A stretch of 61,156 bases of DNA from Akkermansia muciniphila (GTDB lineage Bacteria > Verrucomicrobiota > Verrucomicrobiia > Verrucomicrobiales > Akkermansiaceae). The notes under the pieces were generated by a model that made no database searches, had not been told where the DNA came from, and saw only the letters and a program-made list of their open reading frames with translations. Position numbers and translations under genes: made by a program. Numbering within the stretch: position 1 is the first letter of the stretch; every line of letters begins with the position of its first letter. Below, piece by piece: positions 1-61,156 of the stretch. The stretch is taken from the NCBI GenBank assembly GCA_945879075.1, contig CAMCUY010000007.1, positions 1-61,156 on the forward strand, read 5' to 3'.

Positions 1-186
1 GAGCTCGATCCGAAGAACCCGCACGTCGCCCTCGTCGTCCGTTGGAAAAACCCCGCCGCCCCCGGCGAGCATCGTTTCGCGAAGCTCACCCTGGAAGCTC
101 CCGGACAGTACACCTTCACCCACGTCTTCGATGCCGATGGCGACATCGACGATTTCCTGGAACTCCCCTTCCCCGTCGCCGAATGA
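1..186 (+). CDS. 3' end of an unrecognised protein upstream of a metal ABC importer
   Basis: Only the last 61 codons lie in the window; the frame is open from base 1 to a TGA at 184-186. The visible part is rich in acidic and aromatic residues and looks beta-rich (segments such as VALVVRWKNP and GQYTFTHVFDADGD), with no motif I can name. Its stop overlaps the ATG of the ABC ATPase (ATGA at 183-186), so the two are probably translationally coupled and the protein may serve metal import. It does not resemble the C-terminus of a ZnuA-type binding protein. Function unknown. Confidence 0.7.
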   Translation, partial: ELDPKNPHVALVVRWKNPAAPGEHRFAKLTLEAPGQYTFTHVFDADGDIDDFLELPFPVAE

Positions 187-944
187 GCGAGACCCATCAC
201 GATTGCTGCGCCCACCACGGGCATCACCACGAGCTGGTGATTGAAAACCTGACAGTCTGTTACCGCCGGGTGCTGGCCTTGGAAAACGTCTCGCTCGCAA
301 CCTCCTGCGGCAACCGCGTGGCGTTAATCGGACCTAACGGCGCGGGCAAGAGCACGCTGCTCAAGGCCATCGCCGGACTGGTTCCTCGTGACAGCGGCAC
401 GATCCGCTGGCGCGGCACGGCGGTGAGGAAATGGTCGCGCGAGTTCGCCTACCTGCCGCAGCGCGAGGAGGTGGACTGGTCGTTCCCCATCACCGTGCGC
501 GGGCTGGTGGAAATGGGCCGCTACCCGCAAACCGGCTGGTGGCGAAAGTTTTCGCCTGAGGATAACGCCGCGGTGGACCGCGCGCTGGAGTCGCTGGCGC
601 TGATGGATTTGCAAAACCGCCAGATCCGCGAGCTCTCCGGCGGCCAGCAGCAGCGGGCCTTCCTCGCCCGCGCGCTGGCGCAGGAGGCGCACGTGCTTTT
701 GCTCGACGAACCGTTCACCGGCCTGGACCGCAACGCGTCGCAACTGCTCGGCGATTTGCTGGCCAAGCTCGCCCACGAAGGGCGGCTGGTCATCGCCTCC
801 CATCACGACCTCAACACGGTGCCGCGGCTTTTCGACGAGGCGCTGGTGCTCGCCACCCGGCCGCTGGCATTCGGCCCGGTGGCGGAAATCCTCACTCCCG
901 AGCTGATCGAGCGCACCTTCCACGAGCCGGCCGCCCGCGCATGA
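183..944 (+). CDS. Zinc/manganese ABC transporter ATP-binding protein
   Basis: ATPase of a cluster 9 (Zn/Mn/Fe) ABC importer; it drives metal uptake through the permease encoded next. 253 aa. Walker A GPNGAGKST at residues 50-58, Q-loop Q93, signature LSGGQQQR at 151-158, Walker B VLLLDE at 171-176 and H-loop HH at 207-208 are all present. The start at 183 is chosen because it overlaps the previous stop and because the longer in-frame extension has no family counterpart. Unusual point: the first 17 residues hold seven His and two Cys (HHDCC...HHGHHH), a likely metal-binding tail on the cytoplasmic subunit. Zn versus Mn cannot be decided from the sequence. The permease follows after three bases. 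Confidence 0.9.
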   Translation: MSETHHDCCAHHGHHHELVIENLTVCYRRVLALENVSLATSCGNRVALIGPNGAGKSTLLKAIAGLVPRDSGTIRWRGTAVRKWSREFAYLPQREEVDWSFPITVRGLVEMGRYPQTGWWRKFSPEDNAAVDRALESLALMDLQNRQIRELSGGQQQRAFLARALAQEAHVLLLDEPFTGLDRNASQLLGDLLAKLAHEGRLVIASHHDLNTVPRLFDEALVLATRPLAFGPVAEILTPELIERTFHEPAARA

Positions 945-947
945 CCC

Positions 948-1787
948 ATGGACTTTGAACTGCTCACCAACCCGTTCTATCAGCGCGCGCTCGCCACCGC
1001 GGGCTTCATCGGCTTTGCCAACGGCTTCTTCAGCGGCTTCGTAGTCCTGCGCCGCAACGCGCTTTCCGTCTCCGCGCTGTCGCACACGATGCTGCCGGGC
1101 ATCGCGCTGGGGATATTCCTCACCGGCGCGCTGAGCCAGTGGAACGCGTTTCTCGGGGCGATGTTCGCCGCATTGTTAGTCGGACTCGGCTCGGTGGCGG
1201 TGGCGCGCGGCAACCGGGTCGAACAAGGCACCGCACTGGCCGTGCTTTACACCGCCGCCTTCGCCGCGGGGATCGCGCTGCTGCCCAAACTCGACACCCG
1301 CCAAGAGCTGGAACACTGGCTTTTCGGCGACATCATCGCCGTGGGAAATGCCGACATCTGGATCGCCTACGGCATCGGCGCGTTCACGCTGCTCATCACC
1401 AACCTGCTGATGCGCCCGATCCTGCTCACCTTGTTCGAGCCGAACGTGGCGGCGGCGCAGGGCGTGCCGGTCCGCTCAATGCAGTATCTCGTCTTCACGC
1501 TGTTAGTCCTCGCACTGGTCTCGTCCCTGCAAGCCGTGGGCTGCGTGCTTTCCGTGGGCTTGCTGGTCACCCCGGCGGCGACGGTTTCACTGCTCACCGA
1601 CCGGACCTCCGCGCTGTTCTGGGGCGGCGGCCTGATCGGCGGGATCGGCTCGGTGGTCGCGGTGCTGCTGTCCGGGACATTCGGGATCGCGCCGGGTCCG
1701 GCGATCGTGATCGTGCTCGGGCTGTTATTTATCGCGGCGTATCTTTTCAGCCCGAAATACGGCCTGCTGGCGCCCAGGCGTCGGTAA
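948..1787 (+). CDS. Zinc/manganese ABC transporter permease (ABC-3 family)
   Basis: Inner-membrane channel subunit of the Zn/Mn importer, partner of the ATPase just upstream (3-base gap). 279 aa with about eight hydrophobic segments. The family features are the stretch FVVLRRNALSVSALSHTMLPG near residue 28 and the LQAVGCVLSVGLLVTPAA region near residue 190, both typical of ZnuB/MntB-type permeases. The ATG at 948 follows the ATPase stop directly. No substrate-binding protein gene follows; the gene after it, purB, converges from the other strand, leaving nine bases between the stops. Confidence 0.9.
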   Translation: MDFELLTNPFYQRALATAGFIGFANGFFSGFVVLRRNALSVSALSHTMLPGIALGIFLTGALSQWNAFLGAMFAALLVGLGSVAVARGNRVEQGTALAVLYTAAFAAGIALLPKLDTRQELEHWLFGDIIAVGNADIWIAYGIGAFTLLITNLLMRPILLTLFEPNVAAAQGVPVRSMQYLVFTLLVLALVSSLQAVGCVLSVGLLVTPAATVSLLTDRTSALFWGGGLIGGIGSVVAVLLSGTFGIAPGPAIVIVLGLLFIAAYLFSPKYGLLAPRRR

Positions 1788-1796
1788 CCCGCAAGC

Positions 1797-3215
1797 TCAC
1801 AAAATCGAGCCGGGACCGTAAGCGGCGGCTTGAGGACTGGCCGCCTCGATTTTTCTAACCGCAGCGGCGAAGGCGGCGATCTGGGCCTTAGCGGCACCGG
1901 ATTCCTGGTCGCCCTTGGCGAGGATGGCGTCGAGGAAATCGCGGGAAAGCCCGAGGCGGGAGTCGCCGGCTAAACGCTCGACGAGGTTATTGCGGTCGAT
2001 GTTTCCGGCACGGAGATCGTTCACGGTCGCTACGGCGTGCTCCTTGATGGCATGGTGCGCGGTCTCGCGGCCGACGCCGGCTTTCACCGCTTCCATCATG
2101 ATGGTGGTGGTCATCAGGAACGGCAGATAGTGGGCGGTTTCCGCGCCGATGACGGCTTCGTAGGCGTCCATCTGGTCGAGCACGGTGAGGAAGGTTTCGA
2201 ACATCCCGTCGATGGTATAGAACGAGTCCGGCAGGAAGATGCGGCGGACGACGGAGCAGGAGACGTCGCCCTCGTTCCACTGGTCGCCGGCGAGCCCGGC
2301 GGCCATGGCGAGGTAGCCTTTGAGAATGACATGGAAGCCGTTGACTCGCTCGCACGAGCGGGAGTTCATCTTGTGCGGCATGGCGCTGGAACCGGTCTGG
2401 CCGGGGGCGAAACCCTCGCTGGCGGTCTCGTTGCCGGCCATCAGCCGCAGGGTTTTACAAAAGGACGACGGACCGGAGCAAAGATCCGTTAGCGCGGCGA
2501 CCACCCGGAAATCCAGCGAGCGCGGATAGACCTGGCCGACGTTGGTCCACACGGCGGGCATGCCGAGGTGGGCGACCACGCGCTTTTCGAGATCGGCGAC
2601 TTTGGCAGCATCGCCCTCGAACAAGGAAAGCTGGTCCATCTGGGTGCCGACGGCGCCCTTGAGGCCGCGGACGGAATAGTTAGCGATGACGGCGTCGAGC
2701 GCTTGCAGGCTGCTGAGCAGCTCCTCGCCGAACATCGCGATGCGCTTGCCGAGCGTAGTCGGCTGGGCGGCGACGTTGTGGGTGCGGGCGGTGAGGATGA
2801 GCTCGCTCCACTGTTCCGAACGCTCGCGGAACCGGCGCAGCGTGGCGACGGTCTTGTCGCGGATGATGAGCAGCGAGCGGTAAACCTGAAGCTGCTCGAC
2901 ATTCTCCGTGAGGTCGCGCGAGGTCATACCCTTGTGGACCTGCTCGTGGCCGGCGAGGTCGTTGAATTCCTCGATGCGCGCCTTCACGTCGTGACGGGTG
3001 ATTTTTTCCCGCGCCATGATCGATGCGGGATCGACGCTGTTTTTGACCGACTCGTAGGCGGCGATCGCTTCGGCCGGGACGTCGAGACCTAGGTCGCGCT
3101 GGGCCTTCATCACGGCGATCCAGAACTCGCGCTCTAAAACGATCCGGCCCTCGGCGGACCAGATGGCTTGAAGGGCGGGCGAGGCGTAGCGTTCGGCGAG
3201 GACGTTGGGGATCAC
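1797..3215 (-). CDS. purB: Adenylosuccinate lyase
   Basis: Catalyses two steps of purine synthesis: SAICAR to AICAR plus fumarate, and adenylosuccinate to AMP plus fumarate. 472 aa. The fumarase/aspartase superfamily signature GSSAMPHKMN is present, as are the TSRDLTEN and ARTHNVAAQPTTLG substrate-binding stretches. I chose a GTG start at 3215 because family members begin 'M-I/V-PNVLAERYAS' and an AAGG lies 8 nt upstream; an in-frame TTG at 3251 would add 12 residues (KIRFPPAKVRR...). Single gene, convergent with the metal transporter operon. A tRNA-Pro gene lies upstream on the same strand. Confidence 0.93.
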   Translation of the reverse strand: MIPNVLAERYASPALQAIWSAEGRIVLEREFWIAVMKAQRDLGLDVPAEAIAAYESVKNSVDPASIMAREKITRHDVKARIEEFNDLAGHEQVHKGMTSRDLTENVEQLQVYRSLLIIRDKTVATLRRFRERSEQWSELILTARTHNVAAQPTTLGKRIAMFGEELLSSLQALDAVIANYSVRGLKGAVGTQMDQLSLFEGDAAKVADLEKRVVAHLGMPAVWTNVGQVYPRSLDFRVVAALTDLCSGPSSFCKTLRLMAGNETASEGFAPGQTGSSAMPHKMNSRSCERVNGFHVILKGYLAMAAGLAGDQWNEGDVSCSVVRRIFLPDSFYTIDGMFETFLTVLDQMDAYEAVIGAETAHYLPFLMTTTIMMEAVKAGVGRETAHHAIKEHAVATVNDLRAGNIDRNNLVERLAGDSRLGLSRDFLDAILAKGDQESGAAKAQIAAFAAAVRKIEAASPQAAAYGPGSIL

Positions 3216-3341
3216 GCGGCGGACCTTGGCGGGCGGGAAACGAATTTTCAAGAGGCACTTGCCTAAAACTTAAGCCGTCAACCGCGGAAAATGCGTAGCA
3301 GGCCGCGTGCACCGGAAAAGACAAAACTCCATGAAATGGAG

Positions 3342-3418
3342 TGGTCGGGGCGGCCAGATTCGAACTGACGACATCCGCGTCCCAAACGCGGCGCTCTACC
3401 AGGCTGAGCTACGCCCCG
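3342..3418 (-). tRNA. tRNA-Pro (anticodon TGG)
   Basis: Read on the minus strand, a 77-nt cloverleaf with acceptor stem CGGGGCG/CGCCCCG, D-arm TAGCTCAGCCTGGTAGAGC, anticodon loop TTTGGGA (anticodon TGG), T-loop GTTCGAATC, discriminator A and an encoded CCA end at 3344-3342. The TGG anticodon can read all or most Pro codons when U34 is modified. It lies between purB and the thiC leader. Confidence 0.96.
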
Positions 3419-3564
3419 GTGCACGGGCGGACCCTTGGGGATTCCCGCAGGCGAATCAAGAAATTCCTTAACAAAAATTCTCCGCCGCATCGCGCCCCTC
3501 CCATCAAGCACGAAAAAGCCCCGCCACGCCAGCTCCTTGACTTTCCGGCCGGACGCGACATCCT

Positions 3565-5753
<2,189 letters not shown>

Positions 5754-5774
5754 GCTGGGAACCCCAAAGGAATG

Positions 5775-5790
5775 GCGGGTACCGGCCCGC
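5775..5790. repeat. Small GC-rich hairpin after thiC
   Basis: GCGGG (5775-5779) pairs with CCCGC (5786-5790) around TACCGG. No T-tract follows, so it is not a standard terminator; it may be another copy of a short interspersed palindrome or may protect the thiC mRNA 3' end. Confidence 0.35.
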
Positions 5791-5858
5791 TGTTTCCCGG
5801 GATTCACGCGGCCCTGAACTCCCATATGCCTCCGCATCAACCGGAGCTATTCTGGCAA

Positions 5859-6018
5859 ATGGCCAAGCGATTGTTCATCGCTCTTGAAATGCCGGAAAGC
5901 TGCCGCGAGGCGTTGAAAAATCACGCCGCCCCGATCCGCGGCGTGCGCTGACTGGCGGCCTGAACCAAAAACCTTCCGCGTTCGCCTCCGGCAGCTCGGA
6001 AATTTCTCGCGTTGCTTC
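5859..6018 (+). pseudogene. thpR: Decayed RNA 2',3'-cyclic phosphodiesterase (ThpR/LigT-like)
   Basis: An ATG at 5859 opens a 30-codon frame reading MAKRLFIALEMP...REALKN, the hallmark N-terminus of the 2H phosphoesterase ThpR (normally about 180 aa), and stops at TGA 5949-5951. In the next frame, from TGG at 5953, the sequence reads WRPEP, a spacer, then LRQLGNF, matching the family's 'VRW-RPE...H-T-LRFLG' stretch. The catalytic HxT is degraded to RVR. The remainder is missing and the frame runs into the oxygenase start at 6027. So this is a frameshifted, truncated remnant. Confidence 0.7.
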
Positions 6019-6026
6019 CTTGAATC

Positions 6027-6641
6027 GTGCTCTTGGCATCAGTGGAAGAGTTTCTCAATGCGATGGCGGGAGTCGGCTGGGCGGTGATGCCGATGTCTAT
6101 CAGCCACGAGGAAGGCCTTCATTTGAAAAGCGAATGCTCGGCGTCCTATGCGGACGGCGCGTTCCGGCGGGCGGGCGTGGGTCGCGGAGACTCGCTGCAA
6201 GTCCGGGAGGACATCCGCCGGGATGAAGTGATGTGGATCGAGCCCGGCGAGGCATCCGCGCACCAGACCTTGTTTCTCGCCAGCCTGGAAATCCTGCGGC
6301 TCGCCCTCAACGAGCGGTTTTTCCTCGGGTTGTTCAACTACGAGGGGCATTTCGCGATCTATCCGCAGGGCGCGTTCTACAAAGCCCACCTCGACCGCCA
6401 TGCCGGCACTCAAGACCGGATCATCACCGTCATTCTCTACCTGAACGAGGGCTGGCAGACCGGCGATGGCGGCGAGTTGAAAATCTGGACCAGTGCCGAC
6501 GGGCGCGATGGCTGCTACGAAATCATCGAGCCGCGGATGGGAACGATGGTCTGCTTCATGGCGGAGGATTTCTGGCATGAAGTGCTGCCCGCCACCAAAC
6601 AGCGCGCCAGCATCACCGGCTGGTTCCGCCAGCGGCCTTGA
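6027..6641 (+). CDS. 2OG-Fe(II) oxygenase (prolyl-4-hydroxylase/SM-20-like)
   Basis: Predicted Fe(II)/2-oxoglutarate dioxygenase of the P4Hc type; the substrate is unknown. 204 aa from a GTG at 6027. The double-stranded beta-helix motif is complete: H121-x-D123 (AHLDRH), distal H184 (WHEV) and R193, the likely 2OG-binding arginine. Y118 and the run IITVILYLN fit the SM-20/EGL-9 prolyl hydroxylase subgroup. The N-terminus is uncertain: GTG at 6027 or 6042, or ATG at 6063, are all possible, and no clear ribosome-binding site is seen because the upstream DNA is the decayed thpR. Bacterial relatives hydroxylate EF-Tu or act in iron/oxygen responses; here that is only a possibility. Confidence 0.8.
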   Translation: MLLASVEEFLNAMAGVGWAVMPMSISHEEGLHLKSECSASYADGAFRRAGVGRGDSLQVREDIRRDEVMWIEPGEASAHQTLFLASLEILRLALNERFFLGLFNYEGHFAIYPQGAFYKAHLDRHAGTQDRIITVILYLNEGWQTGDGGELKIWTSADGRDGCYEIIEPRMGTMVCFMAEDFWHEVLPATKQRASITGWFRQRP

Positions 6642-6731
6642 TCCAACGCGAACGGCGAGGGCTGTAGCGAGGGCTGGACCGGCTTCGGGAATTCTGGTAA
6701 ACGATCGGATTGAATCAATCCCCCTACCCTC

Positions 6732-7517
6732 ATGAAGCCGCATCGTCCTTTGCTTGTCGTCTCTGCGGTGCTCGTCCTTTCGGCCATGCCGGCCACCTCG
6801 GGCGACACCCTGGTCCAAGTCTCCACCATCGACGCGCTGATGAAAGGAATTTACGACGGCGCGTTCACCTTCGGCGCGCTCAGGAAGCTCGGCGACTTTG
6901 GGATCGGCACGCTCGATGAGCTGGACGGCGAGATGCTGGCGCTCGACGGTAATTTCTATCAATTCACTGCCGATGGAACCGCCCACAAAATCGACGACGC
7001 GGCGGAGACACCTTTCTCTGCGGTCACGTTTTTCAAGGGCGAGAAGTCGGCGCGTCTCGGGAAGACAGAATCCATGGCCGCACTGCAGACGCGTCTCGAT
7101 GCGGAGGCCGCTTCGGAAAACCTTTTCCACGCGATCCGGATAACTGGTGAGTTCTCGATGATGAGCTTCCGCAGCGTTTCAAAACAGCAGGTTCCTTACG
7201 TGACATTGCCGGAAGCCGTGAAACACCAGTCGGTCTTCAAGTTAGAGAACGTGCGCGGCACGCTCGTCGGATTCCGCTGCCCGCCGTTCGTGAAGGGCAT
7301 CAACGTTCCCGGTTATCACTTCCATTTCATCAGCGAGGACCGCAAATCCGGAGGCCACGTGATCGATTGCGCGGTGACCGGGGCGACGGCCGAATGGGAT
7401 GTTCTGGAAAACCTGAAACTGCTGCTTCCCCGCGACGAGGCGTTTCTGAAAGCCGACTTCACCACCCACGACGAGAAAGCCCTGGAGTCCGTGGAAAAGG
7501 CACCCGCCGCCAAGTAG
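6732..7517 (+). CDS. budA: Alpha-acetolactate decarboxylase, exported
   Basis: Converts (S)-2-acetolactate to (R)-acetoin and CO2. 261 aa. Residues 1-23 form a signal peptide (KPHR then a hydrophobic run ending near ATSG), so the enzyme is exported, as in Brevibacillus ALDC. The zinc site His residues are H196, H198 and H209 in GYHFHF...GGHV, and the catalytic arginine region is near R147. Export keeps it away from cytoplasmic acetolactate, so it may act on leaked acetolactate. No budB (acetolactate synthase) or regulator is adjacent; the next gene is an exported TIM-barrel protein. Confidence 0.9.
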   Translation: MKPHRPLLVVSAVLVLSAMPATSGDTLVQVSTIDALMKGIYDGAFTFGALRKLGDFGIGTLDELDGEMLALDGNFYQFTADGTAHKIDDAAETPFSAVTFFKGEKSARLGKTESMAALQTRLDAEAASENLFHAIRITGEFSMMSFRSVSKQQVPYVTLPEAVKHQSVFKLENVRGTLVGFRCPPFVKGINVPGYHFHFISEDRKSGGHVIDCAVTGATAEWDVLENLKLLLPRDEAFLKADFTTHDEKALESVEKAPAAK

Positions 7518-7597
7518 CAAGCGGGCGATGAAAAACAGCCATGGCTCCAAGAACTCCAGTCTCGACAACGTAGCTGTCGCCAACCTACACAAATTCC

Positions 7598-8431
7598 ATG
7601 CGCCACATCCCGCTCCTCGCCCTGGCTCTCGCCTCGAATCTCCACGCCGACCCGATTCCGGAAAACCTCCGTCAGAACGGCTGGTTCATCGGCGCGCAGG
7701 CCTACACCTTCAAGGAGTTCAGCGCCTTCGAAGCGATCGCCAAGACCAAGGAAGCCGGTGGCAACATGATCGAGTTTTTCCCCGGCCAGATCCTCAAACC
7801 CGGCTCGACGGACAAGGTCGGCCACACGATGCCGGAAGCCGCGATGCAAGAACTCAAAGCCGAGTGCAAGCGCCAAGGCGTCCACGCGGTGAACTACGGG
7901 GTGATCGCCGCCAAGAGCCCGGAAGACGTCCGTGCCATCATGAGCTTCGCCAAAAAAATGGGTCTCTACGCGGTTTGCACCGAGTCAACCGAGCTGATCG
8001 CCGCCTGGGAGGCGGGTGCCAAAGAGTTCGACATCAAAGTCGCTTTCCACGAGCACGGCGGCTCGATGGATAAGCCGAAATACAAAGTTTGGAATCCGCT
8101 CTATATCCTCGGTGTGGTGGAAAGCCGCGACCCCCGCGTCGGAGCCTGCGCCGATCTCGGTCACTGGTGCACCTCGAATCTCAAGCCGGTCGAATGCCTG
8201 CGCATCCTCGAAGGCCGTGTCATCAGCGTGCATCTCAAGGACAAGGCCGCCTACGGCAAAGCTCCGGTGGTGGTCGCCGGCACCGGCGTGGTGGATGTCG
8301 CCGCCTGCCTGGAGGAGTTGAAGAAACAGAAATTCGACGGTCACATTTCCATCGAGCACGAAAACGACTGGAAGAACAGCGTTCCCCAGGTCCGCGCTAA
8401 CATCGATTTCGTCAAGGCGCACGGGAAGTGA
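7598..8431 (+). CDS. Exported sugar phosphate isomerase/epimerase-like TIM-barrel protein
   Basis: 277 aa xylose-isomerase-like TIM barrel (AP endonuclease 2 superfamily) with an N-terminal signal peptide (RHIPLLALALASNLHA). Candidate metal ligands are visible: E in MIEFFPG, HEHGG near residue 150, ADLGHW near 187, HLKDK near 207 and the terminal IEHEND. Members of this family in verrucomicrobia and planctomycetes occur in large numbers and probably rearrange sugars or inositols, often in polysaccharide use. The substrate cannot be told from sequence. It follows the acetolactate decarboxylase by 80 bases and may share its transcript. Confidence 0.8.
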   Translation: MRHIPLLALALASNLHADPIPENLRQNGWFIGAQAYTFKEFSAFEAIAKTKEAGGNMIEFFPGQILKPGSTDKVGHTMPEAAMQELKAECKRQGVHAVNYGVIAAKSPEDVRAIMSFAKKMGLYAVCTESTELIAAWEAGAKEFDIKVAFHEHGGSMDKPKYKVWNPLYILGVVESRDPRVGACADLGHWCTSNLKPVECLRILEGRVISVHLKDKAAYGKAPVVVAGTGVVDVAACLEELKKQKFDGHISIEHENDWKNSVPQVRANIDFVKAHGK

Positions 8432-8442
8432 TTCTCAGTCCG

Positions 8443-9342
8443 TCACTTGCCGTATCCACCGTGTGCCTCGCCGTCGGCAAATCCGAACCCCCGGCGCACT
8501 CCGGCCATTTCCCCGGTGAGCCGGCCGTCCGCGTGACGCACGGTTAGCGGCTCTTCACCCGTGACTTCGCCGGAGAAATCCTGCGGGTGTTGGCAGGCGA
8601 AGAGCGTGAACAGCGGCGGCAGGGTTTCGCGCGGAATCACGTCTCGCAGCTTCACGACCTTGAGGCCCGCCGCGGCGATTCCATCGAGCGCGCGCTGTTT
8701 CTGTGGAGATGGAAAACACAGCACGAACCAGCCGCCGTCGGCGAGATGGGCCACCGCCGCTTTCGCGTAGTCGCTCACATCGCCCCGCAGCTCGAAGCGG
8801 GCGTGGGCTTTTTGCGAATCCTGCGGGAGCACGCCCGTTCCAGCCGGAAAATACGGCGGACTGCCGGTAACGAGCGGAAACTTCCGGCCCAGCACAAGCT
8901 CCCGGAGATCGCCGTGGGAACAATCCACCCGCCGCCGGAGCCCGTTCCCGTCGATGTTCGATTGCAGCAGCCGATAGCTGATTTCCTGGGCTTCCACACA
9001 AGTCAGCCGCGCCTCCGCGCCCATGCCCCAAAGCGTCAGCAAGCCCACCGTGCCGATCCCGGTTCCGAGATCGAGATGCTCTAAAACCGGCGGTGAAACT
9101 TGCAGCGCATACCATGCCGTTAGCACGTCATCGGCCGAATGCCGGTGGCCTTTCAATCGTTGCGCGATCAACCAGCCCGCCGGACTTCCCGCATCGTCTT
9201 GCCATGGTTCACGCATGGTCAGACCACTCGGACCGGTCAGCGCGTCGAGCGTGATGCGTTCGCCAAGTTCGGACTCAAGGCTGAGCCGCGCCTGTTGCCA
9301 GCGGTCCATGCCGGTTGGCGAGTCAATGGGTTGATAAGTCAT
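8443..9342 (-). CDS. SAM-dependent methyltransferase, TrmN6-like
   Basis: 299 aa class I methyltransferase with SAM-binding LDLGTGIGTVGLL (near residues 93-105), the acidic strand-2 end (CVEAQE) and the catalytic SPPYF, a variant of the N6-adenine NPPY motif. The closest family by architecture is tRNA1(Val) adenine-37-N6 methyltransferase TrmN6/YfiC. The first residue of the motif is S rather than N, which is tolerated in several members. An ATG 33 bases further in would remove 11 residues. It is convergent with the TIM-barrel gene and followed (upstream on this strand) by a TPR protein 12 bases away, probably an operon. Confidence 0.75.
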   Translation of the reverse strand: MTYQPIDSPTGMDRWQQARLSLESELGERITLDALTGPSGLTMREPWQDDAGSPAGWLIAQRLKGHRHSADDVLTAWYALQVSPPVLEHLDLGTGIGTVGLLTLWGMGAEARLTCVEAQEISYRLLQSNIDGNGLRRRVDCSHGDLRELVLGRKFPLVTGSPPYFPAGTGVLPQDSQKAHARFELRGDVSDYAKAAVAHLADGGWFVLCFPSPQKQRALDGIAAAGLKVVKLRDVIPRETLPPLFTLFACQHPQDFSGEVTGEEPLTVRHADGRLTGEMAGVRRGFGFADGEAHGGYGK

Positions 9343-9354
9343 CGGAATTCAAGA

Positions 9355-9819
9355 TCACACCGGCCCGATCCCGACGAGATCGCGGTCCTCGCGCGCGGAT
9401 TCGAGAAACGATCCGTCCATCGAGATCGCCTGCTTCAGGTGGCTGCGGGCGCGCGGCCCCTCGCCGAGCGTCCACAGGTAACAGGCCAAGTTGTAGTGGA
9501 AAACAGGCATTTCAAACAACGCCTTCGGGCCGCGGAGCAGTTGGTTGCAGGCCGCCAGCGTGTCGCCCGTTTCATGGAGGCAGAACGCCGCCCGCAGGAA
9601 GAACTCCGGCTCGTCCTCGGCTTTCAAGCAGAGCAAGCGGGCGGTCTCCGAGGCGGCGTTCCACTGCTCGCGCTCCATCTGCGCGGCCAGCTTTAACTCC
9701 AGCGGTGCCCGCAAGCGTTGGACCTCCGTGGGCAGCGCCTGAAGCTCGTAAAGAGCCTCGTCCGCCAACCCGAGTTCCAGCCAGCCCGCAGCCGCGCGTA
9801 ACGTTTTTGTCACCACCAT
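9355..9819 (-). CDS. Small TPR-repeat protein
   Basis: 154 aa, all helical, with three TPR-like units (for example residues 11-40 AAGWLELGLADEALYELQALP, 80-110 and 118-147 YNLACYLWTLGEGPRARSHLKQAI). No signal peptide, so cytoplasmic scaffold or adaptor is the likely role. I start at ATG 9819; a GTG at 9879 would add 20 residues of unlikely composition. It precedes the methyltransferase gene by 12 bases on the same strand. Function unknown. Confidence 0.75.
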   Translation of the reverse strand: MVVTKTLRAAAGWLELGLADEALYELQALPTEVQRLRAPLELKLAAQMEREQWNAASETARLLCLKAEDEPEFFLRAAFCLHETGDTLAACNQLLRGPKALFEMPVFHYNLACYLWTLGEGPRARSHLKQAISMDGSFLESAREDRDLVGIGPV

Positions 9820-9934
9820 CCGGGCGACGCTAAAACAACCGCTCCCCGCTTGGCAAACCTTCAGGCTCCTAAAATTCACGCCTCAAGACAGGAAATCGTC
9901 CTTGATCCAAAATTCGCTTCTGCGACAAACCCCG

Positions 9935-10228
9935 ATGAATTTCGACCAGGGGCAATTCAACTTCAACGCCAAAGGTCCGGAAGACGGCTACCGGAAATGG
10001 CGCGAAGAGCTCGACGCGAAAAAGCGCGCCTTCGAGATCCGCTGGGGAGTGATTCTCGGCCGCACCGTCTGCGTGACGCTTCGCGATCATGTCAAACCAC
10101 TCACCGGGATTCTCGAATGGGTGTCAGATCCAAAACTCGCCACTCCCAAATCACCGCAATTCCAGCTCAAGGGCGTGCGGTTCACCGTCTCGGAAATCGA
10201 GAGCATCGTGCAGGTGGAGACCGCGTGA
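9935..10228 (+). CDS. Conserved-looking hypothetical protein
   Basis: 97 aa from ATG 9935 (MNFDQGQFNFNAKGPEDGY...). The pattern is mixed: a short charged helix (KWREELDAKKRAFE) followed by beta-rich segments (VILGRTVCVTLRDHVKPLTGILEWV, then VRFTVSEIESIV), which resembles an Sm-like or small beta-barrel fold but I cannot assign a family. No signal peptide. It is divergent from the TPR gene and is terminated by the hairpin shared with gapA. An upstream in-frame start at 9902 is less likely. Confidence 0.65.
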   Translation: MNFDQGQFNFNAKGPEDGYRKWREELDAKKRAFEIRWGVILGRTVCVTLRDHVKPLTGILEWVSDPKLATPKSPQFQLKGVRFTVSEIESIVQVETA

Positions 10229-10245
10229 GCGCGGTGACTCGCCAC

Positions 10246-10277
10246 AAAAAACGGCAGCCCTCGCGGACTGCCGTTTT
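10246..10277. terminator. Bidirectional terminator between the hypothetical gene and gapA
   Basis: AACGGCAG (10250-10257) pairs with CTGCCGTT (10268-10275), flanked by A-runs and T-runs on both sides so that a U-tract follows the hairpin in either direction. It ends transcripts of the + strand 97-aa gene and of gapA on the - strand. Confidence 0.85.
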
Positions 10278-10301
10278 CAAAACAATTTCTAATGCGAGGA
10301 A

Positions 10302-11546
<1,245 letters not shown>

Positions 11547-11876
11547 CTACTCGGGAGGAGCGGCGTCCTTAAGTTGTTCCGCCGCCTCCTTCGCGGCTTC
11601 GGCGGCTTCTTCCAAGGCTTTCGAGGTGGCGTCCTTGGTGGCGTCCTTGAGCTCGGCGGCTTTCTCCTTGGCTTTCTCGCCGGCTTCATCCATCGCCGCT
11701 TTGGCGTCGGATTTGACTTCATCCAGCTTTTTGTCGGCCTCCTTGGCCATGTCCTTCACGCCTTCAGCCATCTGCTCGGCACCGGCCTCCATTTTCTCAG
11801 TGGCGGTTTTCTTGGCCTCGCAGGCAGCGAACACGACTGGCAGGGCGAGCACGGGAATCCAGAGTTTGGTTTTCAT
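11547..11876 (-). CDS. Small helical lipoprotein
   Basis: 109 aa. The signal peptide ends with lipobox VFAAC (Cys19), so the mature protein is a lipid-anchored 90-residue helix. The mature part is almost only A, E, K, D and M with 11-residue periodicity (KDATKDATSKALEEA), resembling apolipoprotein/LEA-like amphipathic helices or Lpp-type rods. Such proteins often stabilise membranes or envelope structure under stress, but that is inference. The gene sits upstream of gapA on the same strand and has its own terminator. Confidence 0.85.
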   Translation of the reverse strand: MKTKLWIPVLALPVVFAACEAKKTATEKMEAGAEQMAEGVKDMAKEADKKLDEVKSDAKAAMDEAGEKAKEKAAELKDATKDATSKALEEAAEAAKEAAEQLKDAAPPE

Positions 11877-12246
11877 GGTATTGGTTGATTGATCGTAGCG
11901 ATTTCGGCTTGAGCCAAGATTGAAAATAACAAATTGAGACGACTTGTCAAAGAATTAGGACGACTTGAACCGACACTAGAGAGAGAGGAGAGGTTTTCAC
12001 CGCCAAGGCGCCCATAATCCGATTCGACCATCCCTTCTGTAGGGACCCGGCATGAACCGGGAACATCGCCCGCTGGCGGCGAAAGAGTGGAGTTACCCGA
12101 TAAATGAGGTTGAGCAATCAGCAAAGATCAACCATTTTGGCCGCGACTTCGCCGCTGCCAAAATGTGTTCCACTTGTCTCAACCGGATCCCATGCCTGAG
12201 ATAGCCGTGACATCTTTCCCATCGAATCTCAAACTTACAACCGACC
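11877..12246. other. Intergenic region between divergent lipoprotein gene and dapF
   Basis: 370 bases without a supportable gene. It is less GC-rich than its surroundings in its first 80 bases (AAGATTGAAAATAACAAATT), where the promoter of the lipoprotein gene probably lies. Near the middle, CCCGG (12046-12050) and CCGGG (12057-12061) make a small hairpin. It is embedded in TGTAGGGACCCGGC, a string that looks like the edge of a short interspersed repeat. Nothing else recognised. Confidence 0.5.
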
Positions 12247-13068
12247 ATGCTCCTCCACTTCTTCAAAATGAACGGCGCCGGCAATGACTTCATCATCATT
12301 GACAACCGCGACCTCTCCATCGACCTCGACGCCGACACCATCGCCGCGCTCTGCGACCGCAACCGCGGCATCGGGGCGGATGGACTGCTCGCCGTGGAAC
12401 CCGCCCAAAAAGGCGCGGACTTCCGTTTCCGCTATTATAATGCCGACGGCGGCGAGGCCGAGATGTGCGGCAACGGCGCGCGCTGCTTCGGCCGCTTCAC
12501 CGCCCACCTCGGGGAAATCGTCCTCAAGAAAGTCACCTTCGAGACCATCGCCGGCACGCTCGCTGCGGAAATGATCGGCGAGGACGTGCGGATCGCGATG
12601 TCCGAGCCCAAAGACCTCAAGCTCAACCTCGAAACCAAAATCCCCGACCTCGACGCCGCGCTCCATTTCGTCAACACCGGCGTCCCACACGTCATCACCT
12701 TCCTCGAAAGCGCCAACGCGCTCGATGACTTTGACGTCTTCAACTACGGCGGCAAGATCCGCAATCACCCGGCCTTCGCCCCCGCCGGCACCAACGCGAA
12801 TTTCGCCGCCGTGCTCGCGCCCGACCACATTTCCATCCGCACCTTCGAGCGCGGCGTGGAAGACGAGACGCTCGCCTGCGGCACCGGGATGGTCGCCTCC
12901 GCGCTCGTCCATCACCTGCTCACCGGCGTGGCCAGCCCGATCAAGGTCGATGTTGAAGGCGGCGACACCTTGGAAATCGGCTTCGAGAAAACCGGCGACC
13001 AGACGTTCAAAAACGTCACCCTCACCGGCCCGGCGGATTTCGTGTTCGAGGGCGAAATCGACATCTGA
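12247..13068 (+). CDS. dapF: Diaminopimelate epimerase
   Basis: Interconverts LL- and meso-diaminopimelate, the last step before lysine and peptidoglycan cross-link synthesis. 273 aa. The two catalytic cysteines are C74 in MCGNGARC and C211 in ACGTG; the N-terminal KMNGAGNDFI signature is intact. ATG at 12247 is the only sensible start. Its presence supports a meso-DAP-containing cell wall. The zinc-ribbon gene downstream is convergent. Confidence 0.97.
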   Translation: MLLHFFKMNGAGNDFIIIDNRDLSIDLDADTIAALCDRNRGIGADGLLAVEPAQKGADFRFRYYNADGGEAEMCGNGARCFGRFTAHLGEIVLKKVTFETIAGTLAAEMIGEDVRIAMSEPKDLKLNLETKIPDLDAALHFVNTGVPHVITFLESANALDDFDVFNYGGKIRNHPAFAPAGTNANFAAVLAPDHISIRTFERGVEDETLACGTGMVASALVHHLLTGVASPIKVDVEGGDTLEIGFEKTGDQTFKNVTLTGPADFVFEGEIDI

Positions 13069-13078
13069 GCCGCTCGGA

Positions 13079-13429
13079 CTAAATTTTCATTTCATTGAAC
13101 ATCTTCGTGGCCTCGTCGAATTGGCGGACGAAGCCTTGGAAGGCGACGAACATCAGCCAGCAGAATCCCGCGATGAGCAAAGTGATCACCACCTTCCAAG
13201 CGGGGTGCAATTTCGGGTGCAGCCAGACTAGCGGCAGCACGACCGGCGGCAGCGTAACGAAGGTCAGCACGATGAACCCGGGCTTGAAATACCACGGCGG
13301 TTGATCGGCCGGCAGCGCGGGCGGCCCGGCGTAAACCGGGCGCCGCGATTCATCCAGAAACTCGTGGCAGTGCTTGCACTTGATCGCCTCGTTCTGGATT
13401 TCTTCGGCGCAAAAGGGGCATTTTTTCAT
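13079..13429 (-). CDS. Zinc-ribbon membrane protein
   Basis: 116 aa. Residues 4-21 hold a double CxxC zinc ribbon (CPFCAEE...CKHCHEF). Two transmembrane helices follow (about residues 50-68, GFIVLTFVTLPPVVLPLVW, and 78-95, VVITLLIAGFCWLMFVAF), then a short charged tail. This is a widespread architecture of unknown role, perhaps a small membrane sensor or assembly factor. It is convergent with dapF (10-base gap) and divergent from feoA. Confidence 0.75.
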   Translation of the reverse strand: MKKCPFCAEEIQNEAIKCKHCHEFLDESRRPVYAGPPALPADQPPWYFKPGFIVLTFVTLPPVVLPLVWLHPKLHPAWKVVITLLIAGFCWLMFVAFQGFVRQFDEATKMFNEMKI

Positions 13430-13509
13430 GAGGGCTCAGCTGCCGCCGAGTCTGGAGCGTTTTGTTTCAATGTCCAGCGGGACACTTTGGCCACTTTTCT
13501 TGTTGCAAG

Positions 13510-13525
13510 CCAATCTCAATTGGCG
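13510..13525. promoter_or_regulatory. Inverted repeat upstream of feoA, candidate operator
   Basis: GCCAAT (13510-13515) and ATTGGC (13520-13525) form a perfect 6-bp dyad with a 4-bp spacer, 55 bases before the feoA start and near the start of the divergent zinc-ribbon gene. It does not match the classical Fur box but its position suits a metal-responsive operator. Confidence 0.35.
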
Positions 13526-13580
13526 ATCTTCAGCGCAGATGCCACACGCCCTTGCAGCCGATTTGAAAATCGACAGCGCA

Positions 13581-13793
13581 ATGACCCTCAACCAAGTCAG
13601 GGTCGGTTGTGACGTACAAATCCAGGTTCTCAGCGGCCCCGGCTGCGAGCGGCTCCGCGACCTCGGGTTTTGCGAGCAGCTCCAAGTCCGCAAACTCGCC
13701 GGCGGCAGGAATTTGATCTGCTCGGTCTGCGGCACCCGGATGGCGATCAGCCGCGAACTGGCGGAGCAGGTTTTGGTCTCTCCCGTGGGCTGA
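13581..13793 (+). CDS. feoA: Ferrous iron transport protein FeoA
   Basis: 70 aa SH3-like cytoplasmic partner of FeoB. The sequence starts MTLNQVRVGCDVQIQ and carries the family pattern LRDLGF, then an LxV strand and the C-terminal MAISRELAEQVLV. I use ATG 13581, which gives the normal FeoA length; the open frame extends upstream without a plausible start. Two extra cysteines (CSVCGTR) lie near residue 48. It overlaps or abuts feoB (TGATG at 13791-13795), so the two are co-translated. Confidence 0.9.
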   Translation: MTLNQVRVGCDVQIQVLSGPGCERLRDLGFCEQLQVRKLAGGRNLICSVCGTRMAISRELAEQVLVSPVG

Positions 13794-13798
13794 TGGTC

Positions 13799-15682
13799 AT
13801 GTCCGACGCTCCTTCGACGATCGCGCTGATCGGCAATCCCAACGCCGGCAAAACCACGCTTTTCAATGCGCTGACCGGCGCGAACCAGCGCATCGGTAAC
13901 TACGCCGGCGTCACCGTGGAGGTGAAATCCGGCGAGGCCTTCACTCCCCACGGCCGCAAGCTGCGCGTCCTCGACCTGCCCGGTTGCTACTCGCTGCGGG
14001 CGAATTCCCCGGATGAAAAAGTCGCGCTCGACGCGCTCAGCGGCCTGCTTCCCGGCGAACAAAAACCCGACCTCGTCGTCTGCGTGCTGGACGCCTCGAA
14101 TCTCGAACGTCACCTGCAACTCGCCCTCCAAGTCATCGAGCTCGGCCTGCCCTGCGTGATCGCCCTCAACATGGTCGATGTCGCCGAGCGCGCCGGCCTG
14201 CGGCTCGACCCCGCAAAACTCGCCGAAGAACTCGGCGTCCCGGTCGTGCCGATGCAGGCGAACGCGAAAAAGGGAGTCGTCGAGCTGAAGCAAGCGCTGC
14301 GATTCCCCCACCCCGCCGCATCCGAGGCTGGCTGGATCACGGCCGGAACCGATCCGGAAACCGCCAGGCGCGCCTTTGTCACCCGGCTTTGCGAACTGGT
14401 GGCACGCCGCCCGGACGCGCACCAACAAACCATTTCAGATAGAATCGATTCCGTTTTGCTGCATCCGGTTTACGGCTCGATCTCGCTGGTCGCCATTTTC
14501 TTCACCGTCTTCTGGGCGATCTTCTCCTTCGCGGAAATCCCGATGGGCTGGATCGAGTCCGGCCAAGGTGCACTCGGGACCTGGGTCGAATCGCTGATGG
14601 CGGACGGAGACCTCCGCTCTCTCGTCGTGGATGGAATCATCGGCGGAGTCGGCGGCGTGGTGATGTTCCTGCCACAAATCGTGCTGCTGTTCCTGTTCAT
14701 CGGCCTGTTGGAAAGCTCCGGCTACATGGCACGCGCGGCCTATCTGATGGACGGCGTGATGGCGAAGGCCGGCCTCAGCGGAAAATCCTTCCTGCCGCTT
14801 TTCAGCTCCTACGCCTGCGCGATTCCCGGAATCATGGCCACCCGCACCATCGACTCCGCCAAGGAGCGGATCGTCACCATCTTCGTCGCGCCGTGGATGA
14901 GCTGCTCGGCGCGCCTGCCGGTTTATTTCCTGATCATCCCGCTGCTGCTGCATGAAAAGGAAGGCACTTGGAAACAAGCGGCGGTGCTGTTCGCCATCTA
15001 CGCGCTCGGCACGATCACCGCCTTCGTCGTCGCCCGCCTGCTGCGCGGACGGCTCGGCGAGGACGTCAGTCCCGGTCATTTCCTGTTGGAACTTCCGCCC
15101 TACCGCAAACCGCTGTGGAGCTACATCTTCCGCCACGTCACCGACCGTGCGTTGTCATTCGTGAAAAAGGCGGGAACCATCATCCTCGGCCTCTCCATCC
15201 TGCTCTGGGCGCTCAGCACCTATCCGAAATCCAGGGACGATGATCCCGCCGAAGCCCTCGCCCACAGCGCGATGGGCCGCATCGGCGCGGTGATCGAGCC
15301 GGTGGTCAAGCCGCTCGGGTTCGATGGTCGGATGGGCACCGCGATCCTCACCTCGTTCGCCGCGCGCGAGGTTTTCGTTTCCTCGATGGCGATTCTCTAT
15401 CGGGTGGAAGAAGCGGACGACGAGGAGCAGACGCGCAACGTCCTGCGCGACCAGCTCGCCGCGTCCAAGTGGCCGGACGGACGCCCGATTTTCACGCCGC
15501 TCTCGCTCGTATCGCTGCTGGTTTTTTTCATCTACGCGCTGCAGTGCCTGCCGACCAGCGCGGTGGTCGCCCGCGAATCGGGATCGTGGAAATGGGCGGT
15601 CGGGCAGTTCGTTTTCATGACCGGATTCGCCTACGTGGCGTCCCTCGTCGTCTTCCAAACCGGCAAACTCCTCGGATACTGA
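13799..15682 (+). CDS. feoB: Ferrous iron transporter FeoB
   Basis: GTP-dependent Fe(II) uptake channel of the inner membrane. 627 aa from ATG 13799 (13793 is an alternative, two residues longer). The N-terminal G domain shows G1 GNPNAGKTT (residues 12-20), G3 DLPG and G4 NMVD, followed by the NFeoB helical domain. The membrane part contains two Gate domains (GGVVMFLPQIVLLFLFIGLLE and the later FAAREVFVSS) with the usual conserved cysteines (YACAIPG, MSCSARLP). Operon feoA-feoB plus a small Cys-rich protein downstream. Confidence 0.96.
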   Translation: MSDAPSTIALIGNPNAGKTTLFNALTGANQRIGNYAGVTVEVKSGEAFTPHGRKLRVLDLPGCYSLRANSPDEKVALDALSGLLPGEQKPDLVVCVLDASNLERHLQLALQVIELGLPCVIALNMVDVAERAGLRLDPAKLAEELGVPVVPMQANAKKGVVELKQALRFPHPAASEAGWITAGTDPETARRAFVTRLCELVARRPDAHQQTISDRIDSVLLHPVYGSISLVAIFFTVFWAIFSFAEIPMGWIESGQGALGTWVESLMADGDLRSLVVDGIIGGVGGVVMFLPQIVLLFLFIGLLESSGYMARAAYLMDGVMAKAGLSGKSFLPLFSSYACAIPGIMATRTIDSAKERIVTIFVAPWMSCSARLPVYFLIIPLLLHEKEGTWKQAAVLFAIYALGTITAFVVARLLRGRLGEDVSPGHFLLELPPYRKPLWSYIFRHVTDRALSFVKKAGTIILGLSILLWALSTYPKSRDDDPAEALAHSAMGRIGAVIEPVVKPLGFDGRMGTAILTSFAAREVFVSSMAILYRVEEADDEEQTRNVLRDQLAASKWPDGRPIFTPLSLVSLLVFFIYALQCLPTSAVVARESGSWKWAVGQFVFMTGFAYVASLVVFQTGKLLGY

Positions 15683-15683
15683 C

Positions 15684-15809
15684 ATGGACTGGCAAACACT
15701 CACCGCTGCGGGAATCGTGGCCGTCACCCTAGCGGTCTTCCTCGTCCGCCTCGCCCGCCCGAAAAAGAAATCCGGCTGCGGCCATGACTGCGGCTGCAAG
15801 AAAAAGTAG
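15684..15809 (+). CDS. FeoB-associated Cys-rich membrane protein
   Basis: A 41-residue ORF starting one base after the feoB stop. One transmembrane helix (TAAGIVAVTLAVFLVRLA) is followed by a basic linker and a C-terminal CGHDCGCKKK. Position, size and Cys-rich tail match the FeoB_associated family, thought to help FeoB assembly or iron handling. The stop codon TAG overlaps the beginning of a short palindromic repeat (15813-15826), so the tail length may have been set by that insertion. Confidence 0.8.
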   Translation: MDWQTLTAAGIVAVTLAVFLVRLARPKKKSGCGHDCGCKKK

Positions 15810-15812
15810 TCC

Positions 15813-15826
15813 CGGACTTCAGTCCG
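15813..15826. repeat. Short palindrome CGGACT-TC-AGTCCG
   Basis: Perfect 6-bp inverted repeat immediately after the feo operon, inside a string (AGTCCCGGACTTCAGTCCG) typical of the interspersed 'GGACTGAAGTCC' repeats I associate with verrucomicrobia. No T-tract follows, so it is a weak terminator at best. Confidence 0.5.
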
Positions 15827-15871
15827 TTCTTCCGCCTTGAAGAGGCATCGGCGCAAGGTTATCCCAGTCGG

Positions 15872-16795
15872 GTGCTGATTCGAAACCGCCTTGAAGACCT
15901 GCCCGCGCTCGGCGTCCCGCTGCATCTCGCGCTCGGCGTTTTCGACGGCGTCCACACGGGCCACCAGGCGGTGATCGCGCGCGCGGTGGAAGCCGCGGCC
16001 CGCGAAGGCGGATTGGCCGGAGTACTGACTTTCGATCCCCATCCGATCCGCGTGATCGCGCCCGGCAAGGCGCCCACCGCTTTATTAGAAACACTCACGC
16101 ACAAGGCGCGGGTGATGGAAGGACTCGGCGTGCGGCTTTTCATCCCCTTGCATTTCGACATCGAATTCGCACGGATGGAAGCGTCCGAATTCATCGAAAA
16201 ACTCACGGCCGCCCCCGTCCAAACCATCGCCGTGGGCGAGGACTGGCGCTTCGGCCACAACCGCAGCGGCGACGTCAATTTCCTCCAACAGGAAGCGGTC
16301 AGGCGCGGCTTCAATCTCGAAGCCGTGGCTCCGGTCATGCACGACGGCGAGCGCGTCAGCAGCACCCGCATCCGCCAGGCCATCCGCGACGGAAATCTCC
16401 ACGCGGCGGCACAAATGCTCGGCCGGCCTTACTCCGTCACCGGCAAAGTCATCGAAGGCGAAAAACTCGGCCGGACGATCGGTTTCCCGACCGCTAACCT
16501 CGCCACCGGCGAGGCCCAGCTCCCGCCCGATGGCGTCTGGGCGGTGCGGGTGCTTCTGCCAGACGGCCGCGATCTGGCCGGGGTCGCCAACCTCGGCCTG
16601 CGCCCGACTGTCGGCGGGGACAGCCACTCGCTGGAGGTGCATCTGCTGGATTTTTCCGGAGATCTCTACGCCCAGGAGCTTGAAATTCATTTCCAAAAAC
16701 ATCTCAGACCCGAAATCAAGTTTCCTTCCATCGACGCGCTTCGCACTCAAATTCAACAGGATGCGGATGAGGCGAGAAAGGTTTTGAGCGAGTAG
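15872..16795 (+). CDS. ribF: Bifunctional riboflavin kinase / FAD synthetase
   Basis: Phosphorylates riboflavin to FMN and adenylates FMN to FAD. 307 aa. The N-terminal nucleotidyltransferase domain has GVFDGVHTGH near residue 22 and SSTRIR near residue 164; the C-terminal kinase domain has GRTIGFPTANL near residue 200 and the terminal helix DADEARKVL. The start is GTG 15872 with only a distant AAGG (15855-15858). Single gene, no riboswitch seen. Confidence 0.95.
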   Translation: MLIRNRLEDLPALGVPLHLALGVFDGVHTGHQAVIARAVEAAAREGGLAGVLTFDPHPIRVIAPGKAPTALLETLTHKARVMEGLGVRLFIPLHFDIEFARMEASEFIEKLTAAPVQTIAVGEDWRFGHNRSGDVNFLQQEAVRRGFNLEAVAPVMHDGERVSSTRIRQAIRDGNLHAAAQMLGRPYSVTGKVIEGEKLGRTIGFPTANLATGEAQLPPDGVWAVRVLLPDGRDLAGVANLGLRPTVGGDSHSLEVHLLDFSGDLYAQELEIHFQKHLRPEIKFPSIDALRTQIQQDADEARKVLSE

Positions 16796-16822
16796 GCGGA
16801 ATCATCGGCTTGACAGCAATCC

Positions 16823-16853
16823 GTTCAATTGAACACTCATCGAGTGAACACTC
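16823..16853. promoter_or_regulatory. Palindrome and direct repeats, candidate operator
   Basis: A perfect 12-bp palindrome GTTCAATTGAAC lies at 16823-16834. The 8-mer GAACACTC occurs at 16831-16838 and again at 16846-16853. A TTGACA string (16810-16815) lies just upstream, but no convincing -10 box is placed with it. The cluster precedes a small ORF and the secretin gene. Confidence 0.35.
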
Positions 16854-16981
16854 CATTACCTCTCTTCATCAAGGTCCGCAAACTGATCGAAACCAAGCTT
16901 TCCCCCTACTTCAGGCCGCAGCCGGTCCGGCGGCGGAAATTCGAGGTGCAGCTGGAATTTCCGTGGCATTCGAAAAGATGA
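16844..16981 (+). CDS. Possible 45-aa basic protein
   Basis: GTG 16844 opens 45 codons (MNTPLPLFIKVRKLI...KFEVQLEFPWHSKR). It is rich in R/K, has fairly high GC in third positions and no membrane segment. No family is recognised and there is no clear ribosome-binding site; it may be a chance ORF in the secretin leader. Listed because it fills an otherwise empty 249-base gap. Confidence 0.25.
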   Translation: MNTPLPLFIKVRKLIETKLSPYFRPQPVRRRKFEVQLEFPWHSKR

Positions 16982-17044
16982 ATTTCATGGATTTTGCGCT
17001 TATCTTTGGAAATTCCGCCCTCTATACGTTGTGCCGACCATTCC

Positions 17045-19423
17045 ATGGAGAATTACAAACCTAATCACCATTTCCTCGGCCGCGCCGCCTTGCTAACCAC
17101 CTGCTTGATTGTTTCATCGCTGGCTGGCGAAACTCGGGGAGCCTCAAACCTTGCCGCCAACGAAGTTTCCCGCCGCAGTGCCGCCGTTGACGAAGCGCAG
17201 GAACTCCTCCGGAAAGGCGATGAAGCCTACACGGCTGGCCGTTATGCGGAAGCCGTCGAAGCTTACGCCGGCGCCCGCGATTTGATTCCAAACGCCCCCG
17301 TTTCCGTCGAACTGCGGACCGCAGCCACCGAGCGCTACGCCCAGGCATCCGTCGAACACGCCCGCGTCCTTTCGCGCAATGGCGATGTGGCCGCCGCGAA
17401 AACCGCCGTGGACAAGGTGCTCGTCGAATCCCTCGCCCCTAACCACCCAGGCGCTCTCGCCTTCCGGGCACAACTCGACGATCCGATCCGCACCAATCCC
17501 GCGCTCACCAAGGAGCATGCCAAAGACGTCGATTCCGTGCGCCGCCTGCTCTACACCGCCGAGGGCGCCTTCAATCTCGGGAAATTCGATCAAGCGAAAT
17601 CGACCTACCAAGACGTGCTGCGCATCGACCCGACGAACTCCGCCGCGCGCCGCGGCATGGAGCAGGTCGCCGCCGCGAAAAGCGGCTATCAGAAGTCCGC
17701 TTACGACCACACCCGCGCGGAGATGCTCAGCCAGGTCGACAGCCAGTGGGAACTGCAGGTTCCCACGCCGGATCTCGAAGCGGCGCTTGTCGATCCCGGC
17801 GCGGTGGACTCAGAAGCGAATTTTGTTTCTGTCAGAAACAAACTCGATCGCATCATCATTCCCAAGATCGCGCTGGATCAATCTTCGCTAGATGAAGCGC
17901 TCGATTTCCTGCGCCTGCGTGCCAGTGAGAACGACACTCTGGAAACCGACCCGGCCCGCCGCGGCGTGAATTTCACGGTCAATCTCGGGCCTGCCGATTC
18001 CCCCACCGCCACCCGCGTCCGCAGCTTGCGCTTCGATCTCCGGCTCGCCCAACTCCCGGTCTCGCAGGTCCTCAAGTATCTCACGGAAATCACCCAGACC
18101 TCCTACACGACGGACGATTTCTCGGTGATCATTTCGCCGCTAGGTTCCTCCTCCCAGGAGCTCGTGACCCGGACCTATCGGGTACCTCCCGACTTCATCG
18201 GCAGCATGAGCAACGTCGCCGCCCAACCCGCAGCCGCGGAAGATCTGTTCGGTGCCGCTCCGGCAGACGGCGGCCTTCTGGCCAAGCGCGTCGGCGCGCA
18301 GGAAGCGCTCACCCGGCAAGGTGTGTCTTTCCCCGAAGGGGCCTCCGCGAGCTACATGGCCGCCACTAATACCCTTCGCGTCGTCAATACCGCCACCAAC
18401 CAAGACTACATCGCCCAGATCATCGACGCGCTCACCAAAACGGAACCGGTCATGGTATCCGTCAAAGTGACCATGATCAAGGTGGAGCAAACCCGCCTCC
18501 AGGAACTTGGCTTTGACTGGTTTCTCGAAGGCGGTGGGGGAGACGACCTCATCCTCAGCGGCGGAACCCAAGGCAACGGCCGGGACGCGGGCGATGTGAC
18601 ACCGCAAACCGCCGGCTCGGTCCTCAACCCGATCACCGCCGGAAACCGCAGCGGGGACTATGCGACTTCGGAAAACTCGATTGATAGTCTGATTGCGAAT
18701 CAAGGCGGCCGCCAAGCCAGTGCTCCCGCCCCCGGCGTGCTCAGTATTTACGGCAGGTTCGACGACACCTTCATCCAGGGAATGATGCGCGGCCTCGACC
18801 AAAAGAAAGGCGTCGATATCATGGCCCAGCCTGCCGTCGTAACCCGCAGCGGCCAGGCCACCTCCATCGCCATCGTCCGCGAGTTCATCTATGCCACCGA
18901 ATACGAACCGCCCGAACTCCCCAACAGCGTGAGTGGCGGAGCAGGCACCTCTCCCGTTATCCCGGCCACTCCGACCGCTTTTGACAAACAAGACGTCGGA
19001 ATCACCTTGGAACTAACTCCCCTGGTGGACACTGGCAAACAATACATCTCCGTCACCCTCAATCCCGTCTTCAGCGACTTCGACGGCTTCGTGAATTACG
19101 GCAGCCCCATCAACACCGTCAGCAGCGGGCTTCTGGGCGACGAAACCGTGGAGCTCACGAAAAACACGATTCTCATGCCGATCTTCAGCAAACAGCAGCT
19201 CTCGACCACCGTCGATGTGGCCGACGGCTCGACCGTCGTTCTGGGTGGATTGATGCAGGAATCCGTCGAAAACGTGGAAGACAAAACCCCCGTCCTCGGC
19301 AGCATCCCCATCATCGGGCGCTTTTTCCAATCCAACGCCAAAAAGCCTATCAGCAAGATGGTTCTGTTTACGATCAATGTGGAACTGATGGATCCAACAG
19401 GACGCCGCTACCGGGACCGCTAA
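17045..19423 (+). CDS. Secretin-family outer membrane protein with N-terminal TPR-like region
   Basis: 792 aa. Residues 1-34 look like a signal peptide (RAALLTTCLIVSSLAG core). Residues 50-240 are helical TPR-like repeats (ELLRKGDEAYTAGRYAEAVEAY; AEGAFNLGKFDQAKSTYQDVL). A short N-domain follows and then the secretin barrel, closed by DKTPVLGSIPIIGRFF near residue 746, the type II/III secretin signature. Such proteins form outer-membrane gates for type IV pili or type II secretion; the layout matches the Akkermansia protein Amuc_1098 as I recall it. No pilM/N/O/P or pilotin genes are adjacent; the only partner is the anchored protein downstream. Start ATG 17045 chosen for the signal peptide. 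Confidence 0.88.
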   Translation: MENYKPNHHFLGRAALLTTCLIVSSLAGETRGASNLAANEVSRRSAAVDEAQELLRKGDEAYTAGRYAEAVEAYAGARDLIPNAPVSVELRTAATERYAQASVEHARVLSRNGDVAAAKTAVDKVLVESLAPNHPGALAFRAQLDDPIRTNPALTKEHAKDVDSVRRLLYTAEGAFNLGKFDQAKSTYQDVLRIDPTNSAARRGMEQVAAAKSGYQKSAYDHTRAEMLSQVDSQWELQVPTPDLEAALVDPGAVDSEANFVSVRNKLDRIIIPKIALDQSSLDEALDFLRLRASENDTLETDPARRGVNFTVNLGPADSPTATRVRSLRFDLRLAQLPVSQVLKYLTEITQTSYTTDDFSVIISPLGSSSQELVTRTYRVPPDFIGSMSNVAAQPAAAEDLFGAAPADGGLLAKRVGAQEALTRQGVSFPEGASASYMAATNTLRVVNTATNQDYIAQIIDALTKTEPVMVSVKVTMIKVEQTRLQELGFDWFLEGGGGDDLILSGGTQGNGRDAGDVTPQTAGSVLNPITAGNRSGDYATSENSIDSLIANQGGRQASAPAPGVLSIYGRFDDTFIQGMMRGLDQKKGVDIMAQPAVVTRSGQATSIAIVREFIYATEYEPPELPNSVSGGAGTSPVIPATPTAFDKQDVGITLELTPLVDTGKQYISVTLNPVFSDFDGFVNYGSPINTVSSGLLGDETVELTKNTILMPIFSKQQLSTTVDVADGSTVVLGGLMQESVENVEDKTPVLGSIPIIGRFFQSNAKKPISKMVLFTINVELMDPTGRRYRDR

Positions 19424-19450
19424 TCCCTGATTTCCGCCCACTTTCCGCAA

Positions 19451-20983
19451 ATGCCACCCGTTCCCAGCGAGCCAGAAAAATACTCCATTGAAGAGATGAT
19501 GGAGCGACTGCAGAATTCTCCCATCGGAAATCCCGAGGACGGAGAACTGGTCATCCGTCCGGACGGCAGCCAGGCAATCCGGGTCCGCAAACGGAAACGC
19601 CGGTCCAGCCAACCGCTCAAGGAGAGCCACCAACGGACCCGCCGGGCGCGCATCGTCCAAGTGACTGCCACGATGATCCTGGTTTTCCTGGCAGCCATAA
19701 TCATCGGCGGTGCGATCATCTACGCGAACAGCAAACCGTTCCGCGAGAACCTCATCCGCAAAACCGAACAATCCAGCGGCGCGACCGTCTCGTTGGAGCA
19801 ATTCCGGATGAATCCGAAAACCGCCAACGCCGGAAGCCTCTCGCTCAAATGGCCCGCCGGCAATGTCCTTGAAAGCCTCAAACTCCGCGGACTCGCTGCG
19901 GAAATCTTCCCGTCGAGTTTCCTCGGCAATGCCATGACCGGCGAGGAAATCTCAATCGCCGAGGCCAGCCTTGCACTTCAAATCCCGCAACCCGGCGAAG
20001 TCTCACGCAACTCGCCCGCCCCGGACGGCGACCTCCCCATCCGATTCAATCGCTGCCGCACACCGATTTTCAACCTCACCATTGGGAACCCGAAAACCCC
20101 GCTCCTCAGGCTCCTCAAGTCGGAGGGCTCACTCAAACCGGAAGATACTAACGGCCGAGCCCAGATCAGCCTCTACAAGGGTGACATTGCCATCGCCGGC
20201 TGGCCGAAGCTCCGGCTGGATCGCGCGTTCATCGAGTTTCGCGGCGACGAGGCCGACATCATCAGCCTGCGGGTTCTCCACGAATCCGACAAAGATGGCA
20301 CCTTCGAGCTTTCCGGCACGGTCACTCCCTATCAAGCGGCCCGGATTTCCTCGCTCGATGTCCGCCTCGAATCCTTCGAACTGTCCGGCATCATCGGTCC
20401 CTCGCTTGGGAAAATCTTCTCGGGTAAAATCGATTCCCTGCCCGTCGCCACTTCGAATTTCCTCTCCTTCCGGCCGAGTGAGAATCCATCGCTCACCCTC
20501 GACCTCGCGTTCCGCACGAGTCCCAACTCGCAAATCGAGGTGCAGGGATTTCCCTTCCTCGTCGGTCTCGCGCAAGGCTTGGACGACCCGTGGTTCGAGC
20601 ACCCCGTCTTCGAGGGTGACGCCGGTGGATTGATCCGCCGTGTGGGCGACGGCATCACGCTCCGGGAACTCAATTTGGAAAGCAAGGGACGGATGGCGTT
20701 GCGGGGCGATATTTCGATGGCTCTCAATCAAACCTTGTCCGGAACCCTCCAACTCGGCGTCGCCGAAGCCATGATCAACTCCGCCAAAATCACACGCCTG
20801 AATTCAATGTTTGGTCCGGCCAAGGAGGGTTTCCGCTGGATCACCTTGAAAATCAGCGGTCGGGCCGCGGCTCCCGCTGACAATTTCAAGGAACTCTACA
20901 CCTCCTCCGCAGTACCCCGGAAAACCCCCGCGCCGACCGGCAGTGAGGGCTCAAGCTTCGAGGATCTCACCCGGCCCAAGTGA
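19451..20983 (+). CDS. Membrane-anchored protein downstream of the secretin
   Basis: 510 aa, not recognised with confidence. Residues 1-72 are cytoplasmic, ending in a very basic patch (RKRKRRSSQ). One transmembrane helix follows (about 75-98, MILVFLAAIIIGGAIIYA), and the remainder is periplasmic and beta-rich. Blocks such as ISLYKGDIAIAGWPKL, GTFELSGTVT and LSGTLQLGVAEAMI resemble AsmA/TamB-like or bactofilin-like lamella strands. It lies 27 bases after the secretin and is probably co-transcribed, so it could bridge inner and outer membrane for that secretin or carry lipid. Both roles are inference. Confidence 0.7.
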   Translation: MPPVPSEPEKYSIEEMMERLQNSPIGNPEDGELVIRPDGSQAIRVRKRKRRSSQPLKESHQRTRRARIVQVTATMILVFLAAIIIGGAIIYANSKPFRENLIRKTEQSSGATVSLEQFRMNPKTANAGSLSLKWPAGNVLESLKLRGLAAEIFPSSFLGNAMTGEEISIAEASLALQIPQPGEVSRNSPAPDGDLPIRFNRCRTPIFNLTIGNPKTPLLRLLKSEGSLKPEDTNGRAQISLYKGDIAIAGWPKLRLDRAFIEFRGDEADIISLRVLHESDKDGTFELSGTVTPYQAARISSLDVRLESFELSGIIGPSLGKIFSGKIDSLPVATSNFLSFRPSENPSLTLDLAFRTSPNSQIEVQGFPFLVGLAQGLDDPWFEHPVFEGDAGGLIRRVGDGITLRELNLESKGRMALRGDISMALNQTLSGTLQLGVAEAMINSAKITRLNSMFGPAKEGFRWITLKISGRAAAPADNFKELYTSSAVPRKTPAPTGSEGSSFEDLTRPK

Positions 20984-21096
20984 ACGAGCCACCGCGGGTG
21001 GCAGGCCCCTTCCCCGCCCCGGCACGGCATGCGGAAAATTTCCAAAGTTGGGCGTGGCATTACGGTCAAATCTGGTTCATGGTAATCCACGGATAG

Positions 21097-21112
21097 GGCG
21101 GTTAGAACCGCC
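21097..21112. repeat. Palindrome upstream of hpf
   Basis: GGCGGTT-AG-AACCGCC, a 7-bp perfect inverted repeat, 35 bases before the hpf start. It may be an operator or another member of the short interspersed palindromes in this window. Its 2-base centre disfavours a stable RNA hairpin, but DNA dyad binding is possible. Confidence 0.45.
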
Positions 21113-21146
21113 GTCCGCTCACCCAAATAACCAACCAAAAAACATC

Positions 21147-21734
21147 ATGCAAACTGCCAACGTCAATCTGCCGATCACCGTCACGGTACGGCACGAGCAA
21201 GTGACCGATGCCCTCCGCGACCACGCGACCAAAAAAATCGAGGGCCTGCACCTCGATTACCCGAGAATCATTGAGGCCAAGGTCATTCTCGACGTCCAAA
21301 AAAACCGGCACATTGCTGAAATCATTCTTTTTTGTGCGAACCACATCACCATCGAGGCTCACACCGAAGGCAAGGACATGTATGCAGCGCTCGATGAAAC
21401 CATCGATAAAATCGCCCGCCGGATGCGCAAGCACAAGACCCGCTTGCTCAAAAAACATCGCCCGCATCGCAACGAGTCGATCCGCCACCTTGAGGAACGC
21501 TTTTTCACCGAGGCCGTCCTCGATCACCCGGAAGGTTCCGATGTCGAACCCGCGCCCTACATCATTTACCCCGAGAACTACTCGGTCCGGACGATGTATA
21601 AGGAAGACGCCATCATGCAGCTTGAACTCTCGGATCGCCCGTTCGTGCTCTACAAGAGCGCCCGCCGCGATTGCCTGACGATCGTTTACCGCCGCAAAGA
21701 CGGCGAATACGCCGCGCTGGACGTCCAGGATTGA
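21147..21734 (+). CDS. hpf: Long-form ribosome hibernation promoting factor
   Basis: 195 aa. The N-terminal S30AE domain (residues 5-100, VTVRHEQVTDALRDHATKKIEGL...) binds the 30S decoding site. A linker leads to the C-terminal dimerisation domain (about 135-195, MYKEDAIMQLELSDRPFVLYKS...VVYRRKDGEY). This is the long form that makes 100S dimers in stationary phase. The start ATG 21147 gives a canonical N-terminus. A palindrome upstream and an intrinsic terminator downstream bracket it as a single-gene unit. Confidence 0.93.
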   Translation: MQTANVNLPITVTVRHEQVTDALRDHATKKIEGLHLDYPRIIEAKVILDVQKNRHIAEIILFCANHITIEAHTEGKDMYAALDETIDKIARRMRKHKTRLLKKHRPHRNESIRHLEERFFTEAVLDHPEGSDVEPAPYIIYPENYSVRTMYKEDAIMQLELSDRPFVLYKSARRDCLTIVYRRKDGEYAALDVQD

Positions 21735-21782
21735 CGCTTGGCGGCGACCAATAGTCGCCGCGAATTCATCCATTACAAAAAC

Positions 21783-21812
21783 GCCGGACAGGGAAACCTG
21801 ACCGGCTTTTTT
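21783..21812 (+). terminator. Intrinsic terminator of hpf
   Basis: GCCGG-A-CAGG pairs with CCTG-A-CCGGC around a GAAA tetraloop (21783-21806), followed by TTTTTT. A GNRA loop, strong stem and U-tract make a clear Rho-independent terminator 48 bases after the hpf stop. Confidence 0.92.
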
Positions 21813-21853
21813 GAGGGTCACTCTTCGTTCGCCGCCTCGCACGCCTCACGGAG

Positions 21854-22115
21854 GAAATTCTGGCTTGGCATTTCCGGAGGCCGCAGGAAGCGTCTGCGGA
21901 CATCCAACGCCTGCGAAAACATCAACGGCCAGATCAAGAAGCGCACCCGCGTCGTCGGACGCTTCCCGAGCGAGGAATCGCTCCTGAGGCTTGTCTCCGG
22001 CGTCCACATCGAGATCTCCGAGGCATGGTAAACCGACAAAATCTACCACCTTCAGAAAAAGTCATTAGCCACTTTTACAGAAAAAAGTTTGCGCGGCTTT
22101 TCAGTCAATTTGAGA
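21854..22115 (+). mobile_element. Remnant of an IS256-family insertion sequence
   Basis: Bases 21895-22031 encode LRTSNACENINGQIKKRTRVVGRFP...LRLVSGVHIEISEAW, the conserved C-terminal tail of IS256/Mutator-type transposases (RLRTTN-ER-N-EIKRRTRVVG-FP...). The N-terminal four fifths are missing. Just upstream, the expected LAFPEA occurs in another frame, showing a frameshift near 21890. The AT-rich tail CACTTTTACAGAAAAAAGTT (22069-22088) looks like the element's right end. Base composition drops here relative to the flanks. It is dead DNA inserted between hpf and recO. Confidence 0.8.
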
Positions 22116-22206
22116 ATTTGACGAGCGATGATTGGCAAGGGATAAAATCACCGCCCGCGGATCAATCGGCATCGCCATTTGACGAAACGCGCCCGAAGAT
22201 TCCGGC

Positions 22207-22779
22207 GTGCAATCCACGGAAGCCATTGTGATCCGCCTCACCCGTCTGACGGAAACCAGCCTGATCGTTCACTGGTTTACGGAAGCTTATGGCATGGTCA
22301 AAACGGTCGCAAAAGGCGCCAGACGGTCGAAAAGTAAATTCAACGGTCAGCTGGACCTTTTTTTCGGCGGTGAGATCAGCTTCGGCCTCTCGCGCAGCAG
22401 TGACCTTCACTCGCTGCGGGAGGTCGCGATCCGGCAATGGCGCGAGGGCTTGCGCCAGAACTACACCTCGACCTTGCTGGCCGCCTACTGCTGCCAATTG
22501 ATCGAAATGGCGGTGGAGCCGGGGCATCCCGAACCGGAATTGCACGACTTGCTCAAGCGGGCGCTCGACCACCTTGACGCCACGCCACCCGGCCTGCGGG
22601 CACTCCGCCATTACGAGTCCGAACTGGCCCGCCTTCTCGGAGTCTTGCAAGATCCGAGCCGAGCGGAATTGTCCCTCCGCGATGCGCTTGGCGCCTTGCC
22701 CGCTTCCCGGCGGGAGTTGATCGAAAGACTTTCCCCGGCGAGTGATTTCGGCTCGTCAGCGGACGGAATCCACCGATAG
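22207..22779 (+). CDS. recO: DNA repair protein RecO, short form
   Basis: RecFOR pathway loader that anneals SSB-coated DNA and helps load RecA. 190 aa from GTG 22207. The N-terminal OB fold is clear (TEAIVIRLTRLTETSLIVHWFT, then GARRSKSKFNGQLDLF), followed by the helical region (AAYCCQLIEMAVEPG). Most RecO proteins run to 230-260 aa and carry a C-terminal CxxC zinc finger; this one ends before it with no zinc ligands. The upstream neighbour is the IS256 remnant, so its promoter region may have been rearranged. A TPR gene follows after 19 bases. Confidence 0.85.
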   Translation: MQSTEAIVIRLTRLTETSLIVHWFTEAYGMVKTVAKGARRSKSKFNGQLDLFFGGEISFGLSRSSDLHSLREVAIRQWREGLRQNYTSTLLAAYCCQLIEMAVEPGHPEPELHDLLKRALDHLDATPPGLRALRHYESELARLLGVLQDPSRAELSLRDALGALPASRRELIERLSPASDFGSSADGIHR

Positions 22780-22798
22780 TAACTTCAGCCCAAAAATT

Positions 22799-23683
22799 AT
22801 GAATTCGCCGACTGCAACCCTGATTGGAATTCTTCATGACCGCGTCGAGGCCCTGCGCGCTGATGGAAACCTCAACGAAGCGTTGCATGCCGCAGCCGCA
22901 GCCGTGGAGAAATCCCAGCAAACGCTCGGCCCGAATCTCGATAGCATCGACGCTTTCGCCTCCGCGCTTGAAATCCGTGGCGACATCCACCGCGAGTTGG
23001 GAAATTTCGAACTCGCCCGTGACGACTACCGCCAGGCGATCGATCAATTGCAGGACCGCCCGGATCGTTTCGCCCAGATTGGCAGGCTCCACGCCGGGCT
23101 CGGAGCGGCCTATGACGGACTCGGCCGGGAAGAACAAGCCGTCGCCCACTGGCAGAACTCCATCGATTTCTTCGAACGCCACGAGCCACCCATGTTGCTC
23201 GATATCGCGGCCATCGCCAACAACCTCGGCTTCATCGCCAAGGCCGCGGGGGATCTGGAGAAGGCGGAAGCCCATTTCCTGCGGGCGCTGGAAATCCTCC
23301 ACTCGCAACTCGGCCAGGAGCATGAGCAAACCGCCACCGTCTCCAGCAATCTCGGAGCTCTCTACCAGGCCGCCGGCTACTTCGAGCAATCCCGGGAAAT
23401 GCACATGATCGCGCTGGAAACCCGCCGCAAACTCCTCGGCGAGGAGCACCCGGACACCGCCCAATCCCACAATAATCTCGCCCTCGCCTTGCTCAATACC
23501 GGCGATCGCTCCTGGGCGCGCAGGCATTTTGAAAAAGCCCTCACCGGCTACGAAGCGCTGGGCTCGGAATACGCCGCCGATCTCGAAGCCGTCGCTTCGA
23601 ACTACTGCGAGTTTCTCCGCGAGGAAGGCGAGGTGCAACTGGCAGAAGTCATCGCCAGCCGCGTCCGCGACGTCATCGGCTAG
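22799..23683 (+). CDS. Kinesin-light-chain-type TPR protein
   Basis: 294 aa, no signal peptide. About six TPR units are visible: RGDIHRELGNFELARDDYRQAI, LGAAYDGLGREEQAVAHWQNSI, LGFIAKAAGDLEKAEAHFLRAL, LGALYQAAGYFEQSREMHMIAL, LALALLNTGDRSWARRHFEKAL and the final capping helix. The 42-residue spacing with HPDTAQSHNNLA is the kinesin-light-chain subtype. Likely an adaptor; partner unknown. It starts 19 bases after recO and probably shares its transcript. Confidence 0.8.
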   Translation: MNSPTATLIGILHDRVEALRADGNLNEALHAAAAAVEKSQQTLGPNLDSIDAFASALEIRGDIHRELGNFELARDDYRQAIDQLQDRPDRFAQIGRLHAGLGAAYDGLGREEQAVAHWQNSIDFFERHEPPMLLDIAAIANNLGFIAKAAGDLEKAEAHFLRALEILHSQLGQEHEQTATVSSNLGALYQAAGYFEQSREMHMIALETRRKLLGEEHPDTAQSHNNLALALLNTGDRSWARRHFEKALTGYEALGSEYAADLEAVASNYCEFLREEGEVQLAEVIASRVRDVIG

Positions 23684-23698
23684 CCGGTCGCGGGTCGA

Positions 23699-24169
23699 TC
23701 ACCCGATGTCCACCTGTGCGACGGCGAGAGCCGCGATGCCTTCCTTCCGGCCGATGAAACCCATAGTTTCGTTAGTCGTGGCCTTGATACCGACGCGCTC
23801 TGGAGCGATTCCAAGCGCGGTGCCGATGTTGGCACGCATGGCATCGCGGTGGGGCAGCACTTTCGGAGCCTCGGCGATCAGCGTGGAGTCGACGTTGACG
23901 ATGGTCAGGCCGGCCGCGGCGGCGAGCTCGCGGCATTTCACGAGGATTTCCAGCGAACAAATGTCTTTGCACGCCGGATCATCGGGCGGGAAAAAATAAC
24001 CGATGTCCGGCTGCCCCATCGCGCCGAGCACAGCGTCGGCAATCGCGTGGCAGAGGACGTCCGCGTCGGAATGCCCGGCGAGGCCGTGGCTGTGCGGAAT
24101 GGTCACGCCGCCGAGGACGAGCGGACGGTTTTCCGCGAATTGGTGAACGTCGTAGCCAATGCCGGTCAT
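23699..24169 (-). CDS. ispF: 2-C-methyl-D-erythritol 2,4-cyclodiphosphate synthase
   Basis: Cyclises CDP-ME phosphate to MEcPP in the non-mevalonate (MEP) isoprenoid pathway. 156 aa. Divalent metal ligands D7, H9 (GYDVHQF) and H41, substrate loop HSDADVLCH, and the C-terminal TTNETMGFIGRKEGIAALA signature are all present. It is the last gene of coaB-suhB-ispF, 12 bases after suhB. Confidence 0.96.
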   Translation of the reverse strand: MTGIGYDVHQFAENRPLVLGGVTIPHSHGLAGHSDADVLCHAIADAVLGAMGQPDIGYFFPPDDPACKDICSLEILVKCRELAAAAGLTIVNVDSTLIAEAPKVLPHRDAMRANIGTALGIAPERVGIKATTNETMGFIGRKEGIAALAVAQVDIG

Positions 24170-24181
24170 GAAGATTGAACG

Positions 24182-24931
24182 TTAGAGGATTTCATCAAGC
24201 GGGATTTTTCCGTTGCTGGCAACGATCGACCAGGCGTCCGCATGGCCGGGAACGGCGGCGAGATCCACCTTGCCGCCGGCGGTTTCTACCAGCAGCTGGC
24301 CGGCGGCGATGTCCCAGAGGGAAATGCGGGACTCGATGTAGCCATCGATCCGGCCGCTGGCGATGTAGGCCATGCCGAGCGCGGCGGAGCCCATCATGCG
24401 CATTTTGCGGGCGCGGAGCGAGGCGCGGTGAAACCGCTCGACGCCGGTCCGGAGCGCTTCCTCATCCTTGCCGCAGCCGACGTAGAGGATGGATTCCGCC
24501 AGATCATCGCGCTTGCTGACTTGGATCGGGCGACCATTGAGCATCGCCGGGCCGCCTTTTCCGACGGTCCAGGTTTCGCCAACCATCGGGTCGTGAATCA
24601 CGCCGACAACGATTTCCCCGGCGACACGGAGGGCGATGGAAACGCAGAAATGCGGAATACCGTAGAAGAAATTCACCGTGCCGTCGATGGGATCGACGAT
24701 CCACTGTCGCTCGGAATTCTGATTCCCGGCGAGGCCTTCCTCACCGTAGAGCGCGTCCCCGGGGCGGGCGCCTAGCAGGATGGCGGTGATAAGATCCTGG
24801 GATTCCTTGTCGAGCGCGAGCTTGATGTCGTGGTGGGTGGCTTCATCCACAGTGGGATCGCCACCGAAGTTCTGGCGGATGAGTTTGCCTGCTTCGAGAG
24901 CGGCTTGGGTGGCGAGTTCGAGATCGGTCAT
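24182..24931 (-). CDS. suhB: Inositol-1-monophosphatase family phosphatase
   Basis: 249 aa Mg2+-dependent phosphatase. Metal-site motifs are complete: GEEG near residue 65, WIVDPIDGTVNF near residue 76 and WDIAAGQLLVETAGG near residue 205. Bacterial relatives hydrolyse inositol monophosphate and some (SuhB) also act on rRNA transcription complexes; the actual substrate here is unknown, so the symbol is by family only. Middle gene of a three-gene operon with coaB (6 bases upstream) and ispF. Confidence 0.88.
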   Translation of the reverse strand: MTDLELATQAALEAGKLIRQNFGGDPTVDEATHHDIKLALDKESQDLITAILLGARPGDALYGEEGLAGNQNSERQWIVDPIDGTVNFFYGIPHFCVSIALRVAGEIVVGVIHDPMVGETWTVGKGGPAMLNGRPIQVSKRDDLAESILYVGCGKDEEALRTGVERFHRASLRARKMRMMGSAALGMAYIASGRIDGYIESRISLWDIAAGQLLVETAGGKVDLAAVPGHADAWSIVASNGKIPLDEIL

Positions 24932-24937
24932 GGGAAA

Positions 24938-25585
24938 TCAGCGGTTAGTTAGTGCTTGGGAGAGTCGGACGATGGCATCGACGAGCTGGAGGGCGAGCTC
25001 GTATTTGGAGGCGGCTGGCAGGGATTCCGTACGATCGGGGAAAACGAGAAGGACTTCGTTTTGATTCGAATCAAAGCCGATGCCGGGTTGGGAGACGTCG
25101 TTGGCGATGATGAGATCGCAGTGTTTGAGAGTCAGTTTTTCGCGGGCGTTGGATTCCAGATTTTCGGTTTCCGCCGCGAAGCCGACGAGGATTCCGCTGA
25201 AGCCGAACGGCTGGCGGGCCGAGCCGAGAATATCGGCGGTTCGGACGAGTTCGAGGGTGAGTGTGGCGCCGGATTTTTTAATTTTCCGGGGCTCGACGGT
25301 GGCGGGCGTGTAGTCGGCGACAGCGGCGGCAAACACGGCGATGTCCATGCGCCCGATGTGTTTTGAAACGACGTCGTGCATCTCGGCCGCGGTTTCGACC
25401 GGGATGAAATCGACATTGGCGGGCACGTCCAGATGCGTCGGGCCGGAGACGAGCAGCACCGAGTGCCTCTCGTGGGCGAAGGCTCCCGCGAGCGCGTAGC
25501 CCATTTTCCCGGACGAGCGATTCGTCAGGAAACGAACCGGATCGATTGGTTCGCGAGTGGGGCCTGCGGTGACAAGAACTTTCAC
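24938..25585 (-). CDS. coaB: Phosphopantothenate--cysteine ligase (CoaB domain only)
   Basis: Ligates phosphopantothenate and cysteine in coenzyme A synthesis. 215 aa from GTG 25585 (VKVLVTAGPTREPIDPVRFLTN); a TTG at 25654 would add 23 residues without homology. The family motifs VTAGPTREPID, RFLTNRSSGKMG, AAVADY, KIKK and the NDVSQPGIGF segment are intact. Most bacteria fuse this to the CoaC decarboxylase; here it stands alone, so CoaC must be encoded elsewhere. Confidence 0.92.
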   Translation of the reverse strand: MKVLVTAGPTREPIDPVRFLTNRSSGKMGYALAGAFAHERHSVLLVSGPTHLDVPANVDFIPVETAAEMHDVVSKHIGRMDIAVFAAAVADYTPATVEPRKIKKSGATLTLELVRTADILGSARQPFGFSGILVGFAAETENLESNAREKLTLKHCDLIIANDVSQPGIGFDSNQNEVLLVFPDRTESLPAASKYELALQLVDAIVRLSQALTNR

Positions 25586-25651
25586 GCCGGGAGTCTGATC
25601 GGCGGGCGGAAAGAGGCAAGCGGAAGCAAGGGGCGGCGCTGCATTTGAGAA

Positions 25652-25687
25652 CAAAAAAGCCCGCCGCCGGAAGGACCGGGGCGGGCT
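25652..25687 (-). terminator. Terminator of the Sel1-repeat gene
   Basis: On the minus strand AGCCCGCC-CCGG, a 5-nt loop and CCGG-C-GGCGGGCT form a strong hairpin followed by TTTTTTG. It lies 16 bases after the Sel1 gene stop and separates it from the coaB operon. Confidence 0.93.
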
Positions 25688-25703
25688 GATGGAGATGTGG
25701 TTC

Positions 25704-27263
25704 CTACTTGGCCTTTTTTGGTGTGACAGGAGCCTGCGGCGCGGTTTCCGGAGTGGCTGCCGCTGGCTTCGTCTCAGGAGCTTTGCCGGACTTCAAGTCA
25801 GCGAGCTCTTTCTTGGCGGCCGCTTTTTGCGTTTCGTCGAACTTGCTGGAGATTTCCTCGATCATTTTCTTGGCTGTTTCCTCACCACGTTCCTGGGCGA
25901 GGGTGGCGAGCGCCCATGCCTTGGCGGGATCCGCCTTGGTGCCAACTCCCTCGTTGATCAAGCGAGCCAGCGCAAGAGTCGCCGCGCCGTGGCCTTGGTT
26001 GGCGGCGAGGGAATACAGCTGGCCGGCGTTTTCGATGCTCTGGGTCACTCCACCCGCGCCGCGCTCGTAAAGGGTGGCCAGGTTGTTCTGGGCTTGGGCG
26101 GATCCGCTTTGGGCGGCGCGCGTCAGCCAAGCGACGCCGGCGACGGAATCGGCGGAGCCGAGTTTGCCGGAGAGGTAAAGCAGGCCGAGCTCGTTCTGGC
26201 CCTCGGGAAGGTTGCCGTTAGCTGCAGCGGTGAGGTGCTTGTAACCCAGCAGAAGGTCGGGCTTTTCACTGGAGAGGGATTGCACGGCGAGGCGGAAGCT
26301 CGCGACAGGGCTGCCGGATTCGGCGGCTTTTTCAAGCAGCGCGAGACCGCGCACCGGGTCTTTTTCAACGCCTTTTCCTTGGATGTAGAAATCCGCCGTG
26401 CGGAGGATGCAGTCGATTTGTCCGACATCCTTGCCCCGCTCATATTCGGTGAGGGCGGCTTTGATATCCTTTTTGACGTTTTCCTCATAATCTCCGAGGG
26501 CGAGGTAGCCACTGAATTCTTTGGCGGCGATGGCTTTTTTGAGCCACTCGCGGCCTTTTTTCTCATCGCGGTTTTTTTCATCGCCGCTGAGCAAGCGAGA
26601 GCCCAGCGCCGCCATGGCACCGGCATCGCCCAAGCCCGCGGCCTTGGCGTAACTGGCGAGAGCCGCCTTCACGTCCTTCAACTCGGGAAAGCCGAACTGG
26701 CCTTCATGAAACCGTGCGACGAGTAACATCGACGGAATATCACCCGCGTCAGCCGCGCGGTTCCACCAGAAGATCGCCTTGTCAGGATCGGCAGTCGGAG
26801 TGAGTTTGCCGCGCAGATAGGCTTCGCCCAAAATGCGCCCAGCCACCGCCGGATCGTCCTTGGCGGCGGATTCGAGCGCTTCGCGCGCCTGGTTGCGCTC
26901 CTCTTCTTTTTCGGAAGCAAGCAGGATGAAGGAGAGCCGGTAAACCGCGTCCTTGTGTTTTCCCGCGGCCGCCTTGCGGTAATATTCGAGCGCCTTGTCC
27001 CGGGATGCCTCCGCGCCCTTGCCGGCTTCGTGGGCGAAACCGAGGAGATAGAGAGCGTCCATGTTTCCCTGCTCGGCAAGGGGTTTGGCCATCTCCACGG
27101 CCTTGGCGTGGCGGCCGGCTTGGAAGGCTTCCATGGCTTCTTTCGCCGGACCTTGGGCGGCGGGAAGCGCCGAGGAACTGCCAGAGGGCAGCGAAACAGC
27201 GGCTTGAAGGGAGGTAGTGAAAACTGAAAACAGCAACAACTGAGGGATGAATTTCAAACGCAT
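25704..27263 (-). CDS. Exported Sel1-repeat protein
   Basis: 519 aa with a signal peptide (RLKFIPQLLLFSVFTTSLQA). Around ten Sel1-like TPR repeats are visible by their A-x-x-x-LG-x-x-Y/L-x-x-G pattern (ALYLLGFAHEAGKG, GRILGEAYLRGKL, GQNELGLLYLSGKL, AQNNLATLYERGAG, ALARLINEGVG). The C-terminus is a low-complexity P/A/K tail (ETKPAAATPETAPQAPVTPKKAK). Sel1 proteins act as extracytoplasmic adaptors; partner unknown. Transcribed alone and ended by a strong terminator. Confidence 0.85.
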   Translation of the reverse strand: MRLKFIPQLLLFSVFTTSLQAAVSLPSGSSSALPAAQGPAKEAMEAFQAGRHAKAVEMAKPLAEQGNMDALYLLGFAHEAGKGAEASRDKALEYYRKAAAGKHKDAVYRLSFILLASEKEEERNQAREALESAAKDDPAVAGRILGEAYLRGKLTPTADPDKAIFWWNRAADAGDIPSMLLVARFHEGQFGFPELKDVKAALASYAKAAGLGDAGAMAALGSRLLSGDEKNRDEKKGREWLKKAIAAKEFSGYLALGDYEENVKKDIKAALTEYERGKDVGQIDCILRTADFYIQGKGVEKDPVRGLALLEKAAESGSPVASFRLAVQSLSSEKPDLLLGYKHLTAAANGNLPEGQNELGLLYLSGKLGSADSVAGVAWLTRAAQSGSAQAQNNLATLYERGAGGVTQSIENAGQLYSLAANQGHGAATLALARLINEGVGTKADPAKAWALATLAQERGEETAKKMIEEISSKFDETQKAAAKKELADLKSGKAPETKPAAATPETAPQAPVTPKKAK

Positions 27264-27314
27264 CCATGAAACTAGCCGCGATTTCCTCGAGAACGCAAGC
27301 GCGATAAATCATCC

Positions 27315-28466
27315 TCAAACGCGGTGTTCCCAGCGGGCTTTGAGCTCGCCAACGCACTCGCCGAGCAAGCCTTCATCGAGCTGGTGGACATCGACGCCGC
27401 GACCCAAATCCGCCAGCAGCAAGATCGTTAGCCGGCCGCCGAGGTGTTCGCGGAATTCATCCAATCCGTCGAGCACGCGCCGCCTCCCGGCCGTATCCAG
27501 CCAGTCGAGCGCGGGATGGTAAATCGCGATCTGCAAGCCCTCGAGCACCCGCAGTATCTGATCGGCGACGGAGGGGTCCAGCAATCCGGCCCGCGCGGAA
27601 TAGAGCGTGTCGAGTGCCAGCCCGACCCCAACGGCCGGCGCGTGGGAAAGTTGGTAAGAGGTCATCGCCTCCAGCTTGTGGGCCGCCCAGTGACCGAAAT
27701 CCAAGGGTCGACTCGATCCGGTTTCAAACGGGTCCCCGCCGGTGGCGATGTGCCGGGCGTGGAGCAATGCGGAATTTTCGACGCAGGTCTCGAGCGTTTC
27801 CGGATCAAGCTCGGCGAGTGCCGCGAGGTTCGTCTCGATCCAGTCGAAAAACCCGCGGTCCCTCACCAAGGCGACCTTGACCGCCTCGATCAGTCCGCCC
27901 CGGCGGGTCTCCTCATCCTGGCTTTGGAGAAAGCGGAAATCATTGATCACCGCGAAGGGAACGACAAAGGTGCCCACCCAGTTTTTCTTGCCGAAGGCAT
28001 TGATCGCGCACTTCACGCCCACACCGCTGTCGTCTTGAGAGAGCGTGGTGGTCGGAAACCTAACCAACCTGACTCCCCGGTGAGCGGTGGCCGCTCCATA
28101 GCCGACGGCATCGAGAAACGCCCCGCCGCCGATGGCCAGCGCGTACGAGTGCCGGTCGAGATGGGCCGCGTTGATCGCCGCCCAGACCTCGCGGACCAAA
28201 TGATCCTCCGCCTTGGCCGATTCACCGCCGGGCAAAACCCTGATGCCGCGGAAATCCAAATCGAGTCCGGCGAAGTAGCTCCGGATCTCGTCCTTCAGCC
28301 CCGGCCACAATTCCGCCACCGTTTCCTCCACCAAAACCATCGCCCGCCGCCCGCCACCTTCGCTCAGAATTTCAGCTAGCGCCGGATTTCCAGCGGAGAA
28401 CGCATCGCGGGTGAAAACGATACGGTGCTTGAAGGTGACGGGGATTTGGAAATCGTAGCGGGACAT
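27315..28466 (-). CDS. 3-dehydroquinate synthase family cyclase (EboD-like)
   Basis: 383 aa sugar-phosphate cyclase. NAD-binding and active-site stretches are preserved: VLPGGESAKAED, ALAIGGGAFLDAVGYGAATAHRG, FPTTTLSQDDSGVGVK, EAVKVALVRD and the His-rich metal region DFGHWAAHKLE...SHAPAVGVGL. The N-terminus FQIPVTFKHRIVFTRDAFS and spacing fit the EboD / 2-epi-5-epi-valiolone-synthase side of the family better than AroB. ATG 28466 is chosen over 28523. No other ebo or aro gene is next to it; the product is uncertain. Confidence 0.75.
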   Translation of the reverse strand: MSRYDFQIPVTFKHRIVFTRDAFSAGNPALAEILSEGGGRRAMVLVEETVAELWPGLKDEIRSYFAGLDLDFRGIRVLPGGESAKAEDHLVREVWAAINAAHLDRHSYALAIGGGAFLDAVGYGAATAHRGVRLVRFPTTTLSQDDSGVGVKCAINAFGKKNWVGTFVVPFAVINDFRFLQSQDEETRRGGLIEAVKVALVRDRGFFDWIETNLAALAELDPETLETCVENSALLHARHIATGGDPFETGSSRPLDFGHWAAHKLEAMTSYQLSHAPAVGVGLALDTLYSARAGLLDPSVADQILRVLEGLQIAIYHPALDWLDTAGRRRVLDGLDEFREHLGGRLTILLLADLGRGVDVHQLDEGLLGECVGELKARWEHRV

Positions 28467-28531
28467 CAGCGCGCGAGAGCAGTAGCGCCCATTACGCCGA
28501 CACGCCATCGTTTCTTGCCCCAATTCACCTC

Positions 28532-29056
28532 ATGCCCACTCCGGAGACCCTTTTTGAAAGCCGCTGGCTTGGACTCTATCGCATCGACCACTGGGATTTC
28601 GTCCGCCGCCCGCACTCGGACGCGTGCGTCGGCATCCTCGCCATCACGCCCGCGCGGGAAATCATCCTCGTCGAGCAATTTCGCATTCCGATGCAGCGCC
28701 ACGTCATCGAGGTGCCCGCCGGACTCGTCGGCGACGAACCGGAACACGTCGGCGAATCACTCGCCGAGACCGCGCGGCGCGAGCTACTGGAAGAAACCGG
28801 CTACCGCGCCGGATCAATATTCCCGTTGATTTCCAGCCCGACTTCGGCAGGGATGTCCTCGGAATTCACCCACCTTTTCCACGCCACCGATCTCGTCCGC
28901 GAGCACCAAGGCGGCGGGGTCGCGGGCGAAGACATCGTCGTCCATCATATCCCGCTTACCCAATTGCGCCAGTGGTTCGCCCAACAGGAAGCTGCGGGAA
29001 AACTCATCGATTTTAAAATCCACGCCGCGCTCTGGCTGGCGGGGATTATCGCGTAG
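28532..29056 (+). CDS. Nudix hydrolase, ADP-ribose pyrophosphatase type
   Basis: 174 aa. The Nudix box is present as ETARRELLEETGY (residues 74-86), preceded by the conserved GLVGDEPEHVGES. The N-terminal FESRWLGLYR and the EVPAGL strand place it in the ADPRase (NudF) group, which cleaves ADP-ribose to AMP and ribose-5-phosphate. The ATG 28532 lies 66 bases from the divergent cyclase gene. The Hsp70 gene follows after a 99-base gap. Confidence 0.88.
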   Translation: MPTPETLFESRWLGLYRIDHWDFVRRPHSDACVGILAITPAREIILVEQFRIPMQRHVIEVPAGLVGDEPEHVGESLAETARRELLEETGYRAGSIFPLISSPTSAGMSSEFTHLFHATDLVREHQGGGVAGEDIVVHHIPLTQLRQWFAQQEAAGKLIDFKIHAALWLAGIIA

Positions 29057-29155
29057 CAAGGCCGGGGCGGCGGTTTCCAGGCGACCGGCGGAATCGATGA
29101 TAAATTCCGGGAGGCGGCGTTGACGCGGTCCCGACGCGCTACGAAGCTCGCGGCG

Positions 29156-30943
29156 ATGAGCGACTTGATCTTGGGAATCGATTTGGGCACGACCAACTCC
29201 GCCGTGGGCGTGGTGGACTCGGGATTCCCGATCCTGCTTGCCAACGAGGACGGCCGCCGGATCACGCCGAGCACGGTGTGGATCGGCGCGGATGGCTCGA
29301 TCGAAGTCGGGGCGAAAGCCTTGCGCCGCCGGGCGCTGGAACCGGAGCGCGTGGTGACCAGCATCAAGCGCCTGATGGGCCGCCGGACGAGCGAAGTTGA
29401 GGAAAATTTCCCGGTGCCGGTGACCGCCGGCGCGGACGGATTGCCGCGTGTTCTGGGCATGACACCCGAGCAAATCAGCGCGGAAATCCTCCGCGAGATG
29501 AAACGCATCGCCGAGTGGCGGATGGGCGCGGAAATCACCAAGGCGGTCATCACCGTGCCCGCGTATTTCCACGACGCCCAGCGCGCCGCTACCAAGCGCG
29601 CGGGCGAACTCGCCGGACTCGACGTGGTCCGCATCCTCAACGAACCGACCGCCGCCGCGCTCGCCTACGGCCTCGACAAGCTCGGCGAAAAAGCCCGCGT
29701 CGCGGTCTATGATCTCGGCGGCGGAACCTTCGATCTATCCATTTTGGAAATGCAGGACGGCGTCTTCCAAGTGCTCGCCACCCACGGCGACACCCGTCTC
29801 GGCGGCGACGATCTGGACGCGCTCATTCTCGACCGCGTGATGAAAAAATCCGGGATGGGCGAAATCGATCTCGCCGCGCGGGTCCGCCTGATGGCCGAGG
29901 CGGAGCGCGTGAAACTCGCTCTATCCGATGACACGCAGGCCGTTTTCCGGGTGCCGTTTTATGATGGTAGCCGGAGTTTGGAAGAACCGATCACGCGCAA
30001 GGACTTGGAAAAACTCGCCGCGCCGTGGATTGCGAAAACCCTGCACCTCTGCCGCAAGGCGCTTGCGGACGCCAAGCTCGAACCGGAGGACCTGAGCGCC
30101 GTGGTCGTCGTCGGTGGCAGCACCCGGATGCCTGCGGTCCGCCGCGCGGTGGCCGAGCTTTTCCGCCGCGAGCCGGACATTTCGCAGCACCCGGACGAAG
30201 CGATCGCCCTCGGCGCCACGATCCAAGGCGGCGTGCTGAGCGGCGCGCTGCGGCAGATGATCTTGCTCGATGTCACGCCGCTGAGCCTCGGCATCGAGAC
30301 CTTCGGCGGGCTGATGAACGTGCTCATTCCGCGCAACACGACCATCCCCTGCAAGGCCGGCGAAATGTTCACCAACGCCGCCGACGGCCAGGCCGCGATG
30401 CGCGTGCGCGTGCTCCAAGGCGAGCGGGAAATGGCCAAGGACAACTGGCAACTGGGCAATTTCGACGTCCCGTTTTCCCCGTCGCCGAAGGGCCAAGCGC
30501 GGGTGGGCGTGCAATTCAAAATCGATGAAAACGGCATTCTCGAAGCGCTCGCCCGCGACGTTTCCACCGGCATCGACACGGTGATCCGGATCGAAAGCGC
30601 GGCCGTGAATGTCGATGATGCGGCAGTCGAGGCGATGGTCAGCGAGTCGGTCGAGCACGCCTTCACCGACATGGCGGAGCGGGTTTTCACCGAGGCGAAA
30701 ATGAAAGCCGAGGAACTGCTACCCGCCGTGGAAGCCGTCCTGAGCCAAGGCCTCGCGATGGCCGACGAGCGCGGCGAGATCGAATCCGCCACCGCCGCCG
30801 TCCGCGCCGCGCTCGCGGGAGGCGCGGCCAATCCGCTCAAAGCCGCGGTCCAACGCCTCGACGCCGCCACCGAAGCGCTCGCCGCCCGCCTCGTCGAGCA
30901 GGCGATGGACGCCGCGCTGGACCGCCAACTCGCCGACGCATGA
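29156..30943 (+). CDS. Hsp70-family chaperone (DnaK paralogue)
   Basis: 595 aa. The nucleotide-binding domain has GIDLGTTNS (residues 6-14), YDLGGGTFD near 185 and VVVGGSTRMP near 327. The substrate-binding domain starts at DVTPLSLGIETFGG and includes IPRNTTIPC; the lid is short. The length and the lack of grpE or dnaJ nearby suggest a secondary Hsp70 rather than the main DnaK. HscA is also unlikely without hscB and fdx. ATG 29156 is chosen over an upstream in-frame codon because it gives the canonical start MSDLILGIDLG. Confidence 0.88.
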   Translation: MSDLILGIDLGTTNSAVGVVDSGFPILLANEDGRRITPSTVWIGADGSIEVGAKALRRRALEPERVVTSIKRLMGRRTSEVEENFPVPVTAGADGLPRVLGMTPEQISAEILREMKRIAEWRMGAEITKAVITVPAYFHDAQRAATKRAGELAGLDVVRILNEPTAAALAYGLDKLGEKARVAVYDLGGGTFDLSILEMQDGVFQVLATHGDTRLGGDDLDALILDRVMKKSGMGEIDLAARVRLMAEAERVKLALSDDTQAVFRVPFYDGSRSLEEPITRKDLEKLAAPWIAKTLHLCRKALADAKLEPEDLSAVVVVGGSTRMPAVRRAVAELFRREPDISQHPDEAIALGATIQGGVLSGALRQMILLDVTPLSLGIETFGGLMNVLIPRNTTIPCKAGEMFTNAADGQAAMRVRVLQGEREMAKDNWQLGNFDVPFSPSPKGQARVGVQFKIDENGILEALARDVSTGIDTVIRIESAAVNVDDAAVEAMVSESVEHAFTDMAERVFTEAKMKAEELLPAVEAVLSQGLAMADERGEIESATAAVRAALAGGAANPLKAAVQRLDAATEALAARLVEQAMDAALDRQLADA

Positions 30944-30995
30944 GGTTTCTGAGAGAGATCTTCACATCCGCCCGGTCACGCCCTAATCTTGACCC

Positions 30996-32189
30996 GTGAG
31001 CGAAAAAAACACCTCTTGGTTTCACTGCGGACAATGCGGTTCGCTCTTCCAATCCAGTCCCGGAGCCGTGGATGGCCGCCTTTGCACCTCGTGCGGGCGC
31101 AACCCGTCGCTCGGCATCGAGCCGCCGCCCGCGAATCAAACCGCCCCCGCGCCGACTCCGGTTAGGAACTCCGGCGCGCGGGAAAAACGCCCGGTCAAGA
31201 AACGGAAACGCAGCTATCTCATGCTGCAGATCATCCTCGGCTGGTCGGTGCTGCTTGCCGCCATCATCTACGGAGCCCGCTGGAAGTGGGGCGAAAAACC
31301 GGTCGATCACAAAAATTCCGTGAGCCACGCATCGGCCAAAATCGTCGTCCCGGAAGCAGACGTCATTCTGTTGGAAAAAGCCGCGCCGCTGTGCATCCGA
31401 GCCTTTTCCGGCTTCCTCGCCGCCGGGACACCCGAGCAGCAAAACCAGTTCGTCCTCTCGCCCATCACCACCGCCGCCCGCATGGCGCGCTTCTTCAGCT
31501 TGAATCCGCTGGCCGTCATCGACCCGCAAAAACTCGCCCTCACCAAATACGCGGTCCTCCACCTACCCGATCGCCGGGCGATCGAAACTTACTGGAACTC
31601 CTCCGACGACCGCGAGTTCGACGCCGTTTTCATGGAGGAAAACGGCGAGTGGCGTCTCGACTGGGACCATTACGTCCGCTTCAGCGAGTATCCTTGGCCG
31701 CTTTTTCTGGCAGGCAGCGGGCCGGAGCAAGCCGAATTCCGCCTGCTCGCACGCGAACGCCTCGCCGAGGAGCGGAAAAACGCCGACACCATCAGCATCG
31801 TATTTTACGCCCCGCGCTTCGGCTCCAGAACCGAAACCGGGCCCCAATCGCCCGAGTTCCTGATCAAGCGCGACAGCAAGAACGGCCGACTGCTAGATGC
31901 CGCGTTCAAGCTCGAAAAAGACGCCACCCGAGTCTTCAGCGTGAACCTTCCCAGCGCCACTCCCGAGGGGCTCATCCGCGTCCGGGTGAAAATCCGCCGC
32001 ATCGAGGAAGCCGGGGAGCGCCGCTTCGAGCTCGACGACGTGGCCGCCTGCCACTGGTATTCCCACGATGCGCCCGGTGTGGAAATCCCGGAGCAACCGC
32101 TCAAACCCGACTCATCGCCGCCCGCATCACCGCCAGCGGATCCGCTCCCGGAAACCAATGCTGAAACGCCAGCGCCCCCTGATGAATGA
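30996..32189 (+). CDS. Zinc-ribbon membrane protein
   Basis: 397 aa from GTG 30996. N-terminal zinc ribbon: C11-x2-C14 and C30-x2-C33. A basic stretch (KRPVKKRKRSY) leads into one transmembrane helix (LQIILGWSVLLAAIIYGA, about 77-94), then about 280 periplasmic residues with an all alpha/beta pattern and no known motif, ending in a Pro/Ser-rich tail. The last 29 codons overlap the 3' end of aroE on the other strand (32101-32189). Possibly an operon with the Hsp70 gene 52 bases upstream. Function unknown. Confidence 0.75.
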   Translation: MSEKNTSWFHCGQCGSLFQSSPGAVDGRLCTSCGRNPSLGIEPPPANQTAPAPTPVRNSGAREKRPVKKRKRSYLMLQIILGWSVLLAAIIYGARWKWGEKPVDHKNSVSHASAKIVVPEADVILLEKAAPLCIRAFSGFLAAGTPEQQNQFVLSPITTAARMARFFSLNPLAVIDPQKLALTKYAVLHLPDRRAIETYWNSSDDREFDAVFMEENGEWRLDWDHYVRFSEYPWPLFLAGSGPEQAEFRLLARERLAEERKNADTISIVFYAPRFGSRTETGPQSPEFLIKRDSKNGRLLDAAFKLEKDATRVFSVNLPSATPEGLIRVRVKIRRIEEAGERRFELDDVAACHWYSHDAPGVEIPEQPLKPDSSPPASPPADPLPETNAETPAPPDE

Positions 32190-33000
32190 GCATCGACAGG
32201 CCGTTCGCCGCGCGGCAGCCCAGACCGCCCGCCACCGCTAACAAAGGCGTCGCCGGAGGTTGGTAAATCGTGTCATAAACGAGGTGCTCCTTTTTCAAAC
32301 ACCTGGCCGGCAGGATCGACGGGTCTCCACTCTTCAAGCCGACTGACGAGGTATTCACGATCAGGTCGCAGCCCAAACACTGCTCCGCCAGCGCCGGATC
32401 CTCGAAGGCCAGCGCGACGATTTCCGTCTGCGGACCGAGCAAATGCAGCCGCCTGAGCAGCGGCCCGAGCTTCTCCAGCGTGCGGTTCACGACCACTAGT
32501 TTTCCCACCCCGAGCAGGCAGCACTGCGTCGCGATCGCCTGCCCCGCGCCGCCGCCCGCGCCCGCGATGACGACCTTGAGCGCTGCCAGCGGCCGATCGA
32601 AATCATCTTGCACCGCACGTGCAAAACCCGGCCCGTCGGTGTTGAAACCGCGGGTCGCGTCCGCATCGAAACGAATCGTGTTCACCGCCCCGAGCGCCTC
32701 GGCGTCGGGATGCACCTCGCAATGCGCCATCGCCTCGAGCTTGTGCGGCACGGTCACGTTGCAGCCGATGAATCCGAGCGCCCGCATCCGCGAAAACGCC
32801 TCGCCCACCCGCCCCGGCTCGATGTCGAGACGGATGTAACGCGCGTCGATCCCCGCCGCGTCGAGCGCCGCCTGGTGCATCCGCGGCGAGGCCGAGTGCG
32901 CGATGGGATGGCCGATCACCGCCAGCCGCGCCGGCTTGTCGGCACCGGCGTCCAACAGCTCGCGGGACTCCAAGTCTTCCAGTGTGTAAACCTGTTTCAT
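32101..33000 (-). CDS. aroE: Shikimate dehydrogenase (NADP+)
   Basis: Reduces 3-dehydroshikimate to shikimate in aromatic amino acid synthesis. 299 aa. IGHPIAHSASPRMHQAAL, the catalytic Lys in NVTVPHK, GFNTDGPGF and the dinucleotide fold GAGGGAGQA are all conserved. The C-terminal helix (GALAFQHWFPGADPLAVM) is typical. It lies 10 bases after gltX in an apparent gltX-aroE operon and its last 89 bases overlap the convergent zinc-ribbon gene. Confidence 0.95.
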   Translation of the reverse strand: MKQVYTLEDLESRELLDAGADKPARLAVIGHPIAHSASPRMHQAALDAAGIDARYIRLDIEPGRVGEAFSRMRALGFIGCNVTVPHKLEAMAHCEVHPDAEALGAVNTIRFDADATRGFNTDGPGFARAVQDDFDRPLAALKVVIAGAGGGAGQAIATQCCLLGVGKLVVVNRTLEKLGPLLRRLHLLGPQTEIVALAFEDPALAEQCLGCDLIVNTSSVGLKSGDPSILPARCLKKEHLVYDTIYQPPATPLLAVAGGLGCRAANGLSMLIHQGALAFQHWFPGADPLAVMRAAMSRV

Positions 33001-33010
33001 CGTTTGAAAT

Positions 33011-34321
33011 TTATAACATGCCCGCGAAATGACGGACGCGCGCCACGCAACGATCCTTCCCTAGCAAATTCAACACATCCCCGAGATCCGGCCCGTGGGC
33101 GCGACCTGACAGCGCGACCCGCAGCGGGAACATCAACTGCCCCGGCTTAGTGCCCGCCGCCGTCGCGGTTTCATTGAGCGCCGCCTTCGCCGCATCCGCC
33201 GACCACTCGGGAACCGACTCGAACGCCGTTGCCAGCGCGCTCAAGAGCCCGCCCGCCGCCGCGTTTCCGCGCACTTTCGCCACGGCTTCCTCGTCGTATT
33301 TAAAATCCTCCTTCAGCAGGAAATCCACCGCCGCCGGCACGTCCCCGAACAGGCGGACCTTGTCCTTCACCGCCGCGATCACCGCCAGATAGTTTTCCGA
33401 AACCGGCATGCCCGCCGCTTCCACGAACGGCCGCGCCGCCGCGGCGAAATCCTCGACGCTCACGCCGAGCAGATGCTGCTGGTTGACCCACTTGCATTTC
33501 TCCAGATCGAAGCGGCCCGGCGAGCGGTTGACGTTCTCCAGCGAGAAATGCTCGACCAACTCGGCGAGCGTGAAAATCTCCTGCTCGGTCTTCGGGTTCC
33601 AGCCGAGCAGCGCGATGAAATTCACCACCGCCGCCGGCAGGAAGCCCTGCCGCGGATAGTCGCCCACCGCCGCTCCGGCGTCGCGCTTCGACATCTTCGA
33701 GCCGTCCGGATTCAGGATCAGCGGGATGTGCGCGTATTGCGGAGCCTTGCCACCGAAGGCTTCGATCAACTGCAAATGCTTCGGCGTGTTCATCAAATGA
33801 TCCTCGCCGCGGATGACGTGGGTGATCTCCATTTCCAAGTCGTCCACCACGTTGACGAAGTGGAAAACATATGAGCCGTCCGAGCGCTTCACCACCATGT
33901 CCGGCGTGTTCGACTCGTCGCGGTAGTCGATGGTCACCTCGCCGCAAACCAGATCGTTCATCGTCACCGGTTTGCGCTCGAAGCGGAAGCGCCACGCGCC
34001 GCCGTCCTCGTAAACGCGCCCCGCCGCCACCAGTTTCGCAAACCACGTGTCGTAAATTTCCTTCCGCTGGCTCTGATAGTATGGGCCGAAATCCCCGCCA
34101 TTTTCCGGACCTTCGTCCCAGTCGAGACCGAGCCAGTTCATGCCGTCGAAAATCGCCTGCCGCGCCTCCTCGGTGTTGCGCGCCTCGTCGGTGTCCTCGA
34201 CCCGCAGCACGAAAACGCCGCCATGTTTGCGGGCGAACAACCAGTTGAACAAAGCGGTGCGGGCCCCGCCGACGTGCAAATAGCCGGTAGGCGATGGGGC
34301 GAAACGGGTGCGAACGGTCAT
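33011..34321 (-). CDS. gltX: Glutamyl-tRNA synthetase
   Basis: Charges tRNA-Glu (and, in many bacteria, tRNA-Gln in the indirect route). 436 aa. The class I signatures are RFAPSPTGYLHVGG (HIGH region) near residue 5 and KMSKR near residue 221. The anticodon-binding C-terminal half is shortened relative to E. coli (471 aa) but ends with the usual RVALSGRAHGPDL...DVLNLLGKD. ATG 34321 gives MTVRTRFAPSPTG; a GTG six bases upstream is also possible. First gene of gltX-aroE. Confidence 0.95.
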   Translation of the reverse strand: MTVRTRFAPSPTGYLHVGGARTALFNWLFARKHGGVFVLRVEDTDEARNTEEARQAIFDGMNWLGLDWDEGPENGGDFGPYYQSQRKEIYDTWFAKLVAAGRVYEDGGAWRFRFERKPVTMNDLVCGEVTIDYRDESNTPDMVVKRSDGSYVFHFVNVVDDLEMEITHVIRGEDHLMNTPKHLQLIEAFGGKAPQYAHIPLILNPDGSKMSKRDAGAAVGDYPRQGFLPAAVVNFIALLGWNPKTEQEIFTLAELVEHFSLENVNRSPGRFDLEKCKWVNQQHLLGVSVEDFAAAARPFVEAAGMPVSENYLAVIAAVKDKVRLFGDVPAAVDFLLKEDFKYDEEAVAKVRGNAAAGGLLSALATAFESVPEWSADAAKAALNETATAAGTKPGQLMFPLRVALSGRAHGPDLGDVLNLLGKDRCVARVRHFAGML

Positions 34322-34438
34322 GCGCACGTGTAATCACCGCAACCGCCCGCGTCCAGTCCCGGCCGGTCTTACTTTTGCCGGAAAGCTACGCAATTACGTA
34401 AATAACTTTTCCTGATAATCTGGGAGTCTGTGTTCCTC

Positions 34439-35073
34439 ATGACCTACCACGAAAAGCTCCAGCAACTTTTTCAAGCCGCTCTTAAAGCTCCCCCGAGGGA
34501 ATCCAAAGCCACGCAGGCGCAGGCGTCCCCGCCCCGGCTCCGCTTGCCAACGCCCCCGTCAGCGAAGCCGTTCTCGCACCTGAACCACCGGCGGCCCTCG
34601 CAGCCAGCACGGTTCCGGTCGCCAATACCTGACCCGATGAGGCAGCGTCCGCAAAGCTTGGCGCGCTTCTCGACGAGCAAATGGACCGCCAAAAGTGCAA
34701 GCGGCGGCGCGAATTGATCGGCACCTTCGTCGTCTTGCTTGGGCTCAACGGCGGCGGACTGGGCGGGTTCGTCCAATCCCCCAGCCGCCTCCTGGCATTC
34801 CGGGAAGCGATGGCCGACATCCGTTCCGTCGGCGATGTGGCGGCCATGGTCGCCAAATACCAAGTCGCTCTTGATGAAATCGCAACCCGTTCCAATCAAA
34901 TCGACCAAGCCACCGAGGCGATGGGCGGTGAGGGCAAGACGACCGGCCAGAGAAACCAAAAACTTCAGAACGCCTTCGGCAAACAATTCAAAGCCCCGGA
35001 ACCCGCCGTTGCACCGACTTCGGATCAAGCGCCCGCCAAGAAAGCGAGCGCTGATTCGTTCAGCATCAATTGA
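34439..35073 (+). pseudogene. Gene broken by a frameshift and an in-frame stop
   Basis: ATG 34439 reads MTYHEKLQQLFQAALKAP. At the C-run 34490-34494 the coding sense moves to another frame (PEGIQSHAGAG...SEAVLAPEPPAALAAS), which then meets a TGA at 34630-34632. After the stop the same frame continues PDEAASAKLGALLDEQM, a basic patch KCKRRREL, a membrane-like helix (IGTFVVLLGLNGGGLGGF), a coiled coil (VAKYQVALDEIATRSNQIDQ) and a tail ending at 35073. One added C and one read-through would restore about 210 residues. The family is not recognised. Separate translation from ATG 34681 remains possible, as does sequencing error. Confidence 0.6.
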
Positions 35074-35096
35074 GTTCCCTGATTTTTGTAACTCAC

Positions 35097-35135
35097 ACAA
35101 AAAAAACCCGTCCGGCGAGCCGGACGGGGTTTTTG
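35097..35135. terminator. Bidirectional terminator
   Basis: CCCGTCCGG (35107-35115) pairs with CCGGACGGG (35120-35128) around CGAG. An A-run precedes it and a T-run follows it, giving a U-tract in both directions. It ends the disrupted + strand gene and the - strand RRM gene. Confidence 0.93.
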
Positions 35136-35151
35136 TGAAACGGGATGCCGA

Positions 35152-36159
35152 TCAGGCTTCCTCGGTCTTTTCCTGAGGCTCGTCGAAACCATACTTGGCT
35201 TCGAGATTCTCAGCGGCGGCGACCGGAGTTTCTTCCGCCGCTTCCGCGACGGTTTCAACGATCGTCTCGATGACCGGTTCGGCGACGACCGCGGCGGCGA
35301 CCGCCGGTGCGGTGGAGGCGAGAACGGCGCGGGTTGGTTCGCGCTCGTCACGTCCTTCCATGTCCTCACGCTCGTCCTGGCCTTTGGATTTGGCCCCGGA
35401 AACCGTCATCTTGCGGCCCATGAAGGGCTGGTCGTGAAGGACTTCCACAGCGCGCATCGCCTCGTCCATGCGGAGCATTTCCACGAAGCCGTAGCCTTTG
35501 GAGCGGTGGGTGCTGCGGTTGTAAACGATCTCGATGTTGCGAACGCCGCCGATGCCTTTGAAGAGCTCCTGGAGGTCTTGTTCGGAAACGTCATACGACA
35601 AGTTCCCGACGTAAACGCGGGTGGACTCGACGCTTTTCGGATCGCCGCCGCGAGGACGGTCACCGCCGCGCTCGCTGCGTTCGCCACGGCTGCCACCGCG
35701 TGAACGCTCCTCGCGCTCGCCTTCAGGACGAGGTTCGCGGGGTGCGCGTGGCTCGCGGGGAGCACGGGCTTCGCCTTCGCCGGATCGGGCGTTGCGGGTG
35801 TTCGACTTGGGGGCGCGCTCGCCGCTCGGAAACGGCGTGGACTCGGGTTTGCGCTCGGCACGGGCCGGGCGGGCGGGCTCCTTGTAAAGACCGACGGCCT
35901 TGAGAATTTTCTGCCAGAAGCTCAGTTTGGCCGGAGCATAAGTGCGCGCCGGACGGGAAGCTTGAGGACGGAATTCTTCGGAACGATTGCCATCCTTGCG
36001 ACGGCCTTGGGATTGGCCGCGGTCGCCGCGGGAATCCCGGTCACCCCCGCGGTCGCGACGGTCTTGGTTTTGGTTGTTATTACGGTTTTGGCCTCCGCGT
36101 GAGCGGCGGCGACGGCTGTCTCCTCCCGAATTGCGGGAATCTTGTGTTGCGTTTGACAT
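35152..36159 (-). CDS. RRM RNA-binding protein with arginine/glycine-rich N-terminus
   Basis: 335 aa. Residues 1-175 are disordered and dominated by R, G, D, S and E (repeated RG/RD pairs such as DRRDRGGDRDSRGDRG), apart from a short hydrophobic helix (LSFWQKILKAVGLY). One RRM spans about 181-255, with RNP2 VYVGNL and RNP1 KGYGFVEM. The tail is Ala/Val/Glu-rich. The RRM suggests single-strand RNA binding; the RG-rich arm could promote condensates or nonspecific RNA contacts. Related by RRM type to the glycine-rich protein at 40494. No close operon partner. Confidence 0.85.
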   Translation of the reverse strand: MSNATQDSRNSGGDSRRRRSRGGQNRNNNQNQDRRDRGGDRDSRGDRGQSQGRRKDGNRSEEFRPQASRPARTYAPAKLSFWQKILKAVGLYKEPARPARAERKPESTPFPSGERAPKSNTRNARSGEGEARAPREPRAPREPRPEGEREERSRGGSRGERSERGGDRPRGGDPKSVESTRVYVGNLSYDVSEQDLQELFKGIGGVRNIEIVYNRSTHRSKGYGFVEMLRMDEAMRAVEVLHDQPFMGRKMTVSGAKSKGQDEREDMEGRDEREPTRAVLASTAPAVAAAVVAEPVIETIVETVAEAAEETPVAAAENLEAKYGFDEPQEKTEEA

Positions 36160-36530
36160 GGTGTCAGTGGGGTTGTGGTTTCAGGCGGCCCGGCGCGGCG
36201 GATTCAGGAGAATCCGGCAATGCTGGAAGGACCTCGTGCTGACCGACATGGTTCCGACAATCCGGCTTTTTGGTGCCGGGGAGAAGCTCCGCAGCTTGCG
36301 GAAGGAGACTTCACCCGTGTGTCGGAACAAGCCGGCTTGCGCCGCCGCCCGTTGAGGCAGGTGTTCCGGGTTCCTAGCTGCAGGCCGATTTCACGTCCCG
36401 GGGAAATGGGGTGAATCTGTAGGCACTCGGCCGGATGCGGGCATGGGAGGTAAGGAATTACCTGCTCGGCGGGAAGCTACGGGCTTTTGAAGCTTTGGCA
36501 AGACCGGAACCGGGCGAGGCACGATTCTCT
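36160..36530. other. Intergenic region between RRM gene and acetylesterase
   Basis: 371 bases. It must hold the promoter and leader of the RRM gene (minus strand). I could not place -35/-10 boxes with conviction and saw no terminator with a T-tract for the esterase. Local dyads such as AAGCCGGCTT (36321-36330, read on the minus strand) and CCGGGG motifs are short. No ORF here has a start, codon pattern and length worth reporting. Confidence 0.4.
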
Positions 36531-38117
36531 TCAATCCACGTCCGTGCGGAAGGGCGAGGCGGGGAGACCTTGCTGGTTGAAAAGGTTCACATCGGGCACA
36601 TTCGCCCAGCCGTAGCGGACGGCTTTGGGAGCGACCACGCCCTCGGCGGAGACGAGGATGGCCGAGCCTTGGATCTTCGCCTGCGCAGGGACAAATTGCT
36701 TGTCTTCGCCGGCGATGGTGAAGCCTTTGAGCTCGCCGTCTTTCGCGACCAGTCCGCCGCCGACGTGCTTGAAACTGAGGGCGATTTCTCCGCCTTTCGC
36801 CGTCATCGATTCATAGAGGGGACCGGAGTATTCGGTTTTCTCGCCGTAAGTCAGGGCACGGGCGGCGAGGGCCAACCGTTGGCCGACGGGCTCCTTACGG
36901 GTCGGGTGGATGTCGGTGGCGTCTCCCACATCGGTGGTCACGACCATGGCGGTGTTTTTCACCTTGGCGAGCGTGAGAAACTGCGCCTCGCGGATTTCCG
37001 GTGGCTGGCCGTTGAAAGGCGCGATCTGGACGAAGAAGAACGGGAAATCACCTTGTTTCCAGCGCGCCCGCCAGTCGGCGATCATCGCCGGGAACAGCGT
37101 GCGATACTGCTTCGACTGCATGGCATTCGACTCGCCCTGATACCAGATGGCTCCCTTGATGGCGTAGGGAATGACCGGGGCCAGCATGCCGTTGTAGAGA
37201 GTCGCCGGGTCGCTCTGTCCACCGTCCGGCCCCGGCGGCGCCTTCGGTTGCCGCCTGGGAGGAGCGGGCCTCGGCGGCAGCGGCTGGCCGGCCTGCTTCG
37301 CCTGTGCGGTGGCCTCCTTCCAGGATTTCAGGGCTTCCTGATAGGCCTTGTCGCCGGCTTCATTCCTTTCAGCGGCCTTGGCTTTGAACTCTTCCAACTT
37401 CGCCGGATAGGCGGCGACCGCAGCATCGTAATTGGCAAGCTTCCGGTTCGCGGCATCGACATATCCGTTCAGTTCCGGATCGTTTCCGAATCCTTCCAAG
37501 CTTGTCCATGCCTGCGCGGGAGTGCCACCCCACGAGGTGTGGATCATGCCGACCGGCACGCCGAGCTTCTGATAGATGTCACGGGCGAAAAAGTAGCCCA
37601 CCGCGGAGAAACCACCGACGCTTTCAGGCGAGCACTCGATCCAGTTGCCTTGGGCTTCCGCCAGCGGCTTGACGGAGATTTTCTTTTTCACGGTGAACAT
37701 CCGGATCTTCGGGAAAGCCGCTTTCGGGCCTTCATCTTTGGCATTGTGGGCCTTGGAAAAGGCCCACTCCATGTTCGACTGGCCGGAACACACCCAGACC
37801 TCGCCGACGAGCAGGTTGTTCACGGTCACGGCATTGTCGCCGGTGAGGGTCATGGTGAAGGGGCCACCCTCTTTCAGCGGCTTCAGGTTCAGGCTCCACT
37901 TGCCGTCGGCGGCGGTGGTGGTGACTTTCTGGTTGTTGAATTCGACAGTCACCTTCTCGCCATCCCGCGCGGTGCCCCAGACCGGAACCGGCTGGCCGCG
38001 TTGCAGGACCGCACCGTCGGTGAACAGCGGGTTGGGTTTCACATCGGCGTGCAGCGAGCCGGAGACGAGGACCGCGAGCGCGAGTGCGTTTAGGTTAGAA
38101 ATGGATTTGGGAGTCAT
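36531..38117 (-). CDS. Exported sialate O-acetylesterase family protein
   Basis: 528 aa SGNH-type esterase removing O-acetyl groups from sialic acids or plant glycans. Signal peptide near residues 1-24 (LNALALAVLVSGSLHA). The catalytic Ser block GQSNMEW and the Asp/His block DATDIHPTRK are both present, as is WYQGESNA between them. A 70-residue insertion (ANRKLANYDAAVAAY...PPRPAPPRRQPK) interrupts the SGNH core, coiled then proline-rich, as often seen in verrucomicrobial members. ATG 38117 gives the best signal peptide; 38135 is an alternative. Fits a glycan-degrading lifestyle. Confidence 0.88.
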   Translation of the reverse strand: MTPKSISNLNALALAVLVSGSLHADVKPNPLFTDGAVLQRGQPVPVWGTARDGEKVTVEFNNQKVTTTAADGKWSLNLKPLKEGGPFTMTLTGDNAVTVNNLLVGEVWVCSGQSNMEWAFSKAHNAKDEGPKAAFPKIRMFTVKKKISVKPLAEAQGNWIECSPESVGGFSAVGYFFARDIYQKLGVPVGMIHTSWGGTPAQAWTSLEGFGNDPELNGYVDAANRKLANYDAAVAAYPAKLEEFKAKAAERNEAGDKAYQEALKSWKEATAQAKQAGQPLPPRPAPPRRQPKAPPGPDGGQSDPATLYNGMLAPVIPYAIKGAIWYQGESNAMQSKQYRTLFPAMIADWRARWKQGDFPFFFVQIAPFNGQPPEIREAQFLTLAKVKNTAMVVTTDVGDATDIHPTRKEPVGQRLALAARALTYGEKTEYSGPLYESMTAKGGEIALSFKHVGGGLVAKDGELKGFTIAGEDKQFVPAQAKIQGSAILVSAEGVVAPKAVRYGWANVPDVNLFNQQGLPASPFRTDVD

Positions 38118-38266
38118 AAGATTGAAATGAGTCATACGCGGCCATTGCGGGATTTCTACAAAAAAAAACTGGAGGCTGCGGGAAGGCGCCAACAATCCCT
38201 CATTCCCTACCAAACAAGTTCGGCGGGCGCGCCCCCCCTGCTGTTGGATCACCGTGTAAAACGCCC

Positions 38267-39622
38267 TCAGGCCAAGGCGGCCTTCCACTTGCTGATCTCC
38301 GCGATGACATTGGCGATGGACGGCGCCCCGGGGTTGGTGCGGGCGGCGAGGGCGGTTTCGAGGGAGAAAACATCCTTGGCGTCGGGCCCGTAAGCAGGGT
38401 CGATGGCGGGGAGGTCGAGCTGGTCGAGCGGGGTCTTGGTGGCGATGGCTTGGGCGACGGCTTTGCCGACGAGTTCGTGGGCATGGCGGAAGGGCACGCC
38501 TTTTTTCACCAGATAGTCGGCGAGGTCGGTGGCGAGCAGCATCGGATCGGAAGCGGCGGCCTTGCAGTTTTCCTCGCGGAGTTCCATGGCGGAAATCATC
38601 TCGGTGTTGACGGCGAGGATGAGATTGAGCGTGTCCACGGAGTCGAACAGCGGCGGCTTGTCTTCCTGGAGGTCGCGGTTGTAGGTGAGCGGCAGGCCTT
38701 TGACGGCGACTAGCAGATTCATCAAATTCCCAACAAGACGGCCGGTCTTGCCGCGGGTGAGTTCACAGACGTCCGGGTTTTTCTTCTGTGGCATCAGCGA
38801 GGAGCCGGTGGTGTGCGCGTCGGATAGAGAGGCGAAGGCGAATTCGGCGGTGCACCACAGGATGAGATCCTCGCTGAGGCGCGAGAGGTGGACGCCGCAA
38901 AGCGAAATGACAAATAACAGCTCGGCGATGTAGTCGCGGTCGGCGATGGCGTCCATCGAGTTGTGAGTCACGCCGTCGAACCCGAGTTCCGCAGCGATGG
39001 CGTGGCGGTCGAGGTTGATGGTGGAGCCGGCGAGCGCACCGGAGCCGAGCGGGGAAATGTTGAGGCGCTTGCGGGCGTCGGCGAGGCGGGACTTGTCGCG
39101 CTCCAGCATTTCGACGTAGGCAAGGAAATGGTGGCCGGCGGTGACCGGTTGGCCGCGCTGGAGATGGGTGTAGCCGGGGATGACGGTGGCGGCGTATTTT
39201 CCCGCGCGGTCGAGCAGCGCCTTCTGCAGGCCGGTGATGGCGGTAAGCAGGCCGTCGATCTCGGTGCGGGCGTAGAGCCGGGTGTCGGTGGCGACCTGGT
39301 CGTTGCGCGAGCGGGCGGTGTGGAGTTTCGCGCCCGCCGCGCCGATGCGGCGGGTGAGCTCGGACTCGATGTTCATGTGGATGTCCTCAAGCGAGGTCTT
39401 GAACTCGAATTTCCCGGCCTCGATGTCCGCGAGGATTTCCTTCAGGCCGTTTTCGATCTGGGAAAACTCGTCCTCCGTGAGCAGGCCGATGGCTTTCTGC
39501 GCCCGCGCGTGGGCGATGGACCCGGCAATGTCGTGCGGGAACAATCGCCAGTCATACGAAATAGATTCGCCGAATTGCTGGACGAGTGACGAAGTATCTT
39601 GGGAGAAGCGGCCTTTCCACAT
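38267..39622 (-). CDS. argH: Argininosuccinate lyase
   Basis: Splits argininosuccinate into arginine and fumarate, the last arginine step. 451 aa. The superfamily signature GSSLMPQKKNPD, the HTARSRNDQVATD block and the N-terminal MWKGRFSQ are intact. ATG 39622 is clear. No other arg gene is adjacent; the gene is divergent from the DUF5069 gene and downstream reaches the acetylesterase on the same strand after 149 bases. Confidence 0.96.
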   Translation of the reverse strand: MWKGRFSQDTSSLVQQFGESISYDWRLFPHDIAGSIAHARAQKAIGLLTEDEFSQIENGLKEILADIEAGKFEFKTSLEDIHMNIESELTRRIGAAGAKLHTARSRNDQVATDTRLYARTEIDGLLTAITGLQKALLDRAGKYAATVIPGYTHLQRGQPVTAGHHFLAYVEMLERDKSRLADARKRLNISPLGSGALAGSTINLDRHAIAAELGFDGVTHNSMDAIADRDYIAELLFVISLCGVHLSRLSEDLILWCTAEFAFASLSDAHTTGSSLMPQKKNPDVCELTRGKTGRLVGNLMNLLVAVKGLPLTYNRDLQEDKPPLFDSVDTLNLILAVNTEMISAMELREENCKAAASDPMLLATDLADYLVKKGVPFRHAHELVGKAVAQAIATKTPLDQLDLPAIDPAYGPDAKDVFSLETALAARTNPGAPSIANVIAEISKWKAALA

Positions 39623-39767
39623 GGCGGTGTGATTGATGGGTGAAATTTCCCGCACAGATTGCGCGGCGCGGTGGATTTGAACCCGAACGCGGCCGGATGA
39701 AACGCGAAATTTCAGCAAATCGGCGATCTCTCTTTGCATTCCGGCAAATTCACCTAAAGGATTTGCG

Positions 39768-40262
39768 GTGTCTGAAGCGCCAAACAACCTCGACTCACCT
39801 CAAATCATGTCCCAAATCATGTCCCAAATCATTCCTCTGATCAGCTCCGGCACCGCCGGCCCCCTCGGCGTCCTGCACCTGCCGCGCCTCTGGCAAAAAG
39901 CCTCGCTCGGCGCGGCGGGCAAGCTCCACTCGGACTATCCATCCTGTGGCCAAGGCTACGACCAAATGGTCCTCAGCGCCCTCGGCCTCGACAAGGCCGC
40001 GTTCGAGAGCTTCATCGCCGAAGAAAAACCGACCTACCCGCAACTCGAAGCTTGGGTGCTCGCCCAATCCGGCGGTGCTCTCGATGCCGCCGCCGTGGCG
40101 AAATTGAACGCCGCCATCATCGGCTACAACCACGCCGACGATGTCCGCGCCAGCATCCTCGGTGCCTGCGGCATTCCCGACGAAGGAAAAATCCTCGACG
40201 CCATCAACCTCAACAACCTCGACGACTGGCAGAGCTTCCATCGGCAAGTCATCGTCGGCTGA
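39768..40262 (+). CDS. DUF5069 family protein
   Basis: 164 aa from GTG 39768, which has the best ribosome-binding site in the area (AAAGGA, 6-base spacing). The body (LPRLWQKASLGAAGKLHSDYPSCGQGYDQMVLSALGLD...) matches the DUF5069 family common in verrucomicrobia as I recall it; its function is unknown and it is probably cytoplasmic. Residues 13-20 repeat (QIMSQIMSQI), from a near-perfect duplication of a 12-base unit. It is followed by an intrinsic terminator. Confidence 0.8.
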   Translation: MSEAPNNLDSPQIMSQIMSQIIPLISSGTAGPLGVLHLPRLWQKASLGAAGKLHSDYPSCGQGYDQMVLSALGLDKAAFESFIAEEKPTYPQLEAWVLAQSGGALDAAAVAKLNAAIIGYNHADDVRASILGACGIPDEGKILDAINLNNLDDWQSFHRQVIVG

Positions 40263-40279
40263 TTTTAATTTCCACACTC

Positions 40280-40311
40280 CCCCGCCCGGACCCGATCCGC
40301 GCGGGGTTTTT
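40280..40311 (+). terminator. Terminator of the DUF5069 gene
   Basis: CCCCGC (40280-40285) pairs with GCGGGG (40301-40306) across a 15-nt loop that can pair internally (CGG/CCG), followed by TTTTT. It lies 18 bases after the gene's stop. Confidence 0.75.
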
Positions 40312-40493
40312 CGTGGGACCAGTTGGGAAATTCCGAGTATTTCCGCAAAAAATCATTTCTTGCCAACCCGGATTTCGACGGGTAAAGACCCTACGTTCAT
40401 TTTGCAATTCGCAGATGGATGCGCTTCGTCCGGTCTTTTACGCCATGGTCTCGGGAAGCGTTGAATGTGATGGCGTGATAAGAATAGACAAAA

Positions 40494-40967
40494 ATGGACA
40501 TCTACGTGGGCAACCTGCCCTACACCGCTACTGAAGAAGACGTTTCAGGCCTCTTCGCCGCTTACGGACCTGTTGAACGGGTCAAAATCATCACCGACCG
40601 CGAAACCGGCAGATCCAAAGGATTTGCTTTCGTGACTCTCGGCGACCAGAGCCAACTGAACGCTTCCATCGAGGCTCTCAACGGCTACGACTATCAGGGC
40701 CGCGAGCTTCGCGTCAACGCCTCTGAGCCTAAAGAATTCAAGCCCGGCGGCGGTCGTCCTAGCGGCGGCGGCGGTGGCGGCGGCTACGGCGGTGAACGCC
40801 GCGGCGGCGGCGGTGGTGGCTACGGCGGCGGCGGTGATCGTCGCGGCGGTGGTGGTGGCGGCTACGGCGGCGGCGGCGGTGATCGTCGTGGTGGCGGCGG
40901 CGGCTACAAAGGCGGCGGCGGTGGCGGCGGCTACAAAGGTGGCGGCGGCGGCGGCGGTTGGGATTAA
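40494..40967 (+). CDS. Glycine-rich RRM RNA-binding protein
   Basis: 157 aa. A single RRM covers residues 1-80 with RNP2 IYVGNLP and RNP1 KGFAFVTL. The tail (residues 85-157) is a glycine-rich repeat with YGG, ERRGGG, DRRGGG and YKGGG units, ending in GGWD. This is the cyanobacterial/plant-like 'Rbp/GRP' architecture, often cold-induced RNA chaperones. The 231-base leader upstream (40263-40493) may hold a regulatory 5' UTR but I could not identify elements. No strong ribosome-binding site precedes ATG 40494. Confidence 0.92.
   Translation: MDIYVGNLPYTATEEDVSGLFAAYGPVERVKIITDRETGRSKGFAFVTLGDQSQLNASIEALNGYDYQGRELRVNASEPKEFKPGGGRPSGGGGGGGYGGERRGGGGGGYGGGGDRRGGGGGGYGGGGGDRRGGGGGYKGGGGGGGYKGGGGGGGWD
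40752..40965 (+). repeat. Tandem glycine-codon repeat in the RRM tail
   Basis: The DNA coding the tail consists of imperfect GGCGGCGGTGGT, GATCGTCGC and GGCTACGGC/GGCTACAAA units in tandem. Such low-complexity DNA is prone to slippage and length variation between strains. It is protein-coding throughout. Confidence 0.8.
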
Positions 40968-41001
40968 TCCCACCTCGCTCACTACATAACCTTTCTCAAA
41001 A

Positions 41002-41038
41002 CGCCCGATCCTCTTCACAGGGGATCGGGCGTTTTTTT
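41002..41038. terminator. Strong bidirectional terminator
   Basis: CGCCCGATCC (41002-41011) pairs with GGATCGGGCG (41022-41031), followed by TTTTTTT. On the minus strand the hairpin is followed by TTTT. It ends the glycine-rich RRM gene and overlaps the stop codon region of the flavoprotein gene. Confidence 0.95.
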
Positions 41039-42284
41039 AAACCACTCCCCGCGCGATGGCGGTGGCGGCGATGTGGGCGGTGGTCCAGGCAGCCTGGAAA
41101 TTGAAACCGCCGGTGATGCCGTCGATGTCGATGCACTCGCCGGCGAAATAAAGTCCGGGCGTGACGCGGCTTTCCATCGTCCGGAAGTCGATGCTGGGCC
41201 GCTTGATGCCGCCGGCGGTGACGAACTCGTCCTTGTTCGTGATCTTGCCCTGCGCCTCGAAGCGGGCGGACTTCAAAGCATCTAGCAAGCTGCAGCTCGC
41301 CGTTTTGGACAAGTGCCCCCAAGTCGCCTGGTCCTCGATTTCGCAGCAGGCGACGATGCGCTCCCACAGACGCCGGGGAATGGGCGGGATCGGCGTGTTG
41401 CGCACGAGCTTGGCACCCTGGCTCTGGCGGATCTCGGCGAAGCGAGATTTGAGCGCTTCCAGATTCATCTCGGGCAGCCAGTCGATGACGAACGGGAAAT
41501 GATGGTTCGTCGCCGCCAAATCCCTCGCCTCCCAAGCGGATAGACGCAACACGGCCGGCCCGCTGAAGCCGCGGTGAGTGATCAGCAGCGGACCCTGTTG
41601 GACGGCGTTGGAACCTTCCCGGCGGACCGCGACTTTGGAATGGGAAACTCCCGCCAGGCCGCTGATGCGCCGGTCGGTGACGTTGAAAGCGAACAACGAG
41701 GGGACCAGCGGCTCAATGCTCTGTTCGAGTTTTTTCAAATGACTCAGCAGCGGGCTGTCCTTCAGCGAGCCGGTGGCGATGCAGACTGCGCGCGCCTCGA
41801 CAGGATCAGCTAGGTTTTCAAAGCGCAGGCAGAAGCCGCCGTTTTCCATCCGCTCGATGCCGACCAGCGGACACTTCGGAAACAGCGGGATATTGCACTC
41901 GCGGGTGCGATCGAGAAAGCACTGGATCACGGTGTCCGAGCTGTCAGTGACCGGAAACATCCGCCCGTCCGACTCGGTCTTGAGGACAACTCCGAAGCGC
42001 GCGAACCACTCGACGGTGTCGCTCGGCTGCCAGCGGTGAAACGCTGCGTGCAACTCGCGCGAGCCGCGCGGATAGTTTTTCGCCAGCTCGCGGGGATCGA
42101 AACACGCGTGAGTCACGTTGCAACGCCCGCCGCCGGAGATCCGGACTTTTTGCAGGAAGTGCGGGCCTTTCTCGAAGATCGCCACGCGTCTCCCCGGAGC
42201 CATTTCCGCGTATTGCAGCGCGGTAAAAAAGCCCGACGCGCCGCCGCCGATCACGGCAAGGTCGAGTGGAGAAGTAGGTGGCAT
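41037..42284 (-). CDS. HI0933-family FAD-dependent flavoprotein
   Basis: 415 aa predicted FAD-binding oxidoreductase of the YhiN/HI0933 type (BaiN-like). The N-terminal Rossmann GGGASGFFTALQYAE near residue 13 and EKGPHFLQKVRISGGGRCNVTH near residue 38 are signature. The C-terminal GLYFAGECIDIDGITGGFNFQ is also typical. The reaction is unknown, although some members reduce bile acid intermediates. ATG 42284 gives a normal N-terminus. It ends in the strong terminator at 41002-41038. Confidence 0.92.
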   Translation of the reverse strand: MPPTSPLDLAVIGGGASGFFTALQYAEMAPGRRVAIFEKGPHFLQKVRISGGGRCNVTHACFDPRELAKNYPRGSRELHAAFHRWQPSDTVEWFARFGVVLKTESDGRMFPVTDSSDTVIQCFLDRTRECNIPLFPKCPLVGIERMENGGFCLRFENLADPVEARAVCIATGSLKDSPLLSHLKKLEQSIEPLVPSLFAFNVTDRRISGLAGVSHSKVAVRREGSNAVQQGPLLITHRGFSGPAVLRLSAWEARDLAATNHHFPFVIDWLPEMNLEALKSRFAEIRQSQGAKLVRNTPIPPIPRRLWERIVACCEIEDQATWGHLSKTASCSLLDALKSARFEAQGKITNKDEFVTAGGIKRPSIDFRTMESRVTPGLYFAGECIDIDGITGGFNFQAAWTTAHIAATAIARGVV

Positions 42285-42478
42285 ATCGGCTCGGTCGGCT
42301 CCCTTCTGCGTAGCCGCGACGCGCACTGGCAGAAAGCACAAATTGCGCACCTTCACCTGCGCGTCACTTTCACCGGCGTGCCCGTTTCAGCCCACTCATG
42401 AAAAATCCTTGCCGGATTTCCGCCGGTCAGCTTCGGGAGACCTTGCTTCAATCCCCCCTCGTCGAACGGGTTCGTGAC

Positions 42479-43282
42479 TCACCAAGCTGGCAGACCCAGC
42501 ATTTCCGGCAAGGCTTCCCTTGGCCGCCACGTCAGGATCTCGGGATCGCCGGAAGTGATCAGGACGGTGTGCTCGAAGTGGGCGGAGGGCTTGCGGTCAT
42601 CGGTGATCACCGTCCAGCCGTCGTCGAGAATCCGGACGGAGGGCACCCCCGCGTTGACCATCGGCTCGATGGCCAGGGTCATGCCGGGCATGAGGGTTGG
42701 GGACTTGCCTTGCGGGCGGTAGTTAGGAACCTGCGGTTCCTCGTGCAGGCGCCGGCCCACTCCGTGGCCTACGAACTCGCGGACGATGGTGAAGCCGTGG
42801 GGTTTGGTGAATTCCTCCACGGAGCCACAAAGGTCGGCGAGCTTTCTGCCAGCGCGGGCGTGGCTGATGGCCTCGAACAGGGACTGCTCGGTGACGGCGA
42901 GCAACCGCTTCGTTTCATGGGGAATATCACCCGCCGCCACCGTGGTCGCGTTGTCGCCGATGAAGCCGCTTTTCACGATGCCGACATCGATCTTCACGAT
43001 GTCGCCGGGCAAGATCTTGCGGGCTCCGCCGATGCCGTGGACGACTTCCTCGTTGACGGAAATACAGGTGTAGCCGGGAAAGCCGCGGTAGCCGAGAAAG
43101 GCACTTTTGCAGTCGTGCTGGCGCATCAGTTCCGCGGCCAACAGGTCGATCTCGCCGGTGGTGCGGCCGGGCGCGACCTCCTTGGCGAGCGCCTGCAGAA
43201 TGGTGGAAGCGATGGCACCGGCCTTGCGCATGAACTCGATTTCACGCGGCGATTTGATCGGGATACGGGTTCTGCGGGACAC
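42479..43282 (-). CDS. map: Methionine aminopeptidase type I
   Basis: Removes initiator methionine. 267 aa from GTG 43282 (MSRRTRIPIKSPREIEFMRKAG). Metal ligands sit in KIDVG (D), GDNATT (D), GHGVGRRLHEEP (H), IEPM (E) and FEHTVLIT (E). The frame opens earlier at TTG 43318, which overlaps the adk stop (TTGA), but the extra 12 codons are AT-rich and unlike coding sequence. Last gene of the spc-like operon; infA and the alpha operon do not follow. Confidence 0.92.
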   Translation of the reverse strand: MSRRTRIPIKSPREIEFMRKAGAIASTILQALAKEVAPGRTTGEIDLLAAELMRQHDCKSAFLGYRGFPGYTCISVNEEVVHGIGGARKILPGDIVKIDVGIVKSGFIGDNATTVAAGDIPHETKRLLAVTEQSLFEAISHARAGRKLADLCGSVEEFTKPHGFTIVREFVGHGVGRRLHEEPQVPNYRPQGKSPTLMPGMTLAIEPMVNAGVPSVRILDDGWTVITDDRKPSAHFEHTVLITSGDPEILTWRPREALPEMLGLPAW

Positions 43283-43314
43283 GATGTTAAAACAAAAATT
43301 GAGAATTGAAGATT

Positions 43315-43980
43315 TCAAGCGGGGCGGGCCGGGAAAAGTTGGAGCAACCGGGCAGCGACTTCACTCTCGGGAGCCGTCGCCTCGCAAGGAGAAAGAAGAC
43401 CCGCCTCCCGATAATACCCGATCACCGGCTGGGTGAGGCTCACAAACTCGGCATGACGGCTGCGGAAATTCTCCTCGCTGTCGTCGGCGCGCGGGCCTGC
43501 GGAACCACCGCAAACCGGACACTTGCCGTCATGGGTTAGCTGGTCGCGCTGGCCGGACCAGCGGCATTCCGGACACTCCACGCGCCGCTGGATGCGGGCG
43601 AGAAGCTGGTCGAACGGCACTTCCAAAGAAACCGCCGCGTCGAGTTTCAATCCGTGACGCGCCAGCCAGTCGTCGAGGAAAACCGCCTGTGGCAGGCTGC
43701 GGGGAAAGCCATCGAGCACCCAGCCGCCGGTCTGGCGTGAAAGCCAGTCGGCGAGAATCGGACACATCAAGTCGTCCGGCAAATATTCCCCGCGGGCGAG
43801 AATGGGCTCCGCTTGTTTTCCCAAGTCGGTCTCCATCTCCATCTGCTCGCGAAGCACGGCTCCGGTGCTGAGGTAGCCGAGGCCGAGACTCGCGGCGAGC
43901 CGCCGCCCTTGGGTGCCCTTACCGGAAGCCGGAGGCCCTAGCAGGACAACACGGAGCGGTTTGGCGGCGGAAGCGATCAA
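43315..43980 (-). CDS. adk: Adenylate kinase
   Basis: Equilibrates ATP+AMP with 2 ADP. 221 aa. P-loop GPPASGKGTQG near residue 15, LDGFPRS near residue 87 and a zinc-containing LID (CPECRWS...CPVCGGS, four Cys) are visible. There is no ATG: the first usable start is TTG 43980, which overlaps the secY stop as TTGA, a coupled reinitiation arrangement. Part of secY-adk-map. Confidence 0.93.
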   Translation of the reverse strand: MIASAAKPLRVVLLGPPASGKGTQGRRLAASLGLGYLSTGAVLREQMEMETDLGKQAEPILARGEYLPDDLMCPILADWLSRQTGGWVLDGFPRSLPQAVFLDDWLARHGLKLDAAVSLEVPFDQLLARIQRRVECPECRWSGQRDQLTHDGKCPVCGGSAGPRADDSEENFRSRHAEFVSLTQPVIGYYREAGLLSPCEATAPESEVAARLLQLFPARPA

Positions 43981-45485
43981 CGGCCGCTGTTGTAAAAATA
44001 AGCCGCACTTCCGATGACGATCAGGATGCCAATCACGGTCCACAGATAGACAATTGCCGTGCGGGGAGCCGCGCCGCTGGTCTGGCTGAGCCGGTCGTAG
44101 CGACCCTTGAGTTTTCCTTTGCGGAGGAATCCGTCATAGTGCTTCTGAAGGAGCTGGGTTTCGACCTGGCGCATCACGTCGAGCACCACGCCGACCATGA
44201 TCAACAGCGAGGTGCCGCCGAAGAACTGAAGGACGAGCGAGCTCGGAGGAAGACCGACGGCCTTGCCCGTTAGCACTGGCAGCACGAACAACCCGACCAT
44301 GAAAAACGCTCCGGCGAAGGTGAGGCGGGTCATGGTGAAGTCGAGGAAATCCGCAGTCGGCTTGCCGGGACGAATGCCGGGGATGTAGCCGCCATTGCGC
44401 TTGAGATCCTCGGCGATTTGCGAGGGCTGGAACATCATGGCCACCCAGAAATACGAGAAGAGGAAGATGCCGATACCGCCGAGAATATAGAACCACATAC
44501 CGCCTTCTGAAAGCTGGCCATAAAGCTTCACCGCCCATGGCTGGCCGGAGACTCCGGGAATCCATTGCAGCATCAGCGGCGGAAGCGACAGCACCGCGGA
44601 GGCGAAAATGATAGGCATGACCCCGGCATAGTTGACCTTGAGGGGCAGATATTGGGTCTGGCCGCCGAACTGTTTGCGCCCAACGACGCGCTTGGCGTAT
44701 TGCACGGCGATCCGGCGCTGGGCCTGGGTGATCGCGATGGTCGCGGCGATGACGACAAGCAGAAGGCCGATCATGACCACCATCCACATGGCTTTGAATG
44801 GTTCCACGGTTCCTTGGGAAGGCACGAAGTATTTCCATGCTTGGATCAACGCTCCTGGCAACGCGGAAATGATGTTGACCGTAATGATGATGGAAGTGCC
44901 GTTGCCGATTCCCTTTTCGGTGATCTGGTCACCGATCCACATCAGCAGAACCGTGCCCGCCACAATGGTGACGACCGTGAGGGCCATCCAAGTATAGGAA
45001 GGATCCGGAACCAGATTGCCAAATTTCTCGATCCCGCTCATGTAGGGGATGTTTTCGGGATTGGTTAGGGACTTCGCGACGAAGAACCCTTGGACGACGG
45101 CAATGCCGATGGTGATATAACGGGTGTATTGCGTGATCTTCTGGCGACCACCATCCTCACGGGCGAGGCGCGAAAGCTTCGGCACGACCGCGGTCATTAA
45201 CTGCACCATGATCGACGCCGAAATGTAGGGCATGATTCCCAGCGCCAAGATGCCGGCCTGTTGGAGGCCACCACCGGAGAACACTGTGAGCAAGGCGGTG
45301 ATGCCACCGCCTGAAGCCGGGTCCTGATTCTTCATGCTGTCCATCCACGCCTTGATGACGGTGGCATCGACACCCGGAAGCGTGATGTGCACACCCAGGC
45401 GGATGATGACGATCAGAGCGAGGGTGAAAAGAATCCGGTCCCGCAGTTCGGGGATTTTCCAAGTGTTGGTGAACGCAGAAATCAT
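43977..45485 (-). CDS. secY: Preprotein translocase subunit SecY
   Basis: Central channel of the Sec translocon in the inner membrane. 502 aa, ten transmembrane helices. LGIMPYISASIMVQLMTAVVP, GNGTSIIITVNIISALPG and QQPGY-region equivalent LKRNGGYIPGIRPGKPT are conserved. The protein is longer than E. coli SecY (443 aa), partly through an extended loop before helix 3 (ENIPYMSGIEKFGNLVPDPS). ATG 45485 gives MISAFTNTWKIPELR. Downstream adk is coupled by a 4-base overlap. Confidence 0.96.
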   Translation of the reverse strand: MISAFTNTWKIPELRDRILFTLALIVIIRLGVHITLPGVDATVIKAWMDSMKNQDPASGGGITALLTVFSGGGLQQAGILALGIMPYISASIMVQLMTAVVPKLSRLAREDGGRQKITQYTRYITIGIAVVQGFFVAKSLTNPENIPYMSGIEKFGNLVPDPSYTWMALTVVTIVAGTVLLMWIGDQITEKGIGNGTSIIITVNIISALPGALIQAWKYFVPSQGTVEPFKAMWMVVMIGLLLVVIAATIAITQAQRRIAVQYAKRVVGRKQFGGQTQYLPLKVNYAGVMPIIFASAVLSLPPLMLQWIPGVSGQPWAVKLYGQLSEGGMWFYILGGIGIFLFSYFWVAMMFQPSQIAEDLKRNGGYIPGIRPGKPTADFLDFTMTRLTFAGAFFMVGLFVLPVLTGKAVGLPPSSLVLQFFGGTSLLIMVGVVLDVMRQVETQLLQKHYDGFLRKGKLKGRYDRLSQTSGAAPRTAIVYLWTVIGILIVIGSAAYFYNSGR

Positions 45486-45523
45486 GGCTGAGTGGTGGGA
45501 AGAGTGGAGCTTGGCTATAAGCA

Positions 45524-45556
45524 CAATGAGGAAGCGCGGGATGCGCTTCCTCATTG
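45524..45556. promoter_or_regulatory. Perfect 14-bp hairpin between rplO and secY
   Basis: CAATGAGGAAGCGC (45524-45537) and GCGCTTCCTCATTG (45543-45556) form a 14-bp perfect inverted repeat with a 5-nt loop. There is no T-tract, so it is not a standard terminator. It could attenuate, be an RNase III site or set the rplO/secY expression ratio. Confidence 0.65.
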
Positions 45557-45580
45557 GAAATCAGAGATCAAATGAAGTAA

Positions 45581-46033
45581 TCAAGCAGTTGGCTCGGTAA
45601 CCGTGCCGCCCGCTTTTTCGATCTTTTCACGAGCGGAAGCACTGGCGTTGTTGACCACGAGGTGGAACGCCTTGGTGATTTCGCCCACGCCGAGAACCTT
45701 GATCTTGTCGTAAGTGCCGTTGACGAGACCTTGTCCCTTGAGGGCGGCTTCGTCGATGGTGGCACCCGCGTCAAACAGATCGTCGAGTTCGCCGACGTTG
45801 AAGACGCAGAACTTGTCGCGGAAATCGTAGTTGTTGAAGCCGCGCTTTGGGAGACGACGGTGAAGTGGCATCTGGCCGCCTTCGAAACCGACACGGGTGC
45901 CGGAACCGGAGCGGGCCTTCTGGCCCTTGTTGCCTTTGCCGGAAGTCTTGCCGTGGCCGGAGCTTTCGCCGCAACCGAGACGCTTGTTCCGGTGCTTGGA
46001 TCCCGGATTCGGGCTGAATGAATGAAGTTCCAT
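45581..46033 (-). CDS. rplO: 50S ribosomal protein L15
   Basis: 150 aa. The glycine/lysine-rich N-terminus (GCGESSGHGKTSGKGNKGQKARSG) and GFEGGQMPLHRRLPKRGF are the L15 signature; L15 assembles late into the 50S. Follows rpsE directly, without rpmD (L30) between them. A stable hairpin separates it from secY. Confidence 0.96.
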   Translation of the reverse strand: MELHSFSPNPGSKHRNKRLGCGESSGHGKTSGKGNKGQKARSGSGTRVGFEGGQMPLHRRLPKRGFNNYDFRDKFCVFNVGELDDLFDAGATIDEAALKGQGLVNGTYDKIKVLGVGEITKAFHLVVNNASASAREKIEKAGGTVTEPTA

Positions 46034-46043
46034 TGTTTTTGAA

Positions 46044-46108
46044 GAGTTATTTGTTAAAGATTATTAGTTAGAAGCGAAGAGCATTTGATTCCAAATAACA
46101 AATAACTC
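46044..46108. promoter_or_regulatory. AT-rich inverted repeat between rpsE and rplO
   Basis: GAGTTATTTGTT (46044-46055) and AACAAATAACTC (46097-46108) are perfect 12-bp reverse complements around a 41-base loop. This is the only markedly AT-rich spacer in the operon and stands exactly where rpmD would normally lie. It could be an RNA structure or a scar of gene loss. Confidence 0.5.
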
Positions 46109-46120
46109 CTAACGTTTAAC

Positions 46121-46810
46121 TCAGATAGCTTTTTCCCGCTTTTTCTTACCGCGTGCGCCGAGAACCTGGTCACGGGTGCGGAGCTGGGAGAGCGCCTTGA
46201 GCGTGGCTTTCACCACGTTGGCGTGATTGGAGGAACCCATCGATTTCGCGAGGATGTCGCGGATGCCGACGGCTTCGCAAACGGCGCGCACACCGCCACC
46301 GGCGATGATGCCCGTTCCCGGAGAGGCGGGCTTGAGGAGGACCTTGCCACCGCCGAACTCGGCGTAGATTTCGTGAGGGATGGTGCCATCGACGATGCTC
46401 ATCGAGACAAGCACCTTGCGGGCTCCTTCGCTGGCCTTTTTGATGGCGTCCGCCACTTCGTTCGCCTTGCCGTAGCCGAGTCCGACTTTGCCGAGCTTGT
46501 TGCCGGTGACGACAAGAGCGGAGAAGCTGAAACGGCGGCCGCCTTTGACGACCTTGGCGCAACGGTTGATGAAGACGACCTTTTCGGAAAGCTCGTTGCC
46601 TTCGGCATCGGTCGGAGCAGCGCGCTCTTCACGACGCGGACCGCCGCGACCGCGACCGCCCTGGCCGCCACCGCCTTGATAGCCACCGCCGCCACCGCCT
46701 TGGCCGCGGTTGCCTTGGTAGCCGGAGCCGGCGACAGGACCGATAGGCAATGCTGCCGGAGTTGCTGCTGCCGGAGTTGCCGGCGTTTCGTTTTCTGGAA
46801 TTGTTACCAT
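46121..46810 (-). CDS. rpsE: 30S ribosomal protein S5 with glycine-rich N-terminal extension
   Basis: 229 aa against about 165 in E. coli. Residues 1-65 are an extra disordered arm: a Pro/Ala start, then [34 protein letters not shown]. The core has [28 protein letters not shown] and the [22 protein letters not shown] signature. S5 helps form the mRNA entry channel and decoding fidelity site. The arm resembles RGG RNA-binding tails. ATG 46810; 21 bases after rplR. Confidence 0.95.
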
Positions 46811-46831
46811 GATGTGTGTCTGGTCAGAGCG

Positions 46832-47188
46832 TTAGAATTGGAGGCCGGCTTCACGCGCCGCGTCAGCGAGTGCTTTGACTTTACCGTGGTAGAGGTGGCC
46901 GCCGCGGTCGAAGACGACGGCGCTGATGTTCGAGCCCTTGGCGCGCTCCGCGAGGAGTGCTCCGACTTTCTGGGCGCTCTCGACATTCGAGGATGCCTTT
47001 TCGAAAGACTTGTCGAGCGTGGAGGCGGAGACCAGGGTCTTGCCGGCCGCGTCGTCGATGACTTGGGCGTAGATGTGTTGGTTCGAATAGTGAACGGCCA
47101 GACGTGGACGTTCGGCAGTGCCGGAAACCTTCCGGCGGATGCGGTTGTGGATCTTGCGACGGATCGACTTGCGATTGATAGTGCTCAT
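46832..47188 (-). CDS. rplR: 50S ribosomal protein L18
   Basis: 118 aa. Binds 5S rRNA with L5 and L25. Motifs [36 protein letters not shown] and the C-terminal [24 protein letters not shown] are typical. Between rplF and rpsE. Confidence 0.96.
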
Positions 47189-47229
47189 GGTGCCGTAAAT
47201 GTGTTGAGGTGGTGGGCGACGGTAATGGA

Positions 47230-47769
47230 TTATTTGCCGACGCTCTTGCCTTCCTTGCGGCGAACTTTCTCACCGACGTAGCGAACGCCCTTGCCCTTGT
47301 AAGGCTCGGGTGGATAGAAGCCGCGGACCTCGGCAGCGAACTGACCGACGAGCTGCTTGTCGATGCCCTCGACCTTGATCTTCGTGTTCTCGACGACCGT
47401 GACGTTGAGACCGGAAGGGATGGGGTGAAGCAGCGGGTGCGAACGACCCAGCGAGAGGTCGAGTTCCGAGCCCTTGACTGCGGCGCGGAGACCGACGCCG
47501 ATGATTTCAAGATCCTTCACGAAACCTTCCGACACGCCGACGATCATGTTCTGAACGAGGCTGCGGGCGGTGCCGTGGAGGGCGCGATGTTGACGAAGTT
47601 CGCTGGCGCGGGAGACGACGACGGTGCCGTCTTCGCTGGTGAGCGAGATGCCTTCGGGAAGCGGGAAGTCGAGTTTGCCCTTCGGGCCTTCGACGATCAC
47701 CGTGCGGCCGTCAAGTTTGACGGCGACCTTCGCGGGGACAGAGATTGGTTTGAGTCCGACTCGTGACAT
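47230..47769 (-). CDS. rplF: 50S ribosomal protein L6
   Basis: 179 aa, two repeated RNA-binding domains. [19 protein letters not shown] at the N-terminus and [26 protein letters not shown] at the C-terminus are diagnostic. Lies between rpsH and rplR. Confidence 0.97.
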
Positions 47770-47798
47770 GGTAGTATTTTCCTTTGACGAGTTAGGGT

Positions 47799-48194
47799 TT
47801 ACCAGACGTTGGCGAGGAGCTCGCCGCCGAGGTTTTGCTTCTTGGCGGAACCGCCGGACATGACGCCTTTCGAAGTGGAAAGGATCGAGATGCCGAGGCC
47901 GGACATGACGCGTGGAACTTCACCCGCGCCGACGTAGTGGCGGCGGCCGGGAGTGGAGACGCGCTTGAGGTCGGTGAGGACCGCGCGGCCGTCGATGAAC
48001 TTCGGCTTGGCTTTGAGCGTGGTGCGCTCGCCAGTGACGACTTCATAGTTCCAGAGGTAGCCTTCTTCCTGAAGAATGCGGGCGATGTCGGCCTTGATCT
48101 TGGAGTAAGGAGCGGAGAATTCCTCATTACCAGCGCGGGCGGCGTTTTTGAAACGCGTGAGGAAGTCGGAAATTGGATCGGTGAGAACTGCCAT
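47799..48194 (-). CDS. rpsH: 30S ribosomal protein S8
   Basis: 131 aa. TDPISDFLTRFKNA start and the C-terminal VPRVMSGLGISILSTSKGVMS signature. S8 is the translational repressor of spc operons in E. coli. Only 33 bases separate it from rplE, so rpsN (S14), normally here, is absent. Confidence 0.96.
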   Translation of the reverse strand: MAVLTDPISDFLTRFKNAARAGNEEFSAPYSKIKADIARILQEEGYLWNYEVVTGERTTLKAKPKFIDGRAVLTDLKRVSTPGRRHYVGAGEVPRVMSGLGISILSTSKGVMSGGSAKKQNLGGELLANVW

Positions 48195-48227
48195 AATAGG
48201 ATTCCTTTTAAAGTGTGGGTCCGGTGT

Positions 48228-48812
48228 TTAGTTGGCAGCGACGGGCTCGAGCTCGTTGGCCTTTTTCATGTCGCGGAAAGGCAGGCCAAGCTCCATGAGC
48301 AGGGCGCGGCCTTCGGCGTCGGTCGGTGCGGAGGTCACGAAGATCAGGTCGAAGCCGATAGTGCGCTTGATCTGGTCGATTTCGATTTCCGGGAAGATGG
48401 ATTGATCACTGATGCCGCAGGCGTAGTTGCCGCGACCGTCAAACGACTTCGAGGAAATCCCGCGGAAGTCGCGGATGTTCGGAGCGGTGACGTTGATGAA
48501 ACGATGAAGGAATTCCCACATGCGCGGGCCACGGAGGGTGACGCGGGCGCCGAGGGCTTCTCCTTCGCGGAGCTTGAAGTTGGCGACGGCCTTCTTCGAG
48601 AACGTGATGGACGGGCGCTGGCCGGTGATCTTTTGGATCTCGTTGACGGCGTCGTCAACGGCGACCTTGCGGTCCGCTGCCTTGCCCATGCAAGAAGTGA
48701 CCACGATCTTTTCAAGACGTGGAACCTGATGGAGGTTGGTGTATCCCTGGCTCTTCTTGAGAGCGGGGACGACCTTGTCCTTGTAGTGTTGTTGTAGTGC
48801 TGATGTGCTCAT
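48228..48812 (-). CDS. rplE: 50S ribosomal protein L5
   Basis: 194 aa 5S rRNA-binding protein of the central protuberance. QVPRLEKIVVTSCMG and the RDFRGISSKSFDGRGNY and GFDLIFVTSAPTDAEGRALL stretches are typical. Slightly extended C-terminus (RDMKKANELEPVAAN). Confidence 0.96.
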   Translation of the reverse strand: MSTSALQQHYKDKVVPALKKSQGYTNLHQVPRLEKIVVTSCMGKAADRKVAVDDAVNEIQKITGQRPSITFSKKAVANFKLREGEALGARVTLRGPRMWEFLHRFINVTAPNIRDFRGISSKSFDGRGNYACGISDQSIFPEIEIDQIKRTIGFDLIFVTSAPTDAEGRALLMELGLPFRDMKKANELEPVAAN

Positions 48813-48871
48813 TTTTTTGCGGGTCAGCGCTGATTGCTCAGGCGCTTAAGCGCGGGCGGAAGCGGAATGCT

Positions 48872-49102
48872 TCAGCCCACTTTTTTGACGTTGGAGATAT
48901 GGATCGGGCCGTCGATGGTCTTGAGACCGCCGGAGTCGGCTTCGGTGGCTTTGGTCGCCTTGATGATCGGGCGACCACCTTCGACGGTGACCTTGCCCTT
49001 GGCGGCGTTCACAAGCAGCACGGTGCCGCGCTTGCCTTTGTGATTGCCTGCGATGATTTCGACTTGATCGCCTTTTTTGACGTGGGTCTTGATGCGGCTC
49101 AT
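48872..49102 (-). CDS. rplX: 50S ribosomal protein L24
   Basis: 76 aa, short version (E. coli 104). A KOW motif is clear: [21 protein letters not shown]. The usual C-terminal beta segment is trimmed to [11 protein letters not shown]24 initiates 50S assembly. Between rplN and rplE. Confidence 0.94.
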
Positions 49103-49136
49103 GAAATTGGAATGATTGAGGAGTTGAGGCCGAGGT

Positions 49137-49502
49137 TCAGAGAACTTCGGGTGCGAGAGATACGATTTTCATGAACGCGCGCTCGCGGAGTTCACGGGCG
49201 ACGGGTCCGAAGATCCGGGTGCCGCGCGGGTTGTTGTCCTTGTCGATGATGACGACCGCGTTGGAGTCAAAGCGAAGGATCGAACCGTCGGCGCGGCGGA
49301 TCGGATAGGCGGTGCGGACGACCACGGCCTTGACGACGCTGCCCTTTTTGACGGCGGCGGTCGGGATCGAGTCGCGGATGTGGCAGGTGATCACGTCACC
49401 GATGCAAGCGGTGCGGCTGCGCTTGCCGAGCACGCCGATCATTTTTGCGCTGCGCGCGCCGGTGTTGTCGGCGACGACGAGCATTGTTTCCATCTGGATC
49501 AT
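49137..49502 (-). CDS. rplN: 50S ribosomal protein L14
   Basis: 121 aa. [20 protein letters not shown] and the [16 protein letters not shown] motif are diagnostic. It bridges the subunits near the S12/16S interface and is a binding site for RsfS. Between rpsQ and rplX. Confidence 0.97.
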
Positions 49503-49548
49503 GACAATAAATTGGGTAAAAGCTGAAAAACGGGGAAGCTGAAATGGA

Positions 49549-49818
49549 TTAGTGCGAGATGACTTCGGCGAGCGTCCAGCACTTCAGTTTCGAAAGCGGG
49601 CGGGTCTCGACGATGCGGACGCGGTCGCCGATCTGGCCTTGGTTGCTCTCGTCATGCACGTAGTATTTCTTGGAGCGCTTGACGATCTTGTTGAATTTCG
49701 GATGGGGAACACGGGCGACGTGTTCGACGACGAGGGTCTTGTCCATTTTGTTGGAAATGACCACGCCGACGCGTGTTTTACGGAGGTGGACTTGTGCGTC
49801 CGAAGGAGACTCGCTCAT
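49549..49818 (-). CDS. rpsQ: 30S ribosomal protein S17
   Basis: 89 aa OB-fold protein. [42 protein letters not shown] matches the family signature (GD-V-I-E-RP-SK-K). Primary 16S-binding protein. Confidence 0.96.
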
Positions 49819-49842
49819 GGTAAGAATAGGTTGGAACTTGGA

Positions 49843-50037
49843 TTAGGCGAGCGACTTGGCGGTAACCGCCGTGAGCACTTGCGCGGTTTCGCGACGCACC
49901 TGGCGGATGCGGGCGGGATTTTCCAAAGTGCCGGTGGCGCGTTGGAGACGAAGGTTGAGAGCTTCCTGTTTAAGCTCCCGGAGACGAACCTGAAGTTCGG
50001 CGGGAGTAAGCTCGCTGGTGGTTTTGGCTTTGGCCAT
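49843..50037 (-). CDS. rpmC: 50S ribosomal protein L29
   Basis: 64 aa two-helix protein at the tunnel exit, partner of trigger factor and SRP. ELTPAELQVRLRELKQEALNLRLQ and the IRQVRRETAQVLTAV helix match the family. Confidence 0.94.
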   Translation of the reverse strand: MAKAKTTSELTPAELQVRLRELKQEALNLRLQRATGTLENPARIRQVRRETAQVLTAVTAKSLA

Positions 50038-50073
50038 GGTTCAGACGGATGTTGGATGGTTTGATCGAACGGA

Positions 50074-50493
50074 TCAGGCGTGCGGATTGCGGGCGACGAG
50101 GCGGGTGCGGATGCCGAGCTTGTAGGATGCGAGACGCATGGCCTCCTTTGCTGCGGATTCAGGAACACCACCGATTTCGAAAAGCATGTTGCCCGGACGG
50201 ATGACGGCCACCCAACCTTCAACAGCGCCTTTACCTTTACCCATCCGTGTTTCAGGAGGACGCGAGGTGATCGACTTGTGCGGGAAAATCCGGATCCAGA
50301 CTTTTCCTTTCCGCTTGAGGGAACGGTTGATAGCGATCCGGCAGGCTTCGATCTGGCGGTTGGTCATCCATCCGCGGTCGAGGGTTTGCAGACCGAAGTC
50401 ACCGAAGGCGACAGTGGTTCCGCGCTGGGCATTACCGGAGCGGCTTCCGCGGTGGCTTTTGCGGAACTTGGTTCGTTTGGGCATCAAAGGCAT
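50074..50493 (-). CDS. rplP: 50S ribosomal protein L16
   Basis: 139 aa. [16 protein letters not shown], the [21 protein letters not shown] stretch and [19 protein letters not shown] are diagnostic. It contacts the A-site tRNA elbow and is essential for peptidyl transfer geometry. Confidence 0.96.
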
Positions 50494-50543
50494 AACTCGG
50501 TCCTTCTATGAAAAGTGTTGTTTGGGAATTGAGAGGTTAAATA

Positions 50544-51293
50544 TCAGTTGCGTGGATTCGGGCGACGATCGCCTCCGCGATCTCCACCACCGTTGCCACG
50601 GCGGTCACCACCGCGGTCACCGCGATCGCCGCGGTCGTTGCGACCTTGAGGTTGCTTGCCGGTGCCATCGTCTTCCTTCTTGTTGACCCAGCACTTGATG
50701 CCGATGATGCCATACAAGGTGCGGGCTTCGGCAAAGCCGTAGTCGAGAGGAACACGGAGAGTTTGGAGAGGCACTTTGCCTTCGCGGTAGCCTTCAGCAC
50801 GGGCGATGTCGGCACCGCCGAGGCGGCCGGCACAACGGAGACGGATGCCTTCGGCACCGAATTCCATGGCGGTTTGCAGCGCGCGTTTCATGGCGCGGCG
50901 GAACGAAATCCGGCGCTCAAGTTGCACAGCGATTTGCTCGGCGACCAATTGTGCATCCAGCTCGGGCTTGCGGATTTCGATGATGTCGATCTTGACCTGG
51001 GCACCTTTGCAGAGGTCGCCGATCTCCTTGGTCATCACTTCGATTTCCTTGCCTTGCCGACCGATGATCAGGCCTGGGCGTGAGGTGTGAAGAGTGACGC
51101 GAACGCTGTTCCATGCACGCTCGATGACCACACGGGCCAAACCAGCATTCACGAGCTTGTTCTTCAGGTAGCCACGGATCGCGAGATCTTCGTGGAGCTT
51201 ATCGGTGTAGTCTTTGCCTTTGGCATACCACTTGGAGCGCCAGTCCTTGTTGACGGCGAGGCGGAATGCGATCGGATTTACTTTTTGGCCCAT
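50544..51293 (-). CDS. rpsC: 30S ribosomal protein S3 with arginine/glycine-rich C-terminus
   Basis: 249 aa. The KH domain (GRQGKEIEVMTKEIGDL) and GIRLRCAGRLGGADIARAEGYREGKVPLQTLR are canonical. After the usual end (GIIGIKCWVNKKEDD) a tail of about 35 residues follows, made of R, G, D and N (GRNDRGDRGDRGG, NGGGDRGGDRRP). S3 with S4 and S5 forms the mRNA entry channel, so this tail lies beside the S5 arm. Translation start ATG 51293. Confidence 0.95.
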   Translation of the reverse strand: MGQKVNPIAFRLAVNKDWRSKWYAKGKDYTDKLHEDLAIRGYLKNKLVNAGLARVVIERAWNSVRVTLHTSRPGLIIGRQGKEIEVMTKEIGDLCKGAQVKIDIIEIRKPELDAQLVAEQIAVQLERRISFRRAMKRALQTAMEFGAEGIRLRCAGRLGGADIARAEGYREGKVPLQTLRVPLDYGFAEARTLYGIIGIKCWVNKKEDDGTGKQPQGRNDRGDRGDRGGDRRGNGGGDRGGDRRPNPRN

Positions 51294-51326
51294 GGTCGGT
51301 GAGGGATGAGATTAAATGAGAGGATT

Positions 51327-51749
51327 TCAGGCTTCTTCAGTTGCAGCGGCTGCAACGGGAGCTTCTTCGGTTTTTTTGGCAGCGGCCTTGCGGGCGACCT
51401 TCTTTTTCTTCTCGGGAGCGGAGCCGACGAGAGTGATGGAGATGTGGCTGGTGCGCTTGAGGATAGGACCGGCAGAACCCTTGGCGCGCGGCTTGAAGCG
51501 GCGAAGCGTCGGACCGGCGCCGATAACGGCTTCCTTGATCACCAGCGTCGAGGCATCGAGCGAGAAATTGTTTTCGGCATCCGCGATGGCGGTCTTGAGC
51601 GTCTTGCCAATCAGCTGTGCGGCTTTTTTGGGAGTGAAGGTCAGGATATCAAGGGCGCTCGACACGGCGAGGCCTTGAATTTCGCGGGCGACGTCACGCG
51701 CCTTTTTAGGCGAGAGGCGAACGAATTTAGTGGTGCTTTTGACTTCCAT
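51327..51749 (-). CDS. rplV: 50S ribosomal protein L22
   Basis: 140 aa. TTKFVRLSPKKARDVAREIQG and RRFKPRAKGSAGPILKRTSHISI are the L22 signatures; the beta-hairpin loop reaches into the exit tunnel. A K/A/E-rich C-terminal extension (KKKKVARKAAAKKTEEAPV...) adds about 25 residues. Preceded by the exported coiled-coil gene instead of rpsS. Confidence 0.95.
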   Translation of the reverse strand: MEVKSTTKFVRLSPKKARDVAREIQGLAVSSALDILTFTPKKAAQLIGKTLKTAIADAENNFSLDASTLVIKEAVIGAGPTLRRFKPRAKGSAGPILKRTSHISITLVGSAPEKKKKVARKAAAKKTEEAPVAAAATEEA

Positions 51750-51769
51750 GGAACGTCGGACGTGAGTGG

Positions 51770-52495
51770 TTACTGCGCGGATGCTTGTGTTTCGAGAACG
51801 GCGAGGTCGCCGGGGCGTGGGGATTCGGCGACGTTGTCGAGGTGATCGACAAAGGCGCCACTGACGCCCTTGCGGACGTCAGCGAGAATGGCGTTACCGT
51901 AGGGCTGTTGCCCGCGGGTGAGGCGAAAGGTCATGCCGATTTTAGCGCCTTGGCTTTCGCCAAGATTCAAAACCATCATGCCACTTTCTTGATCGAGACT
52001 GACAATCCGAGCCTGCTGCAATGAGCCGGTCCGAATGTCGGGGCGGGGCTTCTGGCGCAGTCCGAGGACAGCGTCAAGCTCTCTTAGTGAAGTTTCTACA
52101 CGAAGTCTTGCATCCGGATCGGAAACCACCGCCAGGCGGAGGTAATCATTGACCGCGGCGGAAAGACGTGTGACGGAATTTTCAAGATTGGTGGTGCGCT
52201 CGCTTGCGAGTTGCAAGTCGGCGGCAGCCTGGACGAGGCGATCGTCCCCTCCGTCAAGCAGGTTCTTGCCGAGTGCTTCGAGACGCTCGCGGACCTGGGC
52301 CAATTGGCCGGACGCTTGCTTCTCGCCGCTGTTAGCCTCGGCGAGGCTGCGCTGGAGGGAGCGGTTCTGCTCTTGGAGATCGACGATGATTTCCTGAAGC
52401 TCCCCGGCGTTTGGCGCCTGGCCCGCACACATCCCTGCAAGGGCCAGCGACCCAAAGGTGGCGGCAAATGCTTGGAGATGAAAGGTGGAACGCAT
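51770..52495 (-). CDS. Exported coiled-coil protein inside the S10 operon
   Basis: 241 aa, no named family. A signal peptide (residues 1-25, LQAFAATFGSLALAGMCAGQA) is followed by a long coiled coil (about 28-140, DLQEQNRSLQRSLAEANSG, QVRERLEALGKNL, TTNLENSVTRLSAAV), then a small beta-rich domain (165-235, VSLDQESGMMVLNLGESQGAKIGMTF...GDLAVLET). The C-terminal domain resembles FlgT- or MreC-like beta units that sit under coiled coils in the periplasm. It lies 26 bases after rpsS and 20 before rplV with no terminator or promoter seen, so it must be co-transcribed with ribosomal proteins. Function unknown. Confidence 0.75.
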   Translation of the reverse strand: MRSTFHLQAFAATFGSLALAGMCAGQAPNAGELQEIIVDLQEQNRSLQRSLAEANSGEKQASGQLAQVRERLEALGKNLLDGGDDRLVQAAADLQLASERTTNLENSVTRLSAAVNDYLRLAVVSDPDARLRVETSLRELDAVLGLRQKPRPDIRTGSLQQARIVSLDQESGMMVLNLGESQGAKIGMTFRLTRGQQPYGNAILADVRKGVSGAFVDHLDNVAESPRPGDLAVLETQASAQ

Positions 52496-52521
52496 GGACG
52501 CGGGGAATGAACCTGGTTGAA

Positions 52522-52794
52522 TTATTTCTTACCGATGCCGCCGTGGGTCTTGAAGATCCGGGTCGGGGAAAATTCGCCGAGTTTGTGGCCAACCATGTTT
52601 TCGGTCACGTAAACGGGAACGAAGGTCTTGCCGTTGTGAACGGCGAAGTTGTGGCTGACGAAATCCGGCGTGATCATCGACTTGCGGCTCCATGTCTTGA
52701 TGGGCTTGCGGTCGGATCCGGCTTCGGCGACGGCGTCGATCTTGGCGAGAAGCTTTTGATCGACGTATGGGCCTTTTTTGAGTGAGCGTGGCAT
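52522..52794 (-). CDS. rpsS: 30S ribosomal protein S19
   Basis: 90 aa. [61 protein letters not shown] contains the S19 signature. Contacts S13 in the 30S head. The normal neighbour rplV is displaced by the exported coiled-coil gene. Confidence 0.96.
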
Positions 52795-52829
52795 GAAATC
52801 AGTGAGTTGGATGGTTCGCTAAAAGTGGA

Positions 52830-53675
52830 TTACTTCTTCTTCGCTTTGTGACGGGACTCGACGATGAAGACGCTGGTGGTCTTGCGCTTGTTACGAGTCT
52901 TCTGCCCCTTCGCGTGGCCCCATGGGCTGGTAAGGTGCTGGCGACCACCACCGGACTTCGACTTGCCTTCGCCACCACCGTTCGGGTGGTCAACTGGGTT
53001 CATCGTCATGCCGCGGACGGTCGGGCGAACGCCCTGCCAGCGGGTGCGGCCGGCTTTGCCCGAGGTCTCGTTCATGTGGTCGCGATTTCCGACTTGGCCG
53101 ATCGTGCAGAAGCAGCGGTCGTTGAAGCGGCGGATTTCACCGGAAGGCATTTTCACGAGCGCCCAGCCGCCATCGCGGTTAGAAAGCACGGCGAGCTGTC
53201 CGGCGGCGCGGGCGACTTTGCCACCGTTGCCAGGGATGAGCTCGATGTTGTGGATTGAGGTGCCGAGCGGCACGGCGCTGAGTGGCATCGCGTTGCCGGT
53301 TTTAGGAGCGACGTTGGCACCGGCGACGACGGTGGTTCCGACTTCCAGGCCGAGTGGGGCGAGGATGTAGGACTTCTGGCCGTCTTCATACTGGATGAGC
53401 GCGATGCGGCAGGTGCGGTTCGGATCGTATTCGATGCCGACGACGGTTGCGGGTGCATCGTGCTTGCCACGACGGAAGTCGATCAGACGATAGTGGCGCT
53501 TGTGGCCACCGCCGATGTGACGGGTGGTGATGCGACCAGTGTTGTTACGGCCGCCGCTGCGCTTGAGAGGCGTGAGAAGACTCTTCTCAGGCTTGCTCTT
53601 GGTGATCTCGTCGAAGGACGGGAGTTGCTTGTAGCGAGCGGACGGGGTGATTGGCTTGAAAGTTTTCAGGGGCAT
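52830..53675 (-). CDS. rplB: 50S ribosomal protein L2
   Basis: 281 aa. The conserved peptidyl-transferase-centre segment [19 protein letters not shown] is intact (including the invariant His), and [22 protein letters not shown] is typical. Between rplW and rpsS. Confidence 0.97.
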
Positions 53676-53722
53676 GACAATCGGAACGTTAAAGTGTTAC
53701 GTTTGGGGCTGCGGTATATCGC

Positions 53723-54007
53723 TTAGACGAGATCAAGCGATTCGCCTTCCTTGAGGCGGACGATGGCTTTTTTCCAGTGGTTGGTGCGACCGGCGTCGGC
53801 ACGACGCTGGCGCTTGAGTTTGCCGTCGTAATTGGCAGTGCGGACTGCCAGAACGGTTTTTCCGAAGAGTTGTTCCACGGCCTGCTTGATTTCAAGCTTG
53901 TTGGCCTTGCGGTCCACTTCGAGGGTGACCTCGTTGTTATTCTCCTGAAGCATGGTGGCTTTCTCGGAGAGGCGGACGTTTTTAATGACCTGGTAAATGT
54001 CTTTCAT
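53723..54007 (-). CDS. rplW: 50S ribosomal protein L23
   Basis: 94 aa. VIKNVRLSEKATMLQENN and TLEVDRKANKLEIKQAVEQLFGKTVLAVRT match the family. Docking site for trigger factor and SRP beside L29 at the exit tunnel. Confidence 0.95.
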   Translation of the reverse strand: MKDIYQVIKNVRLSEKATMLQENNNEVTLEVDRKANKLEIKQAVEQLFGKTVLAVRTANYDGKLKRQRRADAGRTNHWKKAIVRLKEGESLDLV

Positions 54008-54030
54008 GATCTCGGTGTTAGGTCCGGGGT

Positions 54031-54639
54031 TCAGGCGGTGCGAGCCGCGAGGGTTTGAACGGCATCACCCACGAGGATGATGGTGTTGGCGAGGAGGAGT
54101 TGCTCGACGTTGACATCCGAACCCGTGACGAGTTGGGCGTAAGCGACGTTGCGGGCGGCGAGGTAGGTCGAGTCGTCGAAGGAATTTCCGACCACGAGGA
54201 TCTTGCCGAGAGGTGCGATGGCATCGAGAGCGGCCACGAAGGACTTGGTCTTGCCATCGGCGACGGAGAACGATGGCAGGGTCAAAACCTTGCCGGCGCT
54301 GACGAGGTCACCCAAGGTGCGGCGAAGAGCGAGCTTGCGGACGGTCTTCGGGACCTTCTTGGAATAGTCGCGAGGGCGTGGTCCGAAGACAACACCACCA
54401 CCGACGAAGATCGGAGCGCGCTTGTCGCCGTGACGGGCACCACCGGTGCCTTTTTGTTTGTAGATCTTGCGGTTGCTGCCGGAGACCTCGCCCCGGGTCT
54501 TGGTGCAAGCGGAGCCGGTGCGGCGGTTGGCGCGATAGGCGACCACGAGATCGTGGACGGCTTGGCGACCTTTCTCAGCACCTACCAACACGAGGTTGGC
54601 GGCTTGAGCGTCTTCTGCGGTGAAAGTCTTAGCGGACAT
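54031..54639 (-). CDS. rplD: 50S ribosomal protein L4
   Basis: 202 aa. The tunnel loop is visible in TRGEVSGSNRKIYKQKGTGGARHGDKRAPIFVGGGVVFGPRPRDY, with KKVPKTVRKLALRRTLG after it. In E. coli L4 represses the S10 operon; whether this holds here is not known. Confidence 0.96.
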   Translation of the reverse strand: MSAKTFTAEDAQAANLVLVGAEKGRQAVHDLVVAYRANRRTGSACTKTRGEVSGSNRKIYKQKGTGGARHGDKRAPIFVGGGVVFGPRPRDYSKKVPKTVRKLALRRTLGDLVSAGKVLTLPSFSVADGKTKSFVAALDAIAPLGKILVVGNSFDDSTYLAARNVAYAQLVTGSDVNVEQLLLANTIILVGDAVQTLAARTA

Positions 54640-54677
54640 GACTGGGAATCGTGAGAGGTTTCAAAAATGCCACCGGA

Positions 54678-55313
54678 TCAGGCGGACTTCTTCTTGGCTG
54701 GGCGGACGGTGACGTAGTTGCCGTTGGAACCGGGAACCGCACCAGAGACGAGGATCACGCCGTCTTCTTTGCGAACGGCGACGATCTTGAGATTTTGCAC
54801 GGTGGCACGGGTGGTTCCCATGTGACCGGGCATCTTTTGGTTTTTCCAAACACGACCCGGGGTCGAGCGGCAACCGATGGCGCCAGTCCGGCGGTGCATC
54901 ATGGAGCCGTGAGTCATCTTCAAACCACCGAATCCGTGGCGCTTGACCGCACCTTGGAAACCGCGGCCCTTGGATTCGCCGATCACGTCAACCCACTGGC
55001 CTTCCGTGAAGGTGTCGAGACCCGGATGAACTGCTGGAAGCTCAACGCCGTTTTCGACGCGGAATTCCTGGATGAAACGCTTGGGTGCGCAACCTGCCTT
55101 CTTGGCGATGCCGAGAGCGGGCTTGCTGGCGCGTTGTTCCTTTTGATCGCTGTAGCCGACTTGGACCGCGGTGTAACCGTCGGTTTCAGGGGTCTTCGAT
55201 TGGAGAATCGTGTTACCGGAAACGTCGATAACCGTAACAGGGATCATGATACCGGCCTGTTGGTCGAACAGGCGGGTCATACCGATTTTTTTGCCGAGGA
55301 GGCCGAGTGACAT
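54678..55313 (-). CDS. rplC: 50S ribosomal protein L3
   Basis: 211 aa. LGLLGKKIGMTRLFDQQAG at the N-terminus and the signature VKRHGFGGLKMTHGSMMHRRTGAIGCRSTPGRVWKNQKMPGHMG are diagnostic. Nucleates 50S assembly near the sarcin-ricin loop. Confidence 0.97.
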   Translation of the reverse strand: MSLGLLGKKIGMTRLFDQQAGIMIPVTVIDVSGNTILQSKTPETDGYTAVQVGYSDQKEQRASKPALGIAKKAGCAPKRFIQEFRVENGVELPAVHPGLDTFTEGQWVDVIGESKGRGFQGAVKRHGFGGLKMTHGSMMHRRTGAIGCRSTPGRVWKNQKMPGHMGTTRATVQNLKIVAVRKEDGVILVSGAVPGSNGNYVTVRPAKKKSA

Positions 55314-55363
55314 GGGAAGAATAGAGTTAAAAGTTAAAAGTGATACGTTCCTGAATAGCTCTG

Positions 55364-55672
55364 TCAGATACGGATGGTGATATCGACACCGGCCGGGAGG
55401 TTGAGCTTCTTGAGCTCGTCCACGGTGCGGGCGGTTGGATCGACGATGTCGAGAAGGCGCTTGTGAGTGCGGATTTCGAACTGCTCCATCGACTTTTTGT
55501 TCACGTGAACCGAGCGGTTGACCGTGAACTTTTCAATACGGGTCGGAAGCGGGATCGGGCCGGCGACACGGGCTCCCGTGCGTTTTGCGGTCTCCACGAT
55601 TTCTTGGGCGGAACGGTCGATGGCGCGATGGTCGAAGGCGCGCAGGCGGATGCGGATTTTCTGATTTTCCAT
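55364..55672 (-). CDS. rpsJ: 30S ribosomal protein S10
   Basis: 102 aa. [41 protein letters not shown] and the loop [19 protein letters not shown] are diagnostic. The loop is also the NusB/NusE contact. It opens the S10 section, 60 bases after fusA, with no tuf between them. Confidence 0.97.
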
Positions 55673-55731
55673 GGTGGAGAAGTTGTTTGACGGTTTACGT
55701 GGTTGGCTACAGGGCGAGTAATCAGGATCAG

Positions 55732-57873
55732 TTAGCCGATACGGTCACTGACGATTTCTTCGACGATATTGGTTGGGACTTGCTCGAAGTGCGATGGAGT
55801 CATCGCATACGAAGCACGCCCCGAGGAGAGGGTGCGGACGGCGGTGGAGTAGCCGAACATTTCTTTGAGAGGGACATTGGCATGCACGATGGAGAGCTTG
55901 CCTTTGGACTCGGTGTTCTGGATCTGTCCGCGGCGGCGGCTCAGATCGCCCATGACATCACCTTGGTAATCGTCAGGGGTGGAAACTTCCACGGCCATGA
56001 TCGGCTCGAGGAGGATGGACTTGGCTTTCTTGAAGCCGTCCTTCATGGCGAAAATGGCCGCCATGGTGAAAGCATTTTCGTTGGAATCAACGTCGTGGTA
56101 GGAACCGTCGAGGATTTCAACATGCACATCGATGACGGGATAACCGGCGACGATGCCGTTGGTCATCGACTCGTTGATGCCTTTGTAAACCGCATTGATG
56201 TATTCCTTCGGGATCGTGCCACCGATCACTTTGTTCTCGATGGTGAGTCCTTTGCCTTTTTCGTTAGGCTTTACGGAGAGAATGACGTGGCCGTATTGGC
56301 CGCGGCCGCCGGATTGCTTGATCAGCTTGCCTTCGCCGCCAGCGGCTTGGGTAATGGTCTCGCGGTAGGCGATTTGAGGAGCGCCGGTGTTCGCCTCGAC
56401 TTTGAACTCGCGGCGGATGCGGTCGATGATGATCTCCAAGTGAAGCTCACCCATGCCGGAAATGATCGTCTGGCCGGTTTCCTCGTCGGTCTTGACCATG
56501 AAGGTCGGATCCTCTTCGGAGAGACGGCCGAGTGCCATGCCCAGTTTTTCCTGGTCGGCTTTGGTGCGGGGTTCGACGGCCATCGAGATGACCGGTTCCG
56601 GGAAAGTCGGGGGCTCGAGAACCACGTCGTGGTTTTCGGCGGCGAGCGTGTCGCCGGTGGTGACATTCTTGATGCCGACCATGGCGGCGATGTCGCCGGA
56701 GTAGCAGGCGTCGATGTCCTTGTGCTCGTTCGCCTGGATTTGAATCAAGCGGCCGACGCGCTCAGAGCGGCGGGTGCGGGGATTGTAAACCGTGTCACCC
56801 TTGCGGATGACGCCGGAATAGACGCGGAAGAAAACCAGTTTGCCAACGAACTTGTCGGCCCAGAGTTTGAATGCGAGGGAAACGAACTTTTCGTTATCCG
56901 AGGTGACGACTTCGATGTGTTTCTCGTGGTCGTCGGGGTCCATACCAATCGCCGCAGGAATGTCGAGCGGGCTTGGGAGGTAGTCGATCACCGCATCAAG
57001 CAGATACTGGACACCTTTGTTTTTAAAAGCGGAACCACCGGCGACGGGCACCAGCAGGTTGTTGATCGTAGCGCGGCGGATGCCCTGCTTGAGCTCTTCG
57101 AGAGTGATCGGCTCTTCGTTGAGGAATTTTTCGCCTACGGCCTCGTCCACGTCGGCGACGGCGTTGACGAGTTCGTCGTGAGCCTGTTTGCAGAGATCGA
57201 TGAGATTGCCTTCAAGTTCCGTCACCGTGTAGGTGGAGCCGAACTTGTCGTCGTCGGAGTAATAGATCGCCTTCTGGTTGACCACGTCGATCTGGCCGAT
57301 CAACTGGTCTTCGGAACCGATCGGGATCAGGATGCGAACGGCATTCGCGCCTAACTTTTCCTTCACCTCGTCGAACACACTTTGGAAATCAGCGCCGGTG
57401 CGGTCCATCTTGTTGACGAACACGATCCGCGGAACGTGGTATTTCGAAGCTTGCCGCCAGACGGTTTCGGTTTGCGGCTGGACGCCGGCGACACCGCAGA
57501 AAACCACGATGCAACCATCAAGCACGCGAAGGGACCGCTCAACTTCAGCAGTGAAGTCAACGTGTCCCGGAGTATCAATGATGTTGATGCGATTCTTTTC
57601 GCCTGGGAAAAGCTTGGTCATCCCCTCTTCCTCATGCTGCCACCACTCGGTGGTGACGGCGGCGGAAGTGATCGTGATGCCACGCTCGCGCTCTTGCTCC
57701 ATCCAGTCGGTCGTCGCGCCACCATCGTGGACTTCGCCGATTTTGTGAATCATCCCTGTATAGAACAGGATCCGCTCGGTGAGGGTCGTCTTGCCCGCGT
57801 CAATGTGCGCGGCGATCCCGATATTTCGGGTGCGCTCGAGCACGTATTGGCGGTTTGGACTATTCGGATTCAC
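55732..57873 (-). CDS. fusA: Elongation factor G
   Basis: Translocation GTPase, 713 aa. G1 AHIDAGKTT (residues 22-30), switch [10 protein letters not shown] and NKMDR are present, followed by domains II-V. The C-terminal [18 protein letters not shown] is typical. I chose GTG 57873, giving [20 protein letters not shown], which resembles other verrucomicrobial EF-G N-termini; GTG 57843 would be shorter. Long loops ([28 protein letters not shown] region) are family variants. 32 bases after rpsG. Confidence 0.96.
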
Positions 57874-57904
57874 GGACGGAAATTGCTGGAGCGCGTATCG
57901 GGAA

Positions 57905-58378
57905 TTAGAAGCGGAAGTGAGCGAAGGCGCGGTTGGCTTGCGCCATCTTGTGCACGTCGTCGCGTTTGCGGACGGCACTGCCTTGGTTGTTCGCGGCGTC
58001 TTTGATTTCGTTGGCGAGAGCGACGTGCATCGGAGTGCCCTTGCGGTTGCGGGCGTAGTTGACAAGCCAGCGCATGGAAAGCGACTCGGAACGATCTGCA
58101 GCCACTTCGAGCGGCACTTGATAGGTGGCACCACCGACGCGGCGGGATTTCACTTCCACGCGTGGTTTGGTGTTTTCAACGGCGCGGGTGATCACTTCGA
58201 GAGGATCGATCGTATCCACGCCTTCATTGGCGCGGTCGATTGCGGCGTAAACGATGCGCTGGGCGAGCGAGCGTTTTCCAGATTCCATCACCTTGGTAAT
58301 AAGGTGACCAACGAGAGCGCTGTCGTAGCGAGGATCGCGACGGTCGGGCTTGGTGAAGATGCGCTTGCGGCGTGGCAT
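57905..58378 (-). CDS. rpsG: 30S ribosomal protein S7
   Basis: 157 aa. [30 protein letters not shown] and [18 protein letters not shown] are diagnostic. It nucleates 3' domain assembly of 16S rRNA and regulates str operons in E. coli. Between rpsL and fusA. Confidence 0.97.
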
Positions 58379-58411
58379 GGCGTTGGGATGGTTGGTTAGT
58401 TGAATTGAGAA

Positions 58412-58825
58412 TTACTTCTTCCCGCCTTTTTTGGCAGGAGCGGCGACGGCACCGGGCTTCGGACGCTTGGCGCCATACTTGGAGCGGCTTTGGCGGCGCT
58501 TATCGACACCGAGGGTATCGAGCGAACCACGGACGATGTGGTAGCGCACACCCGGAAGGTCCTTCACCCGTCCGCCGCGAACGAGGACGATGGAGTGTTC
58601 CTGGAGGTTGTGGCCTTCACCGCCGATGTAGGCGATGACTTCGAATCCGTTGGTGAGGCGCACTTTGGCCACTTTACGGAGAGCCGAGTTAGGCTTCTTG
58701 GGCGTCCGAGTCATGACTTGAAGACATACTCCGCGGCGCTGTGGGCAGTTGACAAGAGCGGGTGACTTCGACTTTTCGGCCGGAGTGAGGCGTCCCTTGC
58801 GAACGAGCTGATTAATGGTCGGCAT
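58412..58825 (-). CDS. rpsL: 30S ribosomal protein S12
   Basis: 137 aa from ATG 58825. [19 protein letters not shown] with K43 and [19 protein letters not shown] are intact, the wild-type form at the positions where streptomycin-resistance mutations occur. Extra basic C-terminal tail ([13 protein letters not shown]). First gene of the superoperon. Confidence 0.97.
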
Positions 58826-58987
58826 GATTTCCTTGCGGTGGTTCTGATTTTCCCATGGGGACAAACCGGAGCGACGACAAGGCGACCTTGTAGTAGCTTT
58901 TTTCCGGAGCTGGACCCGATAAATTTTCCCTGTAATTTGAGCCGCTTCGAATCCTATTCGTCAGCGGCTCTCGCTGTGGGGGCGGCG

Positions 58988-59015
58988 ACTCTAGGAGCCG
59001 AAGCCAACCTGACAA
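58988..59015 (-). promoter_or_regulatory. Putative sigma-70 type promoter of the ribosomal superoperon
   Basis: On the minus strand TTGTCA (59015-59010), a 16-base spacer and TAGAGT (58993-58988) make a reasonable -35/-10 pair, about 160 bases before rpsL. The long leader (58826-58987) could bind S7 or S12 but I could not identify a structure. Confidence 0.45.
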
Positions 59016-59074
59016 GCCCTATTTTGAAATTTTCTTCTAATTTCACATCAGAAGCGGCGATTGATTGAAAAACC

Positions 59075-59149
59075 TGGTGGCAGCGGGCGGATTCGAACCG
59101 CCGACCAAGGGCTTATGAGTCCCCTACTCTACCGCTGAGCTACGCTGCC
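59075..59149 (-). tRNA. tRNA with anticodon CAT (Met or Ile2)
   Basis: 75-nt cloverleaf: acceptor GGCAGCG/CGCTGCC, D-arm TAGCTCAGCGGTAGAGTA, anticodon loop CTCATAA, T-loop GTTCGAATC, discriminator A and encoded CCA. CAT can be elongator Met or, if C34 is modified to lysidine, Ile2. The anticodon loop suits Met, while GACTCATAA and TTGGTCG after the stem also occur in tRNA-Ile2, so identity is open. It is not the initiator (no C1-A72 type mismatch, no GGG/CCC anticodon stem). Confidence 0.9.
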
Positions 59150-59243
59150 CAAGTTCTTCAGAGGCGGATGCCCCGTCAGAGGACGAGGTCGGTAACGGTC
59201 ATCCCGGGAATTGTCCACCGGAAATTTGAAAAATCATCCGCAG

Positions 59244-61156
59244 TCAATGGCGCGCGGCCAAAGCCCGTCCCGTGGGCGACTTCTTATTCCTCCGGATCGC
59301 GTCCGGAGGTCCTTCCGCGACAAGCAATCCGCCGTGGATTCCCCCGCCCGGCCCGAGCTCGATCACCCAGTCGGATGCGGCGATCACGTCCAAATGGTGC
59401 TCCACCACCAGCACGCTGTGGCCCGCGTCGCGCAGTTTGAGAAACGCCGCCAGCAGCTTCTCGACATCGCCGAAGTGCAGTCCGGTCGTCGGCTCATCGA
59501 ACAAATACAACGTGTGCGGTGCCTGCGGTTTCGCCAACTCCACCGCCAACTTCAACCGCTGCGCCTCGCCGCCGGAAAGCGTGTTCGCCGGCTGGCCGAG
59601 CTGCAAATACCCGAGCCCGAGGTCCTCCAGCGTTTCCAAAATCCGGTGGATTTTCGGGATCGGCCGGAAAAACGCCCGCGCCTCGCTCACGGAAAGCGCC
59701 AGCACCTCCGCGATGGATTTGCCTTTATAAGTCACTTCCAACGTCTCGCGATTGAAGCGCCTGCCATTGCACGCCGGGCAGGGCACCCAGGCGTCCGGCA
59801 GGAAATGCATCTCGATCTTCAGCCGCCCGTTCCCCTGGCAGCGCTCGCAGCGCCCGCCCGCCGCGTTGAAACTGAAGCGCCCCGGACCGTAGCCGCGTTG
59901 TTTCGACAAATTCAGCTTCGTGAAAAGATCCCGCACCAGATCGAACACCCCGGTGAACGTCGCCGGATTCGAGCGCGGGCTTCTCCCTATCGGCGACTGG
60001 TCCGCGACCACGAATTTCTCGATCAACTCCAGCCCCTCGATCCCGTCATGGGCCCCGGGTGCCTCGCCCGAGCCATGAAAATGGCGCGCCAGAACCCGCC
60101 GCAAAATGTCATCTGCCAGCGTCGATTTCCCGCTCCCGCTCGGCCCGCTCAAACAAACCAGCCGCCCCAGCGGAATCGCCACATCCAGATTTCGTAAGTT
60201 ATGCTCCCGCGCTCCACGAATCACCAACTCACCCGCCGTAGCGGCGATCACCGGTCGCCGCGTCTCCCCCGTCTTCTTCCCCCTCAACCACTCCCCCGTC
60301 GGCGAATCAATCTCCCCCGGTACCCCCGCCGCCAGCAGCTCCCCACCCGCCGCGCCCGCACCCGGCCCGATATCAATCAACCAATCCGCCGCCCGGATGA
60401 TCTCCTCATCGTGCTCCACCACCACCACCGTATTTCCCAAATCCCGCAACCGCGTCAGCGCGCCGATCAACCGCGCCGTGTCCGCCGCGTGCAGCCCGAT
60501 GCTCGGCTCATCCAGCACATAAATCACCCCTGACAGACCCGCGCCCAGCTGCGTCGCCAGCCGGATGCGTTGCGCCTCGCCGCCGGAAAGCGTCCCGCTC
60601 GTCCGTTGCAGCGTCAGATAATCCAGCCCCACCTCCATCAGAAACGCCAAGCGCGTCCGCACATCACTTGCCAGCCGCTTGCAAACCTCCGCCTTCCCCG
60701 CCTCAAATTCAATCCCCTCCATCCACCGCATCGCATCCGCCACGCCCATCTCACAAAAATCCTGAATCCCCAACCACTTTCCACCCTCTTCCTCCGCGTC
60801 CCTTTGCGACTTCTGCGCCTCTGCGGTAAACTCTTTCCCTCCAAAAATCTTCACCGCCAGCCACTCCGGCTTCAACCTCTTCCCCCGACAAACCCCGCAA
60901 GCCCGGTGCGCCATGAACTTCGCCAGCTTCCGCCGCGTGATCTCCGACTTCGCCTCGCGATACCGCTTCAACGTCTTCTCCGCATCCTCCCCCTCGCCCA
61001 GCAGCGCCGGATCACAAAACAGCTCCGTTCCCAGCCCCTCGCACGCCTCGCAGGCGCCGAGGTGCGAGTTGAAGGAAAAATGCTTCGGCGAAAGCTCGTC
61101 CACCACAAAGCCCGTCCGTGGATTCCGATAGCTCGTCTGAAACGCCAAATCCCGCC
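59244..61156 (-). CDS. uvrA: Excinuclease ABC subunit A, N-terminally truncated by window edge
   Basis: Damage-recognition ATPase of nucleotide excision repair. The frame is open to the right edge, so the first ATP-binding half's Walker A is off-window. Visible: zinc-type Cys blocks CEACEGLG and CGVCRGKR, first signature GTLSGGEAQRIRLATQLG, Walker B VIYVLDEPSIGLH, second Walker A SGPSGSGKST, second Cys block CERCQGNGRLK...PCPACNGRRF and second signature TLSGGEAQRLKL with YLFDEPTTGLHF. Odd feature: about 20 extra residues (EFTAEAQKSQRDAEEEGGKW) after LAVKIFGGK, encoded by 60774-60833. Confidence 0.93.
   Translation of the reverse strand, partial: RDLAFQTSYRNPRTGFVVDELSPKHFSFNSHLGACEACEGLGTELFCDPALLGEGEDAEKTLKRYREAKSEITRRKLAKFMAHRACGVCRGKRLKPEWLAVKIFGGKEFTAEAQKSQRDAEEEGGKWLGIQDFCEMGVADAMRWMEGIEFEAGKAEVCKRLASDVRTRLAFLMEVGLDYLTLQRTSGTLSGGEAQRIRLATQLGAGLSGVIYVLDEPSIGLHAADTARLIGALTRLRDLGNTVVVVEHDEEIIRAADWLIDIGPGAGAAGGELLAAGVPGEIDSPTGEWLRGKKTGETRRPVIAATAGELVIRGAREHNLRNLDVAIPLGRLVCLSGPSGSGKSTLADDILRRVLARHFHGSGEAPGAHDGIEGLELIEKFVVADQSPIGRSPRSNPATFTGVFDLVRDLFTKLNLSKQRGYGPGRFSFNAAGGRCERCQGNGRLKIEMHFLPDAWVPCPACNGRRFNRETLEVTYKGKSIAEVLALSVSEARAFFRPIPKIHRILETLEDLGLGYLQLGQPANTLSGGEAQRLKLAVELAKPQAPHTLYLFDEPTTGLHFGDVEKLLAAFLKLRDAGHSVLVVEHHLDVIAASDWVIELGPGGGIHGGLLVAEGPPDAIRRNKKSPTGRALAARH
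60774..60833 (-). repeat. Short interspersed repeat in frame inside uvrA
   Basis: On the minus strand this reads ACCGCAGAGGCGCAGAAG, then TCGCAAAGGGACGCGGAG, a variant of the 'CGCAGAGGCGCAGAG' repeats common between genes of many environmental bacteria. It translates in frame without stops as TAEAQKSQRDAEEE and enlarges a loop of UvrA after the KRLKP segment. Confidence 0.6.

Follow-up and report, generated by a model that had tools for sequence, protein, structure and literature searches.

The DNA analysed here, which we call the window, is a contig (C7) of 61,156 nucleotides from Akkermansia muciniphila, and belongs to a genome assembly of 2.39 Mb in 135 contigs that is about 90% complete. 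It carries, separated by only 27 bp from stop to start, a gene for an outer-membrane secretin of the Amuc_1098 family and a gene for a membrane-anchored protein, hereafter the partner (Table 1). The secretin frame is open from a TTG at 16994, upstream of the ATG taken as its start (17045), to 19423. The genes feoB and ribF lie upstream of the pair and a gene for a ribosome hibernation factor lies downstream; ribF, secretin, partner and hibernation factor are all encoded on the same strand, and a scan for promoters and terminators gave results at chance level. No pilMNOP, ATPase or pilin gene stands beside the two genes, and the remark of a sequence-only reading that pilus inner-membrane genes are absent nearby is therefore true at the locus.

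Table 1. Coordinates, strand and supporting evidence of the secretin, its partner and their domains in the window.
Feature	Position	Strand	Basis
Secretin, Amuc_1098 family, assigned to paralogue B	17045..19423	+	792 aa from ATG 17045; NF042912; tree clade
Helical TPR-like N-terminal part of secretin	17144..17749	+	TPR_2, TPR_14; all-helical model
Secretin (outer-membrane gate) domain	18794..19390	+	PF00263; Foldseek
Predicted AsmA-like, single-helix membrane-anchored partner, 510 aa	19451..20983	+	model, Foldseek, profile match, conserved adjacency
Conserved cytoplasmic tail of partner, EPEKYSIDEMMERLK...ELVTR.DGSQA.RVRKRKRR	19451..19642	+	alignments A1, A2
Transmembrane helix of partner, about residues 66-93	19646..19729	+	hydropathy up to 2.55; model helix 55-92
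Predicted periplasmic beta-groove (AsmA-like) domain of partner, residues 110-488	19778..20914	+	model, Foldseek, VIA, profile comparison

The secretin scores 971.6 bits against the family model NF042912 (Amuc_1098_fam; cut-off 750) and 97.1 bits against the Pfam secretin model (PF00263), and falls far below the cut-offs of both the PilQ model (TIGR02515; 66.5 bits against 284.35) and the GspD model (TIGR02517; 102.9 bits against 351.35). At its N-terminus, TPR_2 and TPR_14 exceed their Pfam cut-offs and no match to the AMIN, STN (N0) or Secretin_N models appears up to an E-value of 1, confirming that TPR-like repeats take the place of the AMIN/N0 arrangement. This part of the protein (about residues 34-235) is all-helical in the structural model, with block pLDDT values mostly between 72 and 94. 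According to the accessible part of one study (PMC4960237), TPR repeats are usual in the Amuc_1098 family and thus they are not peculiar to the window copy. BfpB and PilQ are the best Foldseek matches to the secretin model, and GspD-type and injectisome secretins are also found.

To call this secretin Amuc_1098-like is correct as far as the family score goes, but the term hides two paralogues, since Amuc_1098 proper sits in a PilM operon and the window gene in a separate clade. In fact, another contig of the same genome (C68) carries Amuc_1102-, 1101-, 1100- and 1099-type genes, the PilM-like Amuc_1101-type gene scoring 867.7 bits, and after them the start of a further family secretin, copy A, of which 149 codons are present before the contig ends. 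A genome devoid of PilM/N/O-like genes, at which its single full-length family secretin had hinted, is ruled out by this operon and the start of secretin A. Among the matches listed, at least 89 of 97 Akkermansiaceae genomes have two or more strong matches to NF042912. Copy A is found in the fetched loci in the order 1102-1101-1100-1099-secretin-coaE-rho, where the Amuc genes are identified by their NCBIfam names and the last two genes are, to judge from their sequences, presumably coaE and rho; copy B stands apart from the PilM-like operon. Amuc_1098 proper is part of the Amuc_1098-1102 cluster (accessible part of PMC5332112), whereas the window secretin lies beside ribF and the partner gene instead. 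It resembles Amuc_1098/PilQ of Akkermansia muciniphila in its TPR-like N-terminus, its N-domains and its secretin domain, but is without the C-terminal extension of the A copies. Given that it reaches the NF042912 score outside the PilM-like operon position, the window secretin is a member of the family by sequence and, judged by sequence and setting, is the second paralogue (B) and not the Amuc_1098 orthologue.

A tree of 76 secretins, made by a quick method without a mixture model and leaving out 27 of 104 loci, near-copies among them, places the window copy in a clade of 25 rows, of which 24 are linked to the AsmA-like gene; the one labelled solo (L068) also has a partner by profile search. 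The copies of the same genus that lie in PilM operons are placed outside this clade. On the tree, the B copies of Akkermansia cluster with its A copies, possibly as a long-branch effect, and thus the quick tree does not establish a single origin of B. Tandem secretins behind PilM-like genes in five loci of more distant families (L070, L074, L075, L119 and L129) indicate that the duplication of the Amuc_1098-type secretin is old or recurrent.

The linkage of the two genes, set beforehand as a test, was conserved. Searched for genome-wide, the conserved 64-residue tail of the partner gave a strong match (E 6.2e-7 or better) in 86 of 97 Akkermansiaceae genomes. In 67 of these genomes the tail follows a listed secretin at a distance of 32-132 bp, with a median of 64 bp when measured from the end of the profile match to the start of the tail. 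Of the other 19, the fetched DNA shows a secretin immediately upstream of the tail in 17, and two stop at a contig edge. All 84 testable tail-bearing partners out of 86 are therefore directly behind a secretin. The tail was found at a strong E-value in no other protein of the 97 genomes, and no partner accompanies the other secretin copies in 20 fetched loci (18 in PilM operons, two solitary). Across 48 fetched loci, the distance between secretin and partner varies from -53 to +59 bp, which fits co-translation of secretin B and its partner. Most of the Akkermansiaceae thus show genetic coupling of a second secretin of the Amuc_1098 family to a protein of predicted AsmA-like fold.

Eleven genomes have no strong tail match (G005, G096, G355, G388, G069, G105, G339, G348, G364, G378 and G398), and the local loci were viewed for the first four of these. 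In G355 and G388 a divergent partner overlaps or abuts secretin B. In G005 and G096, and also in G231, the partner is absent and the next conserved gene lies directly behind B; that secretin B persists there implies that it can do something alone. The secretins of G231 and G096 are long, at about 1030 residues; we considered whether they are fusions with the partner and rejected this, as their ends give no sign of it and there is no profile match. No partner is found either at the extra secretin copies in six loci from the same taxonomic order (L110-L115), which belong to a family (f2) that we take to be Verrucomicrobiaceae-type.

A 36-row profile of the partner (alignment A1) has its best match beside a B secretin in 26 of 32 Akkermansiaceae genomes, as judged by a comparison of coordinates by eye; in the six others, C-terminal matches alone occur, elsewhere in the genome. 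Among 256 genomes outside the family, the same profile found no full-length partner and only partial C-terminal matches in 10. A pair peculiar to the phylum, as had been proposed, is thus too wide a claim: as judged from these profile matches, it is specific to the family Akkermansiaceae. Because alignment A1 was built from loci that had been fetched by secretin similarity, its matches within those loci are circular, and we base the count of linked copies on the tail search across whole genomes. Gene calls in the fetched loci are longest non-overlapping frames, which makes unlabelled neighbours unreliable, and the first row of alignment A3 begins one codon past the ATG. In some Akkermansia, the gene after the pair is DUF374/acyltransferase-like.

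The partner has a single hydrophobic stretch at about residues 65-95 and is beta-rich in its model, in keeping with the first description of a 510-residue protein with one membrane helix. In the AlphaFold2 model (36 sequences, pLDDT 84.4), a basic tail of low confidence leads into a single long helix, which is followed by a beta-rich domain. Foldseek against the PDB ranks TamB first (E 9.3e-4) as the sole match under E 0.001, and LPD-3, TamB, Vps13 and Atg2, all repeating beta-groove lipid-transfer proteins, make up six of the seven top rows in VIA-align, with Z values of 6.5-7.7 that stay below 8, in a range the tool calls common, and are not decisive alone. Apolipoprotein B is also among the top rows and porins come just below. 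Profile comparison matches the partner to the solo AsmA-like proteins of the phylum (99.7%, E 3.9e-26, 377 columns), relatives that are unlinked to secretins in the fetched loci. DUF748, which we take to be an AsmA-type Pfam model, gives the partner 14.4 bits, far below its cut-off of 50, and matches 14 of its 36 relatives (best E 4.6e-4); T2SSN (PF01203) matches one of the 36 (E 0.053), and the partner profile matched no sequence in the PDB. The in/out alternation of hydrophobic residues along the strands is not significant (p 0.17), so that a greasy groove is not demonstrated from sequence. The partner is thus predicted to be AsmA-like, with a beta-groove fold. It would share this fold and one N-terminal membrane helix with TamB and AsmA-like proteins, but the operon partner of TamB is TamA, whereas here it is a secretin. 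TamB is also much longer than the partner.

The absence of inner-membrane genes is only local, because a PilM-type operon, ATPases, PilC-type genes and pilins are found elsewhere in the genome. In fact, the window's genome encodes three PilB/GspE-type and two PilT-type ATPases (the PilT pair on contig C40), three PilC-type proteins and 14 pilin-like N-termini. A gsp-like fragment with GspD is present on contig C108, and there is no gsp operon at the pair. These dispersed pilus and type II parts could serve secretin B. GspN itself was rejected as a component, since no recognisable GspN (PF01203 over cut-off) was detected in 60 Akkermansiaceae genomes.

How might such a pair work? Tentatively, and with somewhat less than even confidence, we favour a reading by analogy, in which the pair would be an accessory branch of a type IV pilus/type II secretion-like machinery and would work like GspN with GspD on lipidated cargo. 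In the type II system of A. baumannii, the AsmA-like GspN and GspD are needed for surface lipoproteins and not for soluble cargo, as stated in the accessible part of PMC12802150; the likeness lies in an AsmA-like, inner-membrane-anchored protein that is genetically tied to a secretin. The partner differs from GspN in its conserved cytoplasmic tail at a length of 510 residues, in falling below Pfam T2SSN and in its setting without a gsp operon. We envision that secretin B would form a gated ring in the outer membrane with its TPR domains reaching into the periplasm, where the partner, anchored in the inner membrane, would hold its beta-groove. The partner might then pass on to the secretin ring cargo that is lipidated or hydrophobic in some other way, either surface lipoproteins or lipid, while its conserved tail would dock to a cytoplasmic or inner-membrane protein. 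Energy and platform would be provided by PilB/GspE- and PilC-type proteins coded elsewhere, the pair not working alone. The adjacency of the genes, the TamB-like fold, the GspN-GspD precedent, the DUF374/acyltransferase-like neighbour and the lack of a recognisable GspN argue for this accessory role; the low VIA scores, the insignificant alternation, the DUF748 and T2SSN failures and the B copies without a partner argue against it.

A different role is suggested by PilT. A retractable type IV pilus may have secretin B as its gate, copy A serving another filament, with the AsmA-like protein aiding the outer-membrane assembly of the secretin or its lipid surroundings, a possibility to which we give a real if minor chance. 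Among the matches listed (the best 150), five of 72 B loci (two genera) have PilT-family genes at a distance of up to 12 kb, against none of 76 other copies, a count in which the other copies are those listed and not assigned to B, individually unchecked, the B set includes one copy of unchecked type (G105:C13), and six listed rows without clear assignment are left out (G341-type rows excepted). The proximity of PilT to B in these five genomes is more suggestive of a pilus than of a lipoprotein exporter. All 97 Akkermansiaceae genomes have PilT-family matches, the structural matches of the secretin to BfpB and PilQ agree with a pilus gate, and so do the tandem Amuc_1098-type secretins in the PilM operon of other families. 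However, the PilT link is missing at most B loci, that of the window's genome included, and the PilM-like operon accompanies paralogue A.

On another view, the AsmA-like gene would be an ordinary gene of envelope lipid homeostasis, co-transcribed with secretin B by chance and taking part in no joint machine. Solo relatives unlinked to secretins elsewhere in the phylum would agree with it, but the linkage of 84 out of 84 survives strong divergence and changed neighbours, and the tail-bearing form occurs only beside a secretin; we therefore hold coincidence to be improbable. We would give equally little credence to a dedicated Akkermansiaceae export route for lipids or lipoproteins, independent of pilus assembly, in which a bridge-like lipid-transfer protein, AsmA-like and set in the inner membrane, would end on a secretin ring repurposed as its terminus in the outer membrane. 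The self-sufficient, two-component transenvelope machine of the sequence-only reading strikes us as very improbable. The pair alone is conserved at the locus, but every class of inner-membrane part is present elsewhere in the same genome, where the PilM/N/O-like operon has its own paralogous secretin alongside the ATPases, PilC-type proteins and pilins, and in profile searches neither protein has an ATPase or other recognised motor domain.

The accessible parts of four publications on Amuc_1098 and its cluster (PMC4960237, PMC5332112, PMC9415379 and PMC13119276) are silent on a second secretin and on an AsmA-like partner, and a literature search, its result lists partly covered, found neither in Verrucomicrobia or Akkermansia. 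Paralogue B shares its NCBIfam "equivalog" name with Amuc_1098, and annotations thus merge two proteins that have different partners. The secretin/AsmA-like pair looks less like a complete machine than like a conserved variant of secretion machinery already known. It offers a test, outside Proteobacteria, of the recent finding that an AsmA-like GspN helps a secretin to move lipoproteins, and in Akkermansia species that have both paralogues, A and B would be separately deletable.

Secretin B, the paralogue of the Amuc_1098 family to which the window's copy belongs, is adjoined or neighboured by PilT-family genes in five genomes of two genera among the matches listed. In some Akkermansia the AsmA-like gene behind secretin B is followed by a DUF374/acyltransferase-like gene, and where the AsmA-like gene is absent this gene lies directly behind the secretin. 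Solo AsmA-like proteins of about 430-550 aa, which do not carry the conserved cytoplasmic N-terminal tail, form a family encoded at unlinked sites (L176-L184).

The window's genome holds further pilus and type II parts on other contigs; the genes upstream of the tandem ATPases on C27 are presumably mur/fts genes.

Pilus-related and neighbouring features
Feature	Location
PilT-family gene in secretin B neighbourhood (G105:C13 secretin taken as B)	L226, L227; G343:C3:670053-672164; L124; G105:C13:29735
DUF374/acyltransferase-like gene behind AsmA-like gene	L098:12159-12887 and relatives (cluster 20)
Two tandem PilB/GspE-type ATPase genes, then PilC-type and pilin-like genes	L216:7650-13064 (C27)
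Type II-like locus fragment, GspD-type secretin at its end	L003 (C108, 5758 bp)

In loci from other Verrucomicrobiota/Lentisphaerota, the PilM-like operon carries two Amuc_1098-type secretins in tandem (L070, L074, L075, L119, L129). Among the matches listed from 97 Akkermansiaceae genomes, two paralogues with differing gene neighbours both exceed the cut-off of NF042912, the NCBIfam 'equivalog' for Amuc_1098, and are therefore merged in annotations.

Follow-up and report, generated by a model that had tools for sequence, protein, structure and literature searches.

The analysed window, a 61,156-nucleotide contig from Akkermansia muciniphila (CAMCUY010000007.1), carried an open reading frame with an ATG start and a coding capacity of 241 amino acids, here called gene X, within its str-S10-spc ribosomal gene cluster (Table 1). 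As the initial annotation had stated, the ORF and its coordinates placed X between the rpsS and rplV genes; 26 nt separated the rpsS stop codon from X and 20 nt separated X from the rplV start. Non-ribosomal genes within the S10 operon are uncommon. A search against Rfam identified no RNA elements near X, and its sole match near the ribosomal cluster was a tRNA gene at positions 59078-59149 on the minus strand.

Table 1. Coordinates, strand and supporting evidence for gene X, its parts and its neighbours in the window.
Feature	Coordinates	Strand	Evidence
Gene X, very probably exported protein (predicted helices 30-144 and beta barrel 161-234)	51770..52495	-	ORF, homologues, fixed position, model, purifying selection
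Probable signal peptide, residues 1-29	52409..52495	-	Hydrophobic N-terminus, no lipobox; fastest-evolving part
Helical, probably coiled-coil region, residues 30-155; missing in the short lineage	52031..52408	-	AlphaFold2 helices
C-terminal FlgT_C/MreC-like six-strand barrel (predicted), residues 156-241; constant core of the family	51773..52030	-	Model, FlgT top match, weak Pfam FlgT_C match in 11 of 70 members
rpsS (S19), neighbour upstream of X	52522..52794	-	ORF and tblastn anchor
rplV (L22), neighbour downstream of X; conserved gene-order partner	51327..51749	-	ORF and tblastn anchor
str-S10-spc ribosomal cluster around X, with secY-like and adk-like ORFs	43315..58378	-	ORF lists

In agreement with the earlier observation that no terminator was visible, a pattern scan found neither terminator-like nor promoter-like sites on the minus strand at X; this result is weak evidence, since the number of matches equalled that obtained with shuffled sequence. 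A promoter scan 5' of X in one genome with a split operon gave no useful signal. No clear Shine-Dalgarno motif was found ahead of X or ahead of its ribosomal neighbours. The codon adaptation value was 0.46 for X versus 0.64-0.72 for the ribosomal genes, an ambiguous comparison because some of the ORFs used were of uncertain frame. Judged from the short spacers and the conserved gene order, it is likely that X is co-transcribed and co-expressed with the ribosomal genes.

X is a real gene. Among twelve congeners the median dN/dS was about 0.17 by the Nei-Gojobori method, with some pairs close to saturation, compared to 0.03-0.07 for the ribosomal neighbours, a result indicative of purifying selection. 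The signal region evolved fastest (0.33), and the values for the stalk (0.15) and the barrel (0.17) were similar. A homologue was present in 137 of the 145 genomes of the window's family, the Akkermansiaceae, and in every near-complete one (110/110, representing 16/16 genera). These dN/dS values and this conservation ruled out a chance ORF. At the level of the class, a single-sequence search gave matches in 154 of 285 near-complete genomes, a few of which were paralogues.

Gene order was conserved well beyond the window. The rpsS and rplV genes flanked the X-bearing slot in 126 of 133 loci that had been chosen by protein match alone; of the other seven loci, L084 carried a copy of X that had escaped from this site and the six loci L127-L132 held paralogues. 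A profile built from the barrels of the class matched the ORF upstream of rplV in loci from other lineages, with E values between 1e-23 and 3e-6, whereas the background lay above E 2. For the survey of the phylum Verrucomicrobiota, the rpsS gene, the rplV gene and the barrel domain were each located separately in a single set of 145 genomes, after which their coordinates were compared. Among the 126 genomes with rplV that lay outside the window's family, X was directly upstream of rplV on the same strand in at least 62 genomes and at least 29 of 42 families, fractions that are descriptive only, as the genomes are non-independent and the families unequal in size. The median distance from the end of the barrel domain to rplV was 40 nt, and in the phylum loci that were read directly the X stop codon mostly lay 2-20 nt ahead of rplV.

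The rpsS gene was also linked in 30 of these 62 genomes; in the remaining 32 it was located elsewhere and X was still found with rplV, which shows that the X-rplV pair outlasts the break in the operon. Many of these 32 split assemblies are drafts. In five genomes (G387, G438, G459, G464 and G473), both parts were far apart on one closed or long contig, and both sites were read (L149-L153, L168-L172). Across the sample, rpsS and rplV were unlinked in 52 genomes (families f62, f67, f68, f72, f73, f78, f80, f84, f85, f87, f88 and f91), so that the S10 operon is broken in a large share of the phylum; where X is present there, it heads the rplV half.

A slot without X was observed in 13 of the 42 sampled families, among the matches listed, a count in which weak copies missed at the profile cut-off of E 0.001 may be included. 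The rpsS-rplV gap in the linked genomes that lacked X was 25-241 nt, or 338 nt in one 0.9-Mb genome; in this sample the slot therefore carries either X or nothing of its size. Two reduced genomes of 0.9 Mb (G168 and G160; L165, L166) were without X, and a 2.5-Mb congener (G214; L108) had it.

A maximum-likelihood tree was inferred from 107 barrels and 85 columns, in which many forks remained open. One branch, with support of 100/98, separated all 75 of the 75 rplV-linked copies, together with eight copies from genus g153 and the escaped copy L084, from 23 paralogues, and the window barrel grouped with the rplV-linked copies. This split fits a single family inherited at the rplV site. The initial annotation had considered that homologues might be scattered at random sites in relatives; the opposite was found, namely one orthologous family fixed at rplV with few escapes. 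The position, orthology and domain make-up of the rplV-linked copies are well supported, and the fixed gene order and the tree rule out a recent or random insertion. We propose that X was already beside rplV in the ancestor common to most of the sampled Verrucomicrobiota lineages and was inherited there. In genus g153, X had moved away from rplV in eight sampled genomes. In four of these eight (L179, L181, L183 and L184) a gene for an RND efflux pump lay immediately upstream of it.

The N-terminus of the window protein is compatible with a Sec signal peptide and has no lipobox, and a hydrophobic N-terminal stretch was present in 120 of 124 homologues. The product is very probably exported, in keeping with the signal peptide that had been noted earlier. 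An AlphaFold2 model based on 70 homologues (pLDDT 86.7) predicted helices at residues 8-20, 30-76, 84-121 and 127-144, followed by a six-strand beta barrel at residues 161-234 (pLDDT about 95-98), the latter corresponding to the small C-terminal beta domain of the initial annotation. That annotation had also described a long coiled coil. The helices were recovered in the model and the hydrophobic periodicity of helix 30-76 exceeded that of shuffled sequences (p = 0.002), but the value for helix 84-121 was suggestive only (p = 0.09); a coiled-coil stalk is therefore likely but unproven. Seven barrel positions were near-invariant (G179, G187, M188, R194, R208, G229 and D230).

A short form of X, of 111-130 amino acids, was found in families f9, f33, f41, f44 and part of f12 (for example L154-L159, L161, L163 and L164). 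It consisted of the hydrophobic N-terminus and the barrel without the stalk, and when modelled independently it gave the same strand pattern, with a barrel pLDDT of about 95-98. Since this lineage dropped the stalk, the constant core of the family is the probable signal peptide and the barrel, and any oligomerisation through the stalk must be dispensable there.

Structural comparison gave the C-terminal region of FlgT as the best match, with Z scores of 11.0 and 10.4 for the long form and 11.6 and 10.9 for the short form, and Foldseek matched FlgT with E values of 3.5e-5 and 5e-4. The N-terminal barrels of the F1-ATPase scored 9.5 and 10.5, and MreC scored 9.1. Because unrelated barrels came within about one Z unit of FlgT, the fold alone is not diagnostic and says little about function. 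FlgT_C was also the most common Pfam match to the barrel, although it was weak (11 of 70 members, best E 6.2e-5) and the window protein itself had no match to this model (PF16538). Matches of the whole protein to Pfam and NCBIfam models (Phage_scaffold, ZapB, SMC and similar) were rejected as coiled-coil noise that pointed to no consistent family, and a whole-length profile search of the PDB likewise returned mostly such noise, TsaP aside.

FlgT is part of the flagellar H ring of Vibrio (PMC7693769). Its C-terminal domain (PDB 3w1e, 8z5n) is an exported six-strand barrel and gave the best structural match to the predicted barrel of X, but FlgT has N-terminal and middle domains where X has a helical stalk. 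The flagellar P ring protein FlgI was detected in only 14 of the 145 genomes of the phylum sample, and the window's own genome and nearly all of the X-bearing genomes were without it. A general role for X as a component of the H ring was rejected on these counts.

TsaP was the only solved protein that matched the barrel profile below E 0.05 (E = 0.0012), and it was eighth in the Foldseek list. This protein binds peptidoglycan and is located with the PilQ secretin (PMC7545093), and X might act in the same way, with its barrel docked on the secretin ring of a type IV pilus or type II system. Every sampled genome with an rplV-linked X had a secretin, and the four secretin-less genomes, all of family f8, also lacked X at the slot. 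However, this co-occurrence has almost no power, because 141 of the 145 genomes carry a secretin, and many secretin-positive families (f63, f69, f70 and others) are without X. TsaP (PDB 3jc8) has an exported barrel of the FlgT_C type, to which the predicted barrel of X is similar, but combines it with a LysM domain in place of the helical stalk; no LysM domain was found in the window protein or among the most common Pfam matches of the 70 members. We consider a secretin-associated role for X unlikely.

MreC is a component of the elongasome. X is predicted to have the same order of parts, namely a hydrophobic N-terminal helix, a coil and a barrel, and besides the structural match given above MreC appeared in the Foldseek list (E = 0.006) and its model gave weak matches in a few members. 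An MreC-like X could accordingly aid cell-wall elongation and be produced in step with growth. All 15 sampled genomes of genus g3 (for example G028, G038 and G119) had X and no MreC match. By contrast, 128 of the 145 genomes encode MreC, most of the X-bearing genomes have a separate MreC, X has one barrel rather than the two of MreC, its gene neighbourhood is different and the short lineage has no stalk at all. The window protein had no match to the MreC model (PF04085), and the proposal that X is itself the MreC of the window genome was rejected, since that genome has its own at G000:C2:47412-47864. An elongasome factor is improbable on this balance, if marginally less so than the secretin-associated role.

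The known barrels of this kind, in FlgT, TsaP and MreC, are parts of rings or scaffolds in the periplasm, and by this analogy, which is not proof, X may be a scaffold or adaptor of the cell envelope. After export through Sec, X would be located in the periplasm; its helical, probably coiled-coil stalk would allow it to oligomerise, and the barrel of the FlgT_C/MreC type would dock onto a larger envelope assembly. If X is transcribed and translated with the ribosomal proteins of the S10 operon, its amount should track the growth capacity of the cell, and this growth-coupled dosage could be what has kept X beside rplV. We tentatively favour this reading, a periplasmic scaffold or adaptor whose co-expression with the S10 operon couples it meaningfully to growth, over any other single explanation, while rating it at somewhat under an even chance. 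The link between X and envelope growth is plausible; it is weakened by the slots without X and by the relocation in one genus. Since X is absent from the slot in the 13 families and in the 0.9-Mb genomes and has moved in genus g153, ribosome-linked dosage is not obligatory.

Nearly as likely as the dosage-coupled scaffold is that X is a positional hitchhiker, which entered the S10 operon once, early, and has stayed because rearrangements of ribosomal operons are rarely tolerated. In that case the link in expression would be meaningless and X would have an unrelated job in the periplasm. A single origin and vertical inheritance, as seen in the tree, are enough to produce the observed pattern. 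X is able to leave, as it has in the eight g153 genomes and in one family member, and many lineages have a slot without it. These same events show that clean loss and relocation are possible, yet most lineages hold X at rplV, even past the operon break in 32 genomes. This retention can still be explained by hitchhiking, because a single ancient break would suffice.

A connection between X and Sec-dependent export, which the initial annotation had raised on account of the shared operon, was not borne out. X could in principle tune or serve export along with SecY, and the window's ribosomal cluster does include a secY-like ORF. The secY gene, however, belongs to the S10-region cluster in most bacteria, whether X is present or not; no Sec-type domain was found in X with Pfam or NCBIfam, and nothing else links X to SecY. 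This explanation is very improbable, far more so than the secretin and elongasome roles. A bolder form of the coupling is that the signal peptide of X, on being translated midway along the S10 transcript, draws the ribosomal protein mRNA to the inner membrane, or that the dosage of X sets an envelope capacity proportional to ribosome synthesis. We regard this proposal as a long shot, on a par with the secretin-associated role; if it were true, in either form, ribosome production would be hard-wired to the cell envelope across the phylum.

The X family lacks a model in both Pfam and NCBIfam, and no published description of X was found in the literature searched; a limited search of a 2012 paper on PVC signatures likewise gave nothing on X. 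As far as these databases and this literature go, the family appears to be undescribed. It is unusual for a gene with a probably exported product to be kept at rplV across most of the sampled families, even past a break in the operon. Verrucomicrobiota have canonical peptidoglycan, and working genetics are available in Verrucomicrobium spinosum (PMC12283558). If the dosage coupling is true, X would give a simple genetic means of studying how the growth of the envelope is matched to the synthesis of ribosomes. Even as a hitchhiker, the rplV-linked X would be a useful marker of the phylum and would point to an unstudied family of envelope proteins.

The paralogues separated from X in the tree were of a 'WNFVVL' type. 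Like X, these Verrucomicrobiota proteins have an N-terminal hydrophobic helix, a long coil and a C-terminal barrel; unlike X, they are encoded at other sites, have a barrel of the WNFVVL type and form a separate clade. One tandem pair of such paralogues was located in the window's own genome (G000:C16:18735-19816; L175 and L176), and the tandem was kept as a pair in other genera (also L189 and L190). A further paralogue with the same layout adjoined an ORF resembling glucose-6-phosphate isomerase, pgi (L128, L129 and L131).
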